DNA from: Azospirillum sp. | GTDB lineage: Bacteria > Pseudomonadota > Alphaproteobacteria > Azospirillales > Azospirillaceae | Reading direction: 5' to 3' | Assembly (NCBI GenBank): GCA_027486405.1 | Contig: JAIXPD010000078.1 | Location: forward strand, 62,001-126,000 | Length of the DNA: 64,000 nucleotides | Part shown: positions 1-64,000 of the stretch, piece after piece | How positions within the stretch are numbered: position 1 is the stretch's first letter | How the letters are laid out: each line of letters begins with the position of its first letter | Translations under genes and position numbers: made by a program | Notes under the pieces: generated by a model | The model's database searches: none | What the model was told of the DNA's origin: nothing | The model's input: the letters and a program-made list of their open reading frames with translations, nothing else

Positions 1-2
1 TG

Positions 3-323
3 ACCAAGGATCACACGGCGTTTTCCGCCGCCACGATCCTGCTGCAAATCCTCTGGGCCTTCCTGTTGCCGATGCTGCTGGCCGCGCTGGCCGAATCCGA
101 TGACCAAGGGGCCATGGTCATCCTGTCCAACATGATCATCGGCGGCGGGGCCGCGCTGGGGCCGCTGCTGGCGGGTTTCACCATCGATTGGCGCGGCTAT
201 GGTGCCGTGGTGGTCGAAGGCACCGCGCTGTTTCTCATCTCCGCCTTGGCCTATGGGTGGGCGCGCTGGCGCTCGCCCGCCGGATTGGCCCAGGCGTCTT
301 CTCCCTCCCTGTCTCACGGATAA
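3..323 (+). CDS. MFS transporter, C-terminal end (partial)
   Basis: The reading frame is open from the window edge to a TAA stop, so only the last 106 residues are present. They hold about three hydrophobic segments with small-residue helices (for example GGGAALGPLLAGFTID), as in the final transmembrane helices of major facilitator superfamily transporters. The fold is inferred from hydrophobicity and style, not from a signature motif. The substrate cannot be read from this fragment. The aldehyde dehydrogenase gene begins 7 bases after the stop, so the two are probably co-transcribed and the transporter may import the precursor of the aldehyde. Confidence 0.7.
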   Translation, partial: TKDHTAFSAATILLQILWAFLLPMLLAALAESDDQGAMVILSNMIIGGGAALGPLLAGFTIDWRGYGAVVVEGTALFLISALAYGWARWRSPAGLAQASSPSLSHG

Positions 324-330
324 CCTGATT

Positions 331-1761
331 ATGGCGGACACCACCCGGTTCTACATCGACGGTCAATGGACGGCCCCCGAGGCGCCGCGCCTGATCGACG
401 TCATCAACCCGGCCACGGAAACGGCCTTCACCCAGGTCGCGCTTGGCAACGCGGCGGACGTCGACCGTGCGGTGTCGGCGGCACGTCGAGCGTTCGTCGA
501 CTTTTCGCAAAGCACCCCGGCGGAGCGCATCGACCTGCTGGTCGCCATCCTGGCGGCGTATGAGGCCCGGATCGCCGATCTGGGCGACGCGATGAGTCAG
601 GAAATGGGCGCGCCCCTGGGCTTTGCCCGGCAGGTCCAGGCCGGAATCGGCGCGGCGCATCTGCACCAGATGATCGCGACGGCGCGCGCCTTCGCGTTCG
701 AGGAAAAGCGGGGCGACCTGCGCATTCTGCGCGAACCGATTGGCGTGGCCGGGTTCATCACCCCGTGGAACTGGCCGATGAACCAGATCCTGTGCAAGGT
801 GGCCCCCGCCATCGCCGCCGGTTGCACCATGGTCCTGAAGCCAAGCGAACTGGCCCCGGTCAGCGCAGCCCTGTTCGCCGAGGTGATGCACGCGGCGGGC
901 GTTCCCCCCGGTGTGTTCAATCTGGTCCAGGGCGATGGGCCGGGTGTGGGGCAGGCCATCGCCGCCCATCCCGGCATCGACCTGGTGTCCTTCACCGGCT
1001 CCACCCGCGCGGGCGTCGCGGTCGCCAAGCTGGCCGCCGACACGGTCAAGCGGGTGACGCAGGAGCTGGGCGGCAAATCCGCCAACATCATCCTGCCCGA
1101 CGCCGACCTGCCCAAGGCGGTGACGGAGGCGGTGCAGCGCTGCTTCAACAACAGCGGCCAATCCTGCAACGCGCCCACCCGGCTTCTGGTGGCGGCGGAT
1201 CAGTATGAGCGGGTCGCCGCCCTGGCGGTGGCCGCCGCCGCCACGATCACGGTCGGCGATCCGCTGGATCCGGCGACCACGCTCGGCCCGGTGTCGAACG
1301 CGACGCAGTTCCAGAAGATCCAGCGGATGATCGAGGTGGGCATCGCCGAAGGGGCCGATCTGCTGACCGGCGGAACCGGACGCCCCGCCGGGCTGGAGCG
1401 CGGCTATTACATCCGCCCGACCATCTTCGGCCGCGTGACCCCCGGCATGACCATCGCGCGCGAGGAGATTTTCGGCCCCGTCCTGTCCATTCTGACCTAT
1501 CAGGACGAAGAGGACGCGATCCGCATCGCCAACGACACCGTCTATGGCTTGGCCGGTTACGTCCAGTCCGGCGATCCGAAACGGGCGGGCGCGGTCGCCC
1601 GGCGGCTGCGGGCGGGCACGATCTATCTGAACGGCCCGGCCTGGGATCCGGCGGCCCCGTTTGGTGGCTATGGCCAATCCGGCAACGGTCGTGAATACGC
1701 CGAATTCGGGTTGGCCGAATTCCTGGAGATCAAGGGCGTGGTCGGCGTCGATCCGACCTGA
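331..1761 (+). CDS. NAD(P)-dependent aldehyde dehydrogenase
   Basis: A 476-residue protein of normal length for the superfamily, which oxidises an aldehyde to its acid using NAD(P)+. The signature parts are visible: PWNWP near residue 145, the Rossmann segment FTGSTRAG near 221, the catalytic base Glu245 in QELGGKS, and the nucleophile Cys279 in NNSGQSCN. The C-terminal EEIFGPVL motif is also present. The start at 331 was chosen because MADTTRFYIDG is the usual beginning; the frame is open further upstream but overlaps the transporter gene. It resembles the betaine/aromatic aldehyde dehydrogenase group, but the substrate is not resolved. It lies between a transporter and a porin, suggesting one catabolic unit. 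Confidence 0.93.
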   Translation: MADTTRFYIDGQWTAPEAPRLIDVINPATETAFTQVALGNAADVDRAVSAARRAFVDFSQSTPAERIDLLVAILAAYEARIADLGDAMSQEMGAPLGFARQVQAGIGAAHLHQMIATARAFAFEEKRGDLRILREPIGVAGFITPWNWPMNQILCKVAPAIAAGCTMVLKPSELAPVSAALFAEVMHAAGVPPGVFNLVQGDGPGVGQAIAAHPGIDLVSFTGSTRAGVAVAKLAADTVKRVTQELGGKSANIILPDADLPKAVTEAVQRCFNNSGQSCNAPTRLLVAADQYERVAALAVAAAATITVGDPLDPATTLGPVSNATQFQKIQRMIEVGIAEGADLLTGGTGRPAGLERGYYIRPTIFGRVTPGMTIAREEIFGPVLSILTYQDEEDAIRIANDTVYGLAGYVQSGDPKRAGAVARRLRAGTIYLNGPAWDPAAPFGGYGQSGNGREYAEFGLAEFLEIKGVVGVDPT

Positions 1762-1864
1762 TCGCCCGCCAAGGCGGGGGCGGAACCGACGGTGAAACGC
1801 CGTCGGCCGCCGCTGTCCCCATCAAGCGCGCAACAAACCACACAATTGAACAGACGAGGTTTTC

Positions 1865-3238
1865 ATGTGCAACGCATCCCGCGTCGCGCCGTACCCCGGC
1901 GCGCGCCTGCTCAAAGCCCTGTGCCTGATCAGCACCGCCCTGCTCGGCCTGCCCCACACCGCCCAGGCGGACGTCACCCTGCTGGAACAGGACAACGTGA
2001 CCGTCGAAGGCGGGTTGACCGCCGGGCTTGCGGCGTTGAGCGTCGGCAACGCCAATCTGGGGGCGGGTGTCCGCACCCCCGACGGTCGGGTGCAACAGGA
2101 TCGCTCCTGGATGGAGGCGTTCATCGCGCCCAGCGGCAAAGTGACCGTCGCCACGGAGTCGGCGGGCGCGCTCTACACCGGTTTCCGCATCGTCGGCAGC
2201 GGAACGCGGGGCGACGGTGACGCCGGTGGCAATGTGCAGGGCCGGCAAGGCCGTTTTGACGTCGACAACCTGTTCCTCGGCTGGACATCGGGAAGCCTGT
2301 TCCCCAGCCTGGGCGACAACGCCATCGACATCACCGTCGGCCGTCAACCCTTCATGATCGGCGACGGCTTCATCATCGGCGACGGCACCTTCGACACCGG
2401 GCGGATGGGTGCCTACTGGCTGGGTCCACGCCGGGGCTGGGGGCTGTCCAGCGCCGTGGCGCGGGTGGATGTCAAGCCGGTCCATCTGGACCTGTTCCGC
2501 TTGAAAAGCGACAAGAACAGCTTTTCCGACGTCATCCATGGCGGAAATCTGGAATGGCGCGGCGGAGCGGACGGCAAGCTGGTGGTCGGCGGCTCCTACA
2601 TGACCATCACCGACTCCCGGCTCGCCGCGCGCAACGGCATGCGCGTCGCCAGCCTGCGCGCGCAAGGGGCCTTTGTGCCGAACCTTCCCGACCTGAGCCT
2701 GTCGGCGGAGTATGTGAAGGAGCGCAACACCCGTTCAAACGCCAATCTCGACGCGAACGCCTGGTACGGCGAGGCTGCCTACACCCTGTCGGATCTGCCC
2801 TGGGCTCCCCGGTTGAGCTACCGCTTCAGCCGTTTCAGCGGCGACAAGGCCGGGACCACGAAGAACGAGGCGTTCGACCCGCTGCATCTGGCCTTCCCGC
2901 GCTGGGGCACCTGGTTGCAAGGCGAAATCGCCGGGCAGTATTTCCCGAACGTGAACTCCAACCTGTCGGTCAACACCGTTCAGCTTGCGGTTCAGCCCTC
3001 GGAAACAGTGACGCTGACCGGACTGTTCTACAATTTCCGCTTCAACGAGAAGCCCGTCGGTGTGCGGTCCAACGATCTCGGCAACGAACTGAATCTCGCC
3101 GTCGATTGGCAAGCCACACCGAATCTGCTGGTCAGCGGCGCGGTTGGCCAATTCTTCGCGGGTGACGGCGGACGCCAGCAGTTGGGTGGACGCAAAGACA
3201 CCACATTGGCTGAAATCACCGCGATCTTCACCTTTTAG
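1865..3238 (+). CDS. Outer-membrane porin, alginate-export-like
   Basis: A 457-residue protein with an N-terminal signal sequence: basic GARLLK, a hydrophobic stretch, then a likely cleavage after HTAQA at residue 35. The mature part is rich in alternating beta-strand patterns and ends in phenylalanine (AIFTF), the usual signature of a beta-barrel inserted by the BAM machinery. Segments such as DITVGRQPFMIGDGFIIGDGTFD resemble the alginate-export porin family (AlgE-like). The gene follows the aldehyde dehydrogenase by about 100 bases, so it may let the pathway substrate cross the outer membrane. The actual solute is unknown. Confidence 0.8.
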   Translation: MCNASRVAPYPGARLLKALCLISTALLGLPHTAQADVTLLEQDNVTVEGGLTAGLAALSVGNANLGAGVRTPDGRVQQDRSWMEAFIAPSGKVTVATESAGALYTGFRIVGSGTRGDGDAGGNVQGRQGRFDVDNLFLGWTSGSLFPSLGDNAIDITVGRQPFMIGDGFIIGDGTFDTGRMGAYWLGPRRGWGLSSAVARVDVKPVHLDLFRLKSDKNSFSDVIHGGNLEWRGGADGKLVVGGSYMTITDSRLAARNGMRVASLRAQGAFVPNLPDLSLSAEYVKERNTRSNANLDANAWYGEAAYTLSDLPWAPRLSYRFSRFSGDKAGTTKNEAFDPLHLAFPRWGTWLQGEIAGQYFPNVNSNLSVNTVQLAVQPSETVTLTGLFYNFRFNEKPVGVRSNDLGNELNLAVDWQATPNLLVSGAVGQFFAGDGGRQQLGGRKDTTLAEITAIFTF

Positions 3239-3390
3239 AGCGGATTGTGTCAAATCGATGTTGATCTGATGCGTGAATCAAGTCGATCAATCAAGGCATA
3301 AAGCGCCGCGCACTGTTTCATGTTTTGAGCACGGCGCTCCAACAGGGAAGCGGACGTCCGATCCACTGCAAATCGCGACGAGCGCTTCCC

Positions 3391-4281
3391 TTATGCCCCC
3401 CACGCTCCCAACAGGGTGTCGTGAAAGCGTGCGGCCATCGGTGACAGCACCGCGCCGTGGCGGCGGACGATCCCGATGGTGCGCGAGATGTTGGGGTGTT
3501 TCAGCGGCACGGTGCGGATGATCGGGTGGCCCTGCGCCGGGGTCGCCAGCTTTGGCAGCAACGCCACGCCCAGACCGGCTTCGACCAACCCCAGCGACCC
3601 CGACAGATGCATGACCTCGTAAGACCAGGTCAGCTTCAGCCCATGTTCGGCCAGCGTGGTGTCGATCAGGGCGCGGTTGCCGCTGGTCCGGCCCACGGTG
3701 ATGATCCGGTGGGCCGACAGCTCCGCCCACGACACCGACTCCCGCCCCGCCAGCGGGTGATCGTGACGGCAGGCCAGCACGAAGGGATCTTCGGCCAGCG
3801 GCTGGAAATCGATGTCGGGGTGTGACGCGCCGATGAAGTTGATGCCGAAATCGGCCTCGCCACGCGCCACCGCCTCCAACCCCTCGTTGGCCCCCAGATC
3901 GAGGATGCGGAAACGGATGCGGGGAAAGGCGGCGCTGAAGCCGCTGATGGCGCGGGGCAGGAAATAGAACACCGTCGTCGGCACCGCCGCGATGGAGATC
4001 TGGCCGCCGCTGCGCGTGCCCAAATCGTGGATCCCCATCAGCGAGCTTTCAAAATCATCGAGCAGCCGCTGAACCTTCGGGATGAAATCGCGCCCGACCA
4101 TGGTCAGCGCGACATGGCGGGTGGACCGTTCCAGCAGCGCCACCCCCAGCGTGTCTTCCAGCTTTTGAATGCGGCGGCTCAAGGCCGGTTGCGACAGGTT
4201 CAGCAGCTTGGCCGCCCGGTGGAAACTGCCCAATTCCGCCACCGCGACGAAGGCTTTCAAATCGATCAGTTCAAAATTCAT
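3391..4281 (-). CDS. LysR-family transcriptional regulator
   Basis: A 296-residue regulator with the standard layout: an N-terminal winged helix-turn-helix (FHRAAKLLNLSQPALSRRIQKLE, about residues 20-42) and a C-terminal periplasmic-binding-like effector domain. The start is the ATG at 4281. It is divergent from the tautomerase-like gene and the TRAP operon, with a 183-base shared promoter region holding palindromic candidate sites. LysR proteins usually control the divergent neighbour, so this one probably senses the acid imported or metabolised by that operon. The leader of this gene carries three tandem copies of GTTGCGCC (4300-4323). Confidence 0.92.
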   Translation of the reverse strand: MNFELIDLKAFVAVAELGSFHRAAKLLNLSQPALSRRIQKLEDTLGVALLERSTRHVALTMVGRDFIPKVQRLLDDFESSLMGIHDLGTRSGGQISIAAVPTTVFYFLPRAISGFSAAFPRIRFRILDLGANEGLEAVARGEADFGINFIGASHPDIDFQPLAEDPFVLACRHDHPLAGRESVSWAELSAHRIITVGRTSGNRALIDTTLAEHGLKLTWSYEVMHLSGSLGLVEAGLGVALLPKLATPAQGHPIIRTVPLKHPNISRTIGIVRRHGAVLSPMAARFHDTLLGAWGA

Positions 4282-4330
4282 GGGCTGGGCCGCTCCGCCG
4301 TTGCGCCGTTGCGCCGTTGCGCCGAATCAT

Positions 4331-4365
4331 GGATCCATCATTGATCCGGTTTTCGCAATAATTGC
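4331..4365. promoter_or_regulatory. Candidate LysR operators between the divergent genes
   Basis: Two dyads lie in the shared region: GGATC with GATCC separated by 7 bases (4331-4347), and the palindrome GCAATAATTGC (4355-4365). Both have the size and AT-rich centre of LysR recognition sites. They are 50-85 bases upstream of the regulator start and 100-130 bases upstream of the tautomerase start. Assignment is by symmetry and position only. Confidence 0.4.
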
Positions 4366-4464
4366 CTCGATCTTTGCATTTCACAGAAATGCGGGCAAGG
4401 CCGATAGTCGGCCCATCGACCGTGGCCACGGCACCCCGTCATCGGATGGACTTCAGGCACTCCC

Positions 4465-5553
4465 ATGAACGAACAGATTCGCATCCCCTGCGTGATGATG
4501 CGGGGCGGAACCTCCCGTGGCCCTTTCTTCCTGGCTTCCGACCTTCCCCCCGATCCGGTGGCGCGCGACGCGCTGCTGTTGTCGGTGATGGGGGCGGGGC
4601 ATGATCTGGAGATCGACGGCATCGGCGGCGGCAACCCGCTGACCAGCAAGGTGGCGATCATCGGCCCGCCCAGCGTCGCCGGGGCCGATGTGGATTACCT
4701 GTTTGCGCAGGTGAAGGTGCGCGAACGGGTGGTCGACACCTCCCCCAACTGCGGCAACATGCTGGCGGCGGTCGGTCCCTTCGCCATCGAAGCCGGTCTG
4801 GTGGCCGCGACCGACGGCGTCACCGTTCTGCGCATCCACAACGTCAACACCCGCAAACTGATCGAGGCGCGGGTGCAAACCCCCGGCGGCCACGTCACCT
4901 ATGAGGGCGACGCCACCATCGACGGTGTGCCCGGCACGGCGGCCCCGATCCATTTGACCTTTCTCGACGCCGCCGGGGCCAACACCGGAAGGCTTCTGCC
5001 CACCGGTCGGCCGATGGAGACGATCGACGGTGTGGCCCTGTCCTGCCTGGACGCCGCCATTCCGGTGATGATGGTGCGCGCCGCCGATCTTGGCAAAACC
5101 GGTGCCGAACCGGTGGACAGCTACCGCCTCGACCGCGCCTTCATGAGCCGGTTGGAGGCGCTGCGGCTGGAGGCCGGGCGGCGGATGGGCTTTGCCAACG
5201 CCGCCGATCTGGTGATCCCCAAGCCGGTTCTGCTGGCCCCGGCCACGCGCGGCGGCACCCTGTCGGTCCGCTATTTCATGCCGCACGACTGCCACAAGGC
5301 GTTGGCGATCACCGGATCGGTGGCCATCGCCACCGCCTGCGCCACCCCGGGCACACTGGCCGCGTCGATGGTCGGCGCGCTGGGATTGCCCGCCGACGTC
5401 ACGCTGGAACACCCGTCGGGTCGCCTCACCGTCCGCTTGGACGGGACGGCGACCCCGCAGGCGGCCGTCCAGCGCACCGCGCGGCGTCTGTTCGAGGGGG
5501 CCGTCTTCGCCCGCCCGGACGCCGCCCCCCACCGGTTCGCCCTCGCCAGTTGA
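4465..5553 (+). CDS. PrpF/GalD-like isomerase (4-oxalomesaconate tautomerase family)
   Basis: A 362-residue protein of the PrpF family, which shares the diaminopimelate-epimerase fold and isomerises double bonds in unsaturated tricarboxylates. The N-terminus (IPCVMMRGGTSRGPFF) closely follows GalD, the 4-oxalomesaconate tautomerase of gallate degradation. Conserved cysteines are visible in SPNCGNM (about residue 95) and MPHDCHKA (about residue 275). The other possibility is a 2-methylaconitate isomerase (PrpF proper), but no prpC/prpD genes are nearby. It is the first gene downstream of the divergent LysR gene and precedes a dicarboxylate-type TRAP transporter, so it probably processes an imported unsaturated acid. 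Confidence 0.8.
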   Translation: MNEQIRIPCVMMRGGTSRGPFFLASDLPPDPVARDALLLSVMGAGHDLEIDGIGGGNPLTSKVAIIGPPSVAGADVDYLFAQVKVRERVVDTSPNCGNMLAAVGPFAIEAGLVAATDGVTVLRIHNVNTRKLIEARVQTPGGHVTYEGDATIDGVPGTAAPIHLTFLDAAGANTGRLLPTGRPMETIDGVALSCLDAAIPVMMVRAADLGKTGAEPVDSYRLDRAFMSRLEALRLEAGRRMGFANAADLVIPKPVLLAPATRGGTLSVRYFMPHDCHKALAITGSVAIATACATPGTLAASMVGALGLPADVTLEHPSGRLTVRLDGTATPQAAVQRTARRLFEGAVFARPDAAPHRFALAS

Positions 5554-5601
5554 TCGGCTCCGGTCGATCGACGCCGGTTGATCGACGCCGGTTGATCGGC
5601 C
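5546..5601 (+). repeat. Four imperfect tandem 14-bp repeats
   Basis: Copies at 5546-5559, 5560-5573, 5574-5587 and 5588-5601 follow the pattern CCGGTTGATCGACG. The first copy contains the tautomerase stop codon (5551-5553). The array sits between that stop and the TRAP binding-protein gene. No secondary structure is obvious, and the function is unknown. Confidence 0.75.
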
Positions 5602-5683
5602 CACCCAAAGACCACCGAACGTTCCAATCAAAATCCAGCCGGAACAGCCATAGACTGGCACCGGCCCGTCGGAGGAAACCACC

Positions 5684-6691
5684 ATGACCCGCACCGTTGC
5701 CGCCCTGCTGCTGGCCTCGACCGCCCTGTTTGCGGCCCCCGCCCTGGCCGAGAAGCCGATCATCATCAAATTCAGCCACGTCGTCGCCCCCGACACGCCC
5801 AAGGGCATCGCGGCGGCCCAGTTCAAAAAGCTGGCCGAAGAACGCACCGGCGGCAAGGTGGTGGTGGAGCTGTACCCGAACAGCCAGCTGTACAAGGACA
5901 AGGAGGAGTTGGAGGCCCTGCAGTTGGGAGCGGTGCAGATGCTGGCCCCGACCGCCAGCAAGTTCGGCCCCATCGGGTTGAAGGACTATCAGGCCTTTGA
6001 CCTGCCCTATCTGTTCCCCGACCGTGCGGCGGTGCACAAGGTGACGAACGGGCCGCTGGGGGCCGGGCTGCTGCGCAGGCTGGAAGACCGTGGCATGGTC
6101 GGCCTGGCCTTTTGGGACAACGGCTTCCGCGCCATGAGCGCCAATTCGCCGCTGCGCCTGCCCAGCGACGCGCGCGGTCTGAAGATCCGCATCAACTCGT
6201 CCAAGGTGAACGCCGAAACCATCAAGGCGCTGGGCGGCCTGCCGCAAACGCTGGTGTTGTCGGAGGTTTATCAGGCGCTCGACACCGGCGTGGTGGACGG
6301 CACCGACGGGCCGCTCTCCAACCTCTACACCCAGAAACAGCACGAGGTGCAAAAGCACGTCACCCTGACCGACCACAGCTTCAGCGCCTACGTCGTCGTG
6401 GTGAACAAGACATTCTGGGACGGGCTGCCCACCGACCTCCGCACCACGCTGGACGGCGCGATGAAGGAAGCCACCCGCCTGAACGACCAACTGGCCGAAG
6501 AGGATGAGCGCAAGACCATCGACGCCATCCGCAATTCGGGCAAGACCGCCGTCCACACCCCGACGCCGGACGAAAAGAAGGCGTGGGTCAAGGCCCTGAT
6601 GCCGGTGCAGACCAAGATGGCCCAACAGCTTGGCCTGACCGAGTTGGTGGCGGCGGTCAACCGCGACCAGACCGCCGAGCGCGGCCAGTAA
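5684..6691 (+). CDS. dctP: TRAP transporter solute-binding protein (DctP type)
   Basis: A 335-residue periplasmic binding protein with a clear signal peptide (cleavage after PALA, about residue 22). The mature start KPIIIKFSHVVAPDTPKG and the segment ELYPNSQLYKDKEELEALQLGA are close to the well-known C4-dicarboxylate DctP. The ligand-anchoring arginine is in LKIRINS and the hinge region in ALDTGVVDGTDGPLSN. A strong ribosome-binding site (GGAGG) precedes the ATG. It is followed by genes for both membrane subunits and preceded by the tautomerase, so the ligand is probably a C4-dicarboxylate or a related unsaturated acid. Confidence 0.92.
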   Translation: MTRTVAALLLASTALFAAPALAEKPIIIKFSHVVAPDTPKGIAAAQFKKLAEERTGGKVVVELYPNSQLYKDKEELEALQLGAVQMLAPTASKFGPIGLKDYQAFDLPYLFPDRAAVHKVTNGPLGAGLLRRLEDRGMVGLAFWDNGFRAMSANSPLRLPSDARGLKIRINSSKVNAETIKALGGLPQTLVLSEVYQALDTGVVDGTDGPLSNLYTQKQHEVQKHVTLTDHSFSAYVVVVNKTFWDGLPTDLRTTLDGAMKEATRLNDQLAEEDERKTIDAIRNSGKTAVHTPTPDEKKAWVKALMPVQTKMAQQLGLTELVAAVNRDQTAERGQ

Positions 6692-6793
6692 CCCGTCAGC
6701 GAGTAACCCGTCAGCGCGCCCCGTTTGGCGCTGTGTTGGGGCGGGACCGGTGGCGTTGCCCCGGTCCCGCCGCATGGAAGGACGCACCACACC

Positions 6794-7477
6794 ATGAGAT
6801 TTCTTGATGCGCTGGAGGAGTGGATCATCTCCACCCTCATGGCGGCGGCCACGCTTGTCATTTTCGTGGCGGTGCTGCACCGCTACTTCGTCGGCGTGCC
6901 AGCCCTGCAGGACGCGCTGCTGCGCTATGATTTCACCTGGGCGCAGGAGCTGTGCATTTACCTGTTCGTCTGGATGGCCAAATTCGGCGCGGCCTATGGC
7001 GTGCGCACCGGCATCCATGTTGGCGTTGATGTCGTCATCAACCGGTTGGACAGCCCGCTGCGCGCCCGGTTCATCGTGTTCGGCCTGCTGGCGGGGGCGC
7101 TGTTCACCGGCGTTGTCGGGTCGCTGGGGGCGAATTTCGTTTATCACATCGCCCAAACCGAGCAGGTTTCCGCCGATCTGGAAGCGCCGATGTGGCTGGT
7201 CTATCTGGCGATCCCGCTGGGATCCTACCTGATGTGCTTCCGCTTTCTTCAGGTGTGCGTCGCCTTCCGGCGCACCGGCAGCCTGCCCCACCATGATCAC
7301 GGCCATGTCGAAGGGCTGGACAGCGGCGCGGACGAGGCGGCGGACATCAATTGGTACGCGTTGGACGACGGCCTGCACCCGCATGACCTCGCCCATCCCA
7401 CCCAATCCGACAGCCAACCCAGCAGCAAACCCGGCACCAAGCCCGGCTCCGGTCGCCCGCAGGAGAAGGCACGATGA
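6794..7477 (+). CDS. dctQ: TRAP transporter small membrane subunit (DctQ type)
   Basis: A 227-residue protein with four predicted transmembrane helices, the typical DctQ layout. It includes the family's aromatic-rich segment YDFTWAQELCIYLFVWMAKFGAAYG (residues about 50-74). The ATG at 6794 is preferred over upstream starts because it gives the usual short cytoplasmic N-terminus. The C-terminal 60 residues are hydrophilic, longer than usual, and rich in Pro, Ser and Lys (PSSKPGTKPGSG). Its last codon overlaps the next gene in an ATGA junction, indicating translational coupling with the large subunit. Confidence 0.9.
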   Translation: MRFLDALEEWIISTLMAAATLVIFVAVLHRYFVGVPALQDALLRYDFTWAQELCIYLFVWMAKFGAAYGVRTGIHVGVDVVINRLDSPLRARFIVFGLLAGALFTGVVGSLGANFVYHIAQTEQVSADLEAPMWLVYLAIPLGSYLMCFRFLQVCVAFRRTGSLPHHDHGHVEGLDSGADEAADINWYALDDGLHPHDLAHPTQSDSQPSSKPGTKPGSGRPQEKAR

Positions 7478-8772
7478 GCGCCGCCGTCATTTTCGGCCTG
7501 TTGCTGGTCCTGATGCTGACCGGCATGCCGATTTCGATTTCGTTGGGTCTGACCGTTCTGACCTTCCTGTTCACCATGACCGACGTGCCGATCAACGCCG
7601 TCGCGCTGAAGCTGTTCACCGGCATTGAGAAATTCGAGATCATGGCGATCCCGTTCTTCATTCTGGCGGGTAACTTCCTGACGCACGGCGGTGTCGCGCG
7701 CCGCATGATCAACTTCGCCACGTCGATGGTCGGCCATTGGCATGGCGGGCTTGGTCTGGCCGGTGTGATGGGCTGCGCGCTGTTCGCGGCGGTGTCGGGA
7801 TCCAGCCCGGCCACCGTGGTCGCCATCGGGTCGGTGATCCTGCCCGCCATGGTGCAGCAGGGCTTTCCCCGTCAGTTCGGCGCGGGCGTCATCACCACGG
7901 CGGGCGCGCTGGGCATTTTGATTCCGCCGTCGATCTGCATGGTGATGTACGCGGTGGCCACCGCCGGGAATCCCAAGGCGGCCTCCATCGGCCAACTCTT
8001 CATGGCGGGCGTGGTTCCGGGCCTGATCCTGGCCTTACTGCTGGGGCTGACCACCTGGCACCGCGCGCGCAAGAACAACTACCCCCGCCTGCCGAAGGCC
8101 AGCATCGGCCAGCGCCTGCGCACCTTCCGTGAGGCGGTGTGGGGCCTGTTGCTGATCGTCGTCGTCATCGGCGGCATCTACAGCGGGGCGTTCACCCCGA
8201 CCGAAGCGGCGGCGATGAGCGCCGTCTACGCCTTCGTCATCGCGGTGTTCGTGTACAAGGACATGCCGCTGTCCAGCGTGCCGAAGGTGCTGCTGTCGTC
8301 GGCCAGCATGTCGGCGATGCTGCTCTACATCATCACCAACGCGGTGCTGTTCTCCTTCGTCCTGACCTCCGAAAGCATCCCGCAAGCGATCGCCGACTGG
8401 ATCACGGCGCAGGGGCTGGGCGTGGTCGCCTTCCTGCTGGTGACGAACATCCTGCTGCTGATGGCGGGCAACTTCATGGAGCCGTCGTCCATCGTCCTCA
8501 TCATGGCCCCGATCCTGGTCCCGGTCGCCCTGCGTCTGGGGATCGACCCGGTCCATTTCGGCATCATCATGGTGGTGAACATGGAGGTCGGCATGTGCCA
8601 CCCGCCGGTCGGCCTGAACCTCTACGTCGCCAGCGGCATCACCAAGATGGGCATCACCGAACTGACCGTGGCGGTGTGGCCGTGGCTGTTGACCATGCTG
8701 GCCTTCCTGGTCGCCGTCACCTACCTGCCGATCCTGTCGCTGTGGCTGCCGCGCACGCTGGGCATGCTGTGA
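7474..8772 (+). CDS. dctM: TRAP transporter large membrane subunit (DctM type)
   Basis: A 432-residue integral membrane protein with about twelve hydrophobic helices, the channel subunit of a sodium-driven TRAP importer. Family hallmarks are the N-terminal LTGMPISISLGLT, IPFFILAGNFLTHGG, SGSSPATVVAIGS, and the C-terminal PPVGLNLYVASGITK. It overlaps dctQ by four bases and closes the operon begun at the tautomerase gene. The proton- or sodium-linked transport mechanism is known for the family; the solute is inferred to be a dicarboxylate from DctP similarity. Confidence 0.93.
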   Translation: MSAAVIFGLLLVLMLTGMPISISLGLTVLTFLFTMTDVPINAVALKLFTGIEKFEIMAIPFFILAGNFLTHGGVARRMINFATSMVGHWHGGLGLAGVMGCALFAAVSGSSPATVVAIGSVILPAMVQQGFPRQFGAGVITTAGALGILIPPSICMVMYAVATAGNPKAASIGQLFMAGVVPGLILALLLGLTTWHRARKNNYPRLPKASIGQRLRTFREAVWGLLLIVVVIGGIYSGAFTPTEAAAMSAVYAFVIAVFVYKDMPLSSVPKVLLSSASMSAMLLYIITNAVLFSFVLTSESIPQAIADWITAQGLGVVAFLLVTNILLLMAGNFMEPSSIVLIMAPILVPVALRLGIDPVHFGIIMVVNMEVGMCHPPVGLNLYVASGITKMGITELTVAVWPWLLTMLAFLVAVTYLPILSLWLPRTLGML

Positions 8773-8813
8773 TCCTGGATCCGCCGTGATCCTGCCGGCG
8801 CTCTGACCACACG

Positions 8814-8847
8814 GATGGACCGCCGTCCTTGCGGGCGGCGGTCCATC
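8814..8847. terminator. Strong hairpin between convergent dctM and ahpF
   Basis: An 11-bp perfect stem (arm GATGGACCGCC) with a 12-base loop lies between two convergent genes. The flanking T-run is short, so it may act as a bidirectional transcription barrier rather than a canonical terminator. Confidence 0.6.
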
Positions 8848-8906
8848 GTTGTTCAGCCAAGCGTGGGGGGCACACCGGCGGCGGTGTCATTCCCGGTTGG
8901 GAGGCC

Positions 8907-10496
8907 TCACTCCGCCGCGACGCTCTGGGCCGGTTCCTCGGCCGGAACGGTGCGGATCAGGTGATCGAAGGCCGACAGGGCGGCCTTGGCCCCTTCGCCC
9001 ATGGCGATGATGATCTGCTTGAACGGCGTGGTCGTCGCGTCGCCCGCCGCGAACACGCCGGGCAACGAGGTTTGGCCACGGGCGTCCACCTCGATCTCAC
9101 CGCGCGGCGACAGGGCCAGCGTGCCCTTCAGCCATTCGGTGTTCGGCACCAGGCCGATCTGGACGAAGATGCCTTCCAGATCGACACGCCGCAGCTCCCC
9201 GCTGTTGCGGTCCTTGTAGGACAGACCCGTCACCTTCGCCCCGTCGCCATGCACCTCCGTGGTTTGGCCCGAGGTGACGACGGTGACGTTGGGCAGGCTG
9301 AACAGCTTGCGCTGAAGCACCGCGTCGGCGCGCAACTGGCTGTCGAACTCGATCAGGGTGACGTGCGACACCAGACCGGCCAGATCGATGGCCGCCTCGA
9401 CGCCGGAGTTGCCGCCGCCGATCACCGCCACCCGCTTGCCCTTGAACAGCGGGCCGTCGCAGTGCGGGCAATAGGCCACGCCCTTGTTGCGGTACTCCGC
9501 CTCGCCCGGCACGTTCATCGACCGCCAGCGCGCGCCGGTGGACAGCACGACCGTGCGGGATTTCAGCGTCGCCCCGCTGGCGAGTTTCACCTCGATCAAG
9601 CCGCCGGGGACCGCCGCCGGAACCAGAGCCTGCGCGGTTTGCAGGTTCATGATGTCGACGTCGTATTCCTTGACGTGCTGCTCCAGCGCGGTGGCCAGCT
9701 TCGGCCCTTCGGTGTGGGAGACGGAGATGAAATTCTCGATCGCCATGGTGTCGAGCACCTGGCCGCCGAAGCGTTCCGACGCCACCCCGGTGCGGATGCC
9801 CTTGCGCGCCGCATAGACCGCCGCCGCAGCACCAGCCGGGCCGCCACCGATCACCAGCACGTCGAACGCGGCCTTGGTCTTGATCTTTTCGGCCTCGCGC
9901 GCCGCCGCCCCGGTGTCGAGCTTGGCGACGATCTGCTCCAGCCCCATGCGGCCCTGGCCGAAGGGTTCGCCGTTCAGGTAGATCGACGGCACGGCCATGA
10001 TCTGACGGCTTTCGACCTCCGCCTGGAACAGCGCGCCGTCGATGGCGACATGCCGGATCCGGGGGTTCAGGACGCTCATCAAATTCAGGGCCTGCACCAC
10101 GTCGGGGCAGTTCTGGCAGGACAGCGAGAAGTAGGTTTCAAACTGGAAGTCACCGTCCAGATCCTTCACCCGCTCGATCAGTTCGGCGGATTCCTTGGAC
10201 GGGTGGCCGCCGACCTGCAACAGGGCGAGCACCAGCGAATTGAACTCGTGGCCCATCGGCAGCCCGGCAAAGCGCACGGCGATGTCGGTGCCAACGCGGG
10301 CGATGGCGAAAGAGGGCGTGCGGGCGTCATCGGCGCGCCGCAGCGTGATCTTGTCGGTCAACGACGCGATGTCCTCCAGCAGCCCCAGCATCTCCTGGGA
10401 TTTGGCGGAGTCGTCGAGGGACGCAACCAGTTCGACGGGCTGCGTGATCCGCTCCAGATACGCTTTCAGTTGACCTTTGAGCGTGGCGTCCAGCAT
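8907..10496 (-). CDS. ahpF: Alkyl hydroperoxide reductase subunit F
   Basis: A 529-residue flavoprotein that passes electrons from NADH to AhpC. The N-terminal tandem thioredoxin-fold region carries a CxxC ([11 protein letters not shown], about residues 128-131). The FAD-binding segment is [21 protein letters not shown] (about 214-234), the pyridine-nucleotide motif is [14 protein letters not shown], and the active-site disulfide pair is in AYCPHCDGP. The length matches E. coli AhpF (521 residues). It lies downstream of ahpC on the same strand, separated by a strong hairpin that probably lowers its expression relative to ahpC. Confidence 0.96.
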
Positions 10497-10569
10497 GGCA
10501 ATGGTTCCCGATTGGAAAAGGCGTCGGATCGAACCGAGTGCGCGTCGGTGGTGGTCCGGCAGGGAGATT

Positions 10570-10712
10570 TTGAAAGCGCGCTTTTAAAAACGGGCGGCGC
10601 AGCCTGCGCGATGCAGCGCGTGATGCACCCGTTGGCAACAATCCCCGGCGAGATCGCCGGAGGGGGGCGTCGGCCCGCCGCACCCGTGTTGCTGGGGCGG
10701 CGGGCCGACGCC
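10570..10712 (-). terminator. Hairpins in the ahpC-ahpF spacer
   Basis: The 234-base spacer holds a perfect 15-bp inverted repeat (arm GGCGTCGGCCCGCCG, 10666-10680, with its partner at 10698-10712) directly after the ahpC stop. A self-complementary AAAGCGCGCTTT lies at 10573-10584. The large stem has no T-run on the coding strand, so it is more likely an mRNA-stabilising 3' hairpin or partial attenuator than a full terminator. Confidence 0.55.
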
Positions 10713-10730
10713 GGTCAAGCGACCGGCCGC

Positions 10731-11294
10731 TTAGATCTTGCCGACGAGGTCGAGCGACGGGGCGAGGGTCTTCTCGCCTTCCTGCCACTTGGCCGGGCAG
10801 ACTTCGCCGGGGTGCGAGGCGACATACTGCGCGGCCTTGACCTTGCGCAGCAGCTCACCGGCGTCGCGGCCGATGCCACCGGCGGTGACTTCGACGATCT
10901 GGATCTTGCCCTGCGGATCGACAACGAACGTGCCACGATCAGCCAAGCCGACTTCCTCGATCAGCACGTCAAAGTTGCGGGACAGGGTGGTGGTCGGGTC
11001 GCCAACCAAGAAATAGTCAATCTTGCCAATGGCGGGCGAGGTGTCGTGCCAAGCCTTGTGAGCGAAATGCGTGTCGGTCGACACGGCGTAGATTTCCACG
11101 CCCAGAGCCTGGAAGGCGGCGTAGTTGTCGGCCAGATCCTCAAGCTCGGTCGGGCAGACGAAGGTGAAATCGGCGGGGTAGAAGAACACGACCGACCACT
11201 TGCCCTTCAGATCGGCGTCGGTGACGTCGATGAACTTGCCGGACTTGAAGGCGGTCGCCTTGAACGGCTTGATTTCGGTGTTGATCAAAGACAT
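10731..11294 (-). CDS. ahpC: Alkyl hydroperoxide reductase subunit C (peroxiredoxin)
   Basis: A 187-residue 2-Cys peroxiredoxin that reduces hydrogen peroxide and organic peroxides in the cytoplasm. The peroxidatic Cys47 is in [16 protein letters not shown] and the resolving Cys166 in [10 protein letters not shown], giving the same length and positions as the enterobacterial enzyme. The start [11 protein letters not shown] at 11294 was chosen because it matches the family N-terminus and has a GGAG-type ribosome-binding site; the open frame extends further upstream. It is divergent from oxyR and is the likely main target of that regulator. Confidence 0.97.
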
Positions 11295-11445
11295 TGCGCT
11301 CTCCGAAGGATGAACAAGGTTGGGGTTTGGCCCCGATCCGGGGGCCGGCGACGCGTCCGGATCGGTGCGGCGTCTCCCCAGGGTTGCTTGACCAGAACAG
11401 AGATAGGGGAAATCGTTGACCAAGAGAAACACAAAATACCGATTG

Positions 11446-11470
11446 CATTGATCGGCAAATCCGATCAATG
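11446..11470. promoter_or_regulatory. Perfect dyad overlapping the oxyR start (candidate OxyR site)
   Basis: Arms CATTGATCGG and CCGATCAATG flank 5 bases. The core fits ATCG-N7-CGAT, comparable to the half-site arrangement ATAG-N7-CTAT known for OxyR. The right arm includes the first possible oxyR start codon (11468). Binding here would block oxyR's own expression and sit about 150 bases upstream of ahpC. Assignment by pattern and position. Confidence 0.55.
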
Positions 11471-12394
11471 ATTCCGGCCATGAAACCCCTGCCCACCCTG
11501 CGCCAGCTCCGCTATCTCGTTGCCGTGGTTGACCGTTGCCATTTCGGCCAGGCCGCCGAAGCCTGTCTGGTCAGCCAATCGAGCTTGAGCGCCGGGATCC
11601 AGGAGTTGGAGGATCTGTTGGGCGCGCCGCTGCTGGAACGCACGCGCCGAACGGTGATGCCGACCCCGCTGGGGCGCGAGATCGCCGAACGCGCCCGCGC
11701 GCTGCTGAAGGACGCCGAGGATCTGGTGGATCTGACCCGCAGCGCCGCCGATCCGATGGCCGGGCCGCTGCATCTGGGGGTGATCCCGACCATCGGGCCG
11801 TTCCTGATTCCGCGCGTGATGCCCGATCTGCGGGCGGCCTTCCCCAATCTGAAACTGTATCTGCGCGAGGACCAGACCGCCCGTCTGCTCGACCGGCTGA
11901 ACGGTGGGGAATTGGACGCCGCCCTGCTCGCCCTGCCCTACCCGATGGGCGACATCGAGTCGCTGGACATCGCCGAGGATCATTTCTTCTTCGTCTGCCT
12001 GCCCGAACACCGGCTGTGCGCGTCGGCCACCGCCCACCCGATCGACGTGGCGATGGAGGATTTGCTGCTGCTGGAAGACGGCCACTGCCTGCGCGATCAC
12101 GCGCTGGCGGCCTGCGCGCTCGACAGCGCCCCGCGCAACACCGTGTTCCAGGGCACCAGCCTGCTGACCCTGGTGCAGATGGTTGCCAACGGGCTGGGGG
12201 TGACGCTGTTGCCGCAAATGGCGGTCGAATCGGGGATCCTGCGCGGCCTCAACCTGGAGGTCCGCCCGCTCGATGGTGAACGCCCCTTCCGCCGCATCGC
12301 CCTGGTCTGGCGGCGCAGCTCGGGCCGCAAGGAAACCTTCCGCCGTCTGGCCGCCACGTTGAAAGCGGCGCTGGTCCCGCCGGTTGCCGCGTGA
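11468..12394 (+). CDS. oxyR: OxyR hydrogen-peroxide-sensing regulator
   Basis: A 308-residue LysR-type activator. The N-terminal helix-turn-helix is [23 protein letters not shown] (about residues 26-48). The redox pair is present: Cys207 in [12 protein letters not shown] and Cys216, nine residues later as in E. coli OxyR (199/208). This identifies it as OxyR rather than a generic LysR protein. The first ATG is at 11468; the second, at 11480 ([12 protein letters not shown]), is also plausible, and neither has a clear ribosome-binding site. It is divergent from ahpC, the classic arrangement. Confidence 0.94.
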
Positions 12395-12734
12395 GCGGAC
12401 CCACCACCGCGTTTTCCACGAAACTTTCGTGCTTTTTTCATCCCCCTGCCACCGAATGAGGCAGAGGCCGCGCGCGGCAATCCCTTGATGCGCCTGATTT
12501 TGATGCGGCGCACAGCGGTGTTTTTCCGGCTTTTGACCACAAACGCCCAGGAATTGGGCGCAGAAAGTCCGTGTTGCGTGCAATCTTGGGCGCTGCCATG
12601 ATTGTCCAAGGCGTCAGTTCTTGACCACACAGTCAGCTTTTCCGCCACGCTCCAGCCCTTGGAAACGCTTGGCACGGCGGTTGCTGATGATCGGAATGCC
12701 ACGCCGCATAGCGACCAAAGGGAAGCCATCCGCC
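12395..12734. other. Intergenic region oxyR-preT with candidate RutR box
   Basis: No gene is supported in these 340 bases. Two copies of TTGACCA occur, at 12533-12539 and 12621-12627. The second continues as TTGACCACACAGTCAG (12621-12636), matching the published RutR consensus TTGACCANNTGGTCAA at 11 of 14 specified positions. A small dyad (CGCCCA / TGGGCG, 12544-12560) lies between them. A RutR homologue is encoded in the downstream pyrimidine cluster, so this is probably the regulated preT promoter. Confidence 0.55.
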
Positions 12735-14027
12735 ATGACCCTGAACGCTGACATTCCGGCTTCGCCCTACGCCGATCTCACGCCGCCTTTGACGGCGGTG
12801 CAGGCGCTTGCCGAATCCAACCGCTGCCTGTTCTGTTACGACGCCGCCTGTGTGCGCGCCTGTCCCACCGGGATCGACATCCCGTCCTTCATCCGCTCCA
12901 TCGCCACCGGCAATCTGAAGGGGGCGGCGACCACGATCCTGTCGGAGAACATCATGGGCGGCACCTGCGCCCGTGTCTGCCCGACGGAAACCCTGTGCGA
13001 ACAGGCCTGTGTCCGCAACACCGCCGAGGAACGCCCGGTCGCCATCGGCCGGTTGCAGCGCCACGCCACCGATGCTCTGTTCGCCCGCAAAGGCCCCCAC
13101 CCCTTCGCCCGCGCCGCCAGCACCGGCAAGCGCGTCGCCGTGGTCGGGGCCGGTCCCGCCGGTCTGTCCTGCGCCCACCGGCTCGCCACGCTGGGCCATG
13201 AGGTGATGGTGTATGAGGCCAAGCCGAAATCCGGCGGTCTCAACGAATACGGACTCGCCCCCTACAAGATGGCCGATGATTTCGCCCAGCGCGAGGTCGC
13301 CTTTATCCTGGAGGTCGGCGGCATCACCGTCGAGCATGGCCGCCGTTTGGGCGGCGATCTGTCGCTGGAGGCGCTGCGGGCCGAGTTTGACGCCGTGTTC
13401 CTGGGCGTCGGCTTGGGCGGCAACAACCGCCTGAACATCCCCGGCGAGGAGCGCGACGGCGTGGAGAACGCCACCGCCTTCATCGAACGGGTGCGGCAGG
13501 CGACCCCGGACGCCCCGGTGGCGGTGGGCCGCAGCGTCGTGGTCATCGGCGGCGGCAACACCGCCGTGGACGCCGCCATCCAGGCCAAGCGCCTGGGGGC
13601 GGAGGATGTGACGCTGGTGTACCGGCGCGGGCGCGGCCAGATGGGTGCCACGGCGTGGGAGCAGGAGTTGGCGCAGACCAACGGCGTGGTGCTGAAGACC
13701 TTCGCCGCCCCGGTCGCCATCGACGCCACCGGCATCACGCTGGAGCGCACGCAGCTGGAGGACGGCAAACTGGTGATGACCGGCGAGCGCTACAGCCTGC
13801 CCGCCGACATGGTTCTGAAGGCGGTGGGCCAAACGTTGGCGCGCGAGGCGCTGGACGGGCTGGCCCTGTCGGGTGGCAAGATCGTTGTTGACGACGACCT
13901 CCGCACCAGCCTGGACGGGGTCTATGCCGGGGGCGATTGCGTCGCCAGCGGCGAGGATCTGACCGTTCAGTCCGTGCAGGACGGCAAGCGTGCCGCCCTG
14001 GCCATCCACCGCCACCTGACCGCCTGA
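12735..14027 (+). CDS. preT: NAD-dependent dihydropyrimidine dehydrogenase subunit PreT
   Basis: A 430-residue FAD- and iron-sulfur-containing electron-transfer subunit that, with PreA, reduces uracil or thymine to the 5,6-dihydro form using NADH. N-terminal cysteine clusters are visible (NRCLFCYDAACVRACPTG and GTCARVCPTETLCEQAC), followed by FAD-binding VAVVGAGPAGLSCAHRLA (about residue 135) and NAD-binding VVVIGGGNTAVDAA (about 272). The start MTLNADIPASPYADL has a GGAAG site upstream; the frame is open before it. preA follows after 15 bases, confirming the two-subunit enzyme. Confidence 0.95.
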   Translation: MTLNADIPASPYADLTPPLTAVQALAESNRCLFCYDAACVRACPTGIDIPSFIRSIATGNLKGAATTILSENIMGGTCARVCPTETLCEQACVRNTAEERPVAIGRLQRHATDALFARKGPHPFARAASTGKRVAVVGAGPAGLSCAHRLATLGHEVMVYEAKPKSGGLNEYGLAPYKMADDFAQREVAFILEVGGITVEHGRRLGGDLSLEALRAEFDAVFLGVGLGGNNRLNIPGEERDGVENATAFIERVRQATPDAPVAVGRSVVVIGGGNTAVDAAIQAKRLGAEDVTLVYRRGRGQMGATAWEQELAQTNGVVLKTFAAPVAIDATGITLERTQLEDGKLVMTGERYSLPADMVLKAVGQTLAREALDGLALSGGKIVVDDDLRTSLDGVYAGGDCVASGEDLTVQSVQDGKRAALAIHRHLTA

Positions 14028-14042
14028 CACGGGAGCCGAACC

Positions 14043-15323
14043 ATGGCCGATTTGCGCAGCACCATCGCCGGTATCCGGTCGCCCAACCCGTTCTGGCTGG
14101 CGTCCGCCCCCCCCACCGACAAGCTGACCAACGTCGTCCGCGCCTTTCAGGCCGGATGGGGCGGCGTGGTCTGGAAGACGCTGGGCGAAGATCCGCCCGT
14201 CGTCAACGTGTCCAGCCGCTACGGCGCGCATCTCGACAACGAGCGCAAGCTGATCGGGCTGAACAACATCGAACTGATTTCCGACCGCCCGCTGGAGGTC
14301 AATCTCCAGGAGATCATCCAGGTCAAGCGCGACTGGCCCGACCGCGCCATGGTCGTGTCCCTGATGGCGCGGATCGAGGAAGAGGCGTGGGCCGGGCTGG
14401 CGCGCCGCATCGCCGCCACGGGCGCGGTGGACGGGTTGGAACTCAACCTCGGCTGCCCGCACGGCATGTGCGAACGCGGCATGGGGTCGGCCATCGGCCA
14501 GGTGCCGGACATGGTCGAGCAGGTGACGCGCTGGGTCAAGAACGCCACCAACCTGCCGGTGATCGTCAAGCTGACGCCCAACATCACCAACATCCTGTGG
14601 TCGGCGGAAGCGGCCAAGCGCGGCGGGGCGGACGCGGTGTCGCTCATCAACACCGTCAACTCCATCGTCGCCGTCGATCTCGACGCCATGGCCCCCACCC
14701 CGGTGGTCGATGGCAAGGGCAGCCATGGCGGCTATTGCGGCCCGGCGGTGAAGCCGATCGCGCTCAACATGGTGGCGGAAATCGCCCGCAACCCGGACAC
14801 GGCGGGGCTGCCGGTGTCGGGCATCGGCGGCGTCACCAACTGGCGCGACGCGGCGGAGTTCCTGGCGCTGGGGGCCACCAACGTGCAGGTCTGCACCGCC
14901 GCCATGACCTTCGGCTTCAAGATCGTGGAGGACATGATCAACGGCCTGTCCAACTGGATGGACGACAAGGGTTACGCCAATTTGGATCAATTGTCGGGCC
15001 GGGCCGTTCGCAACGTGGTGAACTGGAACGACCTGAACATGAACTTCTCGACCAAGGCGGTGATCGATCCGGCCTTGTGCATCGATTGCGGACGGTGTCA
15101 CATCGTGTGCGAGGACACCTCGCACCAGGCGATCCGCATCGACCAGGGCGACAACCGCCGCATCTTCACCGTGGTGAACGAGGAGTGCGTCGGCTGCAAC
15201 CTGTGCTCCCACGTCTGCCCGGTGCCCGATTGCATCACCATGCAGCCGGAGGAGAACGGCTTGCCCTACATGACCTGGCCCGAAGACCCCCGCAACCCGA
15301 TGCGCGCCGCCGCCGCCGAATAA
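14043..15323 (+). CDS. preA: NAD-dependent dihydropyrimidine dehydrogenase subunit PreA
   Basis: A 426-residue catalytic subunit with a dihydroorotate-dehydrogenase-like FMN barrel (ELNLGCPHGMCERGMG, with a catalytic-loop cysteine) and a C-terminal ferredoxin domain. The two [4Fe-4S] motifs are CIDCGRCHIVCEDTSH (about residue 345) and CVGCNLCSHVCPVPDC (about residue 385). The length matches E. coli PreA (411). Together with PreT it performs the first step of the reductive pyrimidine pathway. The last residues AAAAE are followed by a repeat-rich intergenic region. Confidence 0.96.
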   Translation: MADLRSTIAGIRSPNPFWLASAPPTDKLTNVVRAFQAGWGGVVWKTLGEDPPVVNVSSRYGAHLDNERKLIGLNNIELISDRPLEVNLQEIIQVKRDWPDRAMVVSLMARIEEEAWAGLARRIAATGAVDGLELNLGCPHGMCERGMGSAIGQVPDMVEQVTRWVKNATNLPVIVKLTPNITNILWSAEAAKRGGADAVSLINTVNSIVAVDLDAMAPTPVVDGKGSHGGYCGPAVKPIALNMVAEIARNPDTAGLPVSGIGGVTNWRDAAEFLALGATNVQVCTAAMTFGFKIVEDMINGLSNWMDDKGYANLDQLSGRAVRNVVNWNDLNMNFSTKAVIDPALCIDCGRCHIVCEDTSHQAIRIDQGDNRRIFTVVNEECVGCNLCSHVCPVPDCITMQPEENGLPYMTWPEDPRNPMRAAAAE

Positions 15324-15710
15324 GCCCGGTCGATGATCCAAGCTGGAAGGTTCCTTTGTGTTCCGTCATCCCCGCGCAGGCGTTACGGCATTCACACATC
15401 TTTGGTTTAGGCAACGTATTGGAAGAAAAAGAACTTTGTTCCGTCATTCCCGCGAAGGCGGGAATCCAGACTTATCCATAAGGTTCGTCTGGCAAAGTCT
15501 GGATCCCCGCCTTCGCGGGGATGACGGCAAAGTCGTTTTATTTCAATTTGCTGCGGTAAGAAAAAGATGTGTGAATCCGCTAGCGCGCAGGCGGGGATCC
15601 AGGCTTGGCCTTAAGATTCGTTTGGGAAACTCTGGATCCCCGCCTGCGCGGGGATGACGATGATCCAGCACCGGCCACGGTCGGCCTTTTGTATCTGGGA
15701 GAGAGCAACG
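15324..15710. repeat. Nested palindromic intergenic repeats between preA and the amidohydrolase gene
   Basis: No gene is supported in this 387-base gap. It holds copies of a palindromic element with the core GTCATTCCCGCGAAGGCGGG. One complete inverted pair lies at about 15438-15471 and 15498-15529, a second at about 15583-15604 and 15630-15660, and a lone half-copy at 15360-15382. ATTCACACATCTTT (about 15390-15403) and its reverse complement (about 15564-15577) bracket the first pair, as if one element had inserted inside another. Elements of this type are common non-coding repeats in proteobacteria. The transcripts could fold into strong hairpins between the operon's genes. Confidence 0.8.
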
Positions 15711-16973
15711 ATGTCTTATCCGCAGAATGTCGCCGTCAACGGCTCCCGCCTGTGGCAGAGCCTGATGGACATGGCGCAGATCGGGGCGACGCCCAAGGGT
15801 GGCGTCTGCCGACTGGCCCTGACCGACCTGGACAAGCAGGGCCGCGACCTGTTCGTGCGCTGGTGCGAGGAGGCGGGCTGCACCATCAGCGTCGACAAGA
15901 TGGGCAACATCTTCGCCCGCCGCGCCGGGCGCGACGACAGCCTGCCCCCGGTCATCATGGGCAGCCATCTGGACAGCCAGCCGACCGGCGGCAAATATGA
16001 CGGCGTCTATGGCGTGCTGGCCGGACTGGAGGTGGTGCGCAGCCTGAACGACATGGGCTACGTCACCGAGGCCCCGATCGAGGTGGCGGTGTGGACGAAC
16101 GAGGAAGGCTCGCGCTTCGCCCCCGCCATGGTGGCGTCCGGCGTCTTCGCCGGGGTGTTCGATCTGGAGTATGGCCTGTCGCGCGCCGATCTGGACGGCA
16201 AGACGATGGGCGAGGAACTGGCCCGCATCGGTTACGCCGGGGACCAGGAGGTCGGCGGGCGCAAGGTCGGGGCCTATTTCGAAGCCCACATCGAGCAAGG
16301 CCCGATCCTGGAGGCCGAGGGCAAGACCATCGGCGTCGTCACCGATTGCCAGGGGCAGCGCTGGTACGAAATCACCTTCACCGGGCAGGAGGCCCACGCC
16401 GGGCCGACGCCGATGACCCGGCGCAAGGACGCCCTGCTGGGGGCCGCGCGGGTGGTGGACGCGGTCAACCGCATCGGCCTGAAATACGGCCCGGCGGCCT
16501 GCGCCACGGTCGGGCTGATGCAGATTCACCCCAACTCCCGCAACGTCATTCCGGGCCGCGTCTTCTTCACCGTCGATTTCCGCCATCCGAAGGATGAGAT
16601 TTTGGCGGCGATGGACGCTGAACTGCGGGCGGCGGTGGCGGAGATCGCCAGCGGCATCGGGCTGGAAAGCGACTTCAAGCAAATCTGGTACTACGCCCCC
16701 ATCCAGTTCGACGCCGATTGCGTGAAGGCGGTGCGCAACGGGGTGGAGCGCACCGGCTATTCCTTCCGCGACATCATTTCCGGCGCCGGTCACGACGCCT
16801 GCTATCTGTCGAAGGTGGCACCGACCGGCATGGTCTTCATCCCCTGCATCGACGGCATCAGCCACAACGAGATCGAGGAAACGACGCCGGAATGGTCCAC
16901 GGCGGGCTGCGAGGTTCTGCTGCACGCGGTGCTGGAACGGGCAAACGCCGAGCGATCCCCGGCGGCGGCGTGA
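15711..16973 (+). CDS. Zn-dependent N-carbamoyl amidohydrolase (beta-ureidopropionase-like)
   Basis: A 420-residue M20-type amidohydrolase of the allantoate amidohydrolase / L-carbamoylase / beta-ureidopropionase family. Metal ligands are visible in MGSHLDSQPTGGKYDG (about residue 83), NEEGSRFAPAM (about 128), HIEQGPILE (about 194) and the C-terminal SHNEIEE. It starts at MSYPQNVAVNG behind a GGGAGAG site; the longer upstream frame lies inside a repeat. Given PreTA before it and dihydropyrimidinase after it, the most likely reaction is N-carbamoyl-beta-alanine to beta-alanine, CO2 and ammonia. Allantoate or hydantoin-derived substrates are alternatives. Confidence 0.88.
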   Translation: MSYPQNVAVNGSRLWQSLMDMAQIGATPKGGVCRLALTDLDKQGRDLFVRWCEEAGCTISVDKMGNIFARRAGRDDSLPPVIMGSHLDSQPTGGKYDGVYGVLAGLEVVRSLNDMGYVTEAPIEVAVWTNEEGSRFAPAMVASGVFAGVFDLEYGLSRADLDGKTMGEELARIGYAGDQEVGGRKVGAYFEAHIEQGPILEAEGKTIGVVTDCQGQRWYEITFTGQEAHAGPTPMTRRKDALLGAARVVDAVNRIGLKYGPAACATVGLMQIHPNSRNVIPGRVFFTVDFRHPKDEILAAMDAELRAAVAEIASGIGLESDFKQIWYYAPIQFDADCVKAVRNGVERTGYSFRDIISGAGHDACYLSKVAPTGMVFIPCIDGISHNEIEETTPEWSTAGCEVLLHAVLERANAERSPAAA

Positions 16974-16990
16974 TACAGTCCCTCTCTCTG

Positions 16991-17021
16991 CGCCCCTTTC
17001 CCCAACGGGGGAGGGGGCGTC
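16991..17021 (+). terminator. GC-rich hairpin between amidohydrolase and rutR
   Basis: GCGCCCCTTTCCCC pairs imperfectly with GGGGGAGGGGGCG around a 3-base loop, with no T-run. It may be a processing or stability hairpin in the operon's mRNA. Confidence 0.4.
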
Positions 17022-17045
17022 ACGGATGATGGACGAAGGTTGGTG

Positions 17046-19194
<2,149 letters not shown>

Positions 19195-19326
19195 CGCGGG
19201 GCGGGGATTCAACCGCAAGAGCCGGGATGTCCAATCCGGCGGGCAAGGCCACAGTGACGGCGTGAAGGGGCGGCCAAACCGCTCCACCCGCCGCCCCTGC
19301 CCCGCCCGCTGGATGGACGCCCCGCC

Positions 19327-20082
19327 ATGCCTCTCGCCTCTCTCGCCCTTTCCCGCCCCTGTCCTGGTGTTGACAAGACCTGGACCGCGCGCGCCGACGC
19401 CCTGGATTGGGACAGGATCGAGGCCGATTTGAACGCGGCGGGCAACGCCCTGGTTGGGCCGCTGCTGACCGCCGACGACTGCGCCGCCCTGACGGCGCTG
19501 TACCCGCAAGACGCCCCCTTTCGCAGCCGCGTGGTGATGGCCCGCCATGGCTTCGGCAAGGGCGAATACAAATATTTCGCCTATCCCCTGCCCGCCCCCA
19601 TCGCCGGGCTGCGCGGCGCGCTGTACGAACGGCTGGCCCCCATCGCCAATCGTTGGGCCGAACGGCTGAGCGCGCCCGTTCGTTACCCCGCCGACCACGC
19701 AGCCTTTCTGGGCCGCTGCCGCGCCGCCGGACAGACCCGGCCAACGCCCTTGCTGCTGAAATACGGGGTGGGCGACTACAATTGCCTGCATCAGGATCTG
19801 TATGGCGAGACGGTGTTTCCGCTTCAGGCCGCCATCCTGCTGTCCGAACCGGGGCGGGATTTTCGGGGCGGGGATTTCGTGCTGACCGAACAGCGCCCGC
19901 GCCAGCAATCGCGGGCGGAGGTGATCCCGCTGCGCCAAGGCTGGGCGGTGATCTTCGCCGTCAGCCACCGCCCGACCCACGGCGCGCGCGGCACCTTGCG
20001 CGTCACCCACCGCCACGGCGTCAGCCGCCTGTTGGCGGGCGAGCGTTTCACCACCGGCATCATCTTCCATGACGCGCCGTAA
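19327..20082 (+). CDS. 2-oxoglutarate/Fe(II)-dependent oxygenase family protein
   Basis: A 251-residue protein with features of the double-stranded beta-helix 2OG-Fe(II) oxygenases: an HxD iron-binding pair (CLHQDLYG, His155 and Asp157), a distal histidine/arginine region (SHRPTHGARGTLRVTHRHG) and a product-like end (TTGIIFHDAP). It resembles an uncharacterised bacterial family distantly related to prolyl hydroxylases; the substrate is unknown. It is monocistronic, 132 bases after hydA, and ends against a strong bidirectional terminator. A role in nucleobase or peptide hydroxylation would be speculation. Confidence 0.7.
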   Translation: MPLASLALSRPCPGVDKTWTARADALDWDRIEADLNAAGNALVGPLLTADDCAALTALYPQDAPFRSRVVMARHGFGKGEYKYFAYPLPAPIAGLRGALYERLAPIANRWAERLSAPVRYPADHAAFLGRCRAAGQTRPTPLLLKYGVGDYNCLHQDLYGETVFPLQAAILLSEPGRDFRGGDFVLTEQRPRQQSRAEVIPLRQGWAVIFAVSHRPTHGARGTLRVTHRHGVSRLLAGERFTTGIIFHDAP

Positions 20083-20096
20083 CCCCGACGGCATGA

Positions 20097-20133
20097 AAAC
20101 GGGCGCTCACCCGATGGGGATGAGCGCCCGTTT
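20097..20133. terminator. Bidirectional rho-independent terminator
   Basis: A 13-bp perfect stem (arm AAACGGGCGCTCA) with an 11-base loop ends in TTT on the plus strand and AAAA on the other side. It separates the convergent oxygenase and molybdopterin-dehydrogenase genes. Confidence 0.85.
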
Positions 20134-20162
20134 CAACGATCAAACCACCGCGACGCGCGGCG

Positions 20163-22415
20163 TCAGACCATGCCACCCCGGCTGAAGGGCAGGGTTTGCA
20201 CCGGCTTGCCCGTCAGCGCGAACACGGCGTTGGCGACGGCGGGGGCGGAGGTCGGCACCCCCGGTTCCCCGGCCCCGGTCGGGCGTTCGTGGGAGTCCAC
20301 GAGATGGACCTCCACCTTTGGCATGTCGGACATCCGCAGCGGCAGGAAGCCGTCGAAGTTGGTCTGATCGACCACGCCGTCGGTCAGGGTGATTTCGCCG
20401 CGCAGCGCGTGGCCGATGCCCCAGCCGGTGGCCCCTTCCATCTGGGCGGTGACAACGTCGGGATTCACCACCTGCCCGCAATCGACGGCGACGACGACGC
20501 GGTCGACCGTGACGTGGCCCTTGTCGTTGACCGTCACCTCGGCGACATGGGCGACGTAGGTGTTGAAGCTTTCATGCACCGCCACGCCGCGCGCCTTGCC
20601 CTTGGGCAGCGGTTGGCCCCAACCGGCCTTGTCCGCCGCCAGTTTCAGCACGTTGGCCAGGCGCGGATGATCCTTCAGCAGCGCCAACCGGAAGGCGACG
20701 GGATCCTTGCCCGCCGCCTTGGCGAGTTGGTCGATCATCACCTCCTTGGCGTAGGCCGTGTGGGTGTGTCCGACCGACCGCCACCACAGGGTCGTGACCG
20801 GCGACGGCGGGCTGTGAAGATCGACCGCCAGATTCGAAACCGGATAGGCCATGTCGGAGGCCCCCTCGACCGACGTGGCGTCCACCCCGTTCTTGATCAT
20901 CATCTTTTCAAACGGCGTTCCGGCCATGAAGCTCTGGCCGACGATGCGCTGCTGCCACGCCGAGATCGCGCCGTTGGCGTCCACCGCCGCCTTGATCCTG
21001 TGCAGGAACAGCGGGCGGTAGCGGCCACCCTGGATGTCGTCCTCGCGCGTCCACACCAGATGGACCGGGGCCTTGCCATAGGCCTTGGCGATGATCGCCG
21101 CCTCGGCAATGTAATCGGCGTTGGTGGTGGCGCGGCGGCCAAAGCTGCCACCCGCCCATTGGGTTTCGATCTTCACCTGTTCGGGCTTGCAACCCAGAAC
21201 ATGGGCGACGACCATCTGTTCCACGCCCTGGAATTGCGACCCGGCCCAGATGGTGCAGCCGCCATCGGCGTTGAGCGCCACCGTGGCGTTCAGCGGCTCC
21301 ATCGGCGCGTGGGCGAGGTAGGGGAAGACGAACTCGCTCTCCACCACCTTCGCGGCCGAGGCGAAGGCCTTGGCCACATCGCCGCTGTTCGCGGCCACCG
21401 CGCCCGGCTGGTCGGCCAGCTTGCGGTAATCGGCCAGCATCTGGTCGGTGCCGCGCGTTTCGGCCTTGCTGTCGTCCCAGGTGATTTTCAGCGCCTCGCG
21501 GCCTTTGATCGCCGTCCAGGTGTTCTTGGCGATGACCGCCACGCCGACCGGCAGGGTCAACACGTCGATCACGCCCGAAACCGCGCGGGCGGCCTTGTCA
21601 TCCACGCTCTTGACCGTACCGCCGAAGCGGGGGGAGCGGGCCAGCACCGCCGTCACCTGCCCCGGACGGCGGATGTCCATGGCGAACACCGCGCTGCCGT
21701 CGGTCTTGCTGATGTGATCCAGCCGGTGCAGGCCCGGCTTGCCGATCAGCGTGTAATCCTTGGCGGCCTTCAGCGCGACGTTCTGCGGGATCGGCAACTT
21801 GGCGGCGTCCTGCGCCAACTCACCAAAGGCGACGCTGCGCTTGCTGGCGGCGTGCGACACCACGCCCTTGGCCACCGTAACCTCCCCCACCGGCACGTTC
21901 CAACGCGCGGCGGCGGTGGCGACCAACATGGCGCGGGCGGCGGCACCGGCCATGCGCAGCTCGTCCCAACTGTTGGCGATGGCGGTGGACCCGCCAGTCC
22001 CCTGGATGCCGAAGAAATGGTTGCCGTAGAGCTTGCTGTCGGCGGGCGCGAAGGCCCCGCGCATCTGCGCCCAATCGGCGTCCAGCTCCTCGGCGACGAT
22101 GGTGGCCAGCCCGGTGACGATGCCCTGGCCCTTGTCGAGATGCTTGGCCAGCACCGTGACCGTGTTGTCCGGCGCGATGATGACGAACAGATGCGGGCGC
22201 GGGTCGGCGGGGCCGACGATCCCGGCGGGCGCACCACCGGCGGCCAGGGCCGGAGAGGGCAGGCGGGCACCCACGACCAGCGCGCCGGTGGCGGCGGCGG
22301 TCTTCAGGAAATTGCGGCGCGACGGGGCCAGTTCGCGCAACGCGCCGGTCACGCCCGTGGGCGTGCTGTCGGTGGCGACGGGCAGGGCGGCCTGACGAAG
22401 AAGATGATGCAGCAT
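20163..22415 (-). CDS. Molybdopterin-binding dehydrogenase large subunit (IorB-like)
   Basis: A 750-residue protein of the xanthine-dehydrogenase superfamily, similar to the beta subunit of isoquinoline 1-oxidoreductase. The N-terminus carries a twin-arginine-like signal ([19 protein letters not shown], about residues 32-50), so the enzyme is probably exported folded with its cofactor. Molybdopterin-contact regions appear as [18 protein letters not shown] and [13 protein letters not shown]. It follows the 2Fe-2S subunit gene by three bases. No FAD subunit is present, as usual for this periplasmic branch, so an external acceptor such as a cytochrome is expected. The substrate (aldehyde or N-heterocycle) is not resolved. 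Confidence 0.9.
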
Positions 22416-22418
22416 GGA

Positions 22419-22880
22419 TCAGGCCCTCACGCTCTGGGCGGCGTCTTTGATCGCCGCGCGAATGCGGACATAGGTGGCGCAGCGGCAGACGTTGCCGTCC
22501 ATCGCGGCGTCGATGTCGGCGTCGGTCGGGTTGGTGTTGCTGGACACGAGCGCGATGGCGCTCATGATCTGGCCCGACTGGCAATAGCCGCACTGGACGA
22601 CGTCCAGCTTTTGCCACGCGGCGCGGACGGCCTCGGCCACCTTGCCGGAGGCCCCTTCGATGGTCGTCACCTTGGCCCCGGCGGCCAGCGACCCGACCGG
22701 CGTCTGGCAGGCGCGCGTCGGCGCGCCATCGACGTGCACGGTGCAGGCCCCGCATTGGGCGATGCCGCAGCCGAACTTCGTGCCGGTCATGTTCAGTTCG
22801 TCGCGCAGGACCCACAGCAGGGGCATGTCCTCGGGAACATCGACCTGGCGTTCCTGCCCGTTGACGGTGATGCGAATCAT
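22419..22880 (-). CDS. 2Fe-2S subunit of molybdopterin dehydrogenase (IorA-like)
   Basis: A 153-residue small subunit with two [2Fe-2S] clusters. The plant-type ferredoxin motif is [17 protein letters not shown] followed by a further cysteine in RACQ. The C-terminal helical cluster has [10 protein letters not shown] and NVCRCATY. The start [10 protein letters not shown] at 22880 is the standard family start; the open frame continues upstream through the promoter region. It transfers electrons from the molybdenum centre of the next gene's product. It is divergent from a LysR gene. Confidence 0.94.
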
Positions 22881-23025
22881 GCTCTCAAAGCCTCTCTGTT
22901 TGATGGCGTCCGCGTTGGGTCCGCCCGCCCCTTCGGGCTTGGCAACGGCCCCACACCAGCGAACACAAACAGGCGCGCGCGGCGGGTGTGCCGTGTCGCT
23001 GCGAAGGTCCGATGCAGGGGTCGGT

Positions 23026-23044
23026 GGACACAATATGCGTGTCC
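23026..23044. promoter_or_regulatory. Candidate operator between the IorA-like and LysR genes
   Basis: A perfect dyad, GGACAC and GTGTCC separated by 7 bases, lies just before the LysR start (23052) and about 146 bases upstream of the dehydrogenase operon. Size and position suit a LysR autoregulatory site. Confidence 0.45.
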
Positions 23045-23051
23045 GTGCACC

Positions 23052-24008
23052 ATGAACAATCCGGAGATGGTTCATATCGACATGAAGCGCATTCATAGCC
23101 CCACCCTCGACCTGAATTTGATCAAGGTGTTCGATGCGCTGCTGGAATCACGCAGCGTGTCGCGTGCCGCCGACGCGCTGGGCGTCAGCCAGTCGGCGGT
23201 CAGCCACGCGCTGGGCCGGTTGCGGACGCTGGTCGGCGATCCGCTGTTCGTGCGCACCGGCGGGCGGATGGAGCCGACCCCGCGCGCCCAGCGCTTGGCC
23301 GAACCCTTGCGCGAACTGCTGCTGGGGGCCGCCCGGGCGTTGTCGGTGGAGGAAAGCTTTGACCCGCTGTTGGAGGACCGCAGCTTTTCCATCTGCACGT
23401 CCGACGCGGTGCAAGCGGTGCTGCTGACCGGCCTGCTGCGTGACCTCAGCACCCCGAACGGGGAGGCGGGGCGGGTGTCCCTCTCCCTGCGCAGCCTGGA
23501 TCCCGACGCGATGCTGAACGGGTTGGACGACGGAACCATCGATCTGGTCATCGGCTATCTGCCGGAGGTGCGGCGCTGGCACGACCGCGAGTATCTCTAC
23601 ACCGACAACCATGTCTGCCTGTTCAACCCGGATCTCGTCCCGCTGACCGCACCGATCAGCCTGGAGGATTACACCCGTTACCCACACCTGATGCCGTCGT
23701 TGCGCGGTGGCCTCAGCAGCTTCATCGACGATGATTTGGGCGCGCTGGGCACGCAACGGCGGGTGGCGGCGTCCACCACCCAGTTCCTGGCCATCCCGAT
23801 GATGCTGAAGCACACGGCGATGATCACCACGCTGCCGACGCGGACGGCGGAGTTTTGCGCCAAGGCGGTCGGATTGGCGATCAGCCCCTTGCCCTTTCCG
23901 TCGGAGGATTACGACGTGTCGATGGCCTGGCACCGGCGCAACACCGGTTCCCCCTCCCACGGCTGGCTGCGCCAGCGGGTGTTGAAGGAGGCCCAGGCGT
24001 TTCGGTGA
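23052..24008 (+). CDS. LysR-family transcriptional regulator
   Basis: A 318-residue regulator of the NodD/LinR-like LysR branch: [40 protein letters not shown] forms the N-terminal helix-turn-helix (about residues 15-55), followed by [15 protein letters not shown]. The effector domain occupies the rest. ATG codons at 23052, 23067 and 23082 are all possible starts; the first was taken. Being divergent from the two-subunit molybdopterin dehydrogenase, it probably controls that operon in response to its substrate. Confidence 0.9.
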
Positions 24009-24098
24009 GCGGGCAGGGCAGCCGCGCCCGCTCCACCATCACGCAAGAGTTGCTGGGGAGAACAACCGGAAGGCGACCTGCGACGTCACAGGATGCGA

Positions 24099-24956
24099 TC
24101 AGTCCTCCGCCAGCAAGCGGCCAATGGCGGCGTGCAGTTCGGCCAGACGGTCGCGGTGCGCGTCGGTCAGGCCCGCGCGTGCAGCCTTCAGCGCCTCGAC
24201 CTCGCGCGCGATCAGTTTGACGCTTTTGGCGGCGCGCAGGGCCAGCGTCTCGACTTCGGTGTTGGCGGCTTCGGCCTTTTTGGCGACGCGGAGTTGCTGG
24301 ACGGTCAGGCCGTCCGCCGCCTTGCGCCACAACCGCCGCTGCGCGGCCTCCTCACCCACCTCGGCGATTTCGCGCAGCACGGTGGCGCTGACCCGCCGGG
24401 CGCGGTTGGCCTGATAATCGACCAGAATGTCAGCGGGCAGGCGCAGCACCGCCAGCGATTTGGTGACGACGGTGGCGTCCTTGCCGATCAGCGCGCCGAG
24501 CGCGTCGTGGGTGTAGCCGTGAATGTCGATCAGGCGTTCCAGCCCACGGGCGAAATCGACGGCGTCGAGATCCTCCCGCAGGACATTTTCGATGATCGCG
24601 ATCTCTTCGGGCTTGCCCGCCGTGATGATGGCGAAAATCGTCGGACGGCCCAGCATGCGATGGGCGAGCAAGCGCCGCTCCCCAGCGACCAGCCGGTAGG
24701 CCCCGCGCTCGGGCAACTCGGCCACCAGGATCGGTTGCTGCAAGCCGTGCGACGCGATGGAATCGGCCAGCGCCCGCAGCGCGTCCGGTTCGAACACCGT
24801 GCGCGGTTGGTCCGGGTTGTTGCGGATGGCCTCGACATCGACCTCGATCAGGCGGGGAAAGTTGCCGGACACCCCGGCCAAGCCATCGACCACGCCGATG
24901 CCGCCTTGGTCATAGGCCCCAACGCGGGTTGGTTTGCGCACGAGCTTAGGCGGCAT
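24099..24956 (-). CDS. parB: ParB-family partition protein
   Basis: A 285-residue ParB/RepB-type protein that binds centromere sites and loads onto DNA using CTP. The family motifs are RNNPDQPRTVFEPDALRALADSI (about residues 46-68), the CTP-binding GERRLLAH (about 93) and ENVLREDLDAVDFARGLERL (about 123). A helix-turn-helix follows (THDALGALIGKDATVVTKSLAVLRLP), then an alanine-rich helical C-terminus for dimerisation. It overlaps the end of parA by 11 bases, so the two are translationally coupled. Compared with chromosomal ParB it has plasmid-type features, supporting a plasmid or chromid. Confidence 0.93.
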   Translation of the reverse strand: MPPKLVRKPTRVGAYDQGGIGVVDGLAGVSGNFPRLIEVDVEAIRNNPDQPRTVFEPDALRALADSIASHGLQQPILVAELPERGAYRLVAGERRLLAHRMLGRPTIFAIITAGKPEEIAIIENVLREDLDAVDFARGLERLIDIHGYTHDALGALIGKDATVVTKSLAVLRLPADILVDYQANRARRVSATVLREIAEVGEEAAQRRLWRKAADGLTVQQLRVAKKAEAANTEVETLALRAAKSVKLIAREVEALKAARAGLTDAHRDRLAELHAAIGRLLAED

Positions 24957-25986
24957 CGGTTCCCTCCATCCGTTCGGCGGCGTCGATCAGGTCGCGCGCG
25001 ATGGCGACGTAGCTTTCGACCCCCGGCACACCGGGATCGGCGGCCAGGGTGATCGTCTGCGCGGCGGACGCCTGGGCGTAAATCGCGCTGCGCGGGACCG
25101 GCTCATACACCTTGAAGCGTGGCCCCCAAAGGCTGTTGATCTCCTCCAGCGAGGCGCGGTCCTGCGTCTGCCGCGCGTTGTACAGCGTGGGCAGGATGCC
25201 CAGCACCTTCAGGCGCGGGTTTTCCCGCTTGGTCAGCGCGCCGATGGTTTCCTGCACCAGATCCTCCACCGCCATCACGGCGAAACTTTCGGTCTGGCAG
25301 GGCATCAGCACGAAATCGGCGGCGACCAGCGCGTTCAGCGTCACCGTGCCAATCGCGGGGGCGCAATCGACGATGACAAAGTCATAGCGGTCGCCAACGC
25401 TGCGGATCACGTCGGACAGGCGGGCCAGGCGGCCAAAGGGCTGGCCGTTCAGCTCGCTTTCGGCGCGGGCGAGTGCGATGCTGGACGGCAGCAGATCCAG
25501 GTTGGGGGCCTGCTCCACCGGCACGATGGCCTCGGCCGCCTCCACCCGATCCAGGATGACGTCGGCCAGCGTGCGGCGGGCCTTGGTCAGCGCGACCAGC
25601 CGTTCCTTGTCCAATCCGACATGGACCGACGCGTTGGCCTGGCTGTCGGCGTCCACCAACAGCGTGCGATAGCCCGCACGGGCAAGGATGTAGGCGATGT
25701 TGACGGCGGATTCGGTCTTGGACGAGCCGCCCTTGGTCAGGGTGGTGGACATCACCAGCGGCCGCCCGCCACCGCGCAGCGTCCGTCCGCCCAGCGACGC
25801 GATCAGCAGGGTGCCTTCGATTTCGCGAGGGATCTTCTCGCGCTCCGTCTCCCATCGGCTGATTTTCGCCCCATCGTAACGGCGGCCCAGCGTGTCGTTC
25901 AGCCACGCCGCGAAGTCGGGTTGAGTCAAGCCCCGCCCTTCGCGGATGGCCCGCATCTCGCTCCCGTTCATCCTGCTGCCCCCCAT
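24946..25986 (-). CDS. parA: ParA-family partition ATPase with N-terminal HTH
   Basis: A 346-residue deviant-Walker ATPase that positions replicons on the nucleoid. The N-terminal 60 residues form a Cro-like helix-turn-helix (MRAIREGRGLTQPDFAAWLN, then KISRWETER), as in plasmid ParA proteins that repress their own operon. The ATPase core begins at residue 78, with TKGGSSKTESAVN as the Walker A motif (both lysines kept, but SS replaces the usual VG), then VDADSQANAS and VIVDCAPAIG. The ATG at 25986 is the longest; ATG 25971 (MNGSEMRAIRE) lies 15 bases inside and has a better distance from the predicted promoter. Confidence 0.93.
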   Translation of the reverse strand: MGGSRMNGSEMRAIREGRGLTQPDFAAWLNDTLGRRYDGAKISRWETEREKIPREIEGTLLIASLGGRTLRGGGRPLVMSTTLTKGGSSKTESAVNIAYILARAGYRTLLVDADSQANASVHVGLDKERLVALTKARRTLADVILDRVEAAEAIVPVEQAPNLDLLPSSIALARAESELNGQPFGRLARLSDVIRSVGDRYDFVIVDCAPAIGTVTLNALVAADFVLMPCQTESFAVMAVEDLVQETIGALTKRENPRLKVLGILPTLYNARQTQDRASLEEINSLWGPRFKVYEPVPRSAIYAQASAAQTITLAADPGVPGVESYVAIARDLIDAAERMEGTDAA

Positions 25987-26001
25987 AATCAGACGGGGCG
26001 G

Positions 26002-26030
26002 ATGCTATCGCCTTGATACAAGGCGGTCAA
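26002..26030 (-). promoter_or_regulatory. parA promoter with palindromic operator in the spacer
   Basis: Read on the minus strand, TTGACC (26030-26025) and TAGCAT (26007-26002) are separated by exactly 17 bases. The spacer is almost filled by the dyad CGCCTTG-ATA-CAAGGCG (26009-26025). A protein bound there would block RNA polymerase, fitting autorepression by the helix-turn-helix of ParA. The predicted transcript would start near 25995, so the ATG at 25986 would be nearly leaderless. Confidence 0.6.
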
Positions 26031-26050
26031 CACCATCAAGGGCATCGCAA

Positions 26051-26080
26051 GGGAGGGGAGGGGGGAGGGGAGGGGGGAGG
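26051..26080 (+). repeat. G-rich purine run, potential G-quadruplex
   Basis: Thirty consecutive purines contain five runs of three or more G separated by single A residues. They lie about 20 bases upstream of the parA promoter's -35 element. Such runs can fold into intramolecular quadruplexes on the plus strand. Function not shown. Confidence 0.7.
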
Positions 26081-26348
26081 CACCACAGGGGGCGCAGCGA
26101 GAACTCGCGCATGGGGAAAACGGATAGCGTCCGTTAAGGTGGTGTAAAATCGGTCAGCGTCTGAGTGTCCGTCCGGGACGTGACCCGCAGGGATGACGAA
26201 AGTCTTTTCCAAGGAATATCAGTCCCAAATGCGACCGCCCCGCACCACCCTTGTCAGGCGGGCGGTTTTGGTGGGACAGTGCGGCCCGCCGCCCGATGGA
26301 CCATCCATTCCAACAGGCCAACCTTCAGGGATCGCGTCGCCGCCGGAC

Positions 26349-27245
26349 ATGTCGGATTTCAACTGGAACGATCTGCGCTATTTCCTCGCCGTTGCCCGCG
26401 CCGGGACCTTGACCACGGCGGCGCAACGGCTGCGCGCCGACCACACCACGGTCAGCCGCCGGGTCAGCGCGCTGGAAGAGGCGCTGCGCGTCACCCTGTT
26501 TGAACGCCGCCCCAGCGGCCTGACCCTGACCGCGCAAGGCGAACGGCTGAAACAGACCGCCGAGGCGATGGAGAGCGCGGCCTTTCTGGCGCAGAGCATG
26601 GTGGCCGACGGCGATTTGTCGCTGTCGGGCGCGGTGCGGATCGGCGCGCCCGATGGCTTCGGCAGTTGCTTCCTCGCCCCGCGCATCGGCAGCCTGTGCG
26701 AGCGCCACCCGGATTTGGAGGTGCAGCTCGTCGCCATGCCGCGCGTCTTCAGCCTGTCCAAGCGCGAGGCCGACATCGCCATCAGCCTGTCCTGCCCACA
26801 GGAGGGGCGGCTCTACGCCCGCAAGCTGACCGATTACCGGTTGGGCCTCTACGCCGCCGCCGCCTATCTCGACGACCGCCCGCCGATCACCGACCGGGCG
26901 GATCTGGCCGGGCAATCCTTCATCAGCTACATCGACGACCTGATTTTCGCGCCGGAGTTGGATTACGTCCAAAGCATCGGCGCGGTGTCGCCCCGGATCA
27001 AGAGCAGCAGCCTGCTGGCCCAGGTCAACGCCACCGTCGCCGGGGCGGGGCTGTGCATCCTGCCCGCCTTCATCGCCCAGGCCGACCCGCGCCTGCGCCG
27101 GGTGCTGCCCGACCAGGTGTCGATCACCCGGTCTTTCTGGCTGATCGTGCACGAGGACATGCGCTCGCTCGCCCGCATCGCCATGACCGCCGATTTCATC
27201 GCCGACGCGGTGCGGCGGGAACAGGCCCTGTTCCTGCCGCCATAA
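26349..27245 (+). CDS. LysR-family transcriptional regulator
   Basis: A 298-residue LysR protein: FNWNDLRYFLAVARAGTLTTAAQRLRADHTTVSRRVSALE is the N-terminal helix-turn-helix (residues 4-43) and the rest is the effector domain. ATG 26349 was chosen because MSDFNWNDLRYF is the normal start; the frame is open upstream. It is convergent with the mms operon and has no divergent target, so its regulon is unclear. The valine-degradation operon next to it is a candidate only by proximity. Confidence 0.9.
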   Translation: MSDFNWNDLRYFLAVARAGTLTTAAQRLRADHTTVSRRVSALEEALRVTLFERRPSGLTLTAQGERLKQTAEAMESAAFLAQSMVADGDLSLSGAVRIGAPDGFGSCFLAPRIGSLCERHPDLEVQLVAMPRVFSLSKREADIAISLSCPQEGRLYARKLTDYRLGLYAAAAYLDDRPPITDRADLAGQSFISYIDDLIFAPELDYVQSIGAVSPRIKSSSLLAQVNATVAGAGLCILPAFIAQADPRLRRVLPDQVSITRSFWLIVHEDMRSLARIAMTADFIADAVRREQALFLPP

Positions 27246-27254
27246 GAGTCATAC

Positions 27255-27374
27255 CGGAACGCCACGAACGTGACGTTCCGTATTGCGTTCAAACGCCACG
27301 CAGGCTTTCCGCGCCCACCGGGGCGCGCCGTCGCGACGGCCAATCAAGGCTTGAAATTGGATTTCAAGCCTTGA
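27255..27374. terminator. Two hairpins between convergent LysR and mmsB
   Basis: The first stem has arms CGGAACG and CGTTCCG (27255-27280). The second is a perfect 14-bp stem with a 3-base loop (arm TCAAGGCTTGAAAT, 27344-27374). The second lies 11 bases beyond the mmsB stop. Both fit termination of the converging transcripts. Confidence 0.65.
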
Positions 27375-27385
27375 CTGGTCTTCCT

Positions 27386-28276
27386 TCACCCCTCGCCGCG
27401 CAACATGCGGATGATGCCGGAGAAGTCGGTGCCGCCGTCGCCCGCCGCCGTCATCATGGCGTAAAGCTGGGTCGCGGCGGCCCCGAGCGGGGTCGGCGCG
27501 CCAGCGCTCTGCGAGGCTTCCTGCGCCAGCTTCAGATCCTTCAGCATCAGCGCGGCGGCGAAGCCCGGTTGGTAATCGCGGTTGGCCGGGCTGGTCGGGA
27601 CCGGGCCGGGGACCGGGCAATAGCTGGTCAAGGACCAGCATTGACCCGACGCGGTGGACGCCACGTCGTACAGCGACTGGTGCGACAGCCCCAGCTTTTC
27701 GGCCAGAACGAAGGCTTCGCACACGCCGATCATCGAGATGCCGAGGATCATGTTGTTGCAGATCTTGGCGGCCTGACCGGCCCCGGCCCCGCCGCAAGAA
27801 ACGATCTTCTTGCCCATCGCCTCCAGCACCGGGCGGGCGCGCTCAAAGGCCGCCGCTTCGCCGCCGACCATGAAGGTCAGGGTTCCGGCCGCCGCCCCGC
27901 CGACGCCACCCGACACCGGCGCGTCCACCGCCACCGCCCCGCGCGCGGTCGCCAGCGCGTGGGCCTTGCGGGCCGAATCCACGTCGATGGTGGAGCTGTC
28001 GATCAGCAGGGTGCCGGGCGACACCGCCGCGACGATGCCCTCCGCCCCGTCATAAACGCCCAGCACATGCTTGCCGCTGGGCAGCATGGTGATGACGATC
28101 TCCGCCCCGCGCGCCACGGCGGCGGGGGAGTCACCGATGGTCACGCCCGCCGCCTTCGCCGCGTCGATCGCCGCCGCCGACAGGTCGAAGCCCTGGACGC
28201 TGTGCCCGGCCTTGACCAGATTGGCCGCCATCGGCCCGCCCATGTTGCCCAACCCGATGAACCCGATGACCGCCAT
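27386..28276 (-). CDS. mmsB: 3-hydroxyisobutyrate dehydrogenase
   Basis: A 296-residue beta-hydroxyacid dehydrogenase of the valine pathway, oxidising 3-hydroxyisobutyrate to methylmalonate semialdehyde with NAD+. The N-terminal Rossmann motif is FIGLGNMGGPMAANL (residues 5-19). The substrate-binding DAPVSGGVGGAAAGTL is near residue 118, and the catalytic lysine lies in GAGQAAKICNNM near 170. The start at 28276 has a GGGAGAA site. The reading frame stays open far upstream but overlaps the acyl-CoA dehydrogenase gene in another frame. Last gene of the operon. Confidence 0.95.
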   Translation of the reverse strand: MAVIGFIGLGNMGGPMAANLVKAGHSVQGFDLSAAAIDAAKAAGVTIGDSPAAVARGAEIVITMLPSGKHVLGVYDGAEGIVAAVSPGTLLIDSSTIDVDSARKAHALATARGAVAVDAPVSGGVGGAAAGTLTFMVGGEAAAFERARPVLEAMGKKIVSCGGAGAGQAAKICNNMILGISMIGVCEAFVLAEKLGLSHQSLYDVASTASGQCWSLTSYCPVPGPVPTSPANRDYQPGFAAALMLKDLKLAQEASQSAGAPTPLGAAATQLYAMMTAAGDGGTDFSGIIRMLRGEG

Positions 28277-28338
28277 GGTCGTTTCTCCCGTGTGTGCTTT
28301 TGTTTGGTGTGGTGTCGTTTGCTGGGATGCGCCGTGGC

Positions 28339-29484
28339 TCAGGCCATCCGGGCGATTTCGCTGCGCGCGACGATCAGGCGCATGATCTCGTTGGTGCCTT
28401 CCAGGATCTGATGCACGCGCAGGTCGCGCACGATCTTTTCCACGCCATAGTCCGACAGATAGCCATAGCCGCCGAACAGTTGCAGGGCGTTGTTCGCCAC
28501 CTCGAACCCGGTGTCGGTGCCAAAGCGCTTGGCCATCGCGCACAGCCGGGTCGCGTCCGGGCTTTTGGCATCCAGCGCCGTGGCGGCGCGGTGGACGAAG
28601 GTGCGCGCGGCCTCCAGCTCCGTCGCCATGTCGGCGATGCGGAATTGCAGGGCCTGGAAACGGTCGATGGTCTGGCCGAACGCCTTGCGCTCGCCCATGT
28701 ATTTCAGCGCGGCGTCCAGCGCGGCCTGCGCCCCGCCGATGGAACAGGCGGCGATGTTGATGCGCCCGCCGTCCAGACCCTTCATGGCGAATTTGAAGCC
28801 CATGCCCTCCTCGCCCAACCGGGCGGAAACGGGGACGCGGACATCCTCCAGGATCACCGCGCGGGTCGGCTGGGCGTTCCAGCCCATCTTGTGCTCGTTC
28901 GCGCCAAAGGACAGGCCGGGCGCGTCCTTGGGAATCAAAAAGGCGCTGATGCCGCCGGGGCCATCCTCGCCGGTGCGCGCCATCACCAAGTAAAGGTCGG
29001 AGCTGCCCGCCCCGGAAATGAACTGCTTGGCCCCGTTCAGCACGTAACCGTCGCCGTCGCGCACAGCGCGGGTGCGCAGCGCCGCCGCGTCGGAACCGGC
29101 GTTGGCCTCCGTCAGGCAATAGCTGGCGAGCCATTCCATGCGCGACAGGCGGGGCAGCCAATGGGCCTTCTGCTCCGGCGCGCCGAAGGCGTCGATCATG
29201 CCCGCGACCATGTTGTGGATGGAGATGTAGGAGGCGATGGTCGGGCAACCCTGGCTCAGCGCCTCGAAAATCACCACGGCGTCGCGGCGGGTCAGGGCCG
29301 AACCGCCATGCTCCTCCGCCACATAGATGCCGCCCATCCCCAGCTCGCCCGCCGCGCGCAGGGTGTCGATGGGGAAATGCTTGGTCTGGTCCCATGCGAT
29401 GGCGTGCGGGGCCAGCTCGTCACGGGCGAAGGACAGCGCCATGTCGCGGATGGCGCATTGATCGTCGGACAGTTCAAAGGACAT
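28339..29484 (-). CDS. Acyl-CoA dehydrogenase (probably isobutyryl-CoA dehydrogenase)
   Basis: A 381-residue flavoenzyme of the acyl-CoA dehydrogenase family. Visible motifs are YCLTEANAGSDAAALRT (about residues 123-139), FISGAGSSDLY, and the C-terminal QLFGGYGYLSDYGVEKIVRDLRVHQILEGTNEIMR. That last segment carries the catalytic glutamate in LEGTNE. Between mmsA and mmsB the most likely substrate is isobutyryl-CoA, giving methacrylyl-CoA in valine degradation. Short branched-chain or 2-methylbutyryl-CoA are alternatives. The hydratase and hydrolase steps of the pathway are not in this window. Confidence 0.92.
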   Translation of the reverse strand: MSFELSDDQCAIRDMALSFARDELAPHAIAWDQTKHFPIDTLRAAGELGMGGIYVAEEHGGSALTRRDAVVIFEALSQGCPTIASYISIHNMVAGMIDAFGAPEQKAHWLPRLSRMEWLASYCLTEANAGSDAAALRTRAVRDGDGYVLNGAKQFISGAGSSDLYLVMARTGEDGPGGISAFLIPKDAPGLSFGANEHKMGWNAQPTRAVILEDVRVPVSARLGEEGMGFKFAMKGLDGGRINIAACSIGGAQAALDAALKYMGERKAFGQTIDRFQALQFRIADMATELEAARTFVHRAATALDAKSPDATRLCAMAKRFGTDTGFEVANNALQLFGGYGYLSDYGVEKIVRDLRVHQILEGTNEIMRLIVARSEIARMA

Positions 29485-29570
29485 CGGTGCACCTCACCTC
29501 ATCGGTTCGGGCGGTCGGGGGTGAGCCGACCGCCCGTTCCATCATCGCAGACGTTCACCCAGACCGGCGA

Positions 29571-31070
29571 TCAATCCATCGTCGGGATGGCGAAGCTGGC
29601 CCCTTCCTTGATGCCCGAGGGCCAGCGCGAGGTCACGGTCTTGGTCTTGGTGTAGAAGCGCACCGAATCCGGGCCGTGCTGGTTCAGATCGCCAAAGCCC
29701 GACCGCTTCCAACCGCCGAAGGTGTAGTAGGCGAGCGGAACCGGGATCGGCACGTTGATGCCGACCATGCCGACATCGACGCGGGCGGCGAAATCGCGGG
29801 CGGCGTCGCCGTCGCGGGTGAAGATCGCCACGCCGTTGCCATACTCATGCTCGTTCGGCAGGCTCAGCGCCTCCTCATAGGAATCCGCGCGGACGACCGA
29901 CAGCACCGGGCCGAAGATCTCTTCCTTGTAGATGCGCATTTCCGGCTTCACATGGTCGAACAGGCAGCCGCCCATGTAATAGCCGTTCTCGTACCCCTGC
30001 ATCTTGAAATCGCGGCCATCGACCGCCAGGGTCGCGCCCTCCTGCACGCCGAGATCGACGTACGATTTGACCTTGGCCAGATGCTCACGCGTCACCAGCG
30101 GGCCGAAATCGGCAGCGCTGTCGGTGGACGGGCCGATCTTCAGCGCTTCCACGCGGGGGACCAGACGCTCCATCAGGGCGTCGGCGGTCTTGCGGCCCAC
30201 GGGGACCACCACCGAAATCGCCATGCAGCGTTCGCCCGCCGCGCCAAAGCCGGCGCCGATCAGCGCGTCGGTCGCCTGGTCGAGGTCGGCGTCCGGCATG
30301 ATCAGCGCGTGATTCTTCGCCCCGCCAAAGCACTGGACGCGCTTACCGGCGGCGGTGCCGCGCGTGTAGATGTATTCGGCGATCGGGGTGGAGCCGACGA
30401 AGCCCACCGCCTTGATGTCGCGGTCGTCCAGGATGGCGTCCACCGCCACCTTGTCGCCGTGGACGACGTTCAGCACACCTTCGGGCAGACCGGCTTCCAG
30501 CATCAGTTCGGCCAGACGCATCGGCACGGACGGCGTGCGCTCCGACGGCTTGAGGATGAAGGCGTTGCCGCAGGCGATGGCCGGGGCGAATTTCCACATC
30601 GGGATCATCGCCGGAAAGTTGAAGGGCGTGATGCCCGCGACCACACCCAGCGGCTGGCGCATCGAATAGATGTCGATGCCGGGACCGGCCCCGTCGGTGA
30701 ACTCGCCCTTCAGCAGATGCGGGATGCCGCAGGCGAATTCCACCACTTCCAAACCGCGCTGGATGTCGCCCTTGGCGTCCACGATGGTCTTGCCATGCTC
30801 CAGCGACAGCAGGAGGGCCAGCGAGTCATACTCGCGCTGGACCAGATCGAGGAAGCGCATCAGCACGCGGGCGCGCTTTTGCGGGTTCTGCGCGGCCCAA
30901 CCGCGCTGCGCCACCTTGGCGTTTTCCACGGCCGCGCGCATTTCCTCGACGCTGGCCAGCGGAACCTTGGCCCGCACCTCGCCGGTCATCGGCGAAAAGA
31001 CGTCGGCGAAACGGCCCGAGGTGCCCGCGACCTTCTTGCCGCCGATCAGGTGATGGAGTTCGGTCGTCAT
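29571..31070 (-). CDS. mmsA: Methylmalonate-semialdehyde dehydrogenase (CoA-acylating)
   Basis: A 499-residue CoA-dependent aldehyde dehydrogenase converting methylmalonate semialdehyde to propionyl-CoA, or malonate semialdehyde to acetyl-CoA. Hallmarks are GITPFNFPAMIPMWKFAPA (about residue 148), FVGSTPIAEYIY, the missing general-base glutamate typical of this branch (CFGGAKNHALIMPDAD), and the nucleophile cysteine in GERCMAIS. It starts at MTTELHHLIGG behind GGGAGG. It is first in its operon. Besides valine it could handle semialdehydes made from thymine or uracil by the pre/hyd cluster (inference). Confidence 0.95.
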   Translation of the reverse strand: MTTELHHLIGGKKVAGTSGRFADVFSPMTGEVRAKVPLASVEEMRAAVENAKVAQRGWAAQNPQKRARVLMRFLDLVQREYDSLALLLSLEHGKTIVDAKGDIQRGLEVVEFACGIPHLLKGEFTDGAGPGIDIYSMRQPLGVVAGITPFNFPAMIPMWKFAPAIACGNAFILKPSERTPSVPMRLAELMLEAGLPEGVLNVVHGDKVAVDAILDDRDIKAVGFVGSTPIAEYIYTRGTAAGKRVQCFGGAKNHALIMPDADLDQATDALIGAGFGAAGERCMAISVVVPVGRKTADALMERLVPRVEALKIGPSTDSAADFGPLVTREHLAKVKSYVDLGVQEGATLAVDGRDFKMQGYENGYYMGGCLFDHVKPEMRIYKEEIFGPVLSVVRADSYEEALSLPNEHEYGNGVAIFTRDGDAARDFAARVDVGMVGINVPIPVPLAYYTFGGWKRSGFGDLNQHGPDSVRFYTKTKTVTSRWPSGIKEGASFAIPTMD

Positions 31071-31701
31071 TGGTGGTTTTCCTCCCGGATGATGTTGCTG
31101 TTGATGTGCGCCAGAGCGCCCACGGGTATCGACAGGAAACTTTGCGCATCGGTTGTGCAAGAATGCACCAGCGTCATCAAACAATTTAGAGACTGATGCA
31201 TCGGCTGCCCTTGGCGGGGTGGGGCGGGGCATGGCGGGGCGCTCCTTGCGGCACAACAGCCCTCCGTCCTACCCCCGCCGGGCGTGACGGACAAGGATCG
31301 GGGGAAAATCCCAGGGCAATCGCTTGAACGAGCGATCATCGTCACGCGGGCAAGAAAGGACACGGATTTCACGGATAAAATGAGGGATTTCACGGATTTT
31401 CACCCTCAATCACTTCATCCATCCCGTCACAAGATGTGTCGCAGGCTCGCAAACAGGATGCCCCTGAGACCGATTCCGCGAAATCCGTGAGAAAAATCCG
31501 TGAAATCCGTGGCAACTCTTGTTCCGGCTGGGTGCACGACGCTTCAAGCGATTGCCCTAGGGAAAATCCACGCACCGACCCAACCCTTGCAACGCCACTG
31601 CGCAAGGTTGGGCTGGCCCCGGCGGGGGGGAATGCTGCTATGCTGGCCCACCAGCAACGCCCACCAACAACGTGGGACCGATTGTCACCGGGGCCAAGGT
31701 C
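31071..31701. other. Intergenic region mmsA-nadE with long inverted repeat
   Basis: No gene is supported in these 631 bases, which should contain the divergent mmsA and nadE promoters. The clear structure is an imperfect inverted repeat at about 31360-31400 and 31476-31513, built of CACGGATTTCACGGAT units and their reverse complements. This type of repeat is scattered between genes in many bacteria. Short ORFs crossing it are not credible as genes. Confidence 0.7.
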
Positions 31702-33747
31702 ATGAGCTTCTCCTCCATCTACCGGCACGGGTTCGCGCGGGTGGCCGCCTGCACCACGCGCTGCACCCTCGCCGATCCGCAGGCCAACGCCGACGCCATC
31801 CTGGCTTCGGTCCGCGCCTGCCACGACCAGGGGGTGGCGCTCGCCCTGTTCCCCGAACTGTCGCTGTCGGGCTACGCCATCGACGATCTGCTGATGCAGG
31901 ATCCGTTGATCGACGCCGTGGTCGGCGCGGTCGAGCGGCTGGTCGCGGCCTCCGCCGATCTGCTGCCGGTGATCCTGGTGGGCGCGCCGCTGCTGCACGA
32001 GGGGCGGCTCTACAACACGGCGGTCATCGTCCATCGCGGGCGGCTGCTGGGCGTCGTGCCGAAAATCCACCTGCCCAATTACCGGGAATTCTACGAACGC
32101 CGTCACTTCGCCTCGGGCGAGGGGACCGGCGGCGGAACCATCCGCGTCGGCACCCTGACCGCCCCCTTCGGCCCCGACCTGCTGTTCGCGGCCGAGGATG
32201 TGCCCGGTCTGGTCGTCCACGCCGAGATTTGCGAAGACGTCTGGGTCGCGATGCCGCCCAGCGGGGCAGCGGCGTTGGCCGGGGCCACGGTGCTGACCAA
32301 CCTGTCGGCCAGCGACATCACCATCGGCAAGGCCGACACCCGGCGGCTGCTGGCGCAATCGCAATCGGCGCGCTGTCTGGCCGCCTATCTCTACACCTCC
32401 GCCGGGGTGGGGGAATCAACCACGGACCTGGCCTGGGACGGGCAGGCGTCGATCTTTGAAAATGGCGCGGTGCTGGCCGAAAGCCCGCGTTTCCCCGACG
32501 GCGACCAGATGGCCGTCGCCGACATCGATCTCGATTTGTTGCGGCAGGAGCGGTTGCGCCAGGGCAGCTTTGACGACAACCGCCGCCTGCACGCCGCCGC
32601 GACCGGGGGATTCCGCCGCGTCGGTTTCCGGCTGGAGCCGCCGCGCGGCGACATCGGTCTGCGCCGGGTGGTCGCGCGCTTTCCCTTCGTGCCCGCCGAT
32701 CCGGCCCGGCTGGAGCAGGATTGCTACGAGGCCTACAACATCCAGGTCGCCGGGCTGGTCCAGCGCCTGCGGGCGACGCGCACGGAACGGCTGGTCATCG
32801 GCGTGTCGGGCGGGCTGGATTCCACCCACGCCCTGATCGTCGCCGCCCGCGCCATGGACCGGCTGGGCCTGCCGCGCACCGGGATCCTCGCCTACACCAT
32901 GCCGGGATTCGGGACCAGCGAGGGAACCAAGACCAACGCGCACCGGCTGATGGCCGCCCTGGGCGTCACCGCGCGGGAGCTGGACATCCGCCCCGCCGCC
33001 CGCCAGATGCTGGCCGACATGGAGCATCCCTTCGCGCGCGGCGAGGCGGTGTATGACGTGACGTTCGAAAATGTGCAGGCGGGGCTGCGCACCGATTACC
33101 TGTTCCGGCTGGCCAACCACCACACCGCCATCGTGCTGGGAACCGGCGACCTGTCGGAACTGGCGTTGGGCTGGTGCACCTATGGCGTCGGCGACCAGAT
33201 GGCGCATTACAACGTCAATTCCGGGGTGCCGAAGACGCTGATCCAGCATTTGATCCGCTGGGTGATCGGTGGGCGTCAGTTCCCCGATCCGGTGCTGGAC
33301 ACGCTGGATTCGATCCTGAAGACGGAAATTTCGCCCGAACTGGTCCCGGTGGAGGCCGGGCAGGCGATCCAAAGCTCCGAATCCGTGGTCGGGCCGTATG
33401 ATTTGCAGGATTTCAGCCTGTTCTACGTCCTGCGCTATGGCTTTCGCCCGTCCAAGATCGCGTTTCTGGCCCGCCACGCCTGGGCCGACCCGGCGGCGGG
33501 GGATTGGCCGGTCGGCTACCCCGTCGACAAGCGGCGCGGCTATTCCCCGGCGGAGATCCGCGACTGGCTGCGCGTGTTCCTGCGCCGCTTCTTCGGCTTC
33601 AGCCAGTTCAAACGCTCGGCGATGCCGAACGGGCCGAAGGTGTCGGCGGGCGGCTCCCTGTCGCCACGCGGCGACTGGCGCGCGCCGTCCGACGGCAACG
33701 CGCGGGTGTGGCTGGAGGAGTTGGACCGCGAGGTTCCGGGGGAGTGA
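31702..33747 (+). CDS. nadE: Glutamine-dependent NAD+ synthetase
   Basis: A 681-residue two-domain enzyme making NAD+ from deamido-NAD+, ATP and glutamine, the last step of NAD synthesis. The N-terminal nitrilase-type glutaminase has its triad Glu52 ([10 protein letters not shown]), Lys121 ([12 protein letters not shown]) and Cys177 (AEICEDVW). The C-terminal synthetase has the P-loop [14 protein letters not shown] (about residues 368-381) and [16 protein letters not shown]. Length and triad positions match the Mycobacterium tuberculosis enzyme (679 residues). Start at [12 protein letters not shown] housekeeping gene on this replicon would support chromid status if no other copy exists. Confidence 0.96.
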
Positions 33748-33951
33748 CAGCCCCCGTCACCCATATCGCCTCATTGCCCGTTTCAGCGGCGCAACCTGAT
33801 GACAAATCGGACAGAATCGGGTGAAAGGCTCGCCAAGGGGGCGGGAGTCTGGCATGGTGGTGGCGGCATTCCGGCGATGAACGGGGCAAAGAGCGGTCAT
33901 GATTCGGCGTTGGGGGTGTGGGCGTTGGGTCGGCGGACGGTGGGGGATGGC

Positions 33952-35751
33952 ATGAGCGGACGCCGCTGGCGCGCGCTGGCCCTGGCGGCCTTGCTGGCCT
34001 TCAACCCGGCCAGCCTGCCGCCGCCCACCCTGCTGATCGGATCGGCGGCGGTCGCCGTCACCGTCACCGCGCCGGAAGACGCCTGGGCGCGCTCCTCGTC
34101 GCGGTCGTCGGGGGGCTATTCGCGGCCCTCCTCGTCATCATCCTCGTCGGTGCGGACGCCGTCCACCAGCGGTTCTTCGTCGGGCGGCTACAGCAAGCCA
34201 TCGGTGGCGCGCACCCCGTCGACCAGCGCCAGCGAGTCATCCAGCGGCGCGTCGAGTGGCGGCTACAGCCGCCCGACGCCCAGCGCGGCGGCCCCCGCGC
34301 CAGCGCCCAGTTCGGCGGGCGACCGCGCGTTGAGCCAACAGGGATCCGCCGACGCGCTGAAACGGTTCAAGGCGCAGGAGGAGGCGAAAAAGGCCCCACC
34401 ACCCACCACCCCCACCGCGCCCGCCAGCGGATCTGGCAACGCCAGCACCAGCAGCGGAACCCGCAGCGGCGGGTCGAACTGGAGCGGTTGGGGCTGGACC
34501 AGCAGCGGCGGCGGCGGATCGCGCACGCCCACCACCCAAGCGCCGCCGCCCAACCCCTACGCCTCCTATGGCTGGAGACCACCGCCCTACAGCGTGGCCG
34601 CCCCCCGGCGCTTTGGCGTGTGGGACGGGCTGTTCCTGTGGTTCATGCTCGACACGCTGACCCGGCCCGGCCATTCCACCTTCTTCCACGATCAGGCCAA
34701 CGATCCCGGTTATCGCGAATGGCGGGCGGAGGCCGACCGGTTGGCCAAGGACAACGCGGAGCTGCGCGCCAAACTCGCCACGCTCGACCAGAGCCTGAAG
34801 GCGCAGGACGGAACCCCGCGCGAGGCCGGGCGGCTGCCGCCCGACGTGCCGCTCAGCCTGGCCCGCGCCGACAGCGGATCCGGCAGTGGATCGGGCGCGG
34901 CGGGGGAGGGGGGCAGCGCCAAGACCTCCTCCGGCCTGTCGGCCTTCGCCTGGTGGGCGATCCTGCTGCTGGGGGTGGCGGTCCTGTTCCTGCTGTGGCG
35001 CGCGCGCCGCCGGATGGACGCCAAGGCAACCGGCCAACCCACCGCCCCACCGACCACCGCCAACACCACCGCCAACAAGGGAGGCACCGAGGTGCGCCTG
35101 TTCGGAACGCTCGGCAATTACGTGAATCAGAAGCTGTCCGGCCAGCGTTACAGCCCCTCGCTGTTCCGGTTGGGCATGACCGTCACCATCGACCCCGCCC
35201 CCTTCCTGCTGGCGGAGGGAACCACCAAGGTGAAGGCCCCGCACACCGGCGGCGACCGTCTGGTGTCGATCGAGGCGGTCGGGACCATCACGTCCGGCTC
35301 GGCCACCGTCCATCGGCTCTATCTGCCCGGCGGTGGCTTCTTCCAAATCCATCTGGACGCCGACGGGCAGCCGGACGAGTGCCGTTACTTCACCCCCATC
35401 GACAGCGTCACCCCGGCGGACGAGGGCGAGTGGAGCTTCTGGCTGGACGAGCGCGAGGGGATGGTCGGCTGGCCGGAGTTCCAGACCAAGGACGGCGGTC
35501 TGTACCCGCGCGTCTGGTCGCCCGGCCTGACCCGCATCACCCCCTTCGTGCTGGCGGAATCGCGCCAGAGCCTGCGCGGGACGGAGGCTGTGACCAGCCA
35601 CGCCATGCTGTACGGCGCGCCCACCAACGCGCAAACCCCGGCCCCGGAGCGGGAATACATCCTGGTGGCGGTGGTGGAGCGCAACGGCGCGGCCTGCGTC
35701 GAGATCGCGGCGGGGATCGATGTGAACCCGGCGTCGCTGTCCCTGGCATAG
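33952..35751 (+). CDS. DUF2491 (YjfK-like) membrane-anchored protein
   Basis: A 599-residue protein resembling YjfK at its C-terminus (about residues 380-599, from TEVRLFGTLGNYVNQKLSG). The N-terminus has a hydrophobic signal-like segment. Then comes a long Ser/Gly/Pro-rich stretch with three SGGYS(R/K)P units (residues about 50-250), an amphipathic FGVWDGLFLWFMLDTL segment, a short coiled stretch, and one transmembrane helix at about 331-352 (WWAILLLGVAVLFLLWRARRR). The ATG at 33952 was preferred because the signal follows directly; a longer frame starts at 33799. It is first in a YjfK-YjfL-YjfJ set. Molecular function is unknown. Confidence 0.78.
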   Translation: MSGRRWRALALAALLAFNPASLPPPTLLIGSAAVAVTVTAPEDAWARSSSRSSGGYSRPSSSSSSSVRTPSTSGSSSGGYSKPSVARTPSTSASESSSGASSGGYSRPTPSAAAPAPAPSSAGDRALSQQGSADALKRFKAQEEAKKAPPPTTPTAPASGSGNASTSSGTRSGGSNWSGWGWTSSGGGGSRTPTTQAPPPNPYASYGWRPPPYSVAAPRRFGVWDGLFLWFMLDTLTRPGHSTFFHDQANDPGYREWRAEADRLAKDNAELRAKLATLDQSLKAQDGTPREAGRLPPDVPLSLARADSGSGSGSGAAGEGGSAKTSSGLSAFAWWAILLLGVAVLFLLWRARRRMDAKATGQPTAPPTTANTTANKGGTEVRLFGTLGNYVNQKLSGQRYSPSLFRLGMTVTIDPAPFLLAEGTTKVKAPHTGGDRLVSIEAVGTITSGSATVHRLYLPGGGFFQIHLDADGQPDECRYFTPIDSVTPADEGEWSFWLDEREGMVGWPEFQTKDGGLYPRVWSPGLTRITPFVLAESRQSLRGTEAVTSHAMLYGAPTNAQTPAPEREYILVAVVERNGAACVEIAAGIDVNPASLSLA

Positions 35752-35818
35752 GCTGTCCCTGGTGTAAGGCTGTTGGCGTCCTGTCTTTTCCCGTTCTTTT
35801 GAGTCGAGTGGCGGCATC

Positions 35819-36244
35819 ATGGAAACTGTGTTCGGTTCGATCCTCTCCGCGCTGGGTGCCGGTCTGCCGGTGCTGCTGCTGCAAATGGCGGTGACGCTGG
35901 TGCTGCTGGCCGCCGGTGTGGTGGTCTACACGCGCATCACCCCCTTCGACGAAGCCCGGCTGGTGGCCGACGGCAACCCGGCGGGCGGGCTGACGCTGGG
36001 CGGCTCCATCGTCGCGCTCGCCATCCCGCTGGCGGCGACGCTGGCGACCAGCACGGTGATCCTCGACATCATCCTGTGGGGGGTGGTGGCGGTGATCCTG
36101 CAACTGGTCGCCTTTGCCGTCGCCACCCTGCTGATCCGCGATCTGCGCGGCAAGATCGAGGGCGGCAACGTCGCCTCGGCCACCACGCTGGTCGGCATCC
36201 AGATCGGCGTCGCCCTGATCAACGCCGCCGCCATGGCCGGGTGA
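35819..36244 (+). CDS. DUF350 (YjfL-like) membrane protein
   Basis: A 141-residue protein with four hydrophobic helices. The DUF350 pattern is YTRITPFDEARLVADGNPAGGLTLGGSIVALAIPLA (residues about 37-72). Family members are small inner-membrane proteins of unknown function that co-occur with PspA-like and YjfK-like proteins. It sits 67 bases after the DUF2491 gene and 167 before the PspA-like gene. Confidence 0.88.
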   Translation: METVFGSILSALGAGLPVLLLQMAVTLVLLAAGVVVYTRITPFDEARLVADGNPAGGLTLGGSIVALAIPLAATLATSTVILDIILWGVVAVILQLVAFAVATLLIRDLRGKIEGGNVASATTLVGIQIGVALINAAAMAG

Positions 36245-36257
36245 AACGCGCTCAAAA

Positions 36258-36287
36258 AAGCCCCCCAAGCGGTAAGGACAGGGGCTT
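36258..36287. repeat. Iteron copy inside a hairpin loop, upstream of the PspA-like gene
   Basis: CCCCCAAGCGGTAAGGA (36262-36278) is identical to the origin iteron on its plus-strand orientation. Its ends lie in a 7-bp stem (AAGCCCC at 36258-36264, GGGGCTT at 36281-36287), and a T-run follows on the minus strand. It is about 3.4 kb from the main iteron cluster, in the gap between the DUF350 and PspA-like genes. Confidence 0.85.
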
Positions 36288-36411
36288 GCGCCGGAGGGTG
36301 AAGGCACCCCATCTGTAGGCCAGTCCGGTCCCGACCGGGCGCGTTGCCGTCCGTCGACACTGATTTGTTACTCTCAGAACCAACCAACCCCGTTGAACAG
36401 GAAAATTCCGC

Positions 36412-37179
36412 ATGCTCTCCTTCATCCGCAACCTTCTTGGCGTGAAGACCGATCAAGCCGTTCAGGGCGCCGTGGAGGCGCTGGTGCGTTGGGACCCCAA
36501 ATCCGCCACCGAGGCGGAATTGCGGACCATGGAGCAGCATCTGGACGATCTGGGCCGTCAAGTGGCCGAAGCGCGCGCCGTCTATGACCGCGAGCAGCGC
36601 GAGGCCGACGCGATCAAGGCCCTGTCAGCCCAGCGCATGGCCGCCGCCGAGCATCTGCAAAGCCAACTGGCGGGCGAAAGCGACCCGGCCCGTCAGGCCG
36701 CGCTGACCAAGAGCCTGGAGACCATCGTCGCCATGCTGGAAGAGATGGCCCCCGAGATTGAGCGCGAAACCAAGGACGCGGTGGACGCCCAACAGTTCCT
36801 GGAAATGCTGGAAAAGAGCTACGCCGACGCCGGGGCCAAGCTGAAATCCGCCCGCGCGGAGCTGGTGCGCGCCCAACGCGACATGGGCCGCGCCGAACAG
36901 CAGCGCGACATGGCCGAACGCCAGGCCGAAGCCGCCCGCCGTGCCGCCGGTCTGGCCCAGACCACCAGCGGCCTGACCGTGGCGCTGAAGGCGATGCAGG
37001 ACAGTGCGGCCAAGGATCTGGCCGCCGCCGAAGCCGCCAACGCCAAGGCCAAGCTGCTGACCCCGACCGCCCCGGAACAGGAAGACCCCAACATCGCCGC
37101 CGCCATGGCCGCCGCGTCGGGCAAGCCCGCCGCCTCCAGCCTGTCGGACCGTCTGGCCGCGCTGAAGTCCAAGGGCTGA
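36412..37179 (+). CDS. PspA/IM30-like coiled-coil protein (YjfJ-like)
   Basis: A 255-residue, almost wholly helical protein with long heptad runs (AEARAVYDREQREADAIKALSAQRM; KLKSARAELVRAQRDMGRAEQQRDMAERQAEAARRA) and a short hydrophobic N-terminus (MLSFIRNLLGVK). This fits the PspA/IM30 membrane-remodelling family, which oligomerises on stressed inner membranes. With YjfK- and YjfL-like neighbours it matches the enterobacterial yjfJKL arrangement. Membrane maintenance is the expected role by family; no PspF-type activator or sigma-54 promoter was identified nearby. Confidence 0.82.
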   Translation: MLSFIRNLLGVKTDQAVQGAVEALVRWDPKSATEAELRTMEQHLDDLGRQVAEARAVYDREQREADAIKALSAQRMAAAEHLQSQLAGESDPARQAALTKSLETIVAMLEEMAPEIERETKDAVDAQQFLEMLEKSYADAGAKLKSARAELVRAQRDMGRAEQQRDMAERQAEAARRAAGLAQTTSGLTVALKAMQDSAAKDLAAAEAANAKAKLLTPTAPEQEDPNIAAAMAAASGKPAASSLSDRLAALKSKG

Positions 37180-37217
37180 CCATTCACCCCTTTCAACAAA
37201 TCCTTTTCTCCGGCTTG

Positions 37218-37255
37218 TTGACGCCATTGGTGTAAAGAACTACTTTACACCAATG
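37218..37255 (+). promoter_or_regulatory. higBA promoter and operator
   Basis: A perfect 13-bp inverted repeat with a 5-base spacer (arm CATTGGTGTAAAG, 37225-37255) includes the higB start codon. Upstream is TTGACG (37218-37223), and 17 bases further TACTTT (37241-37246) could serve as -10. A start 7 bases later would fall on the A of the ATG, giving a leaderless message. HigA dimers are expected to bind the dyad and repress. Confidence 0.75.
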
Positions 37256-37531
37256 GTTCGCACCATCCGCAACAAGCCGCTTCGGCATTTTTTTGAAACC
37301 GGTCAATCCGGCAAACTCCCGGTCCAGGGGGCTGCCGTGACGCGCGTCAGCCGCGTTCTGCGGGCGCTCGATGTGGCGGGGAAACCGGAGGACATGAACC
37401 TTCCCGGCTACCATTTCCACGGCCTGGAAGGGGAACGTCGCTGGTCCGTGCGGGTAACAGCCAATTGGCGCGTTACCTTCGGCTGGGACGGCGTGGACGC
37501 CATCGATGTCGATTTGGAGGATTACCACTGA
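37253..37531 (+). CDS. higB: HigB-type toxin (RelE superfamily)
   Basis: A 92-residue HigB mRNA interferase, which cleaves mRNA on the ribosome when free of antitoxin. The family pattern is visible: IRNKPLRHFFETG at the N-terminus, RVLRALDVAGKPEDMNLPGYHFHGLEG in the middle, and RWSVRVTANWRVTFGW followed by DVDLEDYH at the end. The toxin gene precedes the antitoxin gene, the typical hig order, and overlaps it by one base (TGATG). Placed next to repA, it probably acts as a replicon-addiction module. Confidence 0.94.
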   Translation: MVRTIRNKPLRHFFETGQSGKLPVQGAAVTRVSRVLRALDVAGKPEDMNLPGYHFHGLEGERRWSVRVTANWRVTFGWDGVDAIDVDLEDYH

Positions 37532-37842
37532 TGAGCGACGCTCCCATCACGCGGGGCCTCCCCGCCATGCACCCCGGCGAACTGCTGCGCGAAGACATCC
37601 TTCCGGCCTTTGGTCGCCCCGTGTCAGACATCGCCAAGCTGTTGAAAGTCTCCCGCCAGACCCTGCACGCCATCTTGCGCGAAGAAGCCCCCGTGACCGC
37701 CGCCATGGCCCTGCGGTTGGGGAAGCTTTGCGGCAACGGCCCCGAGCTGTGGACGAATTTGCAAACCCGCCACGACCTGGATCGCCTCGCCCGCGAATTG
37801 AGCAGCGAACTCGCCGAAATTCCCACCCTGAACGCCGCTTGA
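37531..37842 (+). CDS. higA: HigA-type antitoxin
   Basis: A 103-residue XRE-type helix-turn-helix antitoxin: MHPGELLREDILPAFGRPVSDIAKLLKVSRQTLHAILRE (residues about 13-51) is the HigA signature, then AAMALRLGKLCGNGPELWTNLQTRHDL. It neutralises HigB and represses the operon. The ATG at 37531 overlaps the toxin stop. The gene converges on repA, with only 12 bases between their stop codons; the gap contains the start of an iteron-like sequence. Confidence 0.95.
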   Translation: MSDAPITRGLPAMHPGELLREDILPAFGRPVSDIAKLLKVSRQTLHAILREEAPVTAAMALRLGKLCGNGPELWTNLQTRHDLDRLARELSSELAEIPTLNAA

Positions 37843-37851
37843 TATCCCCTA

Positions 37852-37869
37852 TCCTTACGCCTTGGGGGC
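37852..37869. repeat. Iteron-like sequence containing the repA stop codon
   Basis: TCCTTACGCCTTGGGGGC matches the origin iteron TCCTTACCGCTTGGGGGC except at two adjacent positions. On the minus strand it encodes the last residues Pro-Lys-Ala and the TAA stop of repA (37855-37857). Confidence 0.75.
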
Positions 37870-39246
37870 GGCGTCCTTCGTGGAACGGCGGGCGGGGACG
37901 GTGAAATCGACGTCCTCGATCAGGCCGCTGGTCAGCGAGGACAGGGCGGATTTGAAGGTCGGCCAATGGTTCATGCGGGCGGTGTCGGCCACCGCCGCCT
38001 TGCGCACCGACAGGATCAGACGCCGCCCGCCCTGGGGGGTGTCCTCCACCCGTTCCGGGGCCAGTTCGGCCAGCAGCGGGGCGGGAACCTTGCCCTTCAG
38101 CGCGTGCAGCACCGCCGCCCACAGGGCGGTGACGTCGTCGGCGTCGGGCAGGGGGCCGAGATCGGCCAGACCGGCGTCCACCGGGCTGGCGGGGGCGACC
38201 TGATCGACGCTGCCGATGCGGCGGGCGCGGCGTCCGGCGCTGTGGCGTTCGCGCTCCAGATAGGTTTCGGCGGCCTCCTCCTCGTCCTTGGCGAGGAAAT
38301 CGAGCGTCACCGCCTCCACCTTGCGGCCCTTCCGCTTCATCTTGTCCTCCGGCATCGTCACGCGGAAGGGGGCGAGCTGGTTGACCTCCGCAATCGCGCG
38401 GTCGATGGTGCGGGTGCGCAGGATGCCGAAATCCTTGTAGGCCCCCTCCGGCACGTTCAGCAGCTTGCGCAGCGTGTCGATGTCGAGTTCCAGCGAGGGG
38501 AAATCCATCTGATAGCGCTGCATCCCGATCTCGTAGAGCTTCAGCGCGTAGGTGCTGGTGACTTTGACCATCGCCGGCCCCGACAGCTTGGCCCAGAGCT
38601 GGGACGAGCGTTGGATTTCCAGAAAGGCGTCGGTGAACTGGAAATGGATGTCGGCGGCGTCGCTGTCCTCCTCCTCCTCCGGGCGGACGTAGCTGCTGAG
38701 GATGCGCAGTTCGGCGCGCGACCGCCGTCCGCGAAAGGGGCCGATGACCACAAGGCTGGAGTCGAAAATCTCCTTCAGCGCGTCAAAAATCCGCTCGTTG
38801 CCCTTGTGGTTGCCGCGCACCACCCGCTTGGGCAGGCGGTAGAGCTTGTTGGCGAAATTCTGGCTGCCCGCCAGATGGATCATGAAGTTCAACATCTTCT
38901 GCGCGGGCAGCGACAGACGGGTCCCGTTGGCCGGGTAGCTGTAAACCGCCTCCGCCGCCTTGATCAGATGCTTGTAGCCGTCGCGCTCAAAGGTCGCGCT
39001 GGCCACCCGCGCCGTCAGGCCAACGGCGGCGGCGGGGCCGACCGCCGTGCCAGCGTCTTCCGGCGGCAAAACCGCCATGGCGGGAACCGTCAAGGCCGGA
39101 ACCGGCAGACCGACGTCGTCGCCACCACCCTCCAGGATCGCACCACCGCCCGCCAGATCGCCCGGAGCCAAAACGGCAAGCGCGCCCGTCGACGGCGTGT
39201 CCCCCACCGCCGCACCCCGCGCCTTCCTGCGTCCCGTTCCCGCCAT
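37855..39246 (-). CDS. repA: Plasmid/chromid replication initiator, Rep_3-like
   Basis: A 463-residue initiator. The central part carries the paired winged-helix pattern of Rep_3 (RepB/RepE-type) proteins: LSLPAQKMLNFMIHLA (about residue 105), VTSTYALKLYEIGMQRYQ (about 232), then LDIDTLRKLLNVPEGAYKDFGILRTRTIDRAIAEVN (about 258-293). An extra N-terminal 75 residues are Pro/Ala/Gly-rich and the C-terminal 130 residues are extra compared with small-plasmid initiators. The start at 39246 has a strong AGGAGGT site. The gene points away from the iteron cluster, and half-iterons overlap its leader, as expected of autoregulated initiators. Confidence 0.88.
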   Translation of the reverse strand: MAGTGRRKARGAAVGDTPSTGALAVLAPGDLAGGGAILEGGGDDVGLPVPALTVPAMAVLPPEDAGTAVGPAAAVGLTARVASATFERDGYKHLIKAAEAVYSYPANGTRLSLPAQKMLNFMIHLAGSQNFANKLYRLPKRVVRGNHKGNERIFDALKEIFDSSLVVIGPFRGRRSRAELRILSSYVRPEEEEDSDAADIHFQFTDAFLEIQRSSQLWAKLSGPAMVKVTSTYALKLYEIGMQRYQMDFPSLELDIDTLRKLLNVPEGAYKDFGILRTRTIDRAIAEVNQLAPFRVTMPEDKMKRKGRKVEAVTLDFLAKDEEEAAETYLERERHSAGRRARRIGSVDQVAPASPVDAGLADLGPLPDADDVTALWAAVLHALKGKVPAPLLAELAPERVEDTPQGGRRLILSVRKAAVADTARMNHWPTFKSALSSLTSGLIEDVDFTVPARRSTKDAAPKA

Positions 39247-39285
39247 CGCGACCTCCTGCCCCGCAACCGTCGGAGGCTAGATCAA

Positions 39286-39310
39286 TCCTTACCTCAAAAA
39301 CAAGTAAGGA
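39286..39310. promoter_or_regulatory. Half-iteron inverted repeat upstream of repA (autorepression operator)
   Basis: TCCTTAC (39286-39292) and GTAAGGA (39304-39310) form an inverted pair separated by 11 bases. TCCTTAC is exactly the first seven bases of the origin iteron. It lies 40-64 bases upstream of the repA start. In iteron plasmids Rep dimers repress their gene at inverted half-iterons, so this arrangement is diagnostic. Confidence 0.8.
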
Positions 39311-39337
39311 AAGGTTTTGCCGTCCGACGCCCGCGAA

Positions 39338-39492
39338 CCCTTACCGCTTGGGGGCAGCCTGGAGGCACAAGCCTTACGCCCTGGGGCGTGAGGGTGCAGC
39401 CCCCGCCCGGTAAGGACCATTCCCCCGAGGGGTAAGGAAGATTCGCCCCGACTCGTGGAGTCCTCTGGGGTTTTGCGACGACGAATCCTTAC
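39338..39492. repeat. Proximal iterons, one good and three degenerate, plus a half-site
   Basis: A near-perfect copy lies at 39338-39355 (CCCTTACCGCTTGGGGGC). Degenerate copies follow at 39372-39387, 39400-39416 and 39422-39438 (CCCCCGAGGGGTAAGGA), the last two in the opposite orientation. A half-site TCCTTAC is at 39486-39492. The graded quality suggests weaker Rep sites between the operator and the main cluster. Confidence 0.75.
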
Positions 39493-39620
39493 TGAAAGGG
39501 AACAGAGTCGGTGGAGCGGATCCGTGTCGGACGCTTGCAGCGTTCACAACGCGGCAAAAAGGGCGGAAAAGCACAGCACCGATGGATTCGCCGCGACTCG
39601 GAACAGCCAATGCGCCCATA

Positions 39621-39923
39621 TCCTTACCGCTTGGGGGCCGTTTTCAACGTCGAGAGGGGAAAATGCGGGGGTCAAGGAGTCTGGCTCAGGATCCTTACCG
39701 CTTGGGGGCTATTGGTCCGCCTTTTATCGGTGGCGTGGAGGCCCCCAAGCGGTAAGGATGACCCGCGTAAGGCTTTTCCGAGTCGCAAGGGAGAGGGTTC
39801 AAGCAACCGCAAGGCAGAGAATGCCCCCAAGCGGTAAGGGATGGCCATCGAGCATCCTTACGGCTTGGGGGCGCAGACCAAGGTTCGATCACGCATCCCG
39901 GCTCATCCCCCAAGCGGTAAGGA
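39621..39923. repeat. Main iteron cluster (six 18-bp copies, mixed orientation)
   Basis: Consensus TCCTTACCGCTTGGGGGC. Copies on the plus strand are at 39621-39638 and 39692-39709 (both perfect) and 39855-39872 (one mismatch). Reverse-complement copies are at 39741-39758 (perfect), 39823-39840 and 39906-39923 (one end mismatch each). Start-to-start spacings are 71, 49, 82, 32 and 51 bases. Most iteron origins use regularly spaced direct repeats, so the mixed orientation and irregular spacing are unusual. These are the expected Rep monomer binding sites. Confidence 0.9.
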
Positions 39924-39947
39924 TGGAACCGGGGGTTTCGGGTTAAG

Positions 39948-40700
39948 TTACGGAAACGCCAGCAGAAAGACGCCTTGGCTGAGATAGACGCTGGCGGTTC
40001 CCATCACAAGATCGCGGCTCCAGCGGCGGAACTGGGCGTCGCTCATGCGATCCAGGGCGCGGCGCGACAGGTTGGTCCCCAGCAAAGCCATGACAATCGA
40101 CAAAAGAATCACCACCGCTTCCACCGTTTGACCGGATCCGCCCCCGATCATCGGAGCGAAGTAAGCGACCTTGATCGCGTGCCCGAAGACCTGGGTCGTG
40201 GCTTTCGTCGCGACGACGCTTTGCCGGGGCATGTCCGAACGGACGAAAAACACGTCCAACAACGGGCCGGAGATGCCCGCCACCAACTGCACCCCCATGC
40301 ACAACAGACCGGCGAGCCAACCATGCAGCGGCTTTTGCGCGTCCAGCGCCCAGCGCTGGGGAACCGCCAGGGCCAAGTAAGGGGTCAAACCCAGGATCAG
40401 CAGCGAGACACCACGGTCCGGGACCGCGCCAAACAGGGCGAACAACCCGGCGGCCACCGCAGCACCACCGCAAAAGCGGCCAACGATGGGCCACTCGACC
40501 CGATCACGCCACAGCCACGCGCGCCAGCCGTTGGAGGTGAATTGGGTGATGCCGTGCAGCAGCATGGCGGCGGGGACCGGCAGCAGCATCAACAGCAGTC
40601 CCATCAGCACCATGCCGCCCGCCATCCCGAACAGCCCTGACAAAAACGAGGTGGCAAGCACGGTGAGGCCAAGCCCCGCCATCATGGGAAGCGTCAGCAT
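39948..40700 (-). CDS. TSUP-family (TauE/SafE) membrane transporter
   Basis: A 250-residue integral membrane protein with about eight hydrophobic helices in two related halves, typical of the TauE/SafE group that exports sulfite or organosulfonates or takes up sulfur compounds. The family motif region is SFLSGLFGMAGGMVLMGLLL at the N-terminus; the second half has LVAGISGPLLDVFFVRSDMPRQ. The substrate is not resolved. It borders the origin region, and its leader (40731-40740) contains GTAAGGATGG, identical to ten bases around one iteron. Confidence 0.87.
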   Translation of the reverse strand: MLTLPMMAGLGLTVLATSFLSGLFGMAGGMVLMGLLLMLLPVPAAMLLHGITQFTSNGWRAWLWRDRVEWPIVGRFCGGAAVAAGLFALFGAVPDRGVSLLILGLTPYLALAVPQRWALDAQKPLHGWLAGLLCMGVQLVAGISGPLLDVFFVRSDMPRQSVVATKATTQVFGHAIKVAYFAPMIGGGSGQTVEAVVILLSIVMALLGTNLSRRALDRMSDAQFRRWSRDLVMGTASVYLSQGVFLLAFP

Positions 40701-40860
40701 GAACAGCCCTCAACGGATCAAGATGGTGATGTAAGGATGGAAAGCGGGTGTCGATCACCGTGTTTCCACCGCAGTCATCGCACGGGATGGGCTTGCGCCA
40801 CAAACGGCATTGTTCGATGCTTAGCCTCAGGAAAAATTGGGGTCAAGTAAGGATACGCCC

Positions 40861-41763
40861 ATGCGCAAATTGCCCTCGCTGAACGGTTTGCGCGCGTTCG
40901 AAGCGGCGGCGCGTCATGGCAGCTTCACCGCCGCAGCCGTCGAACTGCACGTCTCGCAGGCCGCGATCAGCCGGATGGTCAAGCTGTTGGAGGAACGGTT
41001 CGGCTTTGCCCTGTTCGAGCGGCGGGCCAACGCCCTGACCCTGACCGAACGGGGGCGGGCGTTGCACCCCACCCTGACCGAGGCCTTCGACCGCATCGCC
41101 CACAGGGTGGATCAGGTGACGGCGATGCGCGCCGGTCCCGTGCTCACCGTCGGGCTGGGGGCGAGCTTTGCCGTGCGTTGGCTCATTCCCCGCCTGTCGC
41201 GCTTCCACATGGCCCACCCGGACATCGAGGTGCGGATCGCCACCGGCGGCGGCGGCGCACCGATGAGCGAGGAATGGACCTGCGCGGTGCTGCTGGGCGA
41301 TGGCCATTGGCCGGGCCATGAGGCCGAGCATCTGTTTTCCTCGACCATGCAACCGGTCTGCGCCCCGGCGTTGGCGCAGCATCTGCACCGTCCGGCGGAT
41401 CTGCGGGCGGCGACCTTGCTGCACGTCAGCCATTGGCCGGACGATTGGCCCTATTGGCTGAGCGTGGCCGGGGTGGACCCGCCCGACAGCAACGGGCTGT
41501 CCTTTGGCAGCTACGCCATGACCTTGCAGGCGGCCATCGACGGGGTGGGGGTGGCGCTCGCCCCGCAACCCTACATCATGGACGACATCGCCGCCGGACG
41601 GCTCGCGGTTCCCGTCCCGTTGGCGGTTCCGATGCGCTACGCGTGGTATCTGGTCTACCGCGCGTCCCGGCGCGAGGCGGCGGGCTTCGCCGCCTTCCGG
41701 GACTGGCTGTTCGCTTTGGCCGCAGGGGAGTGGGCCGAAGGGAAGGGGGAACGGGGCCGGTGA
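40861..41763 (+). CDS. LysR-family regulator (GcvA-like)
   Basis: A 300-residue LysR protein of the GcvA type: LPSLNGLRAFEAAARHGSFTAAAVELHVSQAAISRMVKLLE (residues 3-43) is the helix-turn-helix and LFERRANALTLTERGR follows. The ATG at 40861 is preferred to an in-frame TTG at 40837. It is divergent from the TSUP transporter gene with about 160 bases between, so the transporter is the likely target. A half-iteron GTAAGGA lies at 40847-40853, eight bases before the start codon, in the place of the ribosome-binding site. Confidence 0.9.
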   Translation: MRKLPSLNGLRAFEAAARHGSFTAAAVELHVSQAAISRMVKLLEERFGFALFERRANALTLTERGRALHPTLTEAFDRIAHRVDQVTAMRAGPVLTVGLGASFAVRWLIPRLSRFHMAHPDIEVRIATGGGGAPMSEEWTCAVLLGDGHWPGHEAEHLFSSTMQPVCAPALAQHLHRPADLRAATLLHVSHWPDDWPYWLSVAGVDPPDSNGLSFGSYAMTLQAAIDGVGVALAPQPYIMDDIAAGRLAVPVPLAVPMRYAWYLVYRASRREAAGFAAFRDWLFALAAGEWAEGKGERGR

Positions 41764-41785
41764 AGGCGGGCGGCAAACCGCCGCT

Positions 41786-42562
41786 TTACAGCGACAGATC
41801 CAACGTGCGTCCCTCGAACACGCGGTCGCGCGAGCCTTCCAGGTGGCGGCGCATGCGATCGCGCGCGGCGTCGCCGTCGCGGGCGCGGATGGCGTCGAAG
41901 ATGCCGCGATGCTCGTCGAACACGCCGTCCAACCCCGGGCTTGGCCCCATCAGCGAAACGCCGTGGAACTTCATGCCGACGGCGATGTGGTCCTTCAGCG
42001 CCTGCATGGACGAGGCGTAGTAATGGTTGTTCGTCGCCTCGGCGATGGCGACGTGAAAGGCGAAATCGGCGTCGTCGCGGTGGCGCTGGGCGCGGGTGGC
42101 GTCGCCCATCAGATCCAGGGCCGCCGCGATGTTGGCAAGGGCGGCGTCGTTCCAGCGCCGGGCGGCGTGAAAGGCGTGGTCGGGTTCGATGGTGAGGCGG
42201 AATTCGTAACAGCGCTGGATGTCGGCGATGGTTTCCACCGGGGCGTAGCCCAGCAGCGGGCGGCTGTCCTCCACCGCCGCGCGCACGAAGCTGCCCGCCC
42301 CCTGGCGGGAGTAGATCAACCCCTCCGCCCGCAGGCGGCGCAGCGCCTCGCGCACGATGGGGCGTGACACCGCAAAGCGGGTGGCGAGGTCGTTTTCGCC
42401 CGGCAGCCGCTCGTCGGGTTGGTAATCCCCGGCGCTGATCTGGGCCAACAGAAGCTGATAGACCCGCTGCACCAACGGCGTCTGCCGCCCGCGCCCGCCC
42501 GGCTCCCCATCGCCAAGGGAGAGCATCCCGTCGCCGTCGCGGTCCTGCCCCTGCCCGTCCAT
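41786..42562 (-). CDS. GntR-family regulator, FadR/FCD subfamily
   Basis: A 258-residue regulator. The N-terminal winged helix has LLLAQISAGDYQPDERLPGENDLATRFAVSRPIVREALRRLRAEGLI (about residues 37-83). The C-terminal FCD domain carries the metal-binding pattern DFAFHVAIAEATNN, then EHRGIFDAI and RRHLEGS. The start at 42562 is preferred because AAGGG lies 9 bases upstream; the ATG at 42571 would abut it. It is divergent from the sugar-acid operon, whose operator-like palindrome lies between them, so it probably represses that operon until an acid ligand binds. Confidence 0.93.
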   Translation of the reverse strand: MDGQGQDRDGDGMLSLGDGEPGGRGRQTPLVQRVYQLLLAQISAGDYQPDERLPGENDLATRFAVSRPIVREALRRLRAEGLIYSRQGAGSFVRAAVEDSRPLLGYAPVETIADIQRCYEFRLTIEPDHAFHAARRWNDAALANIAAALDLMGDATRAQRHRDDADFAFHVAIAEATNNHYYASSMQALKDHIAVGMKFHGVSLMGPSPGLDGVFDEHRGIFDAIRARDGDAARDRMRRHLEGSRDRVFEGRTLDLSL

Positions 42563-42586
42563 CCGTCGCATCCCTTGCCAACCTGC

Positions 42587-42672
42587 ACAACTTGTAAAGA
42601 TGTAAACCGACGGAACGCGGCATTTCAAGCGGAAATCCGCATGAGCAACATTACAACATGTTGACATGTTGT
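42587..42672. promoter_or_regulatory. GntR operator candidates
   Basis: A perfect 20-bp palindrome with arms ACAACATGT and ACATGTTGT (42653-42672) lies 50 bases upstream of the kinase gene. A second smaller dyad ACAACTTGT (42587-42595) is 25 bases upstream of the regulator gene. Both fit the TTGT/ACAA half-sites known for FadR-type regulators. Confidence 0.65.
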
Positions 42673-42721
42673 CCGCTGTGTGGCTCAATGATCCGGTGAT
42701 TGAACAACGGAGCCGGATCCC

Positions 42722-43876
42722 ATGCCGCCGCTGCATCTGATCGCCGACGATCTGACCGGCGCGCTGGACAGCGCGGTGGCCTTCGCCACCGCCGCCACGC
42801 CGATCGCGGTGCGCTGGACCGGCGTTCCGGCGGACGCGCGGACCGGCCAATCGCTGGCGCTCGACAGCGGCACGCGGGAGGTTGCGGGTGGCGCGGACGC
42901 GGCGCGGCATCGGGTGGCGGATCTGGCGGCGGCCTTGCCCGCCGATCCGGCGGCCCTGCGTTTTGCCAAGCTGGACAGCCTGCTGCGCGGCCATGGCGCG
43001 GCGGAGATCGCCGCCTGGATGGCGGTGGACCGTCCCGACCATTGCATCATTGCCCCTGCCTTTCCCTTTCAGGGGCGGGTGACGCGCGGCGGTCGCCAAC
43101 GGTTGCGGGTGGGCGACGGGTGGGAGGCGACGCGGACGGATCTGGCGGCGGATCTGGCGGCGATGGGCGAGACGGTGCGGCTGTGCCGTCCCGGCGACCC
43201 GATCCCGCCCGGCGTCAGCCTGTGGGATGCGGAGAGTGACGCGGATCTGGCGGGCGTTGCCGCCGCCGGTCTGGCCCTGACCGGTCTGGCCCTGACCGGT
43301 CGGGTGCTGACCGGTCGGGTGCTGTGGTGCGGCAGCGGCGGCTTGGCGTTGGCGTTGGCGGGTGCGTTGCGGGGAGTTTCCGACCCCGTTGCGCCACCGG
43401 CGTTGCCGCGCCCCTGGCTCGGGCTGTTCGGGACCGACCACCCGGTGACGCAGCGGCAGCTCGCCGCCTGCGGCGCGGCGGTGGTGACGGTCCCGGACGG
43501 CGGGGCGGAAGCCGCCGCACGGGTGCGGAAGCGGATGGACGGCTTGGGCGCGGCCCTGGTCCGGCTGGATCTGCCCCCCGGATTGGCCCGCGACGCGGCC
43601 GCCGCGCGCATCGACCGTGAGTTGGGGGCCTTGGCCCGCCGCCTGCCGCCGCCGGGCACGCTGCTGGTGTCGGGCGGGGAAACCCTGCGCGGGCTGTGCC
43701 GGGCGTTGGAGGCCGATCATCTGGCCCTGGACGGGGCGCTGTTGCCGGGCGCGCCCACCTCGACCCTGCGCGGCGGGCGTTGGGATGGGGTGCGGGTGCT
43801 GTCCAAATCGGGGGCCTTCGGCACCCCCGATCTGTTGCGCCGTTTGCTGGACGCCGACCCGTCCGCGCCCGCGTGA
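42722..43876 (+). CDS. Four-carbon acid sugar kinase (DUF1537/OtnK family)
   Basis: A 384-residue kinase of the family that phosphorylates D-threonate, D-erythronate and related acids. Motifs: LIADDLTGALDSAVAFA (residues 6-22), the substrate loop AKLDSLLRGHG (normally KIDSTLRG), the nucleotide-site VSGGETLRGL and KSGAFG near the end. It is somewhat short for the family (about 420). An in-frame 15-bp tandem repeat adds a Leu-Thr-Gly-rich segment (residues about 184-200). It pairs with the PdxA2-type dehydrogenase that follows, as in known threonate and erythronate pathways; the exact acid is unknown. Confidence 0.85.
   Translation: MPPLHLIADDLTGALDSAVAFATAATPIAVRWTGVPADARTGQSLALDSGTREVAGGADAARHRVADLAAALPADPAALRFAKLDSLLRGHGAAEIAAWMAVDRPDHCIIAPAFPFQGRVTRGGRQRLRVGDGWEATRTDLAADLAAMGETVRLCRPGDPIPPGVSLWDAESDADLAGVAAAGLALTGLALTGRVLTGRVLWCGSGGLALALAGALRGVSDPVAPPALPRPWLGLFGTDHPVTQRQLAACGAAVVTVPDGGAEAAARVRKRMDGLGAALVRLDLPPGLARDAAAARIDRELGALARRLPPPGTLLVSGGETLRGLCRALEADHLALDGALLPGAPTSTLRGGRWDGVRVLSKSGAFGTPDLLRRLLDADPSAPA
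43271..43324 (+). repeat. 15-bp tandem repeat inside the kinase gene
   Basis: CTGGCCCTGACCGGT occurs twice in a row, followed by one and a half diverged copies (CGGGTGCTGACCGGT). The repeat keeps the frame and encodes LALTG-LALTG-RVLTG-RVL. Copy-number change by slippage would keep the frame intact. Confidence 0.9.
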
Positions 43877-43948
43877 CTTGCTGGTGTGACTCGTTGCTTT
43901 GACCCACAGGCCCGGATCCCTCCGGGCGGTTTTGAGGAGAATGCGCGC

Positions 43949-44980
43949 ATGCCCCCCCATCTGGCCATCACCATGGGTGATCCGGCGGGCGTCGGCCCTG
44001 AAATCATCGTCAAGGCTTGCGCCCGGCTGAAAGACCGGCTGGCCGACGGTTCGCTGCGCCTGCTGGTGATCGGCAGCAACCCGGCGCTGCTGGCCGCGCG
44101 CGACGCGCTGGGCAGCGATCTGGCCTTTCCCGAGGTCACGGCGGAGCAGGACTGGCCCGCCCTGGCCTGCCTTCAGGCCGGGCCGGAGGGCGAACCGATC
44201 CACCCCGGCGTGCTGTCGGTCGATGGCGGGCGTTTCGCCTATCTGGCGGTGGAACGCGCGGTGCGGCTGGCCGAAGCCGGGCGCATCCAGGGCCTGGTCA
44301 CGGCCCCGCTGAACAAGGAGGCGATGAACAAGGCGGGCTATCATTACGCCGGTCACACCGACCTGCTGGCGGAGCTGACCGGCGCGCGCGGGTCGGTGAT
44401 GATGCTGGCGCACGGCAACATGCGGGTCAGCCACGTCACCACCCACATCGCCCTGCACGACGTGCCGAAGACGCTGACGCCGGAGCGTCTGCGCTACGTC
44501 ATCGACCGCACAGACGAGACGCTGGCCGGGCTGGGGCTGGAGCGCCGCCGCATCGCGGTGGCCGCGCTCAACCCCCACGCGGGCGAAGGCGGGCTGTTCG
44601 GGCGGCAGGACATCGACATCACCACCCCGGTGATCGACCGTTGCGTGGCCGACGGGCTGGACGTGGTCGGCCCGGTTCCGGGTGACACCGTGTTCGTCAA
44701 GCTGCGCGCCGGGCAGTTCGACGCCGTGGTCGCGATGTACCACGACCAGGGCCACATCCCGGTCAAGCTGCTGGGCTTCCACGTCAACCCCGACACCGGC
44801 GCGTGGGACGCCTTGAGCGGGGTGAACATCACGCTCGGCCTGCCGATCATCCGCACCTCGGTCGATCACGGGACCGCCTTCGACATCGCGGGCAAGGGCA
44901 TCGCCAACGAGCTGAGCCTGATCGAAGCCATCGAATACGCCGAAAAACTGGCCGCCGCCCGCCATCGCCAGACGGCGTGA
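43949..44980 (+). CDS. pdxA2: PdxA2-type 4-phospho-acid dehydrogenase
   Basis: A 343-residue member of the PdxA family, NAD-dependent oxidative decarboxylases of 4-phosphorylated hydroxy acids. Family motifs are ITMGDPAGVGPEI (about residues 6-18) and the metal-binding histidines in YAGHTDLLAEL, MYHDQGHIPVKLLGF and SVDHGTAFDIAGKG. The start is the ATG at 43949 with GGAG upstream; another ATG at 43941 is out of frame. Next to a DUF1537 kinase, members act as 4-phospho-D-threonate or -erythronate dehydrogenases giving dihydroxyacetone phosphate. A vitamin B6 biosynthetic role is less likely in this context. Confidence 0.9.
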   Translation: MPPHLAITMGDPAGVGPEIIVKACARLKDRLADGSLRLLVIGSNPALLAARDALGSDLAFPEVTAEQDWPALACLQAGPEGEPIHPGVLSVDGGRFAYLAVERAVRLAEAGRIQGLVTAPLNKEAMNKAGYHYAGHTDLLAELTGARGSVMMLAHGNMRVSHVTTHIALHDVPKTLTPERLRYVIDRTDETLAGLGLERRRIAVAALNPHAGEGGLFGRQDIDITTPVIDRCVADGLDVVGPVPGDTVFVKLRAGQFDAVVAMYHDQGHIPVKLLGFHVNPDTGAWDALSGVNITLGLPIIRTSVDHGTAFDIAGKGIANELSLIEAIEYAEKLAAARHRQTA

Positions 44981-45019
44981 GCCGCCGCCGTTCCGAAGGA
45001 CGCACCCCAAGGATCCGCC

Positions 45020-46156
45020 ATGACCCCGATTGATCTGACCACACCGATTGAGCTGCTGCGTCCGCCCCGCGTCGTCTTTGGCGGCGGGACCGCGCCGGAG
45101 GTGGGGCGCTGGCTGGCCGAGCAGGGCCTGACCCGCCTGCTGGTGGTGGCCGACGCCTTCAACGCCGCCCGGGTGGACCGGCTGGGCCTGTCCGGCGACG
45201 TCACCGTCTTCGCCGACATCAAGCCGGAGCCGGACATCCCCAATCTGGACGCCGTGCTGGCGGTGGCCGATTCCTGCCGGGCGCAGGCGGTGATCGGCTT
45301 TGGCGGCGGCAGCGCCATGGATCTGGCCAAGCTGGCGGCGGTGCTGCCGGGCAGCGGCCAGACCATCCGCGACGTGGTCGGGCCGGAAAAGGTGGCGGGC
45401 AAGCGCGCCGCCCTGGTGCAGGTGCCGACGACGTCGGGCACGGGCAGCGAGGTCGGCACCCGGTCGCTGGTGACGGATCCGGTCGGCCAAAGCAAGCTGG
45501 CGGTGCAGAGCCGCCACACGCTGGCCGATCTGGCGGTGATCGACCCGGATCTGACCCTGACCGTGCCGCCCGCCGTCACCGCCGCCACCGGGGTGGACGC
45601 GCTGGCCCATTGCGTGGAGGCCTACACCAACCGCAAGGCGCACCCGCTGATCGACCTGTACGCGCTGGAGGGCATCCGGCTGGTCGGGCGTTTCCTGCCG
45701 CGCGCCATCGCCGATGGCCAGGACCACGAGGCGCGGGCCGGGCTGGCGCTCGCCTCCTTCTATGGCGGGGTGTGTCTGGGGCCGGTCAACACGGCGGCGG
45801 GCCACGCGGTGGCCTACCCGCTGGGGACCCGGCACCACATCCCGCACGGGGCGGCCAACGCGTTGATCTTCCCCCATGTGTTGGCCTTCAACGCCCCGGC
45901 GGTGCCGGAGAAGACGGCGGCGGTGCTGTCGGCCCTGGGGCTGGAGCCGTCCTCAGACCCCGATACGGTGCTGCGCGCCGCTTATGGCTGGTGCGTGGCG
46001 CTGGGCTGCCCCATGCGCCTGTCGGATCTGGGCGTGCCCGAAGCCGATCTGCCCCGCATGGCGGAGGACGCGCACGCCATCCGCCGCCTGCTGGACAACA
46101 ACCCGCGCGACCTGAGCCGCGACGACATCCTGGCCATGTACCGCGCGGCGCTCTGA
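45020..46156 (+). CDS. Iron-containing alcohol dehydrogenase
   Basis: A 378-residue group III alcohol dehydrogenase. Visible are the NAD-binding GFGGGSAMDLAK (about residue 93), PTTSGTGSEVGTRSLV (about 137), and metal-ligand histidines in DALAHCVEAY, AGHAVAYPLG and HHIPHGAAN. The family reduces aldehydes or oxidises alcohols and includes maleylacetate reductase and hydroxyacid-oxoacid dehydrogenases. In this operon it may convert an aldehyde or 2-oxo intermediate formed from the sugar acid; the substrate is unresolved. Confidence 0.93.
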   Translation: MTPIDLTTPIELLRPPRVVFGGGTAPEVGRWLAEQGLTRLLVVADAFNAARVDRLGLSGDVTVFADIKPEPDIPNLDAVLAVADSCRAQAVIGFGGGSAMDLAKLAAVLPGSGQTIRDVVGPEKVAGKRAALVQVPTTSGTGSEVGTRSLVTDPVGQSKLAVQSRHTLADLAVIDPDLTLTVPPAVTAATGVDALAHCVEAYTNRKAHPLIDLYALEGIRLVGRFLPRAIADGQDHEARAGLALASFYGGVCLGPVNTAAGHAVAYPLGTRHHIPHGAANALIFPHVLAFNAPAVPEKTAAVLSALGLEPSSDPDTVLRAAYGWCVALGCPMRLSDLGVPEADLPRMAEDAHAIRRLLDNNPRDLSRDDILAMYRAAL

Positions 46157-46199
46157 TCGCCCTTTTTCTTCCGACCGTTCTCTTTGTCAGGTGCCCCCA

Positions 46200-47126
46200 A
46201 TGAGCAAGATCACGGGTCCTTTCGTGGCCGTCGTCACGCCCTTCGACGCGGAGGAGCGGATGGACGAGGCGGCGTTGCGCGCGCAGGTCGCGCGGCAGGC
46301 CGCTGTCGGCAACGGCGTGTTCTGCGCCGGAACCAACGGCGAGTTCTACGCCCTGTCCTTTGAGGAAAAGCAGCGCGCCGCCGCCCTGTGCGTAGAGGCC
46401 GCCAATGGGCGGGTTCCGGTGCTGGCCCACATCGGCGAGATTTCCACCCACCAGACCATCGCGCTGGGCCGCGCCATCGCCGGGTTGGGCGTGGCGGCGG
46501 TGTCGGCCATCACCCCGTCCTTCATCGCCTGTTCGTCCGACGAGCTGATCGGCTATTACCGGCGGGTTGCGGACGCGCTGACGGTTCCGCTCTACCTCTA
46601 CAACATCCCGGCGCGCACCGGGAACACGCTGACCCCGGAGGCCGCCGCCATCCTGGCCGATCACCCGAACATCGTCGGCATCAAGGACAGCGCCGGATCG
46701 CAGGAAAGCCTGGACGGCTTCCTGGCCATCGCCCGCGCGCGCGCGGATTTCGATGTGATGGTCGGGCCGGATTCCCTGATCCTGCACGGTCTGCGCCACG
46801 GCGCGGCGGGCTGCGTGTCGGGCCTGGGCAACGTCGCCCCGGTGACGCTGAACCGGATCTGGACGGCGTGGCGCGACGGCGATGCGGCGGCGGCGGACGC
46901 CGCGCAGGCCCATTTCGGCCAATTGCGCAAGGATCTGTACGCGCTGGGCTTCCCGCCCTCCATGGTCAAGCGGGCGCTGTGCCACGCCATGCCAGCGGTC
47001 GGCCACAGCCGTGGCCCGGTGCTGATCGGTGCCGACACCGACCGCGCCATCGCCGCCATCGCCGCCCGTTTCGCCGAAGCGGCGTACGGCGCGTCCGGCG
47101 CTTCGTCCAGCCGCGCGCCGGAGTGA
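46200..47126 (+). CDS. Dihydrodipicolinate synthase-family aldolase/lyase
   Basis: A 308-residue class I aldolase-fold enzyme. The Schiff-base Lys162 (IVGIKDSAGS), catalytic Tyr134 (LYLYNIPART) and the 2-oxoacid-binding motif AGTNGEFY (residues 43-50) are in place. True DapA is possible, but its neighbours point to a catabolic relative that splits or dehydrates a 2-keto-3-deoxy sugar acid. The ATG at 46200 was taken rather than an in-frame GTG at 46191; the sequence AGGTG precedes it. Confidence 0.9.
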   Translation: MSKITGPFVAVVTPFDAEERMDEAALRAQVARQAAVGNGVFCAGTNGEFYALSFEEKQRAAALCVEAANGRVPVLAHIGEISTHQTIALGRAIAGLGVAAVSAITPSFIACSSDELIGYYRRVADALTVPLYLYNIPARTGNTLTPEAAAILADHPNIVGIKDSAGSQESLDGFLAIARARADFDVMVGPDSLILHGLRHGAAGCVSGLGNVAPVTLNRIWTAWRDGDAAAADAAQAHFGQLRKDLYALGFPPSMVKRALCHAMPAVGHSRGPVLIGADTDRAIAAIAARFAEAAYGASGASSSRAPE

Positions 47127-47131
47127 CCTCG

Positions 47132-48373
47132 ATGACCGCCCTGACGATGCCCCCCGTCACCAATCCCGCCCCGCCGCCGCCGTCGGACCAGCGCGGCCCG
47201 TTGCTGGCCCGTCCCGACGATCCCCAGCGGGCGGACGCTTTCCTGCCCTCGCCCTGCGTGCAGAATCACGCGGCCAATCTGGCGCAGTTGCCCAACGGCG
47301 ATCTGCTGTGCGCCTGGTTCGGCGGCACGCAGGAAGGGATTCCCGACGTGTCGATCTACGCCGCCCGCCTGCCCGCCGGGGCGGACCGCTGGCAGGCCCC
47401 GGTCAAGCTGTCGGACGATCCCACCCGGTCGGAGCAGAACCCGGTCCTGTTCCCCGCCCCCGACGGCGCGCTGTGGCTGTTCTACACCGCCCAGATCTCC
47501 GGCCATCAGGACACCGCCATCGTCCGCTGCCGCGTCTCCCACGATCAGGGGCAGAGCTGGGGGCCGGTGCGCACCCTGTTCGAGGGGGAGGGCAACACCG
47601 GCGTGTTCATCCGTCAGCCGGTGGTGGTTCTGCCCAACGGCGATTGGCTGCTGCCGACCTTCCTGTGCCACGGCACGCCGGGCCGCGCCTGGGTGGGCGA
47701 TCACGACACCAGTGCGGTGCGCCGGTCGAGCGACGGCGGCCAAAGCTGGACCGAACACCCGGTTCCCGACAGCCTGGGGTGCGTCCACATGAACATCGTG
47801 CCGCTGGCCGACGGGCGGCTCGCCGCCTTCTACCGCAGCCGCTGGGCCGACCATGTGCACCGCAGCGTGTCGGAGGATGGCGGGCGGAGCTGGAGCGCGC
47901 CGCAACCGACTGAGCTGCCGAACAACAACTCTTCGATCCAGGTGACGGCGCTGTCTGATGGGCGGCTCGCCATCGTTTACAACCACGCCAGCGCGGCCGA
48001 CGCCACCGACCGCCGCCTGGGCCTCTACGACGATCTGGAGGAGGAGGACGGGGCCGAAACGGCGGCTCCGGCACCCCCCGCCGACGCCGAACCGGCGGGG
48101 CGGACCGCCTTCTGGGGCGCGCCGCGCGCGCCGCTGGCGCTGGCCCTGTCGTCCGACGGCGGGCTGACCTGGCCGGAGCGCCGTGATCTGGAGGTTGGCG
48201 ACGGCTTTTGCATGACCAACAATTCCAAGGACAAGCTGAACCGGGAATTCTCATACCCGGTCATCGTGCAAGCGCCCGATGGGCGGTTGCGCATCGCCTA
48301 CACCTATTTCCGGCAGGCGATCAAACACACCGACGTACCGGTTGGCTGGGTCGCCGCCGGTTCCAAACGGTAA
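47132..48373 (+). CDS. Sialidase-like BNR/Asp-box protein
   Basis: A 413-residue six-bladed propeller of the sialidase superfamily. Four Asp boxes are visible: SHDQGQSWG, SSDGGQSWT, SEDGGRSWS and SSDGGLTWP. There is no N-terminal signal peptide, so it is likely cytoplasmic, which is odd for a sialidase acting on host glycans. The catalytic set of a true sialidase cannot be verified here. Such proteins recur in sugar-acid operons with DapA-like and ABC-transporter genes; it may hydrolyse or epimerise a glycosidic or lactone intermediate (inference). The start MTALTMPPV is 6 bases after the DapA-like stop. Confidence 0.82.
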   Translation: MTALTMPPVTNPAPPPPSDQRGPLLARPDDPQRADAFLPSPCVQNHAANLAQLPNGDLLCAWFGGTQEGIPDVSIYAARLPAGADRWQAPVKLSDDPTRSEQNPVLFPAPDGALWLFYTAQISGHQDTAIVRCRVSHDQGQSWGPVRTLFEGEGNTGVFIRQPVVVLPNGDWLLPTFLCHGTPGRAWVGDHDTSAVRRSSDGGQSWTEHPVPDSLGCVHMNIVPLADGRLAAFYRSRWADHVHRSVSEDGGRSWSAPQPTELPNNNSSIQVTALSDGRLAIVYNHASAADATDRRLGLYDDLEEEDGAETAAPAPPADAEPAGRTAFWGAPRAPLALALSSDGGLTWPERRDLEVGDGFCMTNNSKDKLNREFSYPVIVQAPDGRLRIAYTYFRQAIKHTDVPVGWVAAGSKR

Positions 48374-48387
48374 GGGAGGACACCGGC

Positions 48388-49209
48388 ATGGCCCAGAACG
48401 CGACACAGGCAGCCCCGACCCTGACGCCCGCCCCACGGGCCGGTCAGCGTCCGGCGCTGATCCAGATCCGCAACCTGAAAAAATCCTTTGCGGGCGGGCG
48501 GGTGCAGGCGCTGTCCGGCATCCATCTGGACATCGCCGACGGCGAGTTCGTGTGCGTCGTCGGCCCGTCGGGCTGCGGCAAGAGCACGCTGCTGCGCATC
48601 CTGGCGGGCCTGGACGATTACGACAGCGGGCAGGTGACGTTGGGCGGAACCCCCGTCACCGGCCCGTCGCGCGACGTCGGCGTCGTGTTCCAGCAGGCCA
48701 ATCTGCTGCCCTGGCTGACGGTGCGCGAGAATGTGGCGCTGCCGCTGCGCGTCGGCGGCGGGCGGCGGGAGGGGGCGGACGATGTGGATCGTCTGCTCGA
48801 CGTTGCCGGGCTGAAGGATTTCGGCGGGCGGTACCCGTATGAACTGTCGGGCGGCATGCAGCAGCGCGCGGGCATCTGCCGCGCCCTGGTGCGCAACCCG
48901 CGCATCCTGCTGATGGACGAACCCTTTGGCGCGCTCGACGCCCTGACGCGCGAGCGGATGAATCTGGAGCTGCAACGCATCTGGCAGGCCACCGGCAAGA
49001 CGGTGCTGCTCATCACCCATTCGATTTCGGAAGCCATCTTCCTGGCCGACCGGGTGATCGTGATGTCGGCGCGACCGGGCCGCGTGCTGCGCGATCTGGC
49101 GGTGAACATCCCGCGCCCGCGCAGCAACGACACCATCATCAGCCACCCGGATTACCCGGCGCTGGCCAAGGACATCCGTGGGCTTCTGACCGGACAGGGA
49201 GAGGAATGA
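48388..49209 (+). CDS. ABC transporter ATP-binding protein (NitT/TauT type)
   Basis: A 273-residue ATPase with Walker A GPSGCGKST (about residues 57-65), Q-loop VVFQQANLLPW, signature LSGGMQQR and Walker B ILLMDEPFGALD. The sequence style matches SsuB/TauB importers of sulfonates, nitrate or aromatic acids. It forms one transporter with the next two genes; its stop overlaps the permease start in ATGA. The start MAQNATQAAP follows a GGGAGG site. Confidence 0.94.
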   Translation: MAQNATQAAPTLTPAPRAGQRPALIQIRNLKKSFAGGRVQALSGIHLDIADGEFVCVVGPSGCGKSTLLRILAGLDDYDSGQVTLGGTPVTGPSRDVGVVFQQANLLPWLTVRENVALPLRVGGGRREGADDVDRLLDVAGLKDFGGRYPYELSGGMQQRAGICRALVRNPRILLMDEPFGALDALTRERMNLELQRIWQATGKTVLLITHSISEAIFLADRVIVMSARPGRVLRDLAVNIPRPRSNDTIISHPDYPALAKDIRGLLTGQGEE

Positions 49210-50090
49210 TGAGCAAGCCCGACATCACCCTGGCCGTGGATGCGGCCGTGACCGATGCGGCTGTGACCGACGCCAGCCCCGAATCCACCCCGTCCACCCC
49301 CCGCCGCCGGGGCAAGGAGCCGGTCAACGGGACCCTGATCGCCGCCGTGGGGCTGGTGGTTCTGTTCGGCGGCTGGGCGCTGGCCGTCCGCTACCTCAAC
49401 ATCCCGTCCTACATCCTGCCGTCGCCGGCGGCGGTGTGGAAGGCGCTGTGGTCCGGGCTGGCGGTGTCGCCCACCGATCCGCTGGGCTATTACCTGCCGC
49501 TGTGGGGCACGCTGAAGAACGCGGCCATCGGGCTGGCGGCGGGCGGCGGCCTGGGGCTGGTCCTGGGGTCGCTGATGGCGGAAAGCCGGACCATCGAAAA
49601 GCTGCTGATGCCCTACGCCTTCGCCCTGCAAAGCCTGCCCAAGGTCGCCATCGCGCCGCTGGTGGTGATCTGGTTCGGTTTCGGCGACGGATCGAAGATC
49701 GCGATCGCCGGGTTGCTGGCCTTTTTCCCGATCCTCATCAACAGCTTCACCGGCCTGCGCGCGGTGGAGCCGGAAAAGATCGACCTGATGCGCTCGCTCT
49801 CCGCCTCGCGGTTGGAGACCTACCGCATCGTCAAGCTGCCCAGTGCCGCCCCCTACATCTTCGCCGGTCTGGACATGGCGGTGGTCTATGCGCTGCTCGG
49901 GACCATCGTCGCCGAATTCCTGGGCGCGCAGCAGGGCATGGGCGTCGTCATCACCCAGGCCCAGGCGGTGACGGACGTGGCGGGCGTGTTCGCCGCACTG
50001 GTCATTCTCGGTGCCTTTGGCATTCTGTTGCACGGCATCGTGCGCGGGCTGGAGCAACGCATCGTCCATTGGGGCCGGGGGCGCAAGTGA
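49206..50090 (+). CDS. ABC transporter permease (NitT/TauT type)
   Basis: A 294-residue permease with about six transmembrane helices. The cytoplasmic coupling loop is present (RLETYRIVKLPSAAPYIFAGLDMA), as in SsuC/TauC. The N-terminus has a degenerate AVTDA repeat (residues about 12-25). ATG codons at 49206 and 49209 are adjacent; either is possible. It is coupled to the ATPase upstream and the binding protein downstream. Confidence 0.93.
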   Translation: MMSKPDITLAVDAAVTDAAVTDASPESTPSTPRRRGKEPVNGTLIAAVGLVVLFGGWALAVRYLNIPSYILPSPAAVWKALWSGLAVSPTDPLGYYLPLWGTLKNAAIGLAAGGGLGLVLGSLMAESRTIEKLLMPYAFALQSLPKVAIAPLVVIWFGFGDGSKIAIAGLLAFFPILINSFTGLRAVEPEKIDLMRSLSASRLETYRIVKLPSAAPYIFAGLDMAVVYALLGTIVAEFLGAQQGMGVVITQAQAVTDVAGVFAALVILGAFGILLHGIVRGLEQRIVHWGRGRK

Positions 50091-50172
50091 GGGCGACCGC
50101 CCGTCATCATCACCCGCACCAAATCCGCACCAAACACCGATAAGCAAAACATCGAAGAGGGAGGACACCGAC

Positions 50173-51258
50173 ATGACCACGCTTCGCCTCACCCGCCGTC
50201 ACTGCCTGCAAGCGGCGGGCGTCTTCGCCGCCGCCCTGGCGCTCGGTCCGCGTTCGCTGTCGGCGCAGACCGCCGCGCGCACGGTCAAGCTGGGCGTCGG
50301 GCTGAAATCGCTGAACGCCAGCGTCATCAATCTGCTGATCGGCGAGGCGCTGGGCTACAACGCCGCCGAAGGCTTCACGGTCAAGGGCATGGCGGTGGGC
50401 GGCAACGCCAACGTGCAGGTCGCGGTGGACCGGGGCGACGTGGACATCGGCATCGGCGTGCCGTCCTACGCCCTGCCGATCCTGGCCAAGGGCGAATGGG
50501 GCGAGGCCATCAACTTCTATCAGTACACCTACCCCTACAAATGGGATGTGGCGGTGAAGCCGGGGGCGGCGATCAAGAGCTACACCGACCTGAAGGGCAA
50601 GAACATCGGCGTGTCGGATTTCGGCGGGACCGAATACCCCGTCACCCGCAACGTGCTGAAAAACATGGGCATCGACCCCGACCGCGACGTGAAGTGGACG
50701 GCGGTGGGCAGCGGTGTTCCGGCGGGCGTGGCCCTGCAACGCGGGGCGATCGACGCGCTGGCCTATTACGACACCGGCTTTGGCCTGATCGAAGGGGCGG
50801 GCATCCCGTTCGACATCCTGACCCGCCCGACCGGCCTGCCGATGATCGGTGGCCAATTCCTGATGGCGTTGCGCGACCGGGTGAAAAACGAGCGGGCGTT
50901 GATGGTCGGCTTCGGACGGGCGGCGGCCAAATCCTCGGCCTTCCTGCTGACCAATCCGACCGCCGGGGCCAAGGCCTTCCTGAAGCTCTATCCCGAAACC
51001 GCCCCGCGCGGCAGCAGCGAGGAGGAGGCGGTCAAGGCCGTGCTGGTCGCCATCAGCCGCCGGGTCAAGCTCTATCAAGCGCCCTACGACGGCTACAAGT
51101 TCGGCCAGATCAACCCGGACGAGTTCACCACCGAAATGGCGCTGAACGGGATGGAGGCAAAGGATCTGTCGCGTTTCTACACCAACGACCTGATCGCCGA
51201 CATCAACGCCTTTGACGTCGCCGCGATCAAGGCGCAGGCCATGGCCTTCAATGGCTGA
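50173..51258 (+). CDS. ABC transporter substrate-binding protein (NMT1/SsuA-like)
   Basis: A 361-residue periplasmic binding protein of the NMT1/THI5-like fold. The N-terminus TRRHCLQAAGVFAAALALGPRSLSAQ is a twin-arginine or Sec-type export signal cut near residue 33. The mature core has LGVGLKSLNASVINLLIGEALGY and KGKNIGVSDFGGTEYPVTRNVL, the usual pattern for ligand-binding lobes. It has a GGGAGG site at 50160. It delivers the substrate that the operon's kinase and dehydrogenases presumably degrade. Confidence 0.9.
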   Translation: MTTLRLTRRHCLQAAGVFAAALALGPRSLSAQTAARTVKLGVGLKSLNASVINLLIGEALGYNAAEGFTVKGMAVGGNANVQVAVDRGDVDIGIGVPSYALPILAKGEWGEAINFYQYTYPYKWDVAVKPGAAIKSYTDLKGKNIGVSDFGGTEYPVTRNVLKNMGIDPDRDVKWTAVGSGVPAGVALQRGAIDALAYYDTGFGLIEGAGIPFDILTRPTGLPMIGGQFLMALRDRVKNERALMVGFGRAAAKSSAFLLTNPTAGAKAFLKLYPETAPRGSSEEEAVKAVLVAISRRVKLYQAPYDGYKFGQINPDEFTTEMALNGMEAKDLSRFYTNDLIADINAFDVAAIKAQAMAFNG

Positions 51259-51976
51259 GGTGGCGGGGGCGGTTGATGCGGGCGCGGTGGAACGCCGCGC
51301 CCTGGTGACGGGCGTCAGTTCCGGCATCGGCGCGGCCATCGCCGCGCGGCTGCTGGCCGATGGCTGGGCGGTGTGGGGCCTCAGCCGCAGCGCCCCGGCG
51401 GCCGCGTTGGGCGATCACCCGGCCTTGCGCTGGATCCCGGTCGATCTGATGGACGCGGCGGCGCTGGGGGCGGCGCTGGCCGCCCTGCCGCCGGTCGGGG
51501 CGCTGGTGCACGCCGCCGGAATCCTGCGTGTCGGGCGGTTGGGCGGGTTGCCCGCCGACGACGCGCGGGCGATGTGGCGGCTGCATGTGGAGGCGGCGAC
51601 CCAACTGGTGGAACACGCCGTCCCGGCCATGCCCGACGGCGGCCGGGTGGTGCTGATCGGCAGCCGCACGTCGGACGGGTCGGCGGGGCGCAGCCAATAC
51701 GCGGCCAGCAAGGCGGCGCTGGTCGGCATGGCGCGATCCTGGGCCATCGAGCTGGCCGAACGCGCCATCACGGTGAACGTCGTGGCCCCCGGTGCCACCG
51801 ACACGCCGATGCTGGCCGACCCCAACCGCGCCGGGGTCCAGCCCAAACGTCCGCCCATCGGCCGTTTCGTGAAACCGGAGGAGGTGGCGGGCCTGACCGC
51901 CTTCCTTCTGTCGGACGCGGCGGCCAGCCTCACCGGGCAGCGCATCGTCGTCTGCGGCGGGGCCTCGCTGGTGTGA
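51251..51976 (+). CDS. Short-chain dehydrogenase/reductase
   Basis: A 241-residue classical SDR. The cofactor motif is TGVSSGIGAAIAARLL (about residues 20-35). The catalytic serine lies in IGSRTSDGS and the YxxxK pair in SQYAASKAALVGMA. The start codon lies inside the last codons of the binding-protein gene (8-base overlap), so it is the last member of the operon. It probably oxidises a hydroxyl of the imported acid or its lactone; the substrate is unknown. Confidence 0.92.
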   Translation: MAEVAGAVDAGAVERRALVTGVSSGIGAAIAARLLADGWAVWGLSRSAPAAALGDHPALRWIPVDLMDAAALGAALAALPPVGALVHAAGILRVGRLGGLPADDARAMWRLHVEAATQLVEHAVPAMPDGGRVVLIGSRTSDGSAGRSQYAASKAALVGMARSWAIELAERAITVNVVAPGATDTPMLADPNRAGVQPKRPPIGRFVKPEEVAGLTAFLLSDAAASLTGQRIVVCGGASLV

Positions 51977-52325
51977 CCGGCACGGGCCAGGGGGCCGGTT
52001 GCCCCTCCCCCTGGCGCGAACACAACCAAAGCGATTTCAAACGCGCTGCAAATCATTGCGGCGCGTGTTTTTTTTGTGCAGAGGAGCTAAAAATTCAAAG
52101 ATTGCGCGAACACATGTCACGCAAAAGCAATCATGATCAACGGCAATCGCTTTGTTTTTCAGCAAACACAGTGTGTTTTTGCGTCGCATCATTGTCAAAA
52201 TGGGGAATAAGACGACCATAAGGCGCGCATTGTCGCGCCCTGGGAGGACTCTTGTTGTTGCGTGTGCGAGGAATTTTCTGCTAAAAGACGTATAACTCTA
52301 TAATTTTTGATACTCATCATAATCC
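51977..52325. other. AT-rich intergenic region with terminator and TRAP-protein promoter
   Basis: No gene is supported. This is visibly richer in A and T than the rest of the window. It contains the operon terminator and an inverted pair CAAAGCGATT (52027-52036) / AATCGCTTTG (52145-52154). It also has a dyad AAACACA-G-TGTGTTT (52164-52178) and a perfect TATAAT (52299-52304) without a good -35 box. The TATAAT lies 22 bases before the first ATG of the next gene. Confidence 0.6.
52041..52075 (+). terminator. Rho-independent terminator of the sugar-acid operon
   Basis: An 11-base stem (arm ACGCGCTGCAA, one G-U pair) with a 4-base loop is followed by eight consecutive T residues. It lies 65 bases after the SDR stop. 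Confidence 0.92.
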
Positions 52326-53318
52326 ATGGGGGCGTCTGTGAAAGCGATTTTGGGCGTGGCCATTGGCCTTGGTCTCGCGATGGCTGCGACCGGGGCCGAG
52401 GCCGGACAAAAGTTCAAGATTGGTCACGTTCTGGCGAAAGGCTCCCAGTTCAGCGAGGCCGTGCGTGTGATGAACGAGGAGTTGGAGCGCCGGACCTCCG
52501 GCCGCTACAGCATCGAGGAGTTTCCGGCCAGCGCGTTGGGCGACGGCAAGGCGATGCTCGACGGCGTGAAGCTGGGGACCATCGACATGGTGATGTCCTC
52601 CTCCGGCGGCGCGTTGGCCCAGTTCAACACCACCATGGGCATCCTCGACCTGATGCTGCTGTTCCGCGACGAGGCGCACGCCGACTCCGTGCTGGACGGT
52701 CCGATCGGCGGCGCGCTGTTGGACAGCTTCAAGCCGTTGGGCGTGGTTGGGCTGGCCTGGGGTGAGAACGGCTTCCGCCAGCTCACCAACGCGGTGCGCC
52801 CGATCAAGACCCCCGCCGACATCGCCGGGATGAAAATCCGCATCGCCGAAAGCGAAATCTACAAGAAGGCGTTTGAAAGCCTGGGGGCCAAGCCCTTCAC
52901 CCTGCCGTTCGCGCAGGTCTATCCGGCGTTGAAGAACGGACAGGCCGAAGGCCAGGAAAACCCGATCACCACCATCGTCGGCGCCAAGCTGAACGAGGTG
53001 CAGAGCCACATCACGCTCAGCTACCACACCTACGCCCCGGCGGTGATCCTCATCAACGCCGATGCGTTCGGCGACATGACGCCGGACGACCAGAAGGTCT
53101 TGCAGGAGGCGGCGAAGGCCGGGGGGCAGGCGTCGCGCAAGTTCGTGCGCGACCGCGACGCCAAGGGGTTGGAGACGTTGAAGGCGTCCGGCATCACCAT
53201 CACGCCGACGGCGGAGTTCGACCACGCCGGTTTTGAAAAGGCGCTGGCCCCCTTCTATGCCGAAGCGTCGAAGGTGTTCCCGCTGGACCAGATCAACGCC
53301 ATCAAGAACGCCAAGTGA
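52326..53318 (+). CDS. Orphan TRAP solute-binding protein (DctP family)
   Basis: A 330-residue DctP-like protein with signal peptide MGASVKAILGVAIGLGLAMA, cut after AEA near residue 26. The core resembles TRAP proteins (GQKFKIGHVLAKGSQFSEAV; the arginine in MKIRIAESEIY; GQAEGQENPITTIV). No TRAP membrane subunit is adjacent, unlike the other two sets in this window. A GTG at 52338, with GGGGG upstream, could be the real start. It lies directly upstream of a chemoreceptor gene in the same direction, so it may work as a ligand-presenting sensor (inference). Confidence 0.88.
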   Translation: MGASVKAILGVAIGLGLAMAATGAEAGQKFKIGHVLAKGSQFSEAVRVMNEELERRTSGRYSIEEFPASALGDGKAMLDGVKLGTIDMVMSSSGGALAQFNTTMGILDLMLLFRDEAHADSVLDGPIGGALLDSFKPLGVVGLAWGENGFRQLTNAVRPIKTPADIAGMKIRIAESEIYKKAFESLGAKPFTLPFAQVYPALKNGQAEGQENPITTIVGAKLNEVQSHITLSYHTYAPAVILINADAFGDMTPDDQKVLQEAAKAGGQASRKFVRDRDAKGLETLKASGITITPTAEFDHAGFEKALAPFYAEASKVFPLDQINAIKNAK

Positions 53319-53376
53319 TCCGGCGGCCCGCAACGGGCTGGGGCTGACGGCGTTGTCGATTGGGACCGCATGACCG

Positions 53377-53429
53377 GGGAGGGGTGGATTTCGAACGGGT
53401 GGCTCCAGTCGAAACACCTCTCCCTTTTT
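53377..53429 (+). terminator. Terminator after the orphan TRAP protein
   Basis: An imperfect stem pairs GGGGAGGGGTGGATTTCGA with TCGAAACACCTCTCCC and is followed by TTTTT. It suggests the chemoreceptor gene is mostly transcribed separately. Confidence 0.65.
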
Positions 53430-53488
53430 GTTTCCGCGCTTTTTGACTCCACGCGTCGGCCCGGCGTGCAAGACACAGGACATTGACC

Positions 53489-55546
53489 ATGAACAGCCCT
53501 GGCGGGAAAAGCAGACTGGCGTCGCGTCTCAAGATTTCGCACAGGATTTTCATCGGCTTCCTGGCCATGATCGGACTGATCGTGTTCCTGGGGTCCCAGT
53601 ATGTCAGCAGCGTCCGCAAGATCGGCGACGAGCTGGATCATGTCATGGACACCGGGCAGGACGCGTTGACCACCGCGCATCTGGCCGACCTCAGCGAGCG
53701 GATGGACCGGGCGGTCCTGACCTACATCGCCTCGCAGACGGAGCTTGATCTCGCCTCCGCCCGCAGGGAGGTGGAGGGGTTTGAAAAGGCGTTGGCGACG
53801 CTGAAGACGCAGACCAATTCGCCGGTCGACGATCAGAAGATGTCCGCCCTGACCACCATCGCCGCCCAATACCGGGCGGCGTTCGACAGCGTCGTCGCGG
53901 CGGTGGTGCAGCGGCGCGAGGGGGTGGGACAGACCTTCCTGGTTGGCGCGCAGTTGAACACGACGGCCATGGCCATCGTCGATTCCGCCCAGTCCGGTGC
54001 CCAATCCGGCGCCTCGGCCCCGGCCGATGCGGAGGCGATGCAGGCCGCCCTGCGCTTGCAGCAGGCCTTGCAGGGAACCCGGATGGCGGCGGCTCGCTAC
54101 TTCTCCACCTTTGATCCGAACGACGCCGGATCGGCCAAGAACGAGCTGATCCGGCTGGGCGAGGCGGTGGCCGACGCCAAGAGCAAGACCGCCGCCAACC
54201 GCCGCATCCAACGTTTCCTGACCGCGATGGAACCGCAGATCGCGGCCTTTGCCAAGGGGCTGGAAACCGCCGTCGGCGGCACGCAGACCCTGTTGGAGAC
54301 GCAGAGCAAGATCCGGTTGATCCTGGATCAACTGCTGTCCGGCGTGCGCGCGATCGTGACCTCCTTCTCCGACCTGCAACGGCAGACCCAGGAACGGGCG
54401 TTGGAGTCCATCGAATCCAGCGGTCGCCAGGCCCTGGTCACGCCGCTGGTCGCGCTGCTGGGGGGCATCGTCTTCGCCGCGATGATCGCCGCCTCCATCG
54501 TCCGCCCGATCCGCAGCATGACCGCCGCCATGGCCGCGCTGGCCAACGGCAACACCGCCACTGCGATTCCGGCCACCGACAACCACGACGAAATCGGCGA
54601 CATGGCGCGCGCGGTTCAGGTGTTCAAGGAAAACGCCATCAACATGGACCGGATGCGGCACGAGCAGGAGGAATCCCGCGCCCGCAACGAGGCGGACAAG
54701 CGCGCCACCATGAACGGGTTGGCGCAGAATTTCGAAAGCACCGTGATGGACGTGGTCGAACACGTCGTCCGTGAATCGGAGATCGTCCAGATCAACGCCC
54801 GCACGGTGTCGGAGGTGGCCGAACAGACGCTGCAACTGGCCGCCCAAGGCGCATCGGCCACCGAGGAGGCCAGCACCAACGTGCGGATGGTGGCCGCAGC
54901 GGTGGAGGAGCTGTCGCGCTCGGTCGCCGCCATCAGCGCCCAGGCGTCGGAATCGACCGACATCGCCCGCAACGCCGTGAACGAAGCGCGCCAGACCAAC
55001 GACGTCGTCGCGGCCCTGTCCGAAGCGGCCCGCCGCATCGGCGACGTCATCCATCTGATCGAAAACATCGCCAAGCAAACCAACCTGCTGGCGCTGAACG
55101 CGACCATCGAAGCCGCGCGCGCGGGCGAAGCGGGCAAGGGTTTCGCGGTCGTCGCCAACGAGGTGAAGACGCTGGCCAACCAGACCACCGTCGCCACCGG
55201 CGACATCAGCGTTCAGGTGGACGCCATCCAATCGACCACGCAGAACGCGGTGGACGCCATCCGCCGCATCGGCGAAACGATCAACCGGATGGACAGCATC
55301 GCCGTCAGCATCTCCACGGCGGTTCAGCACCAGTTCGAAGCCACGCAGGAGATTTCCGAGAATCTCCGTCAGGCCGCCTTGGGAACCACCGAGGTGTCCA
55401 GCACGATCACCCATGTGCTGCACAAGGCGACGGACGCCGGATCCTCGGCGGAAAGCCTGCTGGGCAGTTCCGGCACGCTGGCCGACCAGACGGCGGTTCT
55501 GAAGCAGGAGGTCAACTCCTTCACCGACCGCATCCGCGTCGGCTGA
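53489..55546 (+). CDS. Methyl-accepting chemotaxis protein
   Basis: A 685-residue transmembrane chemoreceptor: N-terminal TM1 at about 20-40 ([20 protein letters not shown]), a periplasmic helical sensor of about 270 residues, TM2 at about 317-338, HAMP ([18 protein letters not shown]) and a cytoplasmic signalling domain. The conserved hairpin tip is [34 protein letters not shown] (about residues 522-555). There is no C-terminal receptor pentapeptide. The start is the ATG at 53489 rather than TTG 53483. The ligand is unknown; the neighbouring orphan TRAP binding protein could be its partner. Confidence 0.94.
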
Positions 55547-55560
55547 TCCGCCCCTCCATC

Positions 55561-55610
55561 GGCGCGCCCGCCCGGATCCGGTTGTCGCACCGGATCCGGG
55601 CGGGCGCGCC
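55561..55610. terminator. Long perfect hairpin between convergent genes
   Basis: A perfect 21-bp stem (55561-55581 and 55590-55610) with an 8-base loop separates the chemoreceptor and PaiB-like genes. There is no T-run; its length and symmetry suggest a bidirectional barrier. Confidence 0.7.
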
Positions 55611-55616
55611 GTGGGG

Positions 55617-56240
55617 TCAGAGCGGGATGAGCGGGGCGACCGCCCGGTCGCTGTCGTCCGGGCTGGCGGCCAGACCGGCGGCGACCCCGGCGCGGTCGGC
55701 GGCGTTGCGGTTCTGGCTGAGCTTGCGCTTGCCCTCCAGCCGCCGGATCGGCAGGCGCAGGCCGACGATGCCGCGCAACTGCGCCTGGATGAAGTCGGGC
55801 GGGGCGTCGCTCACCGACCAGGGGGCTGGACGTCCGGCCTCGTGCCGGTCGGTAAGGCGGGTGATGAGCGCCAGCAGGCGGGCCGGGTCGTCGAACACCT
55901 CCAACGGACCAAAGGCCTGGACGGCGATGTAGTTCCAGGTCGGGACCGCCTTTTCCGTTTCCCGCTTGGTCGGGTACCAACTGGGGGAAACATAGGCGTC
56001 CGGCCCCATGAACAGCGCCAGCGCGTCGCCGATTGGCGCGGCGTGGGCCTGCGGGTTGGCGCGGGAAACATGGCCGTAGAGGGTCCCGTGGTCGCCCTCC
56101 GTCTCATCGAACAGCAGCGGCAGCGGGGTGGCCAGCGGCCCGTCGGCGGTGGCGGTGATGATCTGCGCCAGCCGGGTGGCGCGGATGGTGTCCCGCACCC
56201 GGTGGGTGTCGTCGTCGTGGAAAGCGGGGGGAATGTGCAT
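55617..56240 (-). CDS. FMN-binding PaiB-family protein
   Basis: A 207-residue protein of the PaiB family, which has the flavin-binding split-barrel fold shared with pyridoxamine-phosphate oxidase. Family features are MHIPPAFHDDD at the start, ITATADGPLATPLPLL, HGTLYGHVSRANPQ, YVSPSWYPTK and VPTWNYIAVQAFG. Bacillus PaiB is linked to protease and sporulation control, but most homologues are uncharacterised. The start at 56240 matches the family N-terminus. It is divergent from a PdxR-like gene. Confidence 0.9.
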   Translation of the reverse strand: MHIPPAFHDDDTHRVRDTIRATRLAQIITATADGPLATPLPLLFDETEGDHGTLYGHVSRANPQAHAAPIGDALALFMGPDAYVSPSWYPTKRETEKAVPTWNYIAVQAFGPLEVFDDPARLLALITRLTDRHEAGRPAPWSVSDAPPDFIQAQLRGIVGLRLPIRRLEGKRKLSQNRNAADRAGVAAGLAASPDDSDRAVAPLIPL

Positions 56241-56283
56241 GGCGGTGGTCTCCTGGCGTCGCCCGTCACAGATGACAGACCAT

Positions 56284-56304
56284 CTGGATTGGGGGAACAT
56301 CCAG
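56284..56304. promoter_or_regulatory. Dyad in the paiB-pdxR intergenic region
   Basis: CTGGAT and ATCCAG are separated by 9 bases in the roughly 100-base divergent promoter region. It is a candidate site for the PdxR-like regulator. Confidence 0.35.
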
Positions 56305-56343
56305 TTCTGACGCATTGTGGTGGGCCAGTTGAGGGGCGTTGGG

Positions 56344-57813
56344 ATGGATGGCGGGCTGGACGGCGGCGTGGCGCGGCGGATCGTGGCGGCGATCAAGGAG
56401 CGGATTCACAGCGGCCTCCACCCGCCCGGCAGCCGTCTGCCCGCCACCCGCGTTCTGGCGGCGGAGTGGGGGGTGTCGCGCACCACGGTCACGGCGGCCT
56501 ATGGCCAGTTGATCGCCGAAGGCTATCTGCACAGCCGTCCGGGTGCGCGGGCGGTGGTGGCCCCGGGGGTGGGCGCGGCGGTGGCCCCCGCCGATCCGCC
56601 CGCACAAGGCGCGCGCCGGGTGTCGGCCTTCGCCGAACGGCTGCTGGCGCGGCCCCAGGCGGCCCCACCGACGCGGTCGGTGCGGGTGGCGGATTTCCGC
56701 TATGGCGATCTCTCGGGGGCGGATTTCCCGGTTCTGGCGTGGCGGCGGGCGGTCAACCGGGCGTGCTTGCGCCGTCCGGCGCGGCTGCGCTACGACGACC
56801 CGCGCGGGTCGGCGGCGCTGCGGGAGGCGCTGCACGGCTATCTGTGGCGCGCGCGCGGCATCCAGTGCACGCCGGAGCGGATCATCGTCGTCAACGGCTC
56901 GCAACAGGGGTTGGACCTGTGCGCGCGGCTGTTTCTCGACCCCGGCGACCGCTTTCTGTTCGAAAACCCCGGCTACGCGCTGGCGCGCCACGCCTTTGCG
57001 GCGGTCGGCGGGGTGGAGATCCCGGTTGCGGTGGACGCCGAGGGCCTGCGCACCGACGCGTTGCACACCGAGGCCCTGGCCGGGGCGGCGCTGGCCTACG
57101 TCACGCCGTCGCACCAATTTCCGTTGGGCGGGGTGCTGTCGGCGGCGCGGCGGCGGGCGTTGCTGGACTGGGCGGCGCGCGGCGGCGGCGTGGTGATCGA
57201 GGATGATTACGATGGGGAGTACCGCCACGGCATCGCCCCGATTCCGCCGCTCCAGACGCTGGCCCCGGAGTCGGTGGTCTATGTCGGCACCCTGTCCAAA
57301 ACGCTGTCGCCGACCCTGCGCGTCGGCTACCTCGTCGTTCCGACCGGGTTGGAGCGGGCCTTTGCCGAGGCCAAGCGCCTGACCGACCGCCACGCCCCGC
57401 TGTTGGAACAGGAGGCGGTCGCCGATCTGCTGGCCAGCGGGGCCTATGAACGCCACGTCCGCAGCGTCCGCCGCAAGAACGCCGATCGGCGGGCGGTGTT
57501 GCTGGCGGCGCTGGCGGCCGAACTGGGCGATCGCGCCGTCGTGGCGGGAACCGACGCTGGGCTGCACATGGTTCTGTGGCTGCCGGGAATCCCGACCGAT
57601 CAGGAATCCGCGCTGGTCGCCGATGGGCTTGCCGCCGGGATCGGGCTGTATCCGGTGTCGCCGCTTTACGCGCCGAATGGGGGATTGGGTGGGAGATTGG
57701 GCGGGGAGCGTCCAGCCTGCGCCGGTCTGGTCCTGGGCTACGCCGCCTTGACGGAGGAGGCGTTGTGCCGGGGTGTGGCGGTCCTGGCCGGGGTGGTCAG
57801 GGGATTGAGGTGA
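56344..57813 (+). CDS. MocR-type regulator (GntR-aminotransferase fusion, PdxR-like)
   Basis: A 489-residue fusion of an N-terminal GntR winged helix (GSRLPATRVLAAEWGVSRTTVTAAYGQLIAEGYL, about residues 30-63) to a fold-type I aminotransferase domain. The PLP-binding lysine is in GTLSKTLSPTLRVGYL near residue 319, with EDDYDGEYRH upstream. Such proteins sense pyridoxal phosphate or an amino acid. The ATG at 56344 has GAGGGG upstream; a GTG at 56317 is an alternative. Divergence from a PaiB-like flavoprotein suggests that gene as its target. Confidence 0.92.
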   Translation: MDGGLDGGVARRIVAAIKERIHSGLHPPGSRLPATRVLAAEWGVSRTTVTAAYGQLIAEGYLHSRPGARAVVAPGVGAAVAPADPPAQGARRVSAFAERLLARPQAAPPTRSVRVADFRYGDLSGADFPVLAWRRAVNRACLRRPARLRYDDPRGSAALREALHGYLWRARGIQCTPERIIVVNGSQQGLDLCARLFLDPGDRFLFENPGYALARHAFAAVGGVEIPVAVDAEGLRTDALHTEALAGAALAYVTPSHQFPLGGVLSAARRRALLDWAARGGGVVIEDDYDGEYRHGIAPIPPLQTLAPESVVYVGTLSKTLSPTLRVGYLVVPTGLERAFAEAKRLTDRHAPLLEQEAVADLLASGAYERHVRSVRRKNADRRAVLLAALAAELGDRAVVAGTDAGLHMVLWLPGIPTDQESALVADGLAAGIGLYPVSPLYAPNGGLGGRLGGERPACAGLVLGYAALTEEALCRGVAVLAGVVRGLR

Positions 57814-57824
57814 GAGTGGGGGGG

Positions 57825-58904
57825 TCAGGTGCTGTCCCGGCCGACGAAGCGCAGGCCCAGATCCAGGCGGCGGTTCGCCGGGCTGTGGCCCTCCATCAGC
57901 GCCAGCAGCATCGCCGCCGATTCGTGCCCGATTTCGTAACGCGGGGTCGCCACCGTCGTCAGCGCCGGGGTGGTCCAGGCCGAGGCGGCCAGATCGTTGA
58001 AACCGGCGATGGCCAGTTGTTCCGGCACGCGCACGCCGCGCCGTTGGCATTGGAACAGCGCGCCCTGGGCCAAATCGTCGTTGCAGAAGAACATGGCGTC
58101 GCAATCGACCTCCCCATCGACGATGCGGTCGAGCATCGCGGCACCCAGGCTGAGGGAGGAGGGTTCGGGCACCTGCAACACCCGGCGGGGGTCGTACAGC
58201 CCGGCCTCGCGCAGCGCCTGCCGGTAGCCGTCCAACCGGGCCAGTGTGCGCGGATCCAATTGCACGGCGGCGAAGCCGATGCGGCGGTAGCCCCGTTCCA
58301 GCAGATGGCGGGTCATCAGATGCCCGCCTTCGAACTGCGAACAGCCGACGCTGTAGCAATCCGGATCGTCCAGCAACTCCATCATGTGGACGGTCGGGCT
58401 GCGCAGGGCGGCGAGGTAGGTTTGGGTGGCGTCGGTGTGGTCGTTGCCGGTCAGCAGGATGCCGTCGGGCTGGAATTGCAGATAGGCGCGGAGCAGCCGC
58501 TCCTCCTCCACCGGCGAATAATGCGAGACGCCGATCAGAAGCTGATAGCCGCGCGGGTGCAGCACATCGTGGATTCCGGCCAGCGTTTCGACGAACACCG
58601 TGTTGGTCATCGACGGAATCAGCACCGCCACCGTCATCGACCGCGCCGAGGCGAGCGCGCTGGCGGCCTGATTGGGGACATAGCCCATGCCCTGCGCCAC
58701 CTCCAGAATCCGGGTGCGCAGATCGGGGGCGACCAGCTCCGGGCGTTTGAAGGCGCGCGACACCGTGATGGCGCTGACCCCGGCCCGTTCCGCCACATCG
58801 GCCATGGTGGCCCGCCCGGTGCGCGAGGAGCGCGGCTTGCGCGGCTTTCCGGGGCTGGCGGCAGACGGGGAGGGGGCGGGCGGATCCGGGCGGCGGTTGG
58901 TCAC
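57825..58904 (-). CDS. gntR: LacI-family gluconate-operon repressor (GntR-like)
   Basis: A 359-residue LacI-family repressor. The helix-turn-helix is ATMADVAERAGVSAITVSRAFKRPELV (about residues 32-58), followed by the hinge VPNQAASALASARS and a sugar-binding domain (AVLIPSMTNTVFVETLAGI; GYRRIGFAAV; IAGFNDLAASAWTTPALTTV). The 33-residue Pro/Ser-rich lead before the helix-turn-helix is unusual. The GTG at 58904 with AAGGA upstream is taken as the start; ATG 58805 is the alternative. It is divergent from gluconokinase and a TRAP transporter, with two LacI-type operators between them. Confidence 0.88.
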   Translation of the reverse strand: MTNRRPDPPAPSPSAASPGKPRKPRSSRTGRATMADVAERAGVSAITVSRAFKRPELVAPDLRTRILEVAQGMGYVPNQAASALASARSMTVAVLIPSMTNTVFVETLAGIHDVLHPRGYQLLIGVSHYSPVEEERLLRAYLQFQPDGILLTGNDHTDATQTYLAALRSPTVHMMELLDDPDCYSVGCSQFEGGHLMTRHLLERGYRRIGFAAVQLDPRTLARLDGYRQALREAGLYDPRRVLQVPEPSSLSLGAAMLDRIVDGEVDCDAMFFCNDDLAQGALFQCQRRGVRVPEQLAIAGFNDLAASAWTTPALTTVATPRYEIGHESAAMLLALMEGHSPANRRLDLGLRFVGRDST

Positions 58905-59270
58905 GGGATGGCGGTTCCTTGGCGCTGGCCGCGCGGGAGGGCGCGCGCGGGGTGTGGATGATGACGGGCGGCGTCGGCGCGGCGCAAGGCGATTGTCGCC
59001 CTGTGTGTCCGCCAACGGCGTGACCCCAAACCCGCCCCATGGCGAGGACCACGGAGGGTGTTGCTGATTTTGTTCGTTCGCAGCCCCAACAAAACACTTT
59101 ACGACCGGCGAAGTTAGCGCTAACACTAGCGCCACATCATCGCATCGCCGCCGTGCCCATCCCCCGGTCCCTGACCGGGAAGGCTTGCGGCGGTGCGCGA
59201 ATGATAGCGCTAACATTTGATCCGCGCAAGGGCTGATCGGGTCGGCGCGCGGGTTTTCTTGCGGGAATGG
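58905..59270. other. Divergent gntR-gntK regulatory region
   Basis: No gene is supported in these 366 bases. The region holds two LacI-type operators and presumably both promoters. The remainder (58905-59112) has no recognisable structure. Confidence 0.6.
59113..59214. promoter_or_regulatory. Two LacI-type operators, 90 bp apart
   Basis: GTTAGCGCTAAC (59113-59124) is a perfect palindrome. GATAGCGCTAAC (59203-59214) differs at one base. Both match the generic LacI/GalR pattern with a central CG. The centre-to-centre distance is exactly 90 bases, roughly 8.6 helical turns. The second site lies 57 bases upstream of the gluconokinase start. Confidence 0.85.
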
Positions 59271-59822
59271 ATGCTCATGATCGGTCCACCCATCGTTGTG
59301 GTCATGGGGGTGTGCGGCTGCGGCAAATCCAGCGTCGGGCGCGGGTTGGCGCAGGCGTTGGGATGCGCCTTCATCGAAGGCGACGCCCACCACCCCGAGG
59401 CCAACATCGCCAAGATGTCGGCGGGCGTGCCGTTGACCGACACCGACCGCGAAGGCTGGCTGGCCGTGCTGGCCGGTTTCATCGCCGACGCCGACCGCCG
59501 GGGGGAGGCGCTGGTGGTCGCCTGTTCCGCCCTGAAGCGGCGCTACCGCGACCAGTTGCGCGGCGACAGCGCGCGGGTGTGGTTCCTGCATCTGGACGGG
59601 ACCAAGGCGGTGATCGCCGACCGCATGGCGGCGCGCACCGCCCATTTCATGCCGACCGCGCTGATCGACAGCCAATTCGCCGATCTGGAAGCGCCCGGTC
59701 CGGACGAAAACGCCCTGACCCGGTCGGTTCTGTTGCCGGTCGACCAGATTGTGGATGACGCTTGCCGTCATCTGACCAACAGCAGCAAGGCGGCGACCGC
59801 GACCGCCGGGGGGAACGCATGA
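59271..59822 (+). CDS. gntK: Gluconokinase
   Basis: A 183-residue P-loop kinase phosphorylating gluconate to 6-phosphogluconate. The Walker A motif is VMGVCGCGKSSVG (about residues 10-22), followed by IEGDAHHPEANIAKMSAGVPLTDTDREGWL, characteristic of the thermoresistant GntK/IdnK family, and VACSALKRRYRDQLR. The length matches E. coli GntK (175). ATG codons at 59271 and 59277 are both possible. The stop overlaps the next gene in ATGA. Confidence 0.95.
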   Translation: MLMIGPPIVVVMGVCGCGKSSVGRGLAQALGCAFIEGDAHHPEANIAKMSAGVPLTDTDREGWLAVLAGFIADADRRGEALVVACSALKRRYRDQLRGDSARVWFLHLDGTKAVIADRMAARTAHFMPTALIDSQFADLEAPGPDENALTRSVLLPVDQIVDDACRHLTNSSKAATATAGGNA

Positions 59823-60343
59823 CGGGTGTGGCCGATCGGCTGGAAAAAATCACCGAATGGATCATGGCGGCGATGCTGGCCGTGATGGTCGGGCTGATCT
59901 TTGGCAATGTGGTGCTGCGCTATGTCTTCAACAGCGGCATCGTCGCGGCGGAGGAAATTTCCCGCCTGATGTTCGTCTGGCTGGTGTTCCTGGGGGCGAC
60001 GCTGGCGCTGCGCCATCAACAGCATCTGGGGTTGGAACTGCTCCAGGCCCGCTTGCCGTTCAAGGCGCGGCGGGCCTGCGCGGTGGTGGCGCATGCGCTG
60101 ATGCTCTACGCCCTGTGGCTGTTCATCGAGGGCAGTTGGGTCCAACTGCTGATCGGCCTGGAAACCCGTTCCACCGTGCTGCGCTTCCCCATGGCCTTCT
60201 ACGCGGCGGCGGGGTTCTTCCCGGCCATCGCCATGGCGCTGACCGTGCTGGCCAATCTGTGGCGCATCCTGGCGGGCGACGCCAAGGCCCGCATCCCCGG
60301 CGACCCGAACGCGGCCTTCGGCGCCGCGCCGGTCGAACATTGA
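59819..60343 (+). CDS. TRAP transporter small membrane subunit (DctQ type)
   Basis: A 174-residue protein with four transmembrane helices and the DctQ pattern VLRYVFNSGIVAAEEISRLMFVWLVFLGATLALRHQQHLGLELL. Translationally coupled to gluconokinase through the ATGA overlap, which supports gluconate or a related sugar acid as the transported solute. Confidence 0.93.
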   Translation: MTGVADRLEKITEWIMAAMLAVMVGLIFGNVVLRYVFNSGIVAAEEISRLMFVWLVFLGATLALRHQQHLGLELLQARLPFKARRACAVVAHALMLYALWLFIEGSWVQLLIGLETRSTVLRFPMAFYAAAGFFPAIAMALTVLANLWRILAGDAKARIPGDPNAAFGAAPVEH

Positions 60344-60380
60344 TCCCCGTCGCATTGATCCGCAAGGACGGACCCACGCC

Positions 60381-61658
60381 ATGACCTTGACGATTTTCCT
60401 GTCCTCGTTGTTCGGCTTCATGCTGCTGGGGATGCCCATCGCCTTTGCGCTGATGCTGACCGGCGTCGCGCTGATGGTCCATCTCGACTTTTTCGACGCG
60501 CAGCTTGTCGCCCAGAACATGTTGAGCGGGGCCGACAATTTCCCGCTGATGGCCGTTCCCTTCTTCATCCTGGCCGGTGAGCTGATGAACGCGGGCGGCA
60601 TTTCCCAGCGCATCATCAATCTGGCGGTCAGCCTGGTCGGCCACATCAAGGGCGGCTTGGGCTATGTCACCATCGGCGCGTCGGTGATGCTGGCCAGCCT
60701 GTCCGGTTCGGCCATCGCCGACACCGCCGCGCTCGCCACCCTGCTGATCCCGATGATGCGCGACCATGGTTATCCGGTCCCCCGGTCGGCCGGTCTGATC
60801 GCGTCGGGCGGCATCATCGCCCCGATCATTCCGCCCAGCATGCCGTTCATCATCTTCGGCGTCACCACCAACACCTCGATCAGTTCGCTGTTCATGGCGG
60901 GGATCGTGCCCGGCCTGCTGATGGGCATCGGTCTGGTCGCGGCCTGGATGTTCGTCGTCCGCGACATGACGGTGAAGCTCCAACCCAAGGCGAGCGGGCG
61001 TGAGCGGGTGAAGGCGCTGGTCGACGGCGTGTGGGCGCTGGCCCTGCCGGTCATCATCATCGGCGGCTTGCGCGGCGGGCTGTTCACCCCGACCGAGGCC
61101 GCCGTGGTCGCCGCCGTCTATTCGCTGTTCGTCGCGCTGTTCATCTACCGCCAGGTGACGCTGGCGCAGATCGTGCCGCTGCTGGTCCAGGCGGCGCGCA
61201 CCACCAGCACGGTGATGTTCCTGTGCGCGGCGGCGCTGGTGTCGTCCTACATGGTCACGCTGGCCGATTTGCCGCAGCAGATGACCGAGCTGCTGCACCC
61301 GCTGATGGACCAACCCAAGCTGTTGATGCTGGCCATCGCGCTGCTGCTGCTGGCGGTGGGCACGGTGATGGATCTGACGCCGACCATCCTGGTTCTGGGG
61401 CCGGTTCTGACCCCGCTGGCGGTGGCGGCGGGCATCGACCCGACCTATTTCGGGGTGATGTTCGTGCTGATCGGCACGCTGGGCCTGATCCATCCGCCGG
61501 TCTGCACGGTGCTGAACGTGGTGTGCGGCGTCGCCCGCATCTCGCTGGAAAGCGCCACGCGTGGCATCTGGCCCTTCCTGCTGACCTACATCGTGCTGAC
61601 CGGCGTGCTGATCGCCGTGCCGGAGATCATCACCGTCCCGCTGCACGCCTTCAAATAA
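60381..61658 (+). CDS. TRAP transporter large membrane subunit (DctM type)
   Basis: A 425-residue membrane protein with about twelve helices. DctM marks: LLGMPIAFALMLTGVALM, VPFFILAGELMNAGG, SGSAIADTAALATLLIPMM, IIPPSMPFIIFGVTTNTSI and the C-terminal HPPVCTVLNVVCGVARIS. It lies 37 bases after the small subunit. Together with the two flanking genes it makes a complete sodium-coupled importer. Confidence 0.94.
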   Translation: MTLTIFLSSLFGFMLLGMPIAFALMLTGVALMVHLDFFDAQLVAQNMLSGADNFPLMAVPFFILAGELMNAGGISQRIINLAVSLVGHIKGGLGYVTIGASVMLASLSGSAIADTAALATLLIPMMRDHGYPVPRSAGLIASGGIIAPIIPPSMPFIIFGVTTNTSISSLFMAGIVPGLLMGIGLVAAWMFVVRDMTVKLQPKASGRERVKALVDGVWALALPVIIIGGLRGGLFTPTEAAVVAAVYSLFVALFIYRQVTLAQIVPLLVQAARTTSTVMFLCAAALVSSYMVTLADLPQQMTELLHPLMDQPKLLMLAIALLLLAVGTVMDLTPTILVLGPVLTPLAVAAGIDPTYFGVMFVLIGTLGLIHPPVCTVLNVVCGVARISLESATRGIWPFLLTYIVLTGVLIAVPEIITVPLHAFK

Positions 61659-61721
61659 GCCCACCTGTTGCCGAACCCTGTTGCCAAAAACCGCAAAACA
61701 CATCGTTGGGAGAACGACACC

Positions 61722-62738
61722 ATGACGCTGTTCCGCAAACTGTTGCTGGCCACCGGGCTGGCCGCCGCCATCCTCGCGCCGGTGGCCGCCGCCGCGCAGG
61801 ACATCAAGCCGCGCATCATCCGCTTCGGCTATGGCCTGTCGGAGTCCAGCAACCAGGGCCGCGCGGTCAAGTTCTTCGCCGAGGAACTGGCCAAGCGGTC
61901 GGGCGGCAAGCTGAAGCTGAAGGGCTTCGGCGACGCCAGCCTGGGCAGCGACATCCAGATGCAGAACGCGCTGATCGGTGGCGCGCAGGAGATGATGGTC
62001 GGCTCCACCGCCACGCTGGTCGGCATCGTCAAGGATTTCGGCGTCTATGACCTGCCTTTCCTGTTCAACGACGAGGCGGAGGCCGACGCCGTGCTCGACG
62101 GGCCGTTCGGCCAGAAGCTGATCGCGTCGCTGAACGAAAAGGGGTTGGTCGGGCTGGTCTATTGGGAAAACGGCTTCCGCAACCTGACCAACAGCAAGCG
62201 CGCGGTGACGAAGATCGAGGATCTGAGCGGCATCAAGCTGCGCGTCATGCAGAACCCGGTCTACATCGACATGTTCAACCGCTTTGGCGCGAACGCGGTG
62301 CCGCTGGCCTTCTCCGAACTGTTCACCGCGCTGGAAACCGGAACGGTGGACGGCCAGGAAAACCCGGTGACGACCATCCTGTCCTCCAAATTCTATGAGG
62401 TTCAGGGCTACATGACGATCTCGCGCCATGTCTACAGCCCGTGGATCGTGCTGGCCAGCAAGCGTTGGTACGACGGCCTGTCGGCGGACGAGCGCAAGAT
62501 CCTGAACGAGGCCGCCGTCGCGTCGCGCGCCTTCGAACGCAAGGACAGCCGCGAGGCCACCACCCAGAGCCTGGCCCTGCTGAAGGAAAAGGGCATGAAG
62601 ATCAACGAGCTGAGCGCGGCCGAGGTCGCCCGGATGCGCGAGATGGTCAAGCCCGCCTTCGACAAATACGCCGCCGAGGGCGGGGCGGAGCTGTTGAAGG
62701 ATCTCCAGGCGGAAATCGCCAAGGTCCGCAAGCCGTAA
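61722..62738 (+). CDS. TRAP transporter solute-binding protein (probably gluconate or related sugar acid)
   Basis: A 338-residue DctP-type protein with a signal peptide cut after AAAA/Q near residue 26. The core has IRFGYGLSESSNQGRAVKFFAEELAKRSGG, the ligand-anchoring arginine in IKLRVMQNPVY, and ALETGTVDGQENPVTTIL. The start at 61722 follows GGGAG. The gene order (gntR, gntK, dctQ, dctM, dctP) implies gluconate uptake, but the ligand is inferred from context, not from residues. Confidence 0.92.
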   Translation: MTLFRKLLLATGLAAAILAPVAAAAQDIKPRIIRFGYGLSESSNQGRAVKFFAEELAKRSGGKLKLKGFGDASLGSDIQMQNALIGGAQEMMVGSTATLVGIVKDFGVYDLPFLFNDEAEADAVLDGPFGQKLIASLNEKGLVGLVYWENGFRNLTNSKRAVTKIEDLSGIKLRVMQNPVYIDMFNRFGANAVPLAFSELFTALETGTVDGQENPVTTILSSKFYEVQGYMTISRHVYSPWIVLASKRWYDGLSADERKILNEAAVASRAFERKDSREATTQSLALLKEKGMKINELSAAEVARMREMVKPAFDKYAAEGGAELLKDLQAEIAKVRKP

Positions 62739-62773
62739 GGCCAAATCCACGGATGCCCGCCGCCCCCGCGCCT

Positions 62774-62790
62774 CCCCCAAGGGGTAAGGA
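62774..62790 (+). repeat. Remote iteron-like copy in the gluconate-operon 3' region
   Basis: CCCCCAAGGGGTAAGGA matches the origin iteron CCCCCAAGCGGTAAGGA at 16 of 17 positions. It lies between the TRAP gene stop and the operon terminator, about 23 kb from repA. Confidence 0.75.
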
Positions 62791-62859
62791 TGCGGGGGCG
62801 TTCGGGTGAACGCGTCCGGGTGAACGGCCTTGCGTTGCGCCGTTTGCCCGGACACTCTG

Positions 62860-62886
62860 CCCCGGTTTTCGCTGACCGGGGTTTTT
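62860..62886 (+). terminator. Rho-independent terminator directly before the deacetylase start
   Basis: A 7-bp stem (arm CCCCGGT) with an 8-base loop is followed by TTTTT. It ends 6 bases before the ATG of the deacetylase gene, where a ribosome-binding site would be expected. Confidence 0.85.
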
Positions 62887-62891
62887 GCGTG

Positions 62892-63725
62892 ATGACCAGC
62901 CGTTGCCCGCCGCACCGCCTTGCCCTGTCCCGGCGCGCCGTTCTGGCAGGGTCCGCCGCCCTGGTGGCGGCGCGGCCATGCGCCGCCGGTTCTGCCGCCG
63001 GTTCTGTCACCCGGTCCGCCACGGGGCCGGTGGACAAGCCGCGCAGCTTTGCCGCGACCCATGGCTCGGCCCCCTTCGACAGCCGACATTTGATTCCCGG
63101 CGCGTCGCTCGATCTCGCCCGGATCAACCCGGCGGCGGCGGGGGCGCGCGTCGTCGCGCTGACCATCGACGACGGCCCCGACGCCAACGACCGCCGCATC
63201 CTCGATCTGTTGAAGCGGCACGAGGCGCGGGCGACCTTCTTTTGCATCGGGCGCAAGATCACCGGGGCCGCCGTGCCGATCGCCACCGCCATCGCCGAAT
63301 CCGGCAACGAGGTGGGCAGCCACAGCCACACCCACCCGATGATGAGCGACCTGTCGGCGACCGAACAGGAGCGCAATCTGTCCCGCGCCAACGCCGCCTT
63401 GGCCGCCGTCGGCGTTCGCCCCCGCTGGTTTCGTCCACCCTTCGGCGATTTTGACGACACCACCACGGCGTTGGCCACCGCCCTGGGGATGCAGACGGTG
63501 TTGTGGACCATCGACAGCCAGGATTGGAAAAACACCCCGGCGGCCACCATCGCCGCCCGCGTCACCGACCGGCTGGCCCCGGGGGCGGTGGTGCTGATGC
63601 ACAGCACGAAGGCCGAAACAGTGAAAGCCCTGCCGACCATCCTGGAGGCTGGCCATCGCAAGGGCTTTCGCTTTGTCACACTGACGGACTGGTGGGCGGC
63701 GATGGCCGCCGCCCAACCCGCGTGA
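62892..63725 (+). CDS. Polysaccharide deacetylase (NodB homology)
   Basis: A 277-residue secreted deacetylase. The N-terminus has a twin-arginine-like signal (LSRRAVLAGSAALVAARPCAAG). The NodB domain runs from VVALTIDDGPDANDRRI (metal-binding aspartates) through GSHSHTHPMMSDL (histidines) and WFRPPFGDFDDTT to IDSQDWKNTP and VLMHSTK. It likely removes N-acetyl groups from a cell-wall or exopolysaccharide sugar in the periplasm. The ATG at 62892 lacks a ribosome-binding site because the preceding terminator occupies it; GTG 62889 is adjacent. Translation may be weak or use read-through message. Confidence 0.9.
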   Translation: MTSRCPPHRLALSRRAVLAGSAALVAARPCAAGSAAGSVTRSATGPVDKPRSFAATHGSAPFDSRHLIPGASLDLARINPAAAGARVVALTIDDGPDANDRRILDLLKRHEARATFFCIGRKITGAAVPIATAIAESGNEVGSHSHTHPMMSDLSATEQERNLSRANAALAAVGVRPRWFRPPFGDFDDTTTALATALGMQTVLWTIDSQDWKNTPAATIAARVTDRLAPGAVVLMHSTKAETVKALPTILEAGHRKGFRFVTLTDWWAAMAAAQPA

Positions 63726-63749
63726 CCGCGCCGTTGGCGCGGGTGGCGC

Positions 63750-64000
63750 TTACAGCGCGCGCAGGAAGTTCAACAGGTCGGTGCGCTCCTGCTGGCTCAG
63801 GCCCATGTTGAAACGCCCGTTGTAGAAGCCGACGACGCTGTTCAGCGTCAGGGCGCTGCCGTTGTGGAAGTACGGCGCGCGGGCGGCCAGACCGCGCAGG
63901 GCGGGGACCTTCATCCGGCCGATGTCGCTGCACCGGCCCGTGACCATCGCCTGACCGGGATCGGTGACGGCGACGCTTCGGCCCGCTTGCGGCCCGGTGG
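63750..64000 (-). CDS. Di-heme cytochrome c peroxidase / MauG-like, C-terminal end (partial)
   Basis: The frame enters from the right edge, so only the last 83 residues are present. IGRMKVPALRGLAARAPYFHNGSA is the typical C-terminal motif of bacterial di-heme cytochrome c peroxidases (FKVPTLRN...APYFHDGS in the family), followed by LSQQERTDLLNFLRAL at the end. The heme-binding CxxCH motifs would lie outside this window. It converges on the deacetylase gene with 24 bases between. Confidence 0.88.
   Translation of the reverse strand, partial: TGPQAGRSVAVTDPGQAMVTGRCSDIGRMKVPALRGLAARAPYFHNGSALTLNSVVGFYNGRFNMGLSQQERTDLLNFLRAL

Follow-up and report, generated by a model that had tools for sequence, protein, structure and literature searches.

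A probable Rep_3 iteron origin of unusual layout, with an unusual initiator, in Azospirillum

Can 18-mers that lie scattered and in both orientations beside a Rep_3-like gene be the replication origin of a large replicon? The orientation of iterons matters in well-studied plasmids, according to the available part of PMC4980987. The available part of a 2018 review (PMC6090056) states that usually all large alphaproteobacterial replicons have repABC, and it places iteron origins in this group only in small plasmids. We examined such a locus in a stretch of 64,000 nucleotides (the window) from an Azospirillum assembly (5.49 Mb in 96 contigs, 93.7% complete). The window's own contig, C7, is 161,751 bp; the evidence for a large replicon comes from the replicons of relatives. 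Overall, we conclude that the locus is very probably a Rep_3 iteron origin, of unusual layout and with an unusual initiator.

Iterons, operator, and other elements beside rep

At up to three mismatches, the 18-mer had 12 matches in the 64-kb window, as compared to a mean of 0.11 and a maximum of 1 in 100 dinucleotide-preserving shuffles. A sequence-only reading had described six near-perfect copies with orientations of +,+,-,-,+,- and spacings of 71, 49, 82, 32, and 51. Our rescan reproduced all of this (three copies are exact and three have a single mismatch), and we refer to these six sites as the distal cluster. Four less perfect sites that the earlier reading did not include adjoin rep (the proximal cluster), which brings the number of iterons beside rep to ten. 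The inverted half-sites and the outlying copies given below are likewise additions to that reading. Beyond the pairs in the proximal cluster, we saw no head-to-tail array elsewhere in the rep region. The features are as follows (window positions; iterons and outlying copies are from the 18-mer scan except as noted).

36261..36278, minus strand: outlying site between a DUF350 gene and a 255-aa gene
37852..37869, plus strand: outlying site at the 3' end of rep
37855..39246, minus strand: rep, encoding a 463-aa Rep_3-type initiator (Pfam Rep3_C, fold match, and orthologues)
37894..38145, minus strand: C-terminal domain of Rep (residues 368-451), with a DnaA-domain-I-like fold in the predicted model
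38296..38481, minus strand: winged helix 2 of Rep (residues 256-317)
38527..38919, minus strand: winged helix 1 of Rep (residues 110-240; Rep3_N, below the family cut-off in the window's member)
39286..39310, no strand: inverted half-sites TCCTTAC-N11-GTAAGGA upstream of rep, the likely rep operator (from sequence only)
39338..39355, plus strand: iteron, proximal cluster
39371..39388, plus strand: iteron, proximal cluster; degenerate yet conserved (sequence scan and alignment of six origins)
39399..39416, minus strand: iteron, proximal cluster
39421..39438, minus strand: iteron, proximal cluster; head-to-tail with the site at 39399, at 22 bp
39440..39784, no strand: block of nine GANTC (CcrM-type) sites, at 39440, 39450, 39458, 39483, 39505, 39585, 39595, 39677, and 39780
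39621..39638, plus strand: iteron, distal cluster
39692..39709, plus strand: iteron, distal cluster
39741..39758, minus strand: iteron, distal cluster
39823..39840, minus strand: iteron, distal cluster
39855..39872, plus strand: iteron, distal cluster; orientation opposite to that in most Azospirillum relatives
39906..39923, minus strand: iteron, distal cluster
62773..62790, minus strand: outlying copy with two mismatches, of doubtful role; open frames cover it

Further copies of the 18-mer lie elsewhere on the contig (C7:31942 and C7:150327). Across the 5.49 Mb assembly, there are 12 matches to the core pattern TCCTTACN5GGGGG, every one of them on C7; the reversed pattern, as a control, has 0. 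The inverted half-sites and the iterons have one half-site in common, and TCCTTAC-N11-GTAAGGA is likely to be the operator of rep. We found no DnaA box (at up to two mismatches) in the window from -760 to +60 of rep, and each of five relatives has 0-2 weak boxes. We also considered a conserved AT-rich unwinding element, but the AT-rich stretch that precedes the first iteron in 4B, ramasamyi, and oryzae is not kept in the window.

Conservation of the locus and the replicons that carry it

In five complete Azospirillum plasmids (records of 361 to 728 kb), Rep is 85-94% identical from residue 80 to 448-455, and each plasmid has 7 to 12 exact matches to the core pattern, all of them near rep. On four plasmids the matches span 0.5 to 6 kb, and on oryzae p3 they span 16 kb; the reversed control had 0 matches on all five. 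When six origins are aligned, the iterons and the operator, including its half-sites, stand out as conserved islands in a diverged alignment. Across 45 Azospirillum genomes, Rep (at E up to 1e-20) was present in 27, and each of these 27 has 7-15 pattern matches. Among the 18 genomes without Rep, 14 have 0 matches and four have 1. (The reversed control gave 0-2 matches over the 45 genomes, and the placement of matches on contigs is known only among the genomes listed.) Outside the genus, we read 15 loci whose Rep is 72-79% identical; all of them have such sites and the operator, and two distant Reps of the family (35% identity in G054 and 31% in G065) have no such iterons.

These loci, namely the window, 26 others from Azospirillum, and 15 from outside the genus, make up 42 origins. 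(Of the 46 family genomes with a Rep match, G054 and G065 were treated separately, and the loci of G072 and G073 are interrupted by contig ends.) All 42 have the operator, at least seven sites, both orientations, and a dispersed layout. Thus the mixed orientation and dispersal are real and conserved, and homologous replicons do have the sites upstream of rep; the earlier reading would have been refuted by homologues that lacked them. The usual head-to-tail layout at one or two helical turns, which is not a strict requirement for Rep_3 origins, is absent from 42/42. The 33 named loci come from Azospirillum, Nitrospirillum, Niveispirillum, Aerophototrophica, and one unclassified alphaproteobacterium, and every one has 8-12 sites near the operator; the two contig-interrupted loci (L097 and L098) have 12 and 11.

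The commonest order of sites toward rep is ++++-- and then ++-- (17 of 42 origins). Relative to this order, the second site is flipped in the window and in four near relatives. Spacings are almost fixed among the 20 ten-site genomes that we tabulated and are more varied in the window and in outlying species. In those 20 genomes, the distinct changes in spacing are of 1-3 or 9-11 bp, as if helical phase were kept, but the window and the outlying species add changes of 8, 13, 13, 14, and 37. With these included (p of about 0.002 against a simple uniform null), helical phasing is suggestive only, and we did not retain it. The outlying site near the 3' end of rep is found in 22 of the 31 loci that reach that place (33 loci in the set), and the site at 36261 has a counterpart in the corresponding intergenic space on each of AZO_p4, ramasamyi p3, oryzae p3, and pAB510d.

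The origins are also rich in GANTC. There are 436 such sites in the 28,656 bp of the 42 origins (15.2/kb, with 6-17 per origin), as compared to a background of 1.06/kb (800 kb sampled from two of the replicons) and to 1.1-4.1/kb in the same origins for seven other palindromes of the same base make-up. The window's GANTC-richest 500-bp stretches, among those listed, fall within 39101-39951. In the six aligned origins, six GANTC positions upstream of rep are common to at least five and two are present in all six. A RAMA (CcrM-type) domain was found in 4/4 genomes searched. Some replicons with a GANTC-dense origin carry a ccrM-type gene themselves: pAB510d of B510 has one (G021:C5, 267.6 kb), and AZO_p4 has a copy at about 320.3 kb (L112, 287-1375) that is 98.6% identical to the B510 gene.

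To ask where replication starts, we sampled GC skew on two replicons (20 samples of 20 kb each, with gaps of 12 kb for AZO_p4 and 60 kb for CBAmc). On AZO_p4, where the iterons lie at 116 kb and rep lies at 117-118 kb, the skew is negative in the samples from 0-116 kb and positive from 128 to 340 kb. Past that point it falls to near zero, and the remaining samples are mostly negative apart from a clearly positive one at 576 kb. The far switch is thus at about 340-400 kb, which is not quite opposite the origin. On chromosome 3 of CBAmc, where rep lies at 1,601-1,603 kb and adjoins position 0, 10 of the 12 samples between 0 and 900 kb have a positive skew and 7 of the 8 after them a negative one. 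(The 960 kb sample has a GC content of 0.32, probably because of masked bases, and was retained.) On both replicons, the skew changes sign at or beside the rep locus, as located within the sampling gap. At this locus, Azospirillum and its relatives seem to start the replication of a large secondary DNA ring.

A search for RepC (PF03428) at E up to 0.001 gave no match on AZO_p4, ramasamyi p3, oryzae p3, or pAB510d, and none in genomes G000, G064 (N. viridazoti), and G067, which include one Nitrospirillum and one genome of the Niveispirillum group. Large replicons without RepC, as the earlier reading had supposed, are represented by four of the five complete Azospirillum plasmids and by the 1.60 Mb "chromosome 3" of N. 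viridazoti G064. RepC is present on A. argentinense p5 (NZ_CP032326.1; Rep at 291488-292816 and RepC at 339506-339979), which is probably a composite replicon, and on the rep-bearing contig C6 of genome G003. Across the genus, 5 of 45 genomes have a RepC match over the cut-off, and 11 of 45 have one at E up to 0.001. The origin had been contrasted with the usual repABC type; the contrast holds for most of the replicons, but repABC is itself unusual in Azospirillum. The available part of PMC3899980 states that every non-chromosomal replicon of its strains has repABC/parAB systems, and our census runs against this statement. In that part, p6 is also said to be the only replicon of 4B and B510 defined as a plasmid, which makes p4 a chromid in the usage of that paper.

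The 18-mer pattern has off-replicon copies in other genomes, and we asked if these might resemble crtS of Vibrio cholerae. We recognised no crtS-like site among the nine copies read and saw no context common to all. Two pairs are duplicates (L061/L062 and L065/L066). Some flanks also resemble each other: those of L065/L067, and those of L058/L067, which match at 74% over 1,150 bp in an alignment that leaves out the sites. These nine copies are likely due to chance.

The initiator and its distant relatives

Rep was expected from the sequence to be Rep_3-like with an extra C-terminal domain, and both features are present. Rep3_C matches at 42 bits (cut-off 21.1). Rep3_N is weak in the window's member (18.2 bits, under the cut-off of 22.4; E of 0.0033), and all 24 aligned members of the family match it at E up to 10, the best at 1.3e-4. 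In the predicted model, RepE and pi are the top fold matches for the winged helix 2 region (residues 223-320). The conserved C-terminal domain is predicted to fold in the order alpha1-alpha2-beta1-beta2-alpha3-beta3, as in DnaA domain I, which is also its best fold match. Thus the C-terminal piece of Rep appears, in the model, to resemble part of DnaA, the initiator of the main chromosome. Sequence searches gave no match to DnaA, and hhalign of this domain against E. coli DnaA gave a probability of 0.5% (E of 0.12). That the domain is a mere generic KH-like fold, unrelated to DnaA, is a lesser possibility but one to be taken seriously.

We found 232 plasmid records with a related Rep and read the region upstream of rep in five from Azospirillum and in 12 distant relatives (public plasmids; 25-37% identity). 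Patterns for the latter were set after the repeats were seen (in L148 and L149, and then in L153, L154, L157, and L158). On each of seven sphingomonad plasmids, five sites that follow CCTGAC-N5-GGGG (with variants) lie 19-22 bp apart in one orientation; one more copy lies 143-174 bp further on, and there is an operator CCTGAC...GTCAGG. Brevundimonas has four sites at 22 bp and an operator. S. xenophagum (11 sites) and Novosphingobium pTHN (1.16 Mb; 10 sites) have dispersed sites of the GAG-N5-GGGG type in one orientation. In Gemmobacter (311 kb) and P. denitrificans plasmid 1 (654 kb), the sites are CTTAC-like and run mostly one way, with one inverted copy. We did not find the operator in these four.

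In 8 of the 12 distant relatives, the same T-to-G change is found in the iteron and in the operator, which is good evidence that a single protein, Rep, would read both. The locus had been put forward as a distinct origin class. The comparison does not support this: in 8 of the 12 distant relatives read, Reps at 32-37% identity go with textbook arrays of a bipartite site that is very like the window's. These one-way arrays of a similar site indicate that the Azospirillaceae layout is, by sequence comparison, a rearranged form of a known Rep_3 iteron origin. Separately, the sphingomonad Reps (L148, L149, L151, L152, and L156) have another conserved C-terminal sequence, with a GGGWD...SW.GFCE-like motif.

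The proposed working, its alternatives, and known systems

We propose that Rep monomers would bind the 18-bp sites, with winged helix 2 on TCCTTAC and winged helix 1 on the G-run, and that Rep dimers on the inverted half-sites at 39286-39310 would repress rep. The ancestor of the distal cluster would be an ordinary array of head-to-tail sites spaced about 22 bp apart, and the operator and the proximal cluster would have remained by the promoter. Each Rep would carry the DnaA-domain-I-like module on a probably flexible linker; because of this module, Rep molecules on distant and oppositely oriented sites could join in one complex, perhaps looping the GANTC-rich spacer. This complex may aid helicase recruitment. 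CcrM methylation of the spacer probably couples firing to the cell cycle, and the outlying sites probably titrate or pair Rep. We are fairly confident that 39247-39947 serves a large Rep_3-type replicon as its origin and for its copy control, and works as proposed. We hold only tentatively, and with more doubt than belief, that the acquired module freed Rep from the need for adjacent same-way iterons and so gave rise to a long-range, orientation-independent, CcrM-timed origin for replicons of up to 1.6 Mb.

Alternatively, the four-site proximal cluster, with its head-to-tail pairs, might be the core origin and the distal six sites a copy-control (incompatibility) locus, as incA is in P1. All 20 of the tabulated ten-site genomes have the same proximal spacings, 22/29/22 (the window's second pair is at 33 bp), and outlying sites do exist. 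But in the seven sphingomonad relatives, the head-to-tail array is the distal element, at -447 to -278 before rep, and only a single iteron lies near the operator, so the distal cluster would be the positional heir of the array. We consider this division of roles unlikely.

The 18-mers could instead be centromere (partition) sites, as they are repeated, replicon-specific, and near a replication gene. The window does have parAB on rep's contig (24099-25986, minus strand; by eye, ParA has an N-terminal helix-turn-helix-like stretch), and G064 and G067 have a ParB_N gene near rep. However, the sites follow Rep and not Par, and the half-site recurs inverted upstream of rep. ParB_N was not found on four complete plasmids, and on AZO_p4 and pAB510d (the two read) a pair of ParA and DUF3102 genes lies about 44-48 kb from rep (L142, 14104-14856 with 13352-14086; L143, 14716-15339 with 13925-14713). 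We judge partition sites to be very improbable; the ParA and DUF3102 pair without ParB_N is possibly an unusual partition system. Least probable of all, with hardly any chance of being right, are transcription-factor boxes for the neighbouring transporter and LysR genes: the sites do occupy the space between rep and a TauE-like gene, but A. argentinense p5 keeps them despite other neighbour genes, and where Rep is absent the sites are absent.

The proposed Rep_3 origin shares features with several known systems. F (RepE), R6K (pi), and pPS10 have a WH1-WH2 initiator like the window's Rep. In these plasmids, the operator includes an iteron half-site and the arrays are direct and in one orientation; we know of no DnaA-I-like domain in their initiators. 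Sphingomonad Rep_3 plasmids (such as Sphingobium JS3065 pNIN3 and S. fuliginis pSF1) have a homologous initiator core, resemble the window in bipartite site and inverted half-site operator, and are likewise rich in GANTC (7-13 in the 650 bp upstream of rep), but their iterons are head to tail, 19-22 bp apart, and in one orientation, and the C-terminal sequence of their translated initiators is different. Chromosome 2 of V. cholerae, as described in the available part of PMC6090056, similarly has an iteron origin on a secondary chromosome; its initiator, RctB, exceeds plasmid Reps in size, and its origin contains methylation sites and several kinds of site. The RctB 12-mers are head to tail with an internal GATC, whereas the window's 18-mer consensus lacks GANTC. 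The repABC origin ori2 of A. tumefaciens likewise belongs to a secondary replicon of an alphaproteobacterium and has CcrM sites both in the promoter and in the origin; replication there is affected by the GANTC sites of the repABC-Ch2 module (available part of PMC11514494). The Azospirillum origins differ in having iterons and 6-17 GANTC per about 0.6-0.8 kb, and RepC was not found on four plasmids. Staphylococcal RepA_N initiators likewise resemble a host replication protein, DnaD, although the family and the module are different (PMC5703833, as far as available).

We found no report of such an origin or initiator fusion among the literature matches listed (titles and abstract starts, with few subscription journals), and a full-text search for Azospirillum with iteron gave only matches that were unrelated by title and abstract. 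One listed paper, PMC12456017, deals with extrachromosomal elements and mentions Azospirillum and Nitrospirillum in places. Several genera of Azospirillaceae have this iteron origin family, on replicons that range from 0.36 to 1.6 Mb; it would fill a niche that PMC6090056, in the part available, assigns to repABC. Layouts that are head-to-tail, dispersed one-way, or dispersed two-way, with and without the DnaA-I-like domain, form a natural series for testing why iterons normally align. That review ties iteron chromids to Dam/SeqA; the GANTC-dense origin offers a way of asking how a secondary chromosome that lacks SeqA could be timed by methylation.

As for the neighbouring genes, a DUF350 gene and the 255-aa gene lie at 35819-37179 in the window, and outlying iterons lie beside the latter in several loci. 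The 255-aa gene has no Pfam match. We considered whether this gene, which sites bracket, is a conserved partner, but it is near rep in only 17 of the 38 loci searched (all named Azospirillum), and Niveispirillum brackets a different gene. Directly downstream of rep, at 37253-37842 (plus strand), is a pair that resembles a HigB toxin and an HTH antitoxin.
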